In this document: positions 1 through 26,429 of the stretch, piece by piece | How the letters are laid out: every line of letters begins with the position of its first letter | Position numbering within the stretch: position 1 is the stretch's first letter | Source: a virus | Strand: one strand, 5' to 3' | DNA: 26,429 nt | IMG/VR virus record: IMGVR_UViG_3300027759_000372 | Span: 1 to 26,429 of that record | Made by a program: the position numbers and the translations under genes | Notes under the pieces: generated by a model | Databases searched by the model: none | Seen by the model: the letters and a program-made list of their open reading frames with translations, nothing else | What the model was told of the DNA's origin: nothing

Positions 1-1
1 T

Positions 2-325
2 TGGTTTGGTATATCCCCAAGAAAATCTGCTGGTGACCCAAGTCATATTATTGGTGCATTAAACTTTTATGTAGAATTAGTAGCAGGTGACTATGTTGAA
101 CTTATGTGGAAAGTATCTGATACTGGTGTGTCTATAGAGCATTATGCAGCAGGCACAAGTCCAACAAGACCAGCTACACCAAGCGTTATTACTACAATGA
201 GTTATGTATCAACTTCAGCATCTACTAATGTATATGTAAGTGCTAGAACTAAAGGTAGTGCAACACTAAAACACTTTGCAAACGACACAGCAGATAAAAC
301 ATACGGATACATTATAGTAGCTTAA
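2..325 (+). CDS. C-terminal part of a tail/fibre-type virion protein (5' end outside window)
   Basis: The frame is open from base 2 with no stop upstream, so this is the last 107 residues of a longer protein. The visible part is rich in beta-strand-forming residues, Ser and Thr, with a segment reading GDYVELMWKVSD followed by a Thr/Pro-rich stretch (AGTSPTRPATPS). Similar ends are common on phage tail-fibre or C1q/TNF-like jelly-roll virion proteins. That family link is from memory, not a search. Its stop overlaps the next start (TAATG), so it is the first visible member of the late operon. The internal Met at 104 is not a likely start. Confidence 0.6.
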   Translation, partial: WFGISPRKSAGDPSHIIGALNFYVELVAGDYVELMWKVSDTGVSIEHYAAGTSPTRPATPSVITTMSYVSTSASTNVYVSARTKGSATLKHFANDTADKTYGYIIVA

Positions 326-711
326 TGCAGTTAAAATACATACATCCAAACGAATTAAAACAAGTTTGGAGTCAAATAAAACCAAGTTTGGAAAGCATGG
401 CTAGTCGTTCTACATGGATTGTAGAAGATGCTTATAGTGATATAAAAGAAGGTAGAGCTAATCTTTACTTAACATTAGATAAAGACTACTTTACCGGATA
501 TATCATTACTCAAACATTAGGCGATAAATTACATATATGGGCAGCATACAACACTAATAATGACGTGCTTAAAGATGGTTTAGAAGCTACAAAAGAATTA
601 GCAAAGCAACAAGGATTGTTAGAAATTACCTTTATTTCACCAAGAAGAGGATGGGACAAAATAGCTCCCAAACTAGGCTTTAAACCTTCACAATGGGTCT
701 ATAAGCTATGA
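325..711 (+). CDS. GNAT-like small protein, copy 1
   Basis: 128 residues, starting inside the TAATG overlap with the upstream tail gene. The order is an N-terminal helix pair, a central strand (NLYLTLDKDYFTGYIITQ) and a helix followed by an RRGWDKIAPKLGF motif. This fits the C-terminal part of the GNAT acetyltransferase fold, where the last motif is usually a G-W/Y-x-x-x-x-x-x-L-G-F stretch. Small GNAT-like proteins next to tail genes are frequent in podoviruses, including the T7 gp13-type family. Substrate and activity are unknown. The clearest acetyl-CoA-binding motif (Q/RxxGxG/A) is not evident, so it may be a non-catalytic virion or assembly protein. It overlaps the next gene by ATGA. Confidence 0.55.
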   Translation: MQLKYIHPNELKQVWSQIKPSLESMASRSTWIVEDAYSDIKEGRANLYLTLDKDYFTGYIITQTLGDKLHIWAAYNTNNDVLKDGLEATKELAKQQGLLEITFISPRRGWDKIAPKLGFKPSQWVYKL

Positions 712-1130
712 TTATCTCATTGGTGATACCTAAAGACTATGATTTATTTTTTCCAGCTATAGAGCATTATTTAGAACTAGCAAGTAAATATACTTACGGT
801 AGATATAGTGCTGACGATATACAGCATGAGATGAGAAATAATGATAAGCAAAATCTTTGGATAGCTTATAAAGATAATGAGATTTATGGCTTTGTCGTAA
901 CAGAAATTATAGAGTATCCGCAAATGAATACTTTAATGATGCACTTTACAGCAGGAAAAGAATTACCTAAATGGAAGGATTTAATGTTAAACACATTAAG
1001 ACGATTTGCAAAGGAATCTAATTGTAAAACAATAGAGTCTTATGGTCGTAAAGGTTGGGGTAAAGTTTTTAAGAATGACGGATACAAAATTAAGTTTATA
1101 TTTTATGAATTACCTTTGGAGGCAGTATGA
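708..1130 (+). CDS. GNAT-like small protein, copy 2
   Basis: 140 residues, starting in the ATGA overlap with the preceding gene. Its architecture matches its neighbour: an N-terminal helical part (EHYLELASKYTYGRYSADDI), a strand pair (NLWIAYKDNEIYGFVVTEI), a helix and a final RKGWGKVFKNDGYK motif comparable to the RRGWDKIAPKLGF end of copy 1. The two genes are therefore probably diverged tandem duplicates. A GNAT-type fold is the best guess from the pattern; catalytic activity is not shown. Position between tail protein and ejection-type proteins suggests a role in virion assembly. Confidence 0.55.
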   Translation: MIISLVIPKDYDLFFPAIEHYLELASKYTYGRYSADDIQHEMRNNDKQNLWIAYKDNEIYGFVVTEIIEYPQMNTLMMHFTAGKELPKWKDLMLNTLRRFAKESNCKTIESYGRKGWGKVFKNDGYKIKFIFYELPLEAV

Positions 1131-2245
1131 TTGGTTTACACAATTGGCTAGAAAATCTAGTTGAATCATTTACATTTTATGGTGGTGGTAAGGGCAAAGG
1201 TGGTGGTGGCACTCAAACTCAAACACAAGATATTGCACCTTGGCTAAAAGAATATGTAACCTATGGTTTAGGTGAAGCTAAAAATCTTTATCAAGGCACA
1301 ACACCAACATACTATCCTGGTCAAACATACGTTGACCCATCAACACAAACAACATCTGCAATAGATTTAGCTACTAAACGTGCTATGGCAGGAAGTCCTT
1401 TAACAAGTGGAGCTATTGAACAACAAACAGGTACAGTAGGCGGTCAATATTTAGGTGCTAATCCTTATTTAGAAGCAGCATTAAGACCAGGTCAAGAATC
1501 AGCTATTAGAGCATATAACCAAGCTATTGGTGGCACTCGTAGCCAGGCATCTCAAGCGGGTCGTTATGGCTCAGGTGCACAAACACAATTAGAAGGTCTA
1601 TCACAACAAAACCTTGCTAACGCTTTAGCTAACCAAGCAGGTCAAGCAGCATATCAAAACTATGCTACAGAACGTGGCTTACAACAACAATCAGCTTTAG
1701 CAGCTCCACAATTAGCTCAATCACAATACAACGATATTAACCAACTATTACAAGCTGGTCAATTAGGTGAACAATATAAACAAACTGCACTAGAGTCTGA
1801 TATTGCTAGATACAACTTTGAACAACAAAAACCGTACGAGAAGTTATCTGCTTATCTTGGTTCAGTATATGGTGCACCTGTTCCTATGACAACATCAGGT
1901 ACATCTACTGTTAAAAAAGGTAAGATTGTATGCACAATGATGAACGAACAGGCTTATGGTTTTGGTTCATTCCGTAATACAATTTGGGTTAAACATTCAG
2001 AAAATATGCCTAATGCTAAAGTATATGAAAAAGGCTATCACACATTATTCTTACCATTAGTAGACTTTGCTAAAGGTGAAGGTAAACTTAATAAAGTAGT
2101 ACGTAATGTATTAGCACATATTGCTAGACATAGAACTGCTGACATCTATAAACAAATGCGTGGCAATAAGAGAGACACATTAGGTCGTATCTATCGTGCT
2201 ATCTTAGAACCAATCTGCTATGTAGTAGGAAAGGTAGGCAAATAA
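1127..2245 (+). CDS. Virion structural/ejection-type protein with conserved C-terminal basic domain
   Basis: 372 residues, ATGA overlap with the previous gene and a GGAGG Shine-Dalgarno (1118-1122). The N-terminus has a Gly/Lys-rich stretch (residues 19-28). Residues about 30-245 are Gln/Ala/Gly-rich with long helical parts (QASQAGRYGSGAQTQLEG, NLANALANQAGQAAYQN), as in phage internal or tail-tip proteins. From about residue 262 a different, basic domain begins (KKGKIVCTMMNEQAYGFG) and ends in LGRIYRAILEPICYVVGKV. Comparable C-terminal domains recur on unrelated tail proteins of aquatic phages, in my recollection, with unknown function. It lies among other low-complexity virion candidates, so a late structural role is likely. 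The exact role is not known. Confidence 0.6.
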   Translation: MIGLHNWLENLVESFTFYGGGKGKGGGGTQTQTQDIAPWLKEYVTYGLGEAKNLYQGTTPTYYPGQTYVDPSTQTTSAIDLATKRAMAGSPLTSGAIEQQTGTVGGQYLGANPYLEAALRPGQESAIRAYNQAIGGTRSQASQAGRYGSGAQTQLEGLSQQNLANALANQAGQAAYQNYATERGLQQQSALAAPQLAQSQYNDINQLLQAGQLGEQYKQTALESDIARYNFEQQKPYEKLSAYLGSVYGAPVPMTTSGTSTVKKGKIVCTMMNEQAYGFGSFRNTIWVKHSENMPNAKVYEKGYHTLFLPLVDFAKGEGKLNKVVRNVLAHIARHRTADIYKQMRGNKRDTLGRIYRAILEPICYVVGKVGK

Positions 2246-2814
2246 TGAGTGACCCAATTACAACAGGTATAGGTGTAGGCTTAGGTACTTCTTTATTAAC
2301 AGGTGGCAATCCACTTACAGGTGCTGCATTAGGTGGTCTTGGTGGTGGTGCATTTGGTGCATTTCAACCAGGTGGCTTTGCATCAGGTATGTTTGGTTCA
2401 GCACCAGCAGTAAGTACAGTAACAGGAGGAAGTACATTTGCTCCAGCAATACTAGGTCAGTCAACAATGAACCCTGCACTATTAGGACAAACAGTTACAC
2501 CATCTCTTCTTTCAGGCACAGCAGGCGGTGCTTTACCATTAGGTGCAATTGATAGAATTGGTAATGCTGTAAATAGCGTTACTGCTCCATTTGAAAACTT
2601 TGCAGCAGAAAATCCATATTTATCTAGAATGGGTGGAAACTTACTTTCTAATCAAATTATGGGTTCACAAGCTCCACAAATGCAACCTAACCCATTAAGT
2701 CAAATACCTATCATTCCTGGTAGAGAAACAGTAGCAGGAAGAGTTACAGGACTTCAAACAAAAGCATCTCCACTAGCTGGTAGAAATATTAATTTTGGCG
2801 GTTATCAAGGATAA
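2245..2814 (+). CDS. Gly/Ala-rich hydrophobic virion-type protein
   Basis: 189 residues, starting in a TAATG overlap with the previous stop. The N-terminal 60 residues are almost entirely Gly, Ala, Leu, Thr and Phe (GLGTSLLTGGNPLTGAALGG), resembling a membrane-active glycine-zipper segment. The rest is Pro/Gln/Ala-rich and low in charge. No enzyme motif is present. Similar glycine-zipper proteins in podoviruses are often ejected or internal virion proteins that insert into the cell envelope. That assignment is inferred from composition and position only. Confidence 0.5.
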   Translation: MSDPITTGIGVGLGTSLLTGGNPLTGAALGGLGGGAFGAFQPGGFASGMFGSAPAVSTVTGGSTFAPAILGQSTMNPALLGQTVTPSLLSGTAGGALPLGAIDRIGNAVNSVTAPFENFAAENPYLSRMGGNLLSNQIMGSQAPQMQPNPLSQIPIIPGRETVAGRVTGLQTKASPLAGRNINFGGYQG

Positions 2815-2818
2815 TACT

Positions 2819-3964
2819 ATGGCATTTTTCCCTACAAATGAAGGCGGTGGGTTTTTTAATAATCTACCTAATATCTTTATGACTCCTGATTTTTCTCAAA
2901 CAGGAATATTAACAGATGAACAACAAAAAGATTTAAGAAACCAAGCTACTAAAGCAGGGTTATTAGGTACTGCTTTAACATATCTTGCTACACCTAAAAC
3001 AGAAAACTATGGTTCTGCATTACCTTATTTAGCTAAAGCAGGTCTAGGTGGTATGAATGCAGCACAAGACGTATATGGTTCAGGATTAACTAATCTTTAT
3101 AGACAAAGACTATCAGAACAAAAAAGCGACCCATTTGGTACTGTTGATATTACTAAATTTACTCCTGAGTCTATTCAAGCATTTCAACAATCAGGAAATA
3201 AAGACTATAGTGTATTAAGACCAACAAAAGAAGCTATTAAAACTGAAACACCTTTTGCTAAAATTGATACAAAAGACTATACACCTAAGTCATTAGCAGC
3301 ATTTCAAAAATCAGGTAACTTTGAAGATTTAATTCCAAAACCAGATGCTATAAAATCAACACAAGATTATACAGAACCACAATTAGACCAATTATCAGGT
3401 AAATATGTTTTCTTGCCTAAAAGACCAGGATTACCAATTAAAGATTTAGCAGGTAATATTGTTACAGATATTAAATTACCTGAAAAAGCAGGTGAAAAAT
3501 TAACAGAAGGCGAAAGAACAGCAGGTTTCTTATCTGAAAGACTTAATAACTCACTTAATCAATTAAAAGTAGTAACAGGTGAAAAACCATCTGCTGCTAG
3601 TCCAAATGTTAAAGCTGAAGCTATTAAATTTGTTACTCGTTCTGACTATCTTAAAAACTTAGCTAATCCAGAAGCAAGACAACAAGTAGAAGCTGCACAA
3701 TATGATATTCTTGATTCAGCTCTTACACTTGGTACTGGTGCTGCTTATACAAGGGAACAATTAGAGTCATATCGTCAATCTTATTTCCCACAATTAGGTG
3801 ATAAACCTAAAACTGTTGAAGATAAAGCTAAACGATTAGAAGGTTTATTAGATGCAGCATATAAGAAAGCTGGTCGTGCAGCACCTAAAGAAAATCAACC
3901 ACAACCTTCAATGACTATGCCAGCTACACAAGGTTGGTCTATTAAGAAAAAATCAGGGGGTTAA
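2819..3964 (+). CDS. Putative internal virion protein
   Basis: 381 residues from the ATG at 2819. An upstream in-frame TTG at 2795 exists, but the ATG at 2819 has an AAGGA ribosome site (2807-2811) at good spacing, so it was preferred. The protein opens with MAFFPTNEGGGFF, followed by a helical region with Gly-rich turns (residues about 30-90). It has two partly repeated segments around residues 112-125 and 146-160 (PESIQAFQQSGNKDY and PKSLAAFQKSGNFED), then a long charged helical C-terminal half ending in Lys. The short internal repeat and coiled character fit a tail or ejection protein. No catalytic motif is visible. Confidence 0.55.
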   Translation: MAFFPTNEGGGFFNNLPNIFMTPDFSQTGILTDEQQKDLRNQATKAGLLGTALTYLATPKTENYGSALPYLAKAGLGGMNAAQDVYGSGLTNLYRQRLSEQKSDPFGTVDITKFTPESIQAFQQSGNKDYSVLRPTKEAIKTETPFAKIDTKDYTPKSLAAFQKSGNFEDLIPKPDAIKSTQDYTEPQLDQLSGKYVFLPKRPGLPIKDLAGNIVTDIKLPEKAGEKLTEGERTAGFLSERLNNSLNQLKVVTGEKPSAASPNVKAEAIKFVTRSDYLKNLANPEARQQVEAAQYDILDSALTLGTGAAYTREQLESYRQSYFPQLGDKPKTVEDKAKRLEGLLDAAYKKAGRAAPKENQPQPSMTMPATQGWSIKKKSGG

Positions 3965-3966
3965 TA

Positions 3967-5067
3967 ATGGCAGTATTTGAAATCACTTCACCTAGTGGAG
4001 AAACATTTGAGATAACAGCACCAGAAGGTGCTAGTGAGCAAGATGTATTATCCTATGCACAATCTCAATTTGCTAGTCAACCTACACAACCTACTCAACC
4101 TACTACACCACAATCTACATGGGAAAAAATTAAGGCAGGAAACTTTCCAGCAGCAGAAAGATTTAAAGCTGGATATGAGCAAATGCCACAATATTTACAA
4201 GACCCTTATTTGGGATTAAGTGCAGGAACATTAGGTAAAGTTGGTGCAGAAATGTTTCCTAATGTTGTTAAAACTATTAGTCAAACCATTCCTGAAAAGT
4301 TAATGCAAAGTGCTTTAAAACCTACTCTTAAACAATTAGAAACAGGTCAAGCATCTACAGCAGTTAAAACTATGCTAGAAGAAGGTATTAACCCTACTCA
4401 AGCTGGTGTGCAAAAAATTCAATCTAAGATTAAAGACTTAAATACTCAAGTTGCTAATAAAATTGAATCATCTACAGGCACAGTTAAAAAGACTGATATT
4501 CTTAAATACCTAGATGAATTAGAAGCTAAAAAACTTAAACAAGTAAATCCTGCTGACGATATTGTAGCTATAGATAAAGTTAAGCAAGAATTTATGAACT
4601 TTAATAAACCTATAATTAAAACACCTAGCCAAGCAATTCCTGTGCAATTAGCACAAGAACTTAAACAAGGTACATATTCTGCATTAGCTAAAAAATATGG
4701 TCAAATGGGCTCTACTGAAATAGAAGCTCAAAAGGCATTAGCACGTGGCTTAAAAGAAAAAGTAGGTGAGGCAGTTCCTGAAGTGCTTGGGCTTAACAAA
4801 AAAGAAGCACAGCTTATTGATACATTAGATGTTGTAGAACGCAGAGCATTAATGGAATTAAATAAGAACCCAGGTGGATTAACTTGGTTATCTGAAAACC
4901 CAATGGCAGCAGCAGGCTTTATGGCTGATAAAAGTGCTGTGTTTAAATCATTGCTTGCTAGGGGTCTTTATAACCTTAATAAAGGTACAAGTAAAATTCA
5001 AGGACTTTTAAACAAGCCACAAGCTGCAAGGGCAGCAGGCTTATTAACACAACCTTCAGAGGAATAG
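3967..5067 (+). CDS. Putative ejection/internal virion protein with N-terminal beta module
   Basis: 366 residues. The first 35 residues form a small module (FEITSPSGETFEITAPEGAS, then EQDVLSYAQSQF) that I recognise from the N-termini of many phage internal virion proteins, where it precedes long helical regions. A Pro/Thr/Gln linker (residues 37-48, PTQPTQPT) follows, then a mostly helical Lys-rich body. This is the last of the low-complexity virion series and starts two bases after the preceding stop. An ejection or inner-core role is inferred from the module and location, not from a search. Confidence 0.55.
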   Translation: MAVFEITSPSGETFEITAPEGASEQDVLSYAQSQFASQPTQPTQPTTPQSTWEKIKAGNFPAAERFKAGYEQMPQYLQDPYLGLSAGTLGKVGAEMFPNVVKTISQTIPEKLMQSALKPTLKQLETGQASTAVKTMLEEGINPTQAGVQKIQSKIKDLNTQVANKIESSTGTVKKTDILKYLDELEAKKLKQVNPADDIVAIDKVKQEFMNFNKPIIKTPSQAIPVQLAQELKQGTYSALAKKYGQMGSTEIEAQKALARGLKEKVGEAVPEVLGLNKKEAQLIDTLDVVERRALMELNKNPGGLTWLSENPMAAAGFMADKSAVFKSLLARGLYNLNKGTSKIQGLLNKPQAARAAGLLTQPSEE

Positions 5068-5069
5068 TA

Positions 5070-5228
5070 ATGGTAAAGACAGACGTAGAATCACGTTTAA
5101 GTACGCATGAGGAAGTTTGTGCTATTCGCTACGAACAAATAAATGCAAGACTCAAGCGTTTAGAACAAATACTTTTAGGTACAGCAGGTTTCGTTATTGT
5201 TTATTTATTAACTAATGGAATGAAATAA
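5070..5228 (+). CDS. XhlA-like/holin-accessory small membrane protein
   Basis: 52 residues from ATG 5070, after an AGAGGAATAGTA leader carrying a GGA ribosome site. It has a charged amphipathic N-terminal helix (HEEVCAIRYEQINARLKRLE) followed by one transmembrane helix (ILLGTAGFVIVYLLT, residues 34-48) and a short tail. This layout matches the XhlA/haemolysin-like family found next to phage lysis genes, where it assists membrane permeabilisation. Its stop overlaps the next start (TAATG). It opens the lysis/surface section. Function is inferred by resemblance; a structural membrane protein is the alternative. Confidence 0.6.
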   Translation: MVKTDVESRLSTHEEVCAIRYEQINARLKRLEQILLGTAGFVIVYLLTNGMK

Positions 5229-5737
5229 TGCAGACACTAAAGAACTTAGTAGCATTACTTGTAGGTATGTCCATAGGTATGTTATTAGCACTTTCTATGG
5301 ATGCTAGAGCAGATACAACTACTATCAACTACAAAGGTCAACCACCACCTAGTGCCATTAGCCCTTCTATAAGTGCTTTTAGCCAAGACGTTTGTATTGT
5401 GCCTGTTACTGGTTCTGTATCTAGTACATTGTTTGGCGTAAGTGGTGGCTCTGGCTATAAAGACGTTAATTGTGAACGCATTAAATTAGCTAAAACTCTT
5501 AATGACTTAGGTCTTAAAGTTGCAGCAGTATCTATACTTTGTCAAGATGATAGAGTATTTGAAGCCATGATACAGTCAGGTTCACCATGCCCTATAAACG
5601 GTTCTATAGGTGATGCTGCTAAACGTGGTTGGTATGAACGTAACCCTTCTATATTCAAGAAACTATATGGCGAAACATACACGATACCGCTTGTTCCTGA
5701 CGAGCCTATTACTACTTCTATCCCTACAAGGAAATAA
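5228..5737 (+). CDS. Secreted protein of unknown function with signal peptide
   Basis: 169 residues beginning with a clear Sec-type signal: MQTLKN, hydrophobic core LVALLVGMSIGMLLALSM, and a likely cut after DARA (about residue 28). The mature part has a Pro-rich start (GQPPPSAISPSISAF), then a compact region with four Cys (VCIVPV, VNCERI, ILCQDD, SPCPI) that could form disulfides outside the cytoplasm. No known enzyme motif is seen. Its last 24 codons overlap the start of the next secreted protein in another frame. A periplasmic or outer-envelope role late in infection (lysis, exclusion or adsorption block) is speculation. Confidence 0.6.
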   Translation: MQTLKNLVALLVGMSIGMLLALSMDARADTTTINYKGQPPPSAISPSISAFSQDVCIVPVTGSVSSTLFGVSGGSGYKDVNCERIKLAKTLNDLGLKVAAVSILCQDDRVFEAMIQSGSPCPINGSIGDAAKRGWYERNPSIFKKLYGETYTIPLVPDEPITTSIPTRK

Positions 5738-6743
5738 TGCTTATGCTTGGTATTGTAACTATACTCCAACGCCTGAAGGCTATATGCTTCCAGGTTCTCT
5801 CGTATGTAATGGCATTGAAAACGAAGTTGCTATCAGGGATTACTGGTGCAAAAGTTATGTCACTCATGACCCAATTTGTGGTGCGTATCAAGTCCCTGCT
5901 TGTTCAGACTTGGTTGAAAATCAAACCACAGCTTGTACGTTACCTCATTATAGCGGTGCTGTTAATCAAAGCAGGACTTTTAATTGTACTGCAAACGCTT
6001 GGTCAGCTTGGACAGAAACTAGCAACAATTGCACGCAAGACCCTCCAACGTGTCAAGCAAGCGTTGAAACTAGACAAGTAGCCTGTCAACCAGAATACGT
6101 AGGTTCAGTTACAGAGACAAGAACATCATCTTGTCCTGACCCTTATAACCCATCTATATGGGGAACATGGGTAGAAACATCTAATTCATGTGTTAAGAGT
6201 GCTACAAACGTCACTAACGTATCTTCACCTGTTAGTCCTAGTAGTCCACTTAACCCTGTAAATAATCCACCTCCTGTTGCAGCTCCACCGCCACCAGAGG
6301 TTAATCCATTAGCTTCGCCACCACCTCCTGAACCACCTAAGGTAGAGTCAGCTCCGCCTAAGGTTGAACAACCAAAACAGGAAGTTAAAAGTGAGCCAAA
6401 AGCAAAAGAAGACAGCCCAAAAGACCCACCAAAGGCTGAACAAAAGAATGAGAGCAAGGATAGTCCTAAACTTGACGTACCAAAGGGTAAAGAGCTTGTA
6501 CATGGCTTTGGGATAGTCCTTTCTTTAGAAATACTTAACAAACCTATTATACAACAAATTGAATTAACAGATGCTTTCAAATTTGATACGGAGATAAACA
6601 ATGAGTTCGGAAAAAATCAAAACCTTCAACTTGAGCTTATCCAGCTCGGCACTTCTGAAGTTGATTTTAATAGCATTGCCAATAGTGGCTGGCTCGGCAT
6701 ACGCAGGCATAACTTTTTACAACAAGATGGTTACGGCAATTGA
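5667..6743 (+). CDS. Secreted Cys-rich protein with two thrombospondin-like repeats and Pro/Lys-rich stalk
   Basis: 358 residues from ATG 5667. This start gives an excellent signal peptide (MAKHTRYR, core LFLTSLLLLLSL, cut after NAYA at residue 27), better than an upstream GTG at 5610. Two repeats follow (residues about 89-122 and 139-175), sharing the pattern A-C-x-x-P-x-Y-x-G-x-V, R-T, W-x-x-W-x-E-T-S-N-x-C, like short thrombospondin type-1 repeats. Residues 188-275 are Pro- then Pro/Lys/Glu-rich and could span the periplasm. The frame overlaps the upstream gene by 71 bases and the downstream gene by 143 bases, which is unusual. An adhesive or envelope-spanning role is inferred. An indel in the assembly near 6600 is the main alternative for the long 3' overlap. 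Confidence 0.6.
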   Translation: MAKHTRYRLFLTSLLLLLSLQGNNAYAWYCNYTPTPEGYMLPGSLVCNGIENEVAIRDYWCKSYVTHDPICGAYQVPACSDLVENQTTACTLPHYSGAVNQSRTFNCTANAWSAWTETSNNCTQDPPTCQASVETRQVACQPEYVGSVTETRTSSCPDPYNPSIWGTWVETSNSCVKSATNVTNVSSPVSPSSPLNPVNNPPPVAAPPPPEVNPLASPPPPEPPKVESAPPKVEQPKQEVKSEPKAKEDSPKDPPKAEQKNESKDSPKLDVPKGKELVHGFGIVLSLEILNKPIIQQIELTDAFKFDTEINNEFGKNQNLQLELIQLGTSEVDFNSIANSGWLGIRRHNFLQQDGYGN

Positions 6744-7008
6744 GGCTGTTGACAGTTTAGACTTAGCTCCTATAGAGTCTAAATTAAATGGTTTAGAGAT
6801 ACAGGTTAAAGCAATAAATGAAAGACAATATCAGCTATCTGAGTCTATAATGAAGGCTAGTGAAAAGTCTTCAGACGCTATTGCTAACTCACGTGAGACT
6901 TCTGCTATGGTATCAGGACTACGTAAAGAATTAGAAGCAACCGTAAATGCAATGGATGATAAACTAAATACTGTTAAACGTAGCACAATGAACCCATTAT
7001 CAAAATGA
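6601..7008 (+). CDS. Single-TM coiled-coil protein, possible inner-membrane spanin or virion factor
   Basis: 135 residues from ATG 6601, with a good GGAG ribosome site at 6590-6593. There is a short Lys-containing N-terminus, one transmembrane helix (ALLKLILIALPIVAGSAYAG, residues 17-36) and then a heptad-rich region (residues 45-125). This N-in, periplasmic coiled-coil layout is that of an inner-membrane spanin (Rz type). No Rz1-like lipoprotein with a lipobox was found nested within it, so that call is weak. The start lies inside the previous reading frame, and the stop overlaps the next gene by ATGA. Confidence 0.5.
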   Translation: MSSEKIKTFNLSLSSSALLKLILIALPIVAGSAYAGITFYNKMVTAIEAVDSLDLAPIESKLNGLEIQVKAINERQYQLSESIMKASEKSSDAIANSRETSAMVSGLRKELEATVNAMDDKLNTVKRSTMNPLSK

Positions 7009-7364
7009 CATTTATTACAGAGAATAATATAGCAAACTTATATTCAGCTCTAATAGAAATGCCTGTCTTTGACGAATACAAATTACCACCGGCATCTAAA
7101 GTAGACTTTGTTATAGTCAATGATAATGCTATATGTGGAGAATATCAACCACCAGAGTCAGGTGAACCTCATGTTATTACCATAAGTGTAGCAAGACATT
7201 CACACTTATATCCTGTTCTAATTACACTATGTCATGAAATTATACACATGTGTGTTTATTTAGACTCACCAAAAACAGAACAATACACAAGCCATAAAGG
7301 CTTATTTCTTAAACTACAAAAACGTGTAGCCAATACATTTGGCTTTGACCCAAAGGAACTATAG
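7005..7364 (+). CDS. SprT-like zinc metallopeptidase
   Basis: 119 residues, ATGA overlap with the gene before. It contains the zinc-protease motif HEIIH at residues 77-81 inside LITLCHEIIHM, and a downstream SHKGLFLKL (His97) in the place where SprT-like proteins carry their third zinc ligand (HGxxF). The Glu78 general base is present. Size and layout fit a minimal SprT-like domain. Such proteases are scattered in phages and usually lack a known substrate. There is no signal peptide, so it acts in the cytoplasm or in the virion. Its place among the lysis genes is notable. Confidence 0.7.
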   Translation: MTFITENNIANLYSALIEMPVFDEYKLPPASKVDFVIVNDNAICGEYQPPESGEPHVITISVARHSHLYPVLITLCHEIIHMCVYLDSPKTEQYTSHKGLFLKLQKRVANTFGFDPKEL

Positions 7365-7876
7365 TGGATATTGCAGAATTTTTAAGGCAATTAACAGAAC
7401 AACAAAATACTCAACCAAATGCTACTAGCATAGGTAATGAAAACTTAAACTTAAATGCTTATACTAGACCTACATTAGGCGGCAATGTTAATGCTTATCA
7501 AGAAACTCCTGTAGGCTTATTAAGTGGCACTATTGGTAAAGAAGGCACAAATCCAATATACAAAGACGTTGCTTTAACAAACGAAAACTTCCGAGGTGGC
7601 ATATTAAGTCAACCAGGTGATGTTGCTCCTTATGGTGAATATCGTGATGGTAATGTTATGGCTAGAGTTATGGGCGGTGACTATCCTAATGCTTCTGCTA
7701 ACTATACAACTCCATTAGCAGGTGGTCAATTTACTGGTGGTGCTAATTATAACAATCAAGGTTTAGGTTTAAATGCGGAATATGCAAAAGTACTAAATGA
7801 TTGGATGTTAAAGGCAAGATTAAATGCTAACCCACAAGAACAACAACTTTTATTTGGATTAGGAAGAGGATTTTAA
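7364..7876 (+). CDS. Hypothetical Asn/Gly-rich protein
   Basis: 170 residues from a GTG start overlapping the preceding TAG, with an AAGGA ribosome site at 7352-7356. The first 30 residues are Gln/Asn-rich. The middle (residues about 40-150) is rich in Gly, Asn and Tyr, with an alternating polar/non-polar rhythm (GGQFTGGANYNNQGLGLNAEYAK) reminiscent of beta-barrel strands. It ends in LLFGLGRGF, and a terminal Phe is typical of outer-membrane proteins. There is no signal peptide, so it may instead be a virion protein. I do not recognise the family. Confidence 0.5.
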   Translation: MDIAEFLRQLTEQQNTQPNATSIGNENLNLNAYTRPTLGGNVNAYQETPVGLLSGTIGKEGTNPIYKDVALTNENFRGGILSQPGDVAPYGEYRDGNVMARVMGGDYPNASANYTTPLAGGQFTGGANYNNQGLGLNAEYAKVLNDWMLKARLNANPQEQQLLFGLGRGF

Positions 7877-8377
7877 ATGTTTAGTATTATCTCAGGTATA
7901 TTAGGTTTTGCTACTTCAGGTTTACCATCACTACTTGGCTTCTTTCAGCAAAAAGGTGACCAAAAGCATGAACGTGAAATGGCTCAACTACAGAACCAAC
8001 AAGCATTGCTTATGGCTGAAAAAGGTTTTGTATCACAAGAAAAGATTGCTGCAATTGAATTAGAAGGAACATACGCAGAAACATACGCACAAGAACGTGA
8101 AGCATTATATACACATGATGCTAAACTTGTTGCTGAAGCAGCACCTTGGGTAAAGACTCTTAACGCTTCTGTAAGACCTATTGTAGCTTTTACATTTGTA
8201 GGCTTATTAGTCTTTGTAGATGTAGCAGGTCTTGTATGGGCAGTTAAATCTACAGGTGGCTTTACTCCTGAAGCAATGGATGCAGTATTCTCTAGTGATG
8301 AGATGAGCATAGTAGCGTCAATTATTGGCTTTTACTTTGGTTCTCGTACTTGGGAGAAAAAGCGTGAAAGCGTCTAA
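7877..8377 (+). CDS. Holin, 3-TM (GTA-type) family
   Basis: 166 residues starting directly after the previous stop. It has an N-terminal hydrophobic segment (residues about 2-24), a charged helical linker (KHEREMAQLQNQQALL onward), then two hydrophobic helices (VRPIVAFTFVGLLVFVDVAG, about 99-123; MSIVASIIGFYFGSRTW, about 143-159). This order, with an APWVKTLNASVRP lead-in to the second helix, matches the GTA_holin_3TM family. It would form lesions in the inner membrane that release the endolysin encoded next. The endolysin start overlaps it by 14 bases. Confidence 0.75.
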   Translation: MFSIISGILGFATSGLPSLLGFFQQKGDQKHEREMAQLQNQQALLMAEKGFVSQEKIAAIELEGTYAETYAQEREALYTHDAKLVAEAAPWVKTLNASVRPIVAFTFVGLLVFVDVAGLVWAVKSTGGFTPEAMDAVFSSDEMSIVASIIGFYFGSRTWEKKRESV

Positions 8378-8813
8378 AGAAGCAATTAAGTTAATTAAAC
8401 ACCATGAAGGCATTAGAAACAAACCATACCAATGTCCCGCAAAACTGTGGACAGTAGGAATTGGTCATTTGATTGGTGATGGAAAAACATTACCGCCTGA
8501 ATGGAACAAAACATTTACTAACGAGGAAATAGATGCAATTCTTAAACGAGACCTCAACCGTTTTGAGTTGGGAATATCTAAGATGTTACCTAACGTGCCT
8601 CTTAGACAACACGAATTTGACGCTATCTTATCTTTCTGCTTTAATCTTGGTCTTGGTTGCTTTCAACGAAGCACCATCCGTCAAGCGTTGTTACGTGGCG
8701 ATAAAGAAGCGGCTATGGAGTCGTTAGTTAAATACTGTAGAGCTGGTGGCAAGATATTAAAAGGTTTACAAAACAGAAGATTAGATGAACGTAAATTGTT
8801 TTTAGGGTTATAA
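8364..8813 (+). CDS. Endolysin, GH24 lysozyme
   Basis: 149 residues from the GTG at 8364, chosen over an upstream TTG at 8325 because it has a GGGAG ribosome site and gives a normal lysozyme N-terminus (MKASKEAIKLIKHHEG). The catalytic set of P21/T4-like lysozymes is visible in the usual spacing E-8aa-C-5aa-T: Glu15, Cys24 and Thr30, followed by VGIGH. The C-terminal lobe (QHEFDAILSFCFNLG, then QNRRLDERKLF) also fits the family. It cleaves the MurNAc-GlcNAc bond in peptidoglycan. With no signal peptide or SAR helix, it depends on the upstream holin. Confidence 0.88.
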   Translation: MKASKEAIKLIKHHEGIRNKPYQCPAKLWTVGIGHLIGDGKTLPPEWNKTFTNEEIDAILKRDLNRFELGISKMLPNVPLRQHEFDAILSFCFNLGLGCFQRSTIRQALLRGDKEAAMESLVKYCRAGGKILKGLQNRRLDERKLFLGL

Positions 8814-8831
8814 TAAAGCATCTTAACCCTA
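8803..8831 (+). promoter_or_regulatory. 8-bp inverted repeat between endolysin and phosphoesterase genes
   Basis: Bases 8803-8810 (TAGGGTTA) and 8824-8831 (TAACCCTA) are perfect reverse complements around a 13-base loop. The first arm covers the end of the lysozyme gene. The second arm touches the AGGAGA ribosome site (8831-8836) of the next gene. There is no T-tract, so it is not a standard terminator. It could limit access to that ribosome site or protect the 3' end of the lysis mRNA. Confidence 0.4.
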
Positions 8832-8841
8832 GGAGAGTAGT

Positions 8842-9546
8842 TTGAAATATAAATCAGTTCTAGTCATATCTGACCTACATATTCCATATCATCATCCTGA
8901 CGCATTTGCGTTTTTAAAAGCATTAAAGACTAAATACAAGTTTGACCATATAGTCAACATAGGTGATGAGCTAGACCAACACGCAATTTCTATGCATGAA
9001 CATAACCCAGACTTGCATTCTGCTGGACATGAATTAGAAGAGTCTAAAAAACACGTAAAAGAATTAGAAAAAATATTTCCTAAGATGGTATTAGTTCACT
9101 CTAACCATAGCTCTTTAGTTTATCGCAGAGCATTAAAGTATGGTATGCCTAAGGCTTATTTAAAGCACTACAACGAGTTTTTAGAGGTTGGGAAGGGTTG
9201 GGTATGGGTAGATGACCACACTATTACTTTATCTGATAATACTAGGTGTTTCTTTACACATGGTTTATCTGCTGACGTTCTTAAAGTAGCCCAAGCATAC
9301 GGTATGAATTCCGTCCAGGGTCACTATCACACAAAATTTTCTATCGGATATTACAGTAATCCAGATGCTCTTATTTGGGGTATGCAAGTTGGATGTTTAA
9401 TACATCAAAAGTCTATGGCATTTGACTATGCTAAAAACTTTAAAAGTCGTTTCATTGTAGGTTGTGGAGTTATTATTAACGGTCAACCAAAGCTAATGCC
9501 TATGGTATTAAAAGAGAATGGGCGTTGGAATGGTCATGTTTCTTAG
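8842..9546 (+). CDS. Calcineurin-like metallophosphoesterase
   Basis: 234 residues from a TTG start with a strong AGGAGA ribosome site at 8831-8836. The metal-binding motifs of the family are in order: D-x-H in SDLHIP (Asp11, His13), GDELD (Asp42), N-H in HSNHSS (Asn88, His89), His140 in FFTHG, and G-H-x-H in GHYHTK (His161, His163). The core of a calcineurin-like phosphoesterase is thus complete. Phage relatives are variously described as nucleases or phosphatases. Substrate cannot be told. It comes after the lysis genes, near the end of the late operon. Confidence 0.82.
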   Translation: MKYKSVLVISDLHIPYHHPDAFAFLKALKTKYKFDHIVNIGDELDQHAISMHEHNPDLHSAGHELEESKKHVKELEKIFPKMVLVHSNHSSLVYRRALKYGMPKAYLKHYNEFLEVGKGWVWVDDHTITLSDNTRCFFTHGLSADVLKVAQAYGMNSVQGHYHTKFSIGYYSNPDALIWGMQVGCLIHQKSMAFDYAKNFKSRFIVGCGVIINGQPKLMPMVLKENGRWNGHVS

Positions 9547-9553
9547 GACAATT

Positions 9554-9730
9554 ATGCAACGGTCAGAAGTAGAAATTATCTGTAATCACATGCTAGGCAG
9601 AGTGATTGTATCTTGTGAAGCATTACATGGCGATAGCACTATAGTCATCACATTAGATGACGATAGCATGATAGAAATAAGTGGTGAAGAACTAGCTATC
9701 TATGGTGAACTAACACCAATGGATGACTAG
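9554..9730 (+). CDS. Small acidic hypothetical protein
   Basis: 58 residues from the ATG at 9554, which has an AGGA ribosome site at 9545-9548. In-frame ATGs at 9518 and 9536 lie inside the previous gene and have poorer sites. The product looks like a small beta-rich domain (GRVIVSCEALHGDSTIVITL) with an acidic C-terminal half. No family recognised. It is the last + gene of the late block, and its stop overlaps the stop of the convergent gene on the - strand. Confidence 0.55.
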   Translation: MQRSEVEIICNHMLGRVIVSCEALHGDSTIVITLDDDSMIEISGEELAIYGELTPMDD

Positions 9731-9882
9731 ACGCAGATAATCACACCACCACTTACCTGACAGACTGTTACAGACCCATCAGGTGCTAGTATAGTAGTAG
9801 TTTGAGCCATAACCTGTTCTGTTCCCCAAATAGCTAATGCAGCTAATACCACAATAAATATCCAATAGATTTTACTCATCAT
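9727..9882 (-). CDS. Tiny secreted protein with signal peptide
   Basis: 51 codons on the - strand, with two adjacent ATGs at 9882 and 9879 after an AAAGG ribosome site. It reads MSKIYWIFIVVLAALAIWG, then a likely signal-peptide cut after VMA. The remainder is a short Thr-rich piece with two Cys (VTVCQV, VIICV). Very short secreted proteins with a paired-Cys end are common in aquatic phages; function unknown. It starts inside the end of the upstream DUF3310 gene (11-base overlap), so translation is probably coupled. Its stop overlaps that of the convergent + gene. Confidence 0.6.
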   Translation of the reverse strand: MMSKIYWIFIVVLAALAIWGTEQVMAQTTTILAPDGSVTVCQVSGGVIICV

Positions 9883-10147
9883 CAAACCTTTGTAATTGAG
9901 CTTCTAATTCTGGTGGAATTTCAACTCCATCATCTTTAGTAGCATCTAATAGTTTGTTCTTATACCAATCAGACTTTTCTAAATCTTGTTGTGGATTATC
10001 TTTAAATGGATAACGTAAGTCATACTTTAACTTACAACCTTTAAGATACCCAATATACTCTTCTTTAGTCAAACGACTTTTAATCACATCTATTGCTTCT
10101 ATACCGCCTACTAAGTAATGCGGTGGTCTATTCACTAAATCAACCAT
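9872..10147 (-). CDS. DUF3310-type protein
   Basis: 91 residues after an AAGGGGA ribosome site. The N-terminus NRPPHYLVGGIEAIDVIKS and the middle YLKGCKLKYDLRYPFKD, then DLEKSDWYKNKLL, are the hallmark order of DUF3310 proteins. This is a small phage family sometimes labelled nucleotide-kinase-like, with no proven activity. The usual conserved Lys-Tyr-x-x-R-x segment is present as KYDLRY. It sits in the - operon downstream of small membrane and HTH-like genes and overlaps the next gene. Confidence 0.75.
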   Translation of the reverse strand: MVDLVNRPPHYLVGGIEAIDVIKSRLTKEEYIGYLKGCKLKYDLRYPFKDNPQQDLEKSDWYKNKLLDATKDDGVEIPPELEAQLQRFDDE

Positions 10148-10149
10148 TC

Positions 10150-10266
10150 TTATCCCCTTATAAAAAATAAATCAATTAACTGATAACAACCATAAAAAAA
10201 CCAACCCATACCACCAACAATCAACAGCCATACTACTACTTCTAATATCTTTTCTGCTCTTGCCAT
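10150..10266 (-). CDS. 38-aa single-TM membrane peptide
   Basis: The reading frame starts at ATG 10266, eight bases after a GGGAG element, and ends two bases before the DUF3310 start. It encodes a charged N-terminus (MARAEKILE), one hydrophobic helix (VVVWLLIVGGMGWFFYG) and a short end. It overlaps the upstream gene by 25 bases. It is very short and no homologue is known to me. The spacing, ribosome site and helix make it likely to be translated. Confidence 0.5.
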   Translation of the reverse strand: MARAEKILEVVVWLLIVGGMGWFFYGCYQLIDLFFIRG

Positions 10267-10505
10267 TTACCATACTCCCTTCCTACAGTTACAGACACAT
10301 AATTCCTATTCTTAAATCTTTTATCCAATGTGTTATTGTAAGTCCACTTTGGCAAAGTAAAGTATCCTTGACTTTCTAAATACTTTAATCTTGTTCTACA
10401 AACAACGCATTGTTGCACAATACTTTTAATGCTGCAACCAGGATTTGCTTCTATATAACTTATAATAAACTTTGCCTGTCTTTGGTCATCTAGTTTAGTG
10501 TACAT
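10242..10505 (-). CDS. Small HTH-like DNA-binding protein candidate
   Basis: 87 residues, with a GGAG ribosome site six bases before the ATG. Residues 10-48 (AKFIISYIEANPGCSIKSI, then VCRTRLKYLESQGYFTLP) have the pattern of a winged helix-turn-helix: helix, turn with Gly, recognition helix, then a wing with an aromatic strand. The basic C-terminal part (KRFKNRNYV) could contact nucleic acid. It might regulate the small - operon or the divergent pqqA unit. That is a guess from position; no family was recognised. Confidence 0.5.
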   Translation of the reverse strand: MYTKLDDQRQAKFIISYIEANPGCSIKSIVQQCVVCRTRLKYLESQGYFTLPKWTYNNTLDKRFKNRNYVSVTVGREYGKWQEQKRY

Positions 10506-10644
10506 CTTTTACTCCATGCAATTGTTCTATAAGTCTAGCAAATCTAAATATCTTGTCAATTGTTATTACCTGACTACCGTATCCAAATGCTTCTTTATAT
10601 ACCTTTATAATTTCTTCTTGAGTAAGTGGTTTAGAGTCCACCAT
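10495..10644 (-). CDS. 49-aa phage hypothetical protein
   Basis: The frame runs from ATG 10644 (GGAGG three bases upstream; a GTG next to it has better spacing) to a TAA overlapping the next gene's start. The pattern EEIIKVYKEAFGYG, a short linker and KIFRFARLIEQLHG resembles a widespread class of tiny phage proteins with an E-I-I and R-F-A-R-x-I-E signature. Their function is unknown. It overlaps genes at both ends, as do its neighbours, so it is likely real. Confidence 0.6.
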   Translation of the reverse strand: MVDSKPLTQEEIIKVYKEAFGYGSQVITIDKIFRFARLIEQLHGVKDVH

Positions 10645-10870
10645 GTGCCTCCGTTAGTTTCTTACTATCGTACTTAGATAATCCTTTATATTCTTCTACA
10701 GGTTCACCAGGAACTAATGGTGTTATCTTAATATGATGCGTTGTATTCTTTAAGTCGTTTAAATATGAAAGTTGATTAGGATGAAATGACCATAAATAAG
10801 ACTTCTTTAAGTCACCAGACCTAACATCAAACTCCTCATAAAGCCATGCTACAGGTTCTTTTTTAGCCAT
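10631..10870 (-). CDS. Hypothetical phage protein (EPVAWLYE type)
   Basis: 79 residues, starting in the TAATG overlap with the hydrolase gene. The opening KKEPVAWLYEEFD and the later PLVPGEPVEEYKGLS are recognisable features of a common small phage family of unknown function. It has no membrane segment, signal or catalytic motif. The nearest strong ribosome site lies 14 bases upstream, so translation probably depends on coupling to the preceding gene. Confidence 0.55.
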   Translation of the reverse strand: MAKKEPVAWLYEEFDVRSGDLKKSYLWSFHPNQLSYLNDLKNTTHHIKITPLVPGEPVEEYKGLSKYDSKKLTEAHGGL

Positions 10871-11253
10871 TAGTAAAAATACATCCTTCCTATGTGTTTT
10901 GTTTTTTGTTTACCAAACCATGCTTTCTTTGGCGGTATTGAGTCATCATGGAAATATAAAGCATTTGCAACTGGATTTGCATATTTATTATGAACAATCG
11001 TATCAATAACCAAAAGTTTAGTTTCCAAATACGCCCTAGCATTAACTTCTGGATGACTTTCATCCGTAACCCCAATAAACTGACCATTAGCATAAACAAC
11101 AGAGCATACATCACGACCCCAAAAACCACTACGAACCCTATTACGTATGACATTTATAACACCTACCTTTTCTTCTAGTGTTCTTGTATTAACTTCATGG
11201 TACACAGCAGTTGCATAACACGCTATATCTAATTCTAAGTTATGTATATCCAT
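10870..11253 (-). CDS. SleB-type cell-wall hydrolase
   Basis: 127 residues. The sequence YATAVYHEVNTRTLEEKVGV, followed by INVIRNRV and VCSVVYANGQFIG, fits the Hydrolase_2/SleB family of peptidoglycan lytic transglycosylases, with Glu20 in HEVN as the probable catalytic acid. There is no signal peptide. It is the first gene of the - operon, divergent from pqqA, and separate from the holin/lysozyme cassette. It may serve local wall opening rather than bulk lysis. An AAAGG ribosome site precedes the ATG. Confidence 0.78.
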   Translation of the reverse strand: MDIHNLELDIACYATAVYHEVNTRTLEEKVGVINVIRNRVRSGFWGRDVCSVVYANGQFIGVTDESHPEVNARAYLETKLLVIDTIVHNKYANPVANALYFHDDSIPPKKAWFGKQKTKHIGRMYFY

Positions 11254-11356
11254 TATAAACCTTTCATGCTTTTCTGGTGTCTAGCAAATCCACATAAGCG
11301 TATAATTCTATTATATTGTGCAATTAAGCATAATATATTACTTAAGGATAAATACC
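11254..11356. promoter_or_regulatory. Divergent promoter region between SleB-type gene and pqqA
   Basis: This AT-rich 103-base gap separates two divergent transcription units. On the + strand a perfect TATAAT lies at 11301-11306 and a CATAAT at 11329-11334, but no good -35 is seen at the usual distance. On the - strand TATAAT occurs at 11315-11310, also with a weak -35. The pqqA ribosome site AAGGA is at 11344-11348, eight bases before the start. Weak -35 elements suggest an activator or a phage-modified polymerase. Confidence 0.4.
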
Positions 11357-11428
11357 ATGTGGACAACTCCAGCAGCTACAGAAATGCGTTTTGGCTTTGA
11401 AGTAACTATGTACGTAATGAACAAATAG
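11357..11428 (+). CDS. pqqA: PqqA, coenzyme PQQ precursor peptide
   Basis: A 23-residue peptide starting MWTTPAATE and ending FEVTMYVMNK. Glu15 and Tyr19, the two residues joined and turned into PQQ, sit at exactly the canonical positions within the family core G-x-E-V-T-x-Y. The N-terminal M-W-x-x-P-A is also typical. Length and both key residues argue for a working substrate. In known pathways PqqD binds PqqA, the radical-SAM enzyme PqqE makes the Glu-Tyr link, and PqqB, F/G and C finish the cofactor, which serves methanol and other quinoprotein dehydrogenases. None of those genes is here, so the host must supply them. A ribosome site (AAGGA) and a dedicated terminator flank the gene. Raised PQQ supply during infection is inference. 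Confidence 0.92.
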   Translation: MWTTPAATEMRFGFEVTMYVMNK

Positions 11429-11443
11429 TTTATACTATTTAAC

Positions 11444-11476
11444 GGTGACAGCGTTCTTCAGAAAATCGTTATCGCC
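11444..11476 (+). other. Hairpin in the pqqA 3' untranslated region
   Basis: Bases 11444-11453 pair with 11467-11476 as a ten-position stem with one mismatch and two G-U pairs, around a 13-base loop. It lies between the pqqA stop and the terminator. It has no T-tract of its own. It could stabilise the short pqqA mRNA. No known RNA family was recognised. Confidence 0.5.
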
Positions 11477-11483
11477 AATAATT

Positions 11484-11510
11484 AAGGGGACTGAAAATGT
11501 CCCCTTTTTA
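11484..11510. terminator. Bidirectional intrinsic terminator between pqqA and the recombination operon
   Basis: A perfect 8-bp stem (11484-11491 AAGGGGAC with 11499-11506 GTCCCCTT) encloses a 7-base loop and runs into a T-tract on the + strand. On the - strand the same stem is followed by TTAATTATT. It would end pqqA transcription rightwards and the recombination operon leftwards. Confidence 0.88.
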
Positions 11511-11753
11511 TTAGAATGGCACATCCTCATCTGAACCTTCAACAGCAGGTCCACTTCTTACTTCCCCTTGAGTTTCTTTTAGTTGCACAGAGCCACTAAT
11601 AAACTTACCATTCTTACCTTCTCTAATCCAGCCACTAATTCTAAATTCAATACCATCTACATTAGCAGTACCTGTATAGTCAGGTCTTTTAGGATTGTCA
11701 CCTTTATCATTTTTAAACAATGTAAACGTGTTTGTGTTATCGTACTCAGCCAT
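11511..11753 (-). CDS. SSB-like small protein with acidic DEDVPF tail
   Basis: 80 residues after a GGAG ribosome site. The core (residues 5-60) looks like a small beta-barrel (NTFTLFKNDKGDN, then YTGTANVDGIEFRISGWI), similar to DUF736-type or OB-like phage proteins. The C-terminus SDEDVPF closely resembles the DDDIPF tip by which bacterial SSB recruits partner proteins. It is the last gene of a recombination operon with an ERF annealer and an exonuclease, where an ssDNA-binding protein is expected. At 80 residues it is shorter than normal SSB, so a DUF736-like protein with an SSB-type tail is the alternative. Confidence 0.55.
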   Translation of the reverse strand: MAEYDNTNTFTLFKNDKGDNPKRPDYTGTANVDGIEFRISGWIREGKNGKFISGSVQLKETQGEVRSGPAVEGSDEDVPF

Positions 11754-11756
11754 ATA

Positions 11757-12305
11757 CTACTCCTTATTAAAAATTGGTTTCTTAGTCCAGCGTTTAGGTT
11801 CTATGTCATCTTCAACATATTTAATAAATTCTAGTGCTAATGGCGTATACCAGTCAAGCCATATTTTACTTCTGTTTACTACCTGTATCTTTGTTTCATT
11901 TGGTGTCCATATATAGAAATACGCATGAGGCATTTTACATACTTCCATTTGCATTTGCATTTGAAAGTAATAGCGTTCAGGTATCTCTTTATAAACTTCC
12001 TGAGTATATGGGCATTTTATCTCAATAACATTGCCATCATAATAACCATCAGGACTTGCACCAAACGGTAATTTGTCATGTAATACAAACTTATTACCAG
12101 GCTCTACAATATCATCAAACTCTTTTTCTAATGCAGATAATGCAATAGACTCATGAATATTACCGTATTCAGTCATCTCATTACCTTCAAAAGGAGGTTC
12201 ACGTAAAGTCATTTGACGCCATAACTTTTGTCTTTCATATACAGCAGACCACGCATTACTAGCTGTAATAACGTTATGACGCCTATTATCTTTTAAATGA
12301 CTCAT
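11757..12305 (-). CDS. YqaJ/lambda-exonuclease-type recombination nuclease
   Basis: 182 residues. The catalytic order of the PD-(D/E)XK lambda-exonuclease/YqaJ family is clear: Glu52 in GNIHES, Asp86 in GASPDGYYDG, and Glu95-x-Lys97 in VIEIKCPY, followed by the Gln-rich helix YYFQMQMQMEVC. It should resect dsDNA 5' to 3', leaving ssDNA for the ERF protein encoded just upstream. The two genes overlap by ATGA. Residues 12-30 (VITASNAWSAVYERQKLW) match the usual N-terminal helix. Confidence 0.85.
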   Translation of the reverse strand: MSHLKDNRRHNVITASNAWSAVYERQKLWRQMTLREPPFEGNEMTEYGNIHESIALSALEKEFDDIVEPGNKFVLHDKLPFGASPDGYYDGNVIEIKCPYTQEVYKEIPERYYFQMQMQMEVCKMPHAYFYIWTPNETKIQVVNRSKIWLDWYTPLALEFIKYVEDDIEPKRWTKKPIFNKE

Positions 12306-12841
12306 GCAGACTTCTTAAGTTCGTTAGCATACTCACGTAGCTTTTCTTGAGCATTTGGTGTTAATTTAAAAAATGCTTGTTTAAGTTCACCACGTTTAGC
12401 AGCTTGTTCTAAGTTATTCTTAGCAATTTCTAACTGTTCTTCTGTAAGATTATCTTCAACTTCTATAGGTTTAGCAGAGTCAATTGCGTCATGCTCTACT
12501 ATTTCAAAAGCATTAGTCCATAAATATCTGCGAAGGTAAGTTTGAACTGCACCTAAGTTTTGCACATCATGGCAACCTTTTAAAGCTGCTGAAGACATAG
12601 GACATTTAAACTCAATAAACTGTGTAGCATCATCCATGTCTGTAATAGTAAGAATTGCTATGTCTGTATAAAATGTTACTGTGCCACAGATACCCACATC
12701 ATTAGAAATTTCTTGAATAGTAGGTAAGAAATCACCTAACTCAAAATACTTGTATCCTGCAAATTTATTATGACCAGACTTTTTAAGGTCTGCTGTTTGT
12801 AGCTTTAATCTTGCTTGCATTAATTTTTTATGAATGCTCAT
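12302..12841 (-). CDS. erf: ERF-family single-strand annealing protein
   Basis: 179 residues with a GGAGAG ribosome site. The N-terminal domain (residues 1-120) has the ERF signature: KLMQARLKLQTADLKKSGHN followed by YKYFELGDFLPTIQEI and later GAVQTYLRRYL. ERF proteins anneal complementary ssDNA during phage recombination and genome circularisation. The C-terminal third is charged and helical. It partners with the overlapping YqaJ-type nuclease downstream. The operon is led by the promoter near 13300. Confidence 0.8.
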   Translation of the reverse strand: MSIHKKLMQARLKLQTADLKKSGHNKFAGYKYFELGDFLPTIQEISNDVGICGTVTFYTDIAILTITDMDDATQFIEFKCPMSSAALKGCHDVQNLGAVQTYLRRYLWTNAFEIVEHDAIDSAKPIEVEDNLTEEQLEIAKNNLEQAAKRGELKQAFFKLTPNAQEKLREYANELKKSA

Positions 12842-13002
12842 TTATTCTCTCCTGTTGTTTGGTTTCCATCTCGTGCAACTCCTGCATCACTTCCTGGTAA
12901 AATTGGTCTTCCATTTTCTCTCTCCCATTTGTCGTTATCTAATTTAAGTTCGTCATTCAATCGTTTAAGAATATCTGCTATATGTTCTAAACCATTCGCC
13001 AT
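12838..13002 (-). CDS. 54-aa hypothetical protein of the recombination operon
   Basis: The start at 13002 (MANGLEHIADILKRLNDEL) has a GGGGG element eight bases upstream. An in-frame ATG at 13038 lies in an overlapping peptide gene and has no ribosome site. The first half is one amphipathic helix. The second half is Gly/Asn-rich and polar. The stop overlaps the ERF start by ATGA. Family not recognised. Confidence 0.55.
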   Translation of the reverse strand: MANGLEHIADILKRLNDELKLDNDKWERENGRPILPGSDAGVARDGNQTTGENK

Positions 13003-13055
13003 ATTATATACCCCCAAAACACAAAAAGAAATAGCCATAAATATTTATTCATCAT
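12987..13055 (-). CDS. 22-aa hydrophobic membrane peptide
   Basis: The frame starts at paired ATGs (13055, 13052) behind a GGAGA ribosome site inside the end of the preceding gene. It encodes MNKYLWLFLFVFWGYIIW and a short basic end, essentially one transmembrane helix. It overlaps the genes on both sides. It resembles the very short toxin-like or regulatory membrane peptides found in phages, but there is no direct evidence of function. Confidence 0.45.
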   Translation of the reverse strand: MMNKYLWLFLFVFWGYIIWRMV

Positions 13056-13155
13056 GCTTCTCCTGTTGGTCAAGTTTATATTGGGCTTCTTCTTCCAATC
13101 TGTCAAGTCTATCCATTTCATCTAAATATGCGTCTGGGTCTAAATGTCTTTCCAT
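13045..13155 (-). CDS. 36-aa acidic helical protein
   Basis: The start at 13155 (MERHLDPDAY) has a GGAG ribosome site seven bases upstream and overlaps the preceding stop as TAATG. A longer open frame to 13305 would overlap another small gene and lacks a ribosome site, so it was rejected. The product is almost entirely charged (DEMDRLDRLEEEAQYKLDQQ) and probably one helix or coiled coil. Function unknown. Confidence 0.5.
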   Translation of the reverse strand: MERHLDPDAYLDEMDRLDRLEEEAQYKLDQQEKHDE

Positions 13156-13250
13156 TATATAGCTCCTGCAAACTTGCCCATAGCCCAAAGGCAAAAGGCT
13201 ACATAAAGCCAGAAACCTACTGCTAATACTATCATTGTTGAAATTTTCAT
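13155..13250 (-). CDS. 31-aa single-TM membrane peptide
   Basis: The first gene of the recombination operon, starting at ATG 13250 with a GGAGAGAGAC ribosome site. After MKIST it is one hydrophobic helix (IVLAVGFWLYVAFCLWAMG) with a short polar end. It lies about 20 bases after the predicted transcription start. Being first behind the promoter suggests early, strong expression. No family recognised. Confidence 0.55.
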   Translation of the reverse strand: MKISTMIVLAVGFWLYVAFCLWAMGKFAGAI

Positions 13251-13276
13251 GTCTCTCTCCTAAAGTTGACAAATGC

Positions 13277-13305
13277 ACTTTAAACCCATAAAAAACACAT
13301 GTCAA
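13277..13305 (-). promoter_or_regulatory. Sigma70-type promoter of the leftward recombination operon
   Basis: On the - strand TTGACA (13305-13300), 17 bases and TAAAGT (13282-13277) form a canonical -35 with a 4/6 -10. Transcription would start near 13270, about 20 bases before the first small gene. This is the best -35 hexamer in the window. Confidence 0.7.
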
Positions 13306-13321
13306 GTATTTTCTAACAAAT

Positions 13322-13346
13322 AATTAGTTTACAACTAGAATTAGTT
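13322..13346. repeat. Operator-like repeat cluster in the divergent region
   Basis: AATTAGTT occurs at 13322-13329 and 13339-13346, a 17-base period. The TAGTT parts form inverted repeats with the intervening AACTA (13333-13337) on both sides. It lies between the leftward promoter and the first gene of the rightward replication operon. This arrangement is typical of a repressor or activator site. Confidence 0.4.
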
Positions 13347-13388
13347 ATGTTAATGTCTTTTGGCATTATTAACTTTATGGAGAGCAAT

Positions 13389-13541
13389 ATGAAAGAAAGA
13401 GACGCATTAGTAAGGATTGAAGCATTATTAGAAGCTGGTTTAATTCCAACATCTGATGGCTTTTCATTGCCAAGAGATATTTATGATTTAGTATTTGAGT
13501 CAATTAATATTGGATTGGAAGATACAGATGTACAAAATTAA
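13389..13541 (+). CDS. 50-aa hypothetical protein, first gene of replication operon
   Basis: The ATG at 13389 has a GGAGAG ribosome site and gives MKERDALVRIEALLEAGLIP, then a short polar region (SDGFSLPRDIYDLV). A longer frame from 13347 lacks a good start. The N-terminal helix followed by a turn could be a small HTH, but it is too short to be sure. It overlaps the initiator gene by 14 bases. Position right after the operator-like repeats makes a regulatory role possible. Confidence 0.55.
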   Translation: MKERDALVRIEALLEAGLIPTSDGFSLPRDIYDLVFESINIGLEDTDVQN

Positions 13542-14139
13542 GAACTGGGAAAAGTTTAATCTCTATAATCCTAAGAACCCACGTTATCAAAAAAAGATGA
13601 CGTGGTTCAAGTTTTATGGTACGGATTACATAAATAACATAGATATACATAAGCTATCTTTTGAACAAAAAGCTGTTTTAGTAGAGTTATGGTGTCTTGG
13701 TTCTGAAAGTGATGGTGTGTTACCAGACCTGTTTGAAATAGCTTTTAGACTTCATTATCCTATTGATTTTGTTGATAAAATAACAAAAGAACTATTTGCT
13801 AGAGGATTACTAGTCGAAAACTATGAGCCTGTTAGGATAGAGAAGAGAAGAGAAGAGAAGATAAGAGAAGATATAGTGTTAGATAAATTTCTTGAATTTT
13901 GGGAAACGTATCCAAGAAGTAATCGTAAAGTAAATAAATCAGGATGTATGAAATTATGGCAATCTCAAAATCTTGAAGCAATTGGTGACAAAATTATTAA
14001 CCATGTTAAAATCATGGCTGATACAGATTGGAAAAAAGATAACGGACAATATATACCAATGCCAGCTACATACTTACGTCAAGAAAGATATACAGCTTCT
14101 GCAGAACCTAAGCGTAAGATTTGGGAAGGTGGGGTATGA
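13528..14139 (+). CDS. Phage replication initiator / helicase-loader (O/DnaD-like)
   Basis: 203 residues from the ATG at 13528 (GGAAG ribosome site), preferred over a TTG at 13495. The N-terminal part (residues 20-105) includes TWFKFYGTDYINNIDIHKLS followed by helices consistent with a winged helix as in replisome-organiser proteins. A very basic/acidic repeat (IEKRREEKIRE) links to a C-terminal domain FLEFWETYPRS, then CMKLWQSQ and YIPMPATYLRQERY, which is widespread on phage replication and DnaD-like proteins. The next gene is a DnaB-like helicase, which supports a loader/initiator role. The linker is encoded by a tandem DNA repeat that may itself be the origin. Confidence 0.65.
   Translation: MYKIKNWEKFNLYNPKNPRYQKKMTWFKFYGTDYINNIDIHKLSFEQKAVLVELWCLGSESDGVLPDLFEIAFRLHYPIDFVDKITKELFARGLLVENYEPVRIEKRREEKIREDIVLDKFLEFWETYPRSNRKVNKSGCMKLWQSQNLEAIGDKIINHVKIMADTDWKKDNGQYIPMPATYLRQERYTASAEPKRKIWEGGV
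13841..13870 (+). repeat. (AGAAG)4 tandem repeat inside the initiator gene, candidate origin
   Basis: Four exact AGAAG units (13841-13860) are followed by the related ATAAGAGAAG (13861-13870) and an AT-rich stretch. In lambda the origin iterons lie inside the O gene, between its two domains, and this repeat has the same place. It also simply encodes the charged linker of the protein, which is the null explanation. Confidence 0.35.
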
Positions 14140-15056
14140 ACATTGGAGAAGTTATTGATAAGCTAACAGTAAGTCAATCAACAGTTCAAGAATTTTATAA
14201 CGAGGGGTACAGTCATGCAGAGTTTAAGGTTAAAGGTACGGATATATTTGCTGATGACTTGGTCAAGTATTTTAGTGAGGAAGTTCATAGTGGTAAATCG
14301 CTTGGATGGATTAAGACGGAAGATAAATTCCGTATTAGGTCTTCGGAACTAACAATTCTTACTGGTGTATCAGGTCATGGTAAGTCTATGTGGTTATCAC
14401 AAGTTGTATTATCTATGATGAAACAGAATACTAAATGCCTAATAGCTTCTTTAGAAATGAGACCTGTTTTGACATTAGCTAGAATGATTACCCAGGCATT
14501 AGGTTCACCAGAGCCAACAGATGAATATATACATAAGTTTTGTGAACGTGCTAAAGACAAGTTATATATATACGACCAAACAGGAAGCACTAAGTCAGAA
14601 GACATGATAGCAACTCTGCATTATGGAAAGCATGTATTGGGAGTTGATGTATTTATTATTGACAGCTTAATGAAATTGGATGATGTAACTGAAGAGTCTT
14701 TAGATGGACAGAAAAGGCTTACAAATTCTTTAGCAGTAATAGCACGTGATTTACAAGTAAGTATTTTTTTAGTAGCACATACTAGAAAACTTAAAGACGA
14801 AGCAGAGATACCTGACGCTACAAACATTATGGGAAGTTCGCATATTCGTAACTTATGTGATAATATTATTTGTGTATGGCGTAACAGATACAAAGAGAAG
14901 TTAATAGAAGAAGGCAAGACTTCAGATGATGAGTTAAAGATTATTCCAGATGCAAAGGTTTTTGTTCAGAAGCAGCGTAATGCACAATGGGAAGGTTCAT
15001 TTAACTTTTGGTTTGACCAAAAAGGTTTACGATATAACGAGAGTCCACCAAGATGA
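14136..15056 (+). CDS. DnaB-like replicative helicase (RecA-type ATPase)
   Basis: 306 residues from ATG 14136 in an ATGA overlap; a GGTGGGG element precedes it, while an upstream TTG at 14121 is less likely. Walker A GVSGHGKS is at residues 77-84 and Walker B VDVFIIDSL at 170-178. The motif VAHTRKLKDEAEIPDATNIM, then GSSHIRNLCDNIICVWRN, is the typical DnaB/gp4 end of the RecA core. The first 60 residues are short and do not contain a primase zinc motif, so this is a helicase without primase. It acts at the replication fork and is probably loaded by the product of the overlapping upstream gene. Confidence 0.82.
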   Translation: MNIGEVIDKLTVSQSTVQEFYNEGYSHAEFKVKGTDIFADDLVKYFSEEVHSGKSLGWIKTEDKFRIRSSELTILTGVSGHGKSMWLSQVVLSMMKQNTKCLIASLEMRPVLTLARMITQALGSPEPTDEYIHKFCERAKDKLYIYDQTGSTKSEDMIATLHYGKHVLGVDVFIIDSLMKLDDVTEESLDGQKRLTNSLAVIARDLQVSIFLVAHTRKLKDEAEIPDATNIMGSSHIRNLCDNIICVWRNRYKEKLIEEGKTSDDELKIIPDAKVFVQKQRNAQWEGSFNFWFDQKGLRYNESPPR

Positions 15057-15226
15057 CCATAAATGAATTTATCAAGCAATGCAAAAAAGTATTCGGAGAT
15101 GACATTCAATACAAAGCAACTTCTAAAGACGGACAAGTATTTAAAACGAAAGGATGGAGAGATGATAAAGTGGGCATTAACCAAAGACAACTTACCCCAG
15201 CTTATAGAGAAACTAAAAAGTCTTGA
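15053..15226 (+). CDS. 57-aa hypothetical protein overlapping ninB
   Basis: The frame starts at ATG 15053 in an ATGA overlap with the helicase stop, and ends at 15226 inside the NinB gene, giving a 65-base overlap. It reads MTINEFIKQCKKVFGDDIQY, then a basic region ending TPAYRETKKS. The start is well placed for translational coupling, but there is no strong ribosome site. No family recognised. It may instead be a leader frame that brings ribosomes to the NinB start. Confidence 0.5.
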   Translation: MTINEFIKQCKKVFGDDIQYKATSKDGQVFKTKGWRDDKVGINQRQLTPAYRETKKS

Positions 15227-15518
15227 CTTTACTAAACGCTGGCGTGTAACAGTAACAGACGCTAAACTTAATCGTAGTCTTGAACAGAACGAAAGGTTAT
15301 GGGAACTATATACAAGTTTAAGTAATCATTTAGGTATTGAGAAAGACCGTATTCATGAACTTTGTGGCTTTAAATTTTTACGATACCAAACTGAAATAGC
15401 AGGTATGCCTGTAGAACTTATAAAGTCAACAACAAAACTAACCACAAGTGAGATGACAGAATACCAACAACAAATAGAGGTATGGGGTCAGACTATGGGT
15501 TGGGGTTGGGACTACTAA
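15162..15518 (+). CDS. ninB: NinB-like recombination protein
   Basis: 118 residues from the ATG at 15162 (AAGGA 15150-15154), preferred over the ATG at 15063 because it gives a NinB-like beginning. The motif RWRVTVTDAKLNRSLEQNER followed by LWELYTSLSNHLG is the core signature of lambda NinB/Orf, which binds ssDNA and loads recombinases. It lies between the helicase and a methyltransferase, within a nin-like block that also has a YbcO-like nuclease. The stop overlaps the next start (TAATG). Confidence 0.75.
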   Translation: MIKWALTKDNLPQLIEKLKSLDFTKRWRVTVTDAKLNRSLEQNERLWELYTSLSNHLGIEKDRIHELCGFKFLRYQTEIAGMPVELIKSTTKLTTSEMTEYQQQIEVWGQTMGWGWDY

Positions 15519-16141
15519 TGAAAATATTAATAGCTTGTGAGTTTAGTGGAACTGTTAGAGAAGCATTTACTAAACTAGGGCATGATGTAACTTCATGTGA
15601 TTTAGAACCCACAAGTGTGCCTGGTAAACATTATCAAGGTTCTGTATTAGATATTTTAAATGACGAATGGGATATGATGATTGCACATCCACCATGTACA
15701 TATTTAACTGTAACAGGAAATAAATGGTTTAAAGATGAATACAAAGATAGGTTTCCTACTAGGCAACAAGATAGAAAAGATGCTATAGAATTTTTTATGG
15801 CATTAGTCAATGCAAATATTCCTAAGATAGTTATTGAAAATCCAATAGGAATTATGTCAACAACTTATCAAAAACCAAATCAAATTATTCAGCCTTGGCA
15901 ATTTGGACATGAAGCATCTAAATCTACTTGTTTATGGATTAAAGGATTGCCATTATTAAAACCAACAAACATAGTAAGCAAAGGTGAGTTTGTAACATTT
16001 AAAAGTGGTAAACGAATGACTAAGTGGTATGCAGACGCAGCTAAATATAGCCCTAAAGAACGTGCTAAAATACGTAACACTACTTTCCAGGGAATAGCAG
16101 ATGCTATGGCAGACCAATGGGGTAAAAATGAACTATCGTAA
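15518..16141 (+). CDS. C5-cytosine methyltransferase-like protein
   Basis: 207 residues from ATG 15518, in TAATG overlap with ninB; a frame extension to 15482 is not needed. The N-terminus MKILIACEFSGTVREAF is a short SAM-binding start. Motif IV Pro-Pro-Cys is at residues 58-60 (AHPPCTYLT) and motif VI Glu-Asn-Pro at 107-109 (IVIENP). Both catalytic parts of a C5 DNA methyltransferase are there. At 207 residues it is smaller than most such enzymes and has little room for a target-recognition domain. It could methylate phage DNA to avoid host restriction. A non-methylating relative cannot be ruled out. Confidence 0.7.
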   Translation: MKILIACEFSGTVREAFTKLGHDVTSCDLEPTSVPGKHYQGSVLDILNDEWDMMIAHPPCTYLTVTGNKWFKDEYKDRFPTRQQDRKDAIEFFMALVNANIPKIVIENPIGIMSTTYQKPNQIIQPWQFGHEASKSTCLWIKGLPLLKPTNIVSKGEFVTFKSGKRMTKWYADAAKYSPKERAKIRNTTFQGIADAMADQWGKNELS

Positions 16142-16418
16142 CCATAAACTACTTAAATTAGCTAAAGATGCACCGTGTGTTTTATGTGGTAGCAATGACG
16201 GAACTGTGGTAGCCTGTCATAGTAATCAATTGCGTGATAAAAAAGGCACCGGAATTAAAAGTCACGATTATCGCATCTGCTACTGCTGCCATAAACACCA
16301 TGTTATGATGGATAGTAGTAATGAGTTAACTAGGGAAGAAAGAATAAACTTATGGGAAGATGCTCATAGACGCACCATAGGTTGGTTATTTGAAAACGGA
16401 CATTTGGAGGTAAAATAA
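16128..16418 (+). CDS. YbcO-like (DUF1364-type) Cys/His nuclease
   Basis: 96 residues from ATG 16128, preceded by GGGG. It carries a metal-binding pattern C-x-x-C (PCVLCGSN), a His (VACHSNQLRDKKGTGIKS), then C-Y-C-C-H-K-H-H. This is like the putative nuclease YbcO/DUF1364 of lambdoid phages, including the GTGIK stretch. These are HNH-like endonucleases thought to act in recombination. It overlaps the methyltransferase by 14 bases and precedes other DNA-processing genes. Confidence 0.7.
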   Translation: MNYRNHKLLKLAKDAPCVLCGSNDGTVVACHSNQLRDKKGTGIKSHDYRICYCCHKHHVMMDSSNELTREERINLWEDAHRRTIGWLFENGHLEVK

Positions 16419-16628
16419 ATGGGTAAAGGTTCTGGAAGAAGACCATTGTTAATTTCTGAACAAGAAGCACAAGATAACTGGGACAAGATATTCAAAAAGG
16501 AAAAGAATAGTCCTGACGTATCACCACACGCTTATGAATACGAACTTAACAAGTCCACCGGTAATGTAGAGAAAAGATTTAAAGACGGAATATCTAAACC
16601 TAACGAAAGTCAATTTGATGGCAACTAG
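16419..16628 (+). CDS. Small hypothetical phage protein (MGKGSGRRP type)
   Basis: 69 residues with a strong GGAGG ribosome site at 16406-16410. The N-terminus MGKGSGRRPLLISEQEAQDN, then WDKIFKK, is shared by a common small phage family of unknown function. The rest is polar and charged. It has no enzyme motif. Genes on both sides process DNA, so a supporting role in replication is possible but unproven. Confidence 0.65.
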   Translation: MGKGSGRRPLLISEQEAQDNWDKIFKKEKNSPDVSPHAYEYELNKSTGNVEKRFKDGISKPNESQFDGN

Positions 16629-16935
16629 CCCAACGCAGTTAAGTCTTAAAAAATTACGAGAAGAAGGATACACATGTTGGATAACAGAGCATTGGAATAG
16701 TTATGCTAGGATACGTCAAGATTTATTTGGTTTTATAGATATACTAGCTTTAAAGGGAAAAGAAACATTAGCTGTGCAAACAACCACAGCAACAAATATG
16801 TCAGCTAGAGTAAAAAAGATAGGTGACCATGAAAACGTAGGTCTAGTTCGTGAAGCAGGTTGGACTATTCATGTACATGGTTGGCATCAAGACGATAAGA
16901 AGAAGTGGCATTGTAAAATTAAGGATGTATCGTGA
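16618..16935 (+). CDS. PD-(D/E)XK-like nuclease candidate
   Basis: 105 residues from ATG 16618, overlapping the previous gene by 11 bases. The pattern FGFIDILALKGKETLAVQTT has the shape of a PD-(D/E)XK core: Asp in FIDIL, then a strand where E-x-K is normally found. Here it reads V-Q-T-T, so the catalytic Glu and Lys are replaced. Phage relatives with Gln at this position exist to my recollection and may be active variants. A possible Glu (TEHWN) lies upstream. It could be a resolvase-like nuclease or a catalytically weak DNA-binding form. Confidence 0.5.
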   Translation: MATSPTQLSLKKLREEGYTCWITEHWNSYARIRQDLFGFIDILALKGKETLAVQTTTATNMSARVKKIGDHENVGLVREAGWTIHVHGWHQDDKKKWHCKIKDVS

Positions 16936-17282
16936 ATACTAGAGATAAAATACTAGCTTATCTTACAGAGCCTAAAGCTATAAAAGAAATAGCAGCACAT
17001 GTAGATGGCAATTATAATACTATTAAAAATTTGCTTGTCACCATGAAGATGGAAGGTCATATACACGCATTTAAAGATAAAGATAATAGACTCATGCACT
17101 ATTACATTCCACAACCACATCCACTACAAGGTATATTTGGACACACAGCAAACTTCACGGAAGACCAAATAAAAGGTGTTATCAGTCATAACGCAGATGA
17201 TGCTAAACATAACCTTCAACAAAGAACTACACAAGAAACATTTGGGCAAAGCGTAGCTTATACGCTAACACAATATGATTAG
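16932..17282 (+). CDS. Winged helix-turn-helix protein
   Basis: 116 residues from a GTG start with AAGGA six bases upstream. Residues 1-55 (RDKILAYLTEPKAIKEIAAH, then NTIKNLLVTMKMEGHIHAF) have the exact helix/turn/recognition-helix/wing layout of MarR- or ArsR-like DNA-binding proteins. The C-terminal half is polar and unlike them. It overlaps the Q-like gene by eight bases. It could regulate the operon or bind one of the two repeat clusters described here. Confidence 0.6.
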   Translation: MNTRDKILAYLTEPKAIKEIAAHVDGNYNTIKNLLVTMKMEGHIHAFKDKDNRLMHYYIPQPHPLQGIFGHTANFTEDQIKGVISHNADDAKHNLQQRTTQETFGQSVAYTLTQYD

Positions 17283-17604
17283 TATGGAACGCTTATTGTC
17301 CATCCTAGAGGATTGGGCTTTATGGATGAAGTCGGATAATCACAAATTAGGTTATCCATCTAAGAGCATAGGCATGTCATCTGGTGGTGAGTCAACTTCA
17401 GAAGCGTTTGAAGAGATGTGTTCTGCCCAAGATATGTCTAATGTTAGAACCATACACGCTATAGTGCATAGCTTAGAACAAGGACAACAAGAAGCTATTT
17501 ATGCTAAATACTTAGGTGCTAAACCACCATTAGCCTTTTATTGGCAATTAGATATGGCATACGATAACTTGCTTACAATAGCAGAAAGACGAATAAATGC
17601 TTAA
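17275..17604 (+). CDS. Candidate late-gene antiterminator (Q-like)
   Basis: 109 residues. The opening LLSILEDWALWMKSDNHKLG and the later RTIHAIVHSLEQGQQEAIYA, then KYLGAKPP, followed by a C-terminal helix (YDNLLTIAERRI), match the general form of phage Q-type or sigma-region-4-like proteins (PF06530 class). There, L-E-x-W-x-x-W-M and x-x-Y-L-G motifs recur. The decisive context is downstream: after one methyltransferase gene comes a strong promoter with a short leader and terminator ahead of the late genes. Family assignment is moderate; profile search is needed to separate Q from other small HTH proteins. Starts at ATG 17275 or 17284. Confidence 0.55.
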   Translation: MISMERLLSILEDWALWMKSDNHKLGYPSKSIGMSSGGESTSEAFEEMCSAQDMSNVRTIHAIVHSLEQGQQEAIYAKYLGAKPPLAFYWQLDMAYDNLLTIAERRINA

Positions 17605-18313
17605 ACTATTGCATGGTGATTGTTTAGAGGTGATGAAAACTATACCTGACGCTAGTATAGATTTAACTATTACAAGTCCGCCTTACAATATGAGAACTAG
17701 AGTAAGAAATGGTAAATATACTACAAGAGAAAAGTCAGAACATTTTAGTAAAAAATATGAGCATTTTGATGATGCCTTACCAATTAATGAATTTTATGAA
17801 TTTCATTTTAAAGTATTAAATGAACTACTAAGAGTATCTAAAATAGTTTGTTACAATTTTCAAATAGTAACAGGAAGTAAAGAAGCATTTTTTAAAATGA
17901 TTGGTGATTTTAATAAACAGATAAAAGATATTATTATCTGGGATAAAAATACAGGTCAGCCAGCTATGCACTCTAATATACTAAATAGTTGTTATGAATT
18001 TATATTAATTATGGAAAACGATAGTATTGCTGGCAGACATATTACAAATGCTAAATTTAAACGTGGAGAAATGAATAATATTTTAAGAATTAAACGTGGT
18101 AAAAAAATAGATGGTAGTCATGGAGCTGTTTTCCCTGAAGATTTAGTAAGTCAATTAATGTTAGCATTTTCTAATGAATATAATGTAATATTAGACCCAT
18201 TTATGGGAACAGGCACTACTGGAGTTGTTGCAAAACAATTAAATAGAGAGTTTATTGGTATAGAATTAACAAAAGAATACTTAAATATAGCAACTGCTAG
18301 GATAAACGCATAA
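17597..18313 (+). CDS. Beta-class DNA methyltransferase (N4-cytosine/N6-adenine)
   Basis: 238 residues. The catalytic motif TSPPYN is at residues 26-31 near the N-terminus, and the SAM-binding motif DPFMGTGTTG is at 200-209 near the C-terminus, the order of beta-class enzymes (N6_N4_Mtase). Ser-Pro-Pro-Tyr rather than Asp-Pro-Pro-Tyr is more usual for N4-cytosine enzymes but is also found in N6-adenine ones. No restriction enzyme is nearby, so it is an orphan methyltransferase, probably anti-restriction. It lies directly before the late promoter. Confidence 0.85.
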   Translation: MLKLLHGDCLEVMKTIPDASIDLTITSPPYNMRTRVRNGKYTTREKSEHFSKKYEHFDDALPINEFYEFHFKVLNELLRVSKIVCYNFQIVTGSKEAFFKMIGDFNKQIKDIIIWDKNTGQPAMHSNILNSCYEFILIMENDSIAGRHITNAKFKRGEMNNILRIKRGKKIDGSHGAVFPEDLVSQLMLAFSNEYNVILDPFMGTGTTGVVAKQLNREFIGIELTKEYLNIATARINA

Positions 18314-18315
18314 TG

Positions 18316-18363
18316 TTGTTGAACAGAAATGGCAAAGTATGCTATAATACTACTTGTTGGACA
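18316..18363 (+). repeat. Direct repeat flanking the late promoter -10
   Basis: TTGTTGAACA (18316-18325) recurs as TTGTTGGACA (18354-18363), 9 of 10 bases alike. The first copy covers the -35 and the second covers the start site. Repeats on both sides of the -10 are known for the Q-binding element of phage 21-type systems. Here it is a candidate only. Confidence 0.45.
18319..18348 (+). promoter_or_regulatory. Strong extended -10 promoter of the late operon
   Basis: TTGAAC (18319-18324), 18 bases, then TATAAT (18343-18348) preceded by TGC, which makes an extended -10. The expected start is near 18355. It is the only place in the window with a perfect -10, an extended -10 and a fair -35 together. 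It follows the last gene of the replication operon. Confidence 0.8.
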
Positions 18364-18435
18364 ACTCCTGTCCGTTAATAACGTAATCCCACAAAAGCCT
18401 GACTGCACTCTCTCCGTGGTTGGGCTTTTTCTTTT
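18355..18435 (+). ncRNA. Short leader RNA (late leader, 6S-like in position)
   Basis: Between the predicted start and the terminator lie about 80 bases with no open reading frame of note. They contain a short GGAC/GTCC stem and a palindromic CGTTA-A-TAACG. If termination is efficient without antiterminator, a small stable RNA is the main product, as for the lambda late leader. Confidence 0.45.
18394..18435 (+). terminator. Leader intrinsic terminator of the late operon
   Basis: A ten-position stem (18394-18403 with 18419-18428, including two G-U pairs) with a 15-base loop runs into a T-rich tail TTTTTCTTTT ending at 18435. The first late gene starts three bases beyond. It should stop most transcripts unless antitermination occurs. 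Confidence 0.78.
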
Positions 18436-18437
18436 AT

Positions 18438-18620
18438 ATGACATTCTCAGTAACTATATGTAATCAATGCGGTGACCCTTTTGACTCTACCGAGTATCCG
18501 CTATGCAACGACTGTAGATATGACCATAGATTTATTAAGTTAAGGAAAGATAATGAAATCAGCACCGAAGACAAAAGCAGGCAAGATGAAGAAAGTCAGC
18601 AAGGTAATGAAAGAATTTAA
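18438..18620 (+). CDS. Small zinc-ribbon protein
   Basis: 60 residues from ATG 18438, right after the leader terminator, with no clear ribosome site. It has two C-x-x-C pairs (ICNQCGDPF, PLCNDCRYD) that should bind one zinc, followed by a charged tail. The last 68 bases overlap the next gene in another frame, so the tail may be the less constrained part. Tiny zinc ribbons are common in phages; function is unknown. Translation may be weak or need read-through of the terminator. Confidence 0.5.
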   Translation: MTFSVTICNQCGDPFDSTEYPLCNDCRYDHRFIKLRKDNEISTEDKSRQDEESQQGNERI

Positions 18621-18729
18621 AACAGGTTCATTACATTCAGGTAAGGGTGGTAAAGTAGTAAAATCTCCTAAACAAGCTATTGCTATTGCTTTATCAGAAG
18701 CTGGCATGGCTAAAAAGAAAGGTAAATAA
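18553..18729 (+). CDS. DUF6496-like Lys-rich protein
   Basis: 58 residues after an AAGGAAAG ribosome site. The stretch VMKEFKTGSLHSGKGGKVV, followed by SPKQAIAIALSEAGM, matches the small DUF6496-type family found in phages and bacteria. The protein is strongly basic at both ends. Function is unknown; a DNA-binding or head-associated role is possible. It overlaps the zinc-ribbon gene. Confidence 0.68.
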   Translation: MKSAPKTKAGKMKKVSKVMKEFKTGSLHSGKGGKVVKSPKQAIAIALSEAGMAKKKGK

Positions 18730-18731
18730 TT

Positions 18732-18863
18732 ATGCCAATGGTCGGAAAAATGAAGTTTGCTTACACAGAAAAAGGTAAGAAAGAAGCTAAATCATACGCA
18801 AAGAAAACAGGTAAAGCTATGACAGCTAAGCCTATGAAAAAGGCAGCTAAACGTGGCAAGTAA
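18732..18863 (+). CDS. 43-aa Lys-rich protein
   Basis: It starts at ATG 18732, two bases after the previous stop. About a third of the residues are Lys (KMKFAYTEKGKKEAKSYAKK). The pattern MPMVGKMKFAYTEKGK is one I associate with short phage proteins next to DUF6496-like genes. No clear domain. It overlaps the next gene by 11 bases. Confidence 0.6.
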   Translation: MPMVGKMKFAYTEKGKKEAKSYAKKTGKAMTAKPMKKAAKRGK

Positions 18864-19008
18864 ACCAGGCTTGTATAGTAATATCGCTGCTAAACGTGCA
18901 AGAATTAAAGCTGGCTCAGGTGAGAAGATGCGTAAGGTAGGAGCAAAAGGCGCGCCTACAGCTATGGCATTTAAACAATCAGCAAAGACAGCTAAGAAAA
19001 AGAAATGA
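18853..19008 (+). CDS. 51-aa basic protein (GLYSNIAAKRARIKAGSGEK type)
   Basis: It begins at a GTG inside the preceding gene. It reads GLYSNIAAKRARIKAGSGEK, then MRKVGAKGAPTAMAFKQ and a Lys-rich end. This is a recognisable small phage family with K-R/K-R-I-K-A-G-S-G-E-K-M-R core, and I know of no assigned function. The next gene overlaps its stop by ATGA. High charge suggests nucleic-acid binding. Confidence 0.65.
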   Translation: MASKPGLYSNIAAKRARIKAGSGEKMRKVGAKGAPTAMAFKQSAKTAKKKK

Positions 19009-19256
19009 TTAAGAAGGGTAAAGAAACATTCTCAGGTTATAACAAACCTAAAAGAACACCAAGCCATCCTACTAAGTCACATGCAGTATTGGCTAAAGAC
19101 GGTGACACAGAAAAGTTAATACGCTTTGGTCAACAAGGTGTAAGTGGTGATAAAACAAATACAGATAGAGCAAAGTCTTTTAAAGCAAGACATGCAGATA
19201 ACATAGCAAAAGGTAAATTGAGTGCCGCTTATTGGGCAAACAAAGTAAAGTGGTAG
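19005..19256 (+). CDS. Basic conserved phage hypothetical protein
   Basis: 83 residues in ATGA overlap with the previous gene. The C-terminal half (KLIRFGQQGVSGDKTNTDRA, then SFKARHADNIAKGKLSAAYW) is a well-conserved motif in small phage proteins, usually annotated as hypothetical. The Lys/Arg content continues that of the three upstream genes. It ends twelve bases before the glycosyltransferase gene. Confidence 0.65.
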   Translation: MIKKGKETFSGYNKPKRTPSHPTKSHAVLAKDGDTEKLIRFGQQGVSGDKTNTDRAKSFKARHADNIAKGKLSAAYWANKVKW

Positions 19257-19267
19257 TATAATAAGCA

Positions 19268-19969
19268 ATGCTTAAAATATTTGTAGGATTTGATGGTAAG
19301 GTAGAGCCGGTAGCGTATCACACATTCTGCCAGTCAGTTATTGAGAAGTCATCAATACCTGTTAGCTTTACACCATTAGCACTAAACACATTATCAGAAT
19401 ACAAAGAAACACACACAGACGGTAGTAACGCATTTATCTACTCACGCTTTCTAGTTCCATATCTATGTGACTTTAAAGGCATGGCACTATTTGTAGATGG
19501 CGATATGATATGCCGAGCAGATATAGCAGAAATACTATGGGAACATGAACAAGACCACGCAGTCAAAGTCGTAAAGCATTATTACCAAACAAAGCATCCT
19601 GTTAAATACTTAGGTGCAAAGAACGAAGACTATCCTAAAAAGAACTGGTCAAGCGTCATGTTATGGAATTGCGGGCATCATCTAAACAAACAACTAACAC
19701 CACAGTTTGTTATGGATAAGCCAGGTAAATACCTACATAGGTTTGAATGGTTAAAGTATCCTGAAGAACAAGTAGGTAAGCTAGACGAAACATGGAATTG
19801 GCTAGAGACAGAATACGAATACAACCCAGACGCAAAATTAATACACCATACATTAGGCACACCATGTTTTAAAGACTATCAGAATACAGACTATAGTCAA
19901 GAATGGTGGGAAACATACCAAAGAATGATATACCCACTTAAGGGTAACAACAAAGAGTCAGAACTATAA
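19268..19969 (+). CDS. Glycosyltransferase, GT8-like
   Basis: 233 residues. The N-terminus LKIFVGFDGKVEPVAYHTF, Arg60 in FIYSRFLVPYL, and the metal-binding Asp-x-Asp at 77-79 (LFVDGDMICRADI) fit a GT-A fold of the GT8 kind. A later MLWNCGH and HHTLGTP segment matches the acceptor-side motifs. It would transfer a sugar from a nucleotide-sugar to an unknown acceptor: phage DNA, virion protein or host surface glycan. Its place between the small basic genes and the terminase genes suggests late expression. No start-site motif is strong; ATG 19268 is the natural start. Confidence 0.75.
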   Translation: MLKIFVGFDGKVEPVAYHTFCQSVIEKSSIPVSFTPLALNTLSEYKETHTDGSNAFIYSRFLVPYLCDFKGMALFVDGDMICRADIAEILWEHEQDHAVKVVKHYYQTKHPVKYLGAKNEDYPKKNWSSVMLWNCGHHLNKQLTPQFVMDKPGKYLHRFEWLKYPEEQVGKLDETWNWLETEYEYNPDAKLIHHTLGTPCFKDYQNTDYSQEWWETYQRMIYPLKGNNKESEL

Positions 19970-20004
19970 CAGAGGGCAACCAACCTATAAGGAGTTGCAT
20001 AACA

Positions 20005-20319
20005 ATGGCAGATAAAACAGATAAAAACCCAAAAGGTGCAGGAGCGCCGGAAGGGCATACCAATTCTAGTAAAAACAATAGGATATGGGGAAATATAATT
20101 AAAAAATATGCTATACAAGAAGACTATAAGAGACTTCATGCTATGGCAGAGAAACTGTACGAAAAAGCAGCAGAAGGTGATTTAGGTGCTATCAAAGAAG
20201 TAGGTGATAGACTAGATGGCAAAGCTATAGCAACTACAGAGTTGACTGGATTAGATGGCTCAGATTTACCTATAAGCATAGGACTCAGGTTTGTTGAACC
20301 AGACACTAAACCAGACTGA
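20005..20319 (+). CDS. Putative terminase small subunit
   Basis: 104 residues with an AAGGAG ribosome site. The opening KGAGAPEGHTNSSKNNRIWG and the later AEGDLGAIKEVGDRLDGKAI are the familiar core of short phage terminase-associated proteins, with A-x-x-G-D-x-x-A-I-K-E-x-x-D-R-L-D-G-K. It immediately precedes and overlaps the large subunit gene, the normal place for a small subunit. At 104 residues it is short; DNA recognition has not been shown. Confidence 0.65.
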   Translation: MADKTDKNPKGAGAPEGHTNSSKNNRIWGNIIKKYAIQEDYKRLHAMAEKLYEKAAEGDLGAIKEVGDRLDGKAIATTELTGLDGSDLPISIGLRFVEPDTKPD

Positions 20320-21565
20320 ACCTTTAGCTGACTTTCCTAAGAAGCTACAATTCTTATTTGACCCACATAGATACAAGGTAGCTTATGGTGGTCGTGGAAG
20401 TGGCAAGTCATGGTCTATGGCTAGAGCTTTACTATTACAGGCAAGCAATAAACCATTAAGGATACTGTGTGCTAGAGAAATTCAAAGGTCTATTAAACAA
20501 TCTGTTCATACTTTACTTAACGACCAAATACAGGCACTTGGGCTTGGTCCATTATACGAGGTCTTGGAAACAGAAATTCGTAGTCGTAGTGGTTCAAGTT
20601 TTAGTTTTACTGGTCTTGCTACTAATACTGTTGAGTCTATTAAGTCTTTTGAAGGTTGTGACATTGTATGGGTAGAAGAAGCTCAAACAGTTAGTAAGAA
20701 ATCATGGGACATTTTAATACCTACAATACGTAAACCAGACTCACAGATATGGGTGTCATTCAATCCTGGTCTTGATACAGACGATACATATAAACGCTTT
20801 GTAATAGAGCCACCTGATAACGCTAAGGTTGTTAAAGTAAACTATACTGACAATCCTTGGTTTCCTGAAGTATTAGAGATAGAACGTCAACATAGCGAAA
20901 AGACTAACCCTGACTATGAAAATATATGGGAAGGTGATTGTAAGGCTGCTGTAGATGGTGCTATATACTCTAACGAGATACGTGAAGCACAAGAAGCTGG
21001 TCGTATAACAACTGTACCTTATGACCCTATGATGAAGGTTCATGTAGTAATGGACTTGGGATGGAACGACAGCATGTCAGTTATCCTATGCCAAAAGGGT
21101 ATATCAGATTTAAGAATCATTGGTTACATAGAAGATGACCACAGAACATTAGATAGCTACTCTGCACAACTAAAGAACTTATCCTATAACTGGGGTACAA
21201 TGTTCTTGCCACATGACGGACAGTCTAAAGACTTTAAGCATGGCATATCAGCAGAAGAGATTATGAAGAAGTTAGGATGGGATATACGTATTGTGCCTAA
21301 AGCAGACATAGAGTCTGGTATTAAGTTAGCACGTATGAACTTCCACCGTATATATTTTGATAAGTCAGCACAAAGACTTGTTGAATGTTTAAAGAATTAT
21401 CGCAGAAGTATAAACTCTGCAACCAACGAACCTGGTGCGCCATTGCATGATGAGTTTTCACATGGAGCAGACGCATTCAGATACTTATGTACCTCTATAG
21501 AGGCTATGAAGAACGAATCATGGTCTAAAGAGAAGATACAATATAATACTAGAGGGATTGTTTAA
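20291..21565 (+). CDS. terL: Terminase large subunit (XtmB-like)
   Basis: About 424 residues from TTG 20291 (or TTG 20294), overlapping the small subunit gene. The ATPase has Walker A GGRGSGKS at residues 33-40 and Walker B CDIVWVEEA around 120-128. The C-terminal nuclease has its Asp in MDLGWNDS and a second acidic cluster HDEFSHGADAFRY near the end. The VWVSFNPGLDTDD stretch is of the PBSX XtmB kind (Terminase_3). It packages phage DNA into the procapsid through the portal. A weak ribosome site suggests coupling to the small subunit. Confidence 0.9.
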   Translation: MLNQTLNQTEPLADFPKKLQFLFDPHRYKVAYGGRGSGKSWSMARALLLQASNKPLRILCAREIQRSIKQSVHTLLNDQIQALGLGPLYEVLETEIRSRSGSSFSFTGLATNTVESIKSFEGCDIVWVEEAQTVSKKSWDILIPTIRKPDSQIWVSFNPGLDTDDTYKRFVIEPPDNAKVVKVNYTDNPWFPEVLEIERQHSEKTNPDYENIWEGDCKAAVDGAIYSNEIREAQEAGRITTVPYDPMMKVHVVMDLGWNDSMSVILCQKGISDLRIIGYIEDDHRTLDSYSAQLKNLSYNWGTMFLPHDGQSKDFKHGISAEEIMKKLGWDIRIVPKADIESGIKLARMNFHRIYFDKSAQRLVECLKNYRRSINSATNEPGAPLHDEFSHGADAFRYLCTSIEAMKNESWSKEKIQYNTRGIV

Positions 21566-23562
21566 TGGCAAAGTTACAAGACATGGAAATCATAGCTCAG
21601 GTAGAACTTGAAGAGAGTATGGCTTATGGTGTCAATGACTCTTCACTATCTAATGATAGAGCAGATGCAATTGACTATTACCTAGGTCAACCATTCGGCA
21701 ACGAAGAAGAAGGTCGTTCACAAGTAATTAGCTATGACGTACAAGATACGATTGAAGCTGCATTACCACAACTCTTAAAAGTCTTTGTAGCTGGTGATAA
21801 GGTGATTCAGTTTGACCCTAAAGGTCCAGAAGACCAAGACGCAGCAGAACAAGAAACAGATTACATTAACCATGTAGTAATGGAAAAGAACGAAGGGTTC
21901 AAGACATTCTACGTATGGTTTAAAGATGCACTACTCTCTAAGAATGGTTATGTTAAAGTTTATTCAGAAGATGAAGAAGAAGTAGAAGAATACGATTACA
22001 AAGGTTTAACTGATGCACAACTACAGATGTTGGCTTCAGATGAGAATACAGAAGTGTTAGAACATACTGGCTATCCTGACCCAACTGTCAACATGGATGT
22101 TATCTATCAGCAAGCAGCCATGAATGGTGTAGACCCTGCTACTATTATGCAACCTATGTTACATGACGTTAAGCTCAAGATTACAGAAAAGAAGACAGAG
22201 ATTAAGATTGAGAACGTAGCACCTGAAAGCATTATGGTATCTGTAGAAGTTACTGGTCCTAATCTAAAAGATGCACGCTTTGTTCAACACAGAGAAGTCA
22301 TGCAGTTAGCTGACATTGCAAAAGCATTTAATAAGCCACTAGAATACATCAAGTCTATTATGTCAGACCTTCGTGATACGTTTGAAGAAGAGTCTAATGC
22401 ACGTGATATATATGATGAAGAATACGATAGAGCTATTGAGTCAGATGAAGCATTAGTTAAAGACACCTATATTAAATTAGATGGTGAACGCTATAGAATA
22501 GTTATCTTAGGCAACACTATTCTTTACAAAGAGAAGTCAGAAGTTGTTCCGTTTGCATGTATCACTCCAATGATAATGCCACATAGACATATTGGTCGTT
22601 CTTATGCTGACTTGACTATGGATATTCAGTTAATTAAGTCTACGCTTATTCGTGGTCAGTTAGATAATATGTATCTAGCTAACAATGGTCGTTATGCTAT
22701 TAGCGATAGAGTAAACCTAGACGATATGCTTACATCACGCCCAGGTGGTATTGTTCGTGTAGAAGGTGACCCAGGTTCAGGCATTATGCCTTTATCACAT
22801 CCACCACTACCAGCATCATCATTTGGTATGGTTGAATACATGGACTCTATGAAAGAAAAGAGAACAGGTGTTACAGCTTACAACCAAGGATTAGATGCTA
22901 ACAGTCTAAACAAGACAGCTACCGGTGTAGCACAGATTATGAATGCGTCTCAACAACGTATTGAGTTAGTAGCTAGAACATTCGCAGAGACAGGTGTTAA
23001 AGAATTATTTAAACTTGTTCACAGATTAGTTAGAACTACACTTACTAAACCTGACATTGTTCGTATGCGTAACAAGTGGGTAGAAGTAGACCCTAGAGAA
23101 TGGGAAGACCGTAATGACTTATCTATCTCTGTAGGTTTAGGTGCAGGTAATAAAGACCAACAATTGGTTCATTTAACATCTATCTTGAATATGCAAAAAG
23201 AAGCTATTCAAATAGGTCTAACATCACCAGAAAAAATTTACAACGCATTATCTAAACTTACACAGAACGCAGGATTTAAAAACCCTGAAGAGTTCTGGAC
23301 TAACCCAGCAAGTACGCCTGAACAAGAAGGTCAACAAAACAAACCTTCTGAAGCAGAGATTATGGTGCAAGGTCAGTTACAGATTGAACGTGAGAAAGCA
23401 CAAGCACAGTTACAACAAGAGCAAGTACGTTCACAGAATGATGTTATAATTGAACGTGAGAAGATAGCAGCACAAGCTGAGTTAGAAAGATTCAAGGCTC
23501 AACTTAAAGCAGAGACAGATTTAGCTATCGCACAAATCAAAGCTCAACAAGGAATGATGTAG
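21565..23562 (+). CDS. Portal protein, P22-like
   Basis: 665 residues, starting in a TAATG overlap with the terminase. The order RADAIDYYLGQPFGNEEEGRS, then VISYDVQDTIEAALPQLLKV, followed by a long mixed domain and MIMPHRHIGRSYADLTMDIQ, is characteristic of large P22-type portals. The last 70 residues are a Gln/Glu/Lys-rich coiled coil (IEREKAQAQLQQEQVRSQND), comparable to the barrel of P22 gp1. It forms the dodecameric DNA channel at one capsid vertex. Confidence 0.85.
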   Translation: MAKLQDMEIIAQVELEESMAYGVNDSSLSNDRADAIDYYLGQPFGNEEEGRSQVISYDVQDTIEAALPQLLKVFVAGDKVIQFDPKGPEDQDAAEQETDYINHVVMEKNEGFKTFYVWFKDALLSKNGYVKVYSEDEEEVEEYDYKGLTDAQLQMLASDENTEVLEHTGYPDPTVNMDVIYQQAAMNGVDPATIMQPMLHDVKLKITEKKTEIKIENVAPESIMVSVEVTGPNLKDARFVQHREVMQLADIAKAFNKPLEYIKSIMSDLRDTFEEESNARDIYDEEYDRAIESDEALVKDTYIKLDGERYRIVILGNTILYKEKSEVVPFACITPMIMPHRHIGRSYADLTMDIQLIKSTLIRGQLDNMYLANNGRYAISDRVNLDDMLTSRPGGIVRVEGDPGSGIMPLSHPPLPASSFGMVEYMDSMKEKRTGVTAYNQGLDANSLNKTATGVAQIMNASQQRIELVARTFAETGVKELFKLVHRLVRTTLTKPDIVRMRNKWVEVDPREWEDRNDLSISVGLGAGNKDQQLVHLTSILNMQKEAIQIGLTSPEKIYNALSKLTQNAGFKNPEEFWTNPASTPEQEGQQNKPSEAEIMVQGQLQIEREKAQAQLQQEQVRSQNDVIIEREKIAAQAELERFKAQLKAETDLAIAQIKAQQGMM

Positions 23563-23735
23563 TGCCATTAAAATTAATGCCTCTTACTAAAGAACAAATT
23601 GACAGTTTATATAATCAAATATATGAAACTGAAAATGAACGTACAATATTCCATGAAATATGCAGAATAATTGAAGATGCACATAATGGTGTTATGTTAG
23701 ACACAAGGTACAAAGGATATAATAATAATGGATAA
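23562..23735 (+). CDS. 57-aa hypothetical protein after portal
   Basis: It begins at a GTG overlapping the portal TAG and ends eight bases inside the next gene. The sequence MPLKLMPLTKEQIDSLYNQI, then YETENERTIFHEICRIIEDA, is helical and acidic. A small protein at this position occurs in several related phages, by memory. Function unknown; head assembly is possible. Confidence 0.6.
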   Translation: MPLKLMPLTKEQIDSLYNQIYETENERTIFHEICRIIEDAHNGVMLDTRYKGYNNNG

Positions 23736-23997
23736 GTCATTATCAGAAATTAAGTTAGGCGCACAAGCACAGCAAATATTAGATAATCCTGTATACAAGG
23801 ATGCTATAGAGCGTGTTAGAGAAAACATTGTTAGTAGTATGACTAATAGTGCGATTGGTGATGAGAAGACACACAACAGATTAGTAATAGCATTACAACT
23901 ATTAAACCAAATAAACAAGCAACTTACTGACGTTATGCAAACAGGTAAGCTCGCATCTATCCAAACGGACAGACCTAAGTTTAAGATATTTGGGTAA
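23728..23997 (+). CDS. Small helical head-region protein
   Basis: 89 residues after an AAAGGA ribosome site. It is nearly all helical (QAQQILDNPVYKDAIERVRE, NRLVIALQLLNQINKQLTDV) with a short basic end RPKFKIFG. The stop is followed by an intrinsic terminator. Position between portal and scaffold suggests a role in head assembly. No family recognised with certainty. Confidence 0.6.
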   Translation: MDKSLSEIKLGAQAQQILDNPVYKDAIERVRENIVSSMTNSAIGDEKTHNRLVIALQLLNQINKQLTDVMQTGKLASIQTDRPKFKIFG

Positions 23998-24011
23998 GGA
24001 CAAGCCCACTT

Positions 24012-24037
24012 AAAGCCTACTTCGGTAGGTTTTTTTA
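24012..24037 (+). terminator. Intrinsic terminator with UUCG loop before the scaffold gene
   Basis: A nine-position stem (24012-24020 with 24025-24033, one G-U) closed by a TTCG tetraloop leads into TTTTTTT. It is a strong terminator by its features. It divides portal and small head genes from the scaffold/capsid pair. Confidence 0.85.
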
Positions 24038-24063
24038 TTGTCTAATTTCAAGGAAACAAAACT

Positions 24064-25053
24064 ATGAGTGACCAAGTCGCAGAACAGTCACCACACAGCC
24101 GATTAGAGGCTATGCTAGGTGATAGTGTTGAGTCAGATGTTAAACCACCTGAACTTCAAGACGAAGAAGAAGAACAAACACCACTAGAGGCGGATGCTGA
24201 AGCTACTGAAGAAGTAGAGTCAGAAGAAGCAACAGATGATAACCCAGATGACCAAGCTGAGGAAGAAGAACAGTCGGAAGATGAAGTTCCTGCTCTCCTT
24301 AAGTTAAAGGTTAATGGTGAAGATGTTGAGAAGCCATTAGACGAAGTCGTAGCATTAGCACAACAAGGCTTAGACTACACGCAAAAGACACAACAAGTAG
24401 CAGAACAACGTAAAGAGCTAGAAGTATATGCTGAGAGTATCAAAGCTCAAGAGCAAGCCTTTCACGAACAGATGCAACTTAACAATGTCTTAATTGAAGA
24501 TGTAGCAAAAATCACATCATTAGACCAACAATTAAACCAATATGCTAACGTGAATTGGAATCAATTGTCTGATAATGATTTTGTGGAAGCGCAAAAACTT
24601 TTCTTTACATACAACCAACTACAGCAAGAACGTAGCCAACTCGTTTCACAGTTTGAAGTCAAAAAGCAACAAGTCGTTCAAAAGCAAACGCAATTGATGG
24701 CTGAGAAGATAGCAAAGGGAAAAGAAATCCTAGCAAAAGAGATACCAAATTGGAGTCCTGAGACTAACCAAGCATTGTTATCTACTGGCAAGGACTATGG
24801 ATTTTCTGATGTTGAACTCAACGCAATTGTTGACCCTCGTCACGTAAAGGTTCTGCATGACGCTATGCAATGGCGCAAACTACAACAAAATTCAGTTGTG
24901 AAGAAAAAGGTATCAAACGCTAAACCGGTAGTGAAACCTGGCTCTAAAGATACCAAAGCGGAAGCTAACTCTAACCACCGTAACCTACGTGAGCAATTAC
25001 GTAAGACAGGTAAGTCAGACGCAGCTACAAAACTTATAGAAAATATGCTTTAA
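24064..25053 (+). CDS. Scaffolding protein candidate
   Basis: 329 residues after an AAGGAAA ribosome site. The N-terminal 75 residues are very acidic (QDEEEEQTPLEADAEATEE). The middle is a long coiled coil (LDYTQKTQQVAEQRKELEVY) and the C-terminal 50 residues are basic (VVKKKVSNAKPVVKPGSKDT), ending NHRNLREQLRKTGKS. A basic C-terminal helix that binds the coat protein is a known mark of phage scaffolds. It precedes the capsid gene, as expected. It should guide procapsid assembly and then leave. Confidence 0.75.
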   Translation: MSDQVAEQSPHSRLEAMLGDSVESDVKPPELQDEEEEQTPLEADAEATEEVESEEATDDNPDDQAEEEEQSEDEVPALLKLKVNGEDVEKPLDEVVALAQQGLDYTQKTQQVAEQRKELEVYAESIKAQEQAFHEQMQLNNVLIEDVAKITSLDQQLNQYANVNWNQLSDNDFVEAQKLFFTYNQLQQERSQLVSQFEVKKQQVVQKQTQLMAEKIAKGKEILAKEIPNWSPETNQALLSTGKDYGFSDVELNAIVDPRHVKVLHDAMQWRKLQQNSVVKKKVSNAKPVVKPGSKDTKAEANSNHRNLREQLRKTGKSDAATKLIENML

Positions 25054-25073
25054 TTTAAAAGGAAACCATAATC

Positions 25074-26027
25074 ATGGCAGCATCAGCAACCAATAGTTAT
25101 ACCGGTAAAGGTATAGCTGAATCTTTTGAAGATATCATTTTTGATATTTCTCCAGAAGATACACCATTGTTATCAATGGCAAAAAGAATGTCAGCAGGGC
25201 AAACTTACCATCAATGGCAAACAGACGCATTAGCAGCAGCAGCGACTAACAGAGCTATTGAAGGTGATGATTCTTCATTCTCAACATTAGCAGCAACAAC
25301 AGTATTAGGTAACTATACTCAAATCTCAAGCAAGACAGTTCAAATTTCAAACACTTATGACGTAGTTAAAAAATATGGTCGTAAGTCTGAAGTTGCTTAC
25401 CAACTTATGAAAGCTGGTAAGGAAATGAAGAGAGATATGGAGTATGCTATTGTACGTAACCAAGCATCATCAGCAGGTGGCGCAGCAACAGCTCGTTCAT
25501 CAGCAGGTATGGAATCTTGGATTGTAAACAGAGTACTAGCTACAGGTTCTACATCAGGTTCTACTCCTGGCTTTTCAGGTGGTCTTGTTGCAGCTCCTAC
25601 AGACGGTACAGCAGTTACATTCGTTGAAGCAGACTTAAAGTCAGCTTTACAATTAGCTTGGACAGATGGTGGCGAACCATCAACAATCCTTATGTCAGCA
25701 ACCAACAAATCACGTTTTTCTGGTTTTAGTGGTATTGCTACTAAGTTCAACAATGTTCAAGGCACAACACAAGCAACTATTACTGGTGCAGCAGACGTTT
25801 ACGTTTCTGACTTCGGTAATCATACTGTGAAACTTGACCGTTTCATGCGTGATGCAGCAGTTCTTTGTATTGACCCAGGCTATGTTGGTTTAGCTTCACT
25901 CAGACCTTTAAGCAAAGAAGAACTTGCTAAAACTGGTGACTCAACTAAATATCTATTAACAGCAGAATATGCTTTAGTAGTACAGAACCCTGACGCACAT
26001 GCAAAAGTGCAAAACACAGGTGCTTAG
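25074..26027 (+). CDS. Major capsid protein, SU10-like
   Basis: 317 residues after an AAAAGGAAA ribosome site. The N-terminus SATNSYTGKGIAESFEDIIF, then DISPEDTPLLSMAKRMSAGQ, and the further ISNTYDVVKKYGRKSEVAYQ are typical of the SU10 major capsid family (HK97 fold). The length is normal. The end LTAEYALVVQNPDAHAKVQN is also as in the family. It builds the shell around scaffold. A terminator follows after about 17 bases. Confidence 0.88.
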   Translation: MAASATNSYTGKGIAESFEDIIFDISPEDTPLLSMAKRMSAGQTYHQWQTDALAAAATNRAIEGDDSSFSTLAATTVLGNYTQISSKTVQISNTYDVVKKYGRKSEVAYQLMKAGKEMKRDMEYAIVRNQASSAGGAATARSSAGMESWIVNRVLATGSTSGSTPGFSGGLVAAPTDGTAVTFVEADLKSALQLAWTDGGEPSTILMSATNKSRFSGFSGIATKFNNVQGTTQATITGAADVYVSDFGNHTVKLDRFMRDAAVLCIDPGYVGLASLRPLSKEELAKTGDSTKYLLTAEYALVVQNPDAHAKVQNTGA

Positions 26028-26044
26028 TAACTAGATGTGATATG

Positions 26045-26080
26045 ATAGGGGGAGTTAATTCTCCCTCTATTATTTATATA
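26045..26080 (+). terminator. Terminator-like hairpin after the major capsid gene
   Basis: Bases 26045-26054 pair with 26061-26070 as a ten-position G/C-rich stem (one G-U), with a loop TTAATT and a tail TATTTATAT. The tail is only partly T, so it may be leaky or serve mRNA stability. The next gene starts at its end. Confidence 0.65.
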
Positions 26081-26256
26081 TGATACTTTCAACATTTGAA
26101 AACAATAACAAGTCTGCTAATGTATGTAAGATAGCAGGTGAATATGAAGTAATGATGTATATAGATGAACAATATGTAAAGTCTCAAGTTGTATGGAATG
26201 AACAAGACGGAGAAGACTTTGCTGAAGATTGGGTATTAAATGCCGATATTATTTGA
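26080..26256 (+). CDS. 58-aa acidic hypothetical protein
   Basis: It starts at ATG 26080, directly after the terminator-like hairpin, with no visible ribosome site. It reads ILSTFENNNKSANVCKIAGE, then strands YEVMMYIDEQY and an acidic end EDFAEDWVLNA. Small proteins of this type follow capsid genes in other phages, to my memory; function unknown. It overlaps the next gene by 17 bases. Confidence 0.55.
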   Translation: MILSTFENNNKSANVCKIAGEYEVMMYIDEQYVKSQVVWNEQDGEDFAEDWVLNADII

Positions 26257-26429
26257 CCACAATAGCGTAACAGGTGTAAGTCAATACTTTGACTACGACC
26301 CTGCTAAAGATACATACTACCTAACTAGCACACAAGATATTAGTGGCATGTTAGACGATATTAAAAAGTCCAGAGATAACCCTGAAGTTTGGAACAAGGG
26401 TGTTAAACAAGAATGGGCGCACTTTGCTA
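26240..26429 (+). CDS. Structural-type protein, 5' part (3' end outside window)
   Basis: The reading frame opens at ATG 26240 within the previous gene and continues past the window edge, 63 residues so far. The sequence has MPILFDHNSVTGVSQYFDYD and DTYYLTSTQDISGMLDDIKK, then WNKGVKQEWAHFA. Proteins starting this way occur beside capsid genes of podoviruses. A role is not known. The gene is partial. Confidence 0.55.
   Translation, partial: MPILFDHNSVTGVSQYFDYDPAKDTYYLTSTQDISGMLDDIKKSRDNPEVWNKGVKQEWAHFA

Follow-up and report, generated by a model that had tools for sequence, protein, structure and literature searches.

The cofactor PQQ is made from a short peptide, PqqA, whose glutamate and tyrosine become PQQ; replacing the Glu by Asp or the Tyr by Phe abolishes PQQ, and PqqA expression lies ~20-fold above that of PqqC/PqqE (reviewed in PMC2294125). 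The chemistry performed on PqqA by PqqE has also been described (PMC5715301). Methylophilaceae hosts possess 3-12 pqqA copies and a single pqqBCDE (PMC4109929), the five pqqA copies of a methylotrophic PQQ producer differ in expression (PMC9851590), and in other bacteria overexpression of pqqA, alone or with few partners, gave a modest rise in PQQ (PMC7936290). OM43 bacteria depend on XoxF, and xoxF is their most abundant transcript (PMC5120137). A growth medium used for OM43 includes 1 nM PQQ (PMC9004378). Phage PqqA in a virus of methylotrophs is already known, with one earlier report found in the open-licence PMC literature: Lake Baikal VP_266 is a large T4-like virus with PqqA, methanol dehydrogenase and a predicted Methylophilaceae host, for which an aid to methanol oxidation was proposed (PMC7678222). 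In addition, pqqA is listed, with no detail given, among virus-encoded genes of reservoir sediments (PMC13188868). The window described here (the whole stretch of DNA analysed, 26,429 bases, a 26.4-kb linear IMG/VR fragment) resembles VP_266 in having a phage-encoded PqqA and a predicted Methylophilaceae host, and differs from it in representing a podovirus-like phage of small size in which pqqA stands alone. What is new is the much wider occurrence of phage pqqA, including in small phages and isolates.

The pqqA frame of the window consists of 23 codons followed by TAG, a length inside the ~22-39 residue range of PqqA (PMC2294125). It scored above the curated cut-offs of both family profiles, with 40.3 bits (E 3e-10; cut-off 21.1) against PF08042 and 38.8 bits (E 5.6e-10; cut-off 20) against TIGR02107; a score below the family threshold had been named beforehand as telling against PqqA. 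A six-frame search of the whole record returned this frame as the sole PqqA match, and the same search returned none in 14 control genomes. No PHROGs family and no PDB sequence matched the peptide. The sequence-only reading had called a PqqA precursor here, and its coordinates, strand, W2/P5 start and G13-E15-V16-T17-Y19 core were all right, every one of these seven residues being present. Taken with the conservation described below, these results strongly support a genuine PqqA.

Comparison with host alleles, which the same reading had proposed, showed that the window peptide equals host Methylophilaceae PqqA residue for residue. The best 80 PqqA matches among 84,980 prokaryote genomes came from named Methylophilaceae or from unresolved beta/gammaproteobacterial MAGs, and most of these 80 had the identical peptide encoded by many synonymous DNA versions. 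Phage and host loci together held 126 distinct DNA versions of the same 23 residues, six exact versions being common to phage and host. The 22 host genomes in which copies were counted had 1-12 pqqA each, in agreement with PMC4109929; twelve matches are scattered on the one chromosome of Methylotenera mobilis 13 (G029). One Methylophilaceae genome has PqqD, PqqC and a PqqA identical to that of the window, the actual host of the window phage being a matter of prediction.

The record encodes a terminase large subunit, portal, major head protein, scaffold, Erf, RecE-like exonuclease, ssb, endolysins and replication genes. Host contamination was considered and is ruled out by the phage hallmark genes around pqqA and by the presence of pqqA in sequenced isolates. 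By protein comparison the closest relative is the environmental podovirus ctXG6705, and the portal, head and replication genes of the window are common to ctXG6705 and the OM43 phage Venkman. This gives a link to a Methylophilaceae host that is independent of pqqA. A calcineurin-like metallophosphoesterase (8842-9546) is 76% identical to that of the OM43 phage MEP301. The Methylophilaceae host named by the sequence-only reading is strongly supported as a prediction, the peptide being that of host PqqA and the genuine phages with a match being methylophages or ctXG6705.

The coordinates of the locus are given in Table 1. The window pqqA is antisense to both of its neighbours, a lysis gene and ssb, and for this reason needs a promoter of its own. 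When the 53 distinct regions upstream of pqqA in window-type relatives were aligned, nearly all showed a Shine-Dalgarno-like sequence and most had TATAAT. Two alternative 5' leader types between the TATAAT box and the start codon (window 11307-11349) alternate among relatives, and the window leader contains the near-palindrome ATATTGTGC/GCATAATAT. The 3' stretch holding the hairpin and terminator folds far better than shuffled sequences (z -4.33). With promoter, Shine-Dalgarno sequence, reading frame, hairpin and terminator, the window pqqA looks like a complete monocistronic unit.

Table 1. Predicted features of the pqqA locus, in window coordinates
Feature	Position	Strand	Basis or remark
Weak -35-like TGTCTA, 17-nt spacer to -10	11278-11283	+	Same upstream alignment as -10 box
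-10 box TATAAT	11301-11306	+	Conserved in most of the window-type relatives (53 distinct upstream regions aligned)
Shine-Dalgarno TAAGGA, ATG 8 nt downstream	11343-11348	+	Upstream alignment
pqqA, 23-residue PQQ precursor peptide MWTTPAATEMRFGFEVTMYVMNK	11357-11428	+	Profile matches and conservation
3' hairpin (element A)	11444-11476	+	Folding; holds 18-base sequence GCGTTCTTCAGAAAATCG at 11451-11468
Intrinsic terminator closing the pqqA transcript	11484-11506	+	Terminator/folding analysis
Flanking lysis gene (PHROG endolysin; transglycosylase-like)	10870-11253	-	Points away from pqqA
Flanking single-strand DNA binding protein gene	11511-11753	-	ssb-exonuclease-Erf operon

Relatives were recruited by the neighbouring lysis protein only, with pqqA not looked at, which left 74 loci with enough upstream sequence, and pqqA was found in the same gap in all 74. 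Their 37 distinct pqqA DNA versions gave pS 0.42, pN 0.053 and dN/dS 0.088, with amino-acid changes falling mainly in residues 4-8 (chiefly 4, 6 and 7), and we conclude from these alignments that phage pqqA is under strong purifying selection at the protein level. Loss of Glu15 or Tyr19 in close phage relatives had been named beforehand as telling against PqqA; both residues were invariant in 37 of the 37 versions, even in MWTTPSVTEIRLGMEITAYVFNR. A chance open reading frame is ruled out by the profile scores, the retention in every one of these loci and the low dN/dS.

When 50,697 phage records were searched at the protein level, PqqA turned up in P19250A (100%), ctXG6705, MEP301, Venkman, MEP401, MEP402 and the four records of Melnitz. 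No other genuine phage in that set had a match, so that all those with one were methylophages or the environmental podovirus ctXG6705. Nine isolate records, from five sequenced lineages, thus contain an unannotated pqqA (P19250A, Venkman, MEP301, MEP401, MEP402 and Melnitz x4). GenBank has no annotation of pqqA at these sites, and an antisense hypothetical gene stands there instead in ctXG6705 and Melnitz. P19250A has been said to lack methanol-oxidation genes of this kind (PMC7678222), a statement that is wrong as regards pqqA. The methylophage tally does not include MEP431-434, EXVC038S and HIM624-A, and we therefore make no claim of universality among methylophages. Matches in 'Acinetobacter phage MD-2021a' (CAKLQF020000010.1, locus L009, and CAKLQH020000055.1) were rejected as phage evidence; in these records, which are probably misfiled, pqqBCD and a radical SAM gene come after pqqA, and the DNA has the look of a bacterial chromosome.

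A scan of IMG/VR gave at least 589 PqqA-encoding stretches in several unrelated contexts. Single-linkage by any gene family shared within 2.5 kb divided 87 loci into 7 groups (the check for phage genes covered all groups except L053). The neighbours of pqqA vary between lysis/recombination genes, the major head protein and the terminase large subunit, and the gene is antisense to them in 47 of 79 loci. In two phage relatives of another type (L417, L432) the pqqA frame seems to be gone, with a possible ATG-TAA remnant just upstream of a retained 3' RNA element (element B, below), and secondary loss is possible. Since these two seem to have lost it, pqqA would not be indispensable. In L401 and L406 the stretch between pqqA and element B seems to have gained an inserted reading frame whose AP2-like repeat is of the sort present in homing endonucleases.

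We searched the window, up to 28 pqqA-bearing IMG/VR records and six pqqA-carrying phage genomes (Melnitz-1 and five small phages) with profiles for PqqE, PqqD, PqqC and methanol dehydrogenase. PqqC, PqqD and PqqE were found in none of the window record, the 28 further records and the six phage genomes. The claim that the phage record holds no further pqq gene therefore stands for these three proteins. The host genome G030 was positive for PqqC, PqqD and methanol dehydrogenase in the same searches, and the PqqE run, made without G030, had positive controls in all 14 genomes. One large contig (G013; IMG/VR 3300025120_009955, loci L506, L509 and L510) encodes methanol dehydrogenase, a SoxYZ protein, a formate-dehydrogenase-like molybdopterin oxidoreductase, GroEL and CsgG on one strand near pqqA; ClpS is also encoded in this region (~27-43 kb). 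The methanol dehydrogenase raised the suspicion of host DNA, which was dropped given a phage-type ribonucleotide reductase, an exonuclease and a tail-fibre-like protein. We accept G013, on its gene content, as a putative large phage contig pairing pqqA with methanol dehydrogenase, as in VP_266 (PMC7678222).

Our data suggest that pqqA was captured from Methylophilaceae hosts and that the extra substrate peptide quite probably feeds host PqqD/PqqE, sustaining methanol oxidation during infection. This supply of substrate is the best explanation because the hosts rely on XoxF, a PQQ-dependent enzyme, and have 1-12 copies of pqqA. During infection the phage would transcribe pqqA as a short monocistronic mRNA, its peptide would bind host PqqD, host PqqE would cross-link Glu15 to Tyr19, and the remaining host Pqq enzymes would complete PQQ. 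As one PqqA is used per PQQ, the phage would supply the component that is consumed stoichiometrically and not the reusable enzymes. With more PQQ, XoxF/MxaF methanol dehydrogenase would stay charged as host transcription falls off, and the charged enzyme would provide energy and carbon for phage production. Expression, processing by host enzymes, a rise in PQQ and an effect on phage yield would all be expected. The phages would repeat in miniature the strategy of their hosts, in which pqqA is multiplied and the enzymes are not. The recurrence of the gene suggests that cofactor supply may limit the infected cell; the several pqqA copies already present in the hosts count against such a limitation by PqqA, as does the modest gain in PQQ from pqqA overexpression in other bacteria (PMC7936290).

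Phages often use small inhibitors, and the peptide could be a decoy or regulator that, made in excess, ties up PqqD/PqqE or a peptidase and thereby changes the PQQ or the peptide turnover of the host. That it stands alone, with PqqC, PqqD and PqqE not found in the searched phage records, fits such a role, but a decoy should have diverged or lost its reactive residues, and the phage peptide is still the same as host PqqA throughout, E15/Y19 and the leader included; the pairing with methanol dehydrogenase in G013 likewise fits support and not inhibition, and we regard a decoy as very improbable. Slightly less probable again is that the gene rides along as a passenger at the level of DNA, retained as host homology for recombination or integration, with a reading frame that is incidental. 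The exact DNA versions common to phage and host would agree with this, and the many host copies could be targets, but selection acts on the protein across many synonymous versions, the gene has its own promoter, Shine-Dalgarno sequence and terminator, and the DNA flanking it is phage-specific.

Alternatively, the transcript might matter mainly as RNA, with pqqA carrying 3' structured RNAs that act as small RNAs or message stabilizers. The 18-base sequence of element A is identical in P19250A and others; of 28 newly fetched IMG/VR loci, 27 have it 17-34 nt 3' of pqqA, and the remaining one (L501) resembles coding sequence. The strong fold of the window 3' stretch points the same way. Element B, which is not in the window, is an 85-90-nt pseudoknotted RNA 20-220 nt 3' of pqqA in L046, L048, L058, L062, L075, L076, L220, L391 and ~70 other loci. 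Across 12 distinct sequences 99% of cells pair, against 32-46% in slid controls, a percentage biased by the structure having been drawn from the same 12 sequences; the double-sided changes, seen at 12 of 21 pairs, are free of this bias. Compensatory changes occur in three helices overall, with four double-sided pairs in the crossing helix that forms the pseudoknot. A motif search made without use of pqqA returned 102 stretches, and 71 of the 80 fetched lay directly 3' of pqqA. Neither element was found on the host side: 22 host genomes gave only two chance-like 2-mismatch matches to element A, and a model search of these genomes and 80 host loci gave no element B. Rfam had no credible match for the 3' regions of phage pqqA, element B included. 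Against a role mainly as RNA stand the strong purifying selection on the peptide, the absence of element A from most window-type relatives, the many phage pqqA genes with neither element and the occurrence of element B apart from pqqA, and we consider it improbable. A broader proposal, which we put forward as doubtful though less so than these alternatives, is that pqqA is near-core in methylophages of several unrelated families, a repeatedly gained mobile mini-cassette because PQQ substrate is a general infection bottleneck in methanol-dependent hosts, and that its transcript has a dual function, hairpin A and pseudoknot B governing how stable or how productive the pqqA message is.

If substrate supply to host PqqD/PqqE is the role of the gene, phages of an abundant group of methanol oxidizers would act on C1 metabolism by way of a substrate peptide of 23 residues that ordinary annotation has missed. 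Statements in print that phages of this kind have no methanol-oxidation genes would then need correction, and methylophages could be picked out of metagenomes with pqqA as a marker of the host. It would also suggest that a ribosomally made precursor of the cofactor is in short supply in infected cells. Cultured pairs (OM43 H5P1 with Venkman/Melnitz, FZCC0133 with MEP401, LD28 with P19250A) make the role directly testable.

The window peptide is the same 23 residues as the PqqA of Methylotenera, Methylophilus, Ca. Methylopumilus and OM43, and many host copies are, like the phage gene, stand-alone short genes followed by an intrinsic terminator. Unlike them, the window pqqA is part of a phage genome, where lysis and recombination genes flank it, has a phage-specific 3' hairpin and has no PqqC, PqqD or PqqE found on its record. 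Venkman, MEP301, MEP401/402, Melnitz, P19250A and ctXG6705 have the same gene, but unannotated or overlaid by an antisense hypothetical. The auxiliary metabolic genes of marine phages (psbA, phoH, mazG) are likewise host-derived and kept by phages of one host group, whereas pqqA supplies the consumed ribosomal substrate of a cofactor pathway and not an enzyme or photosystem protein.
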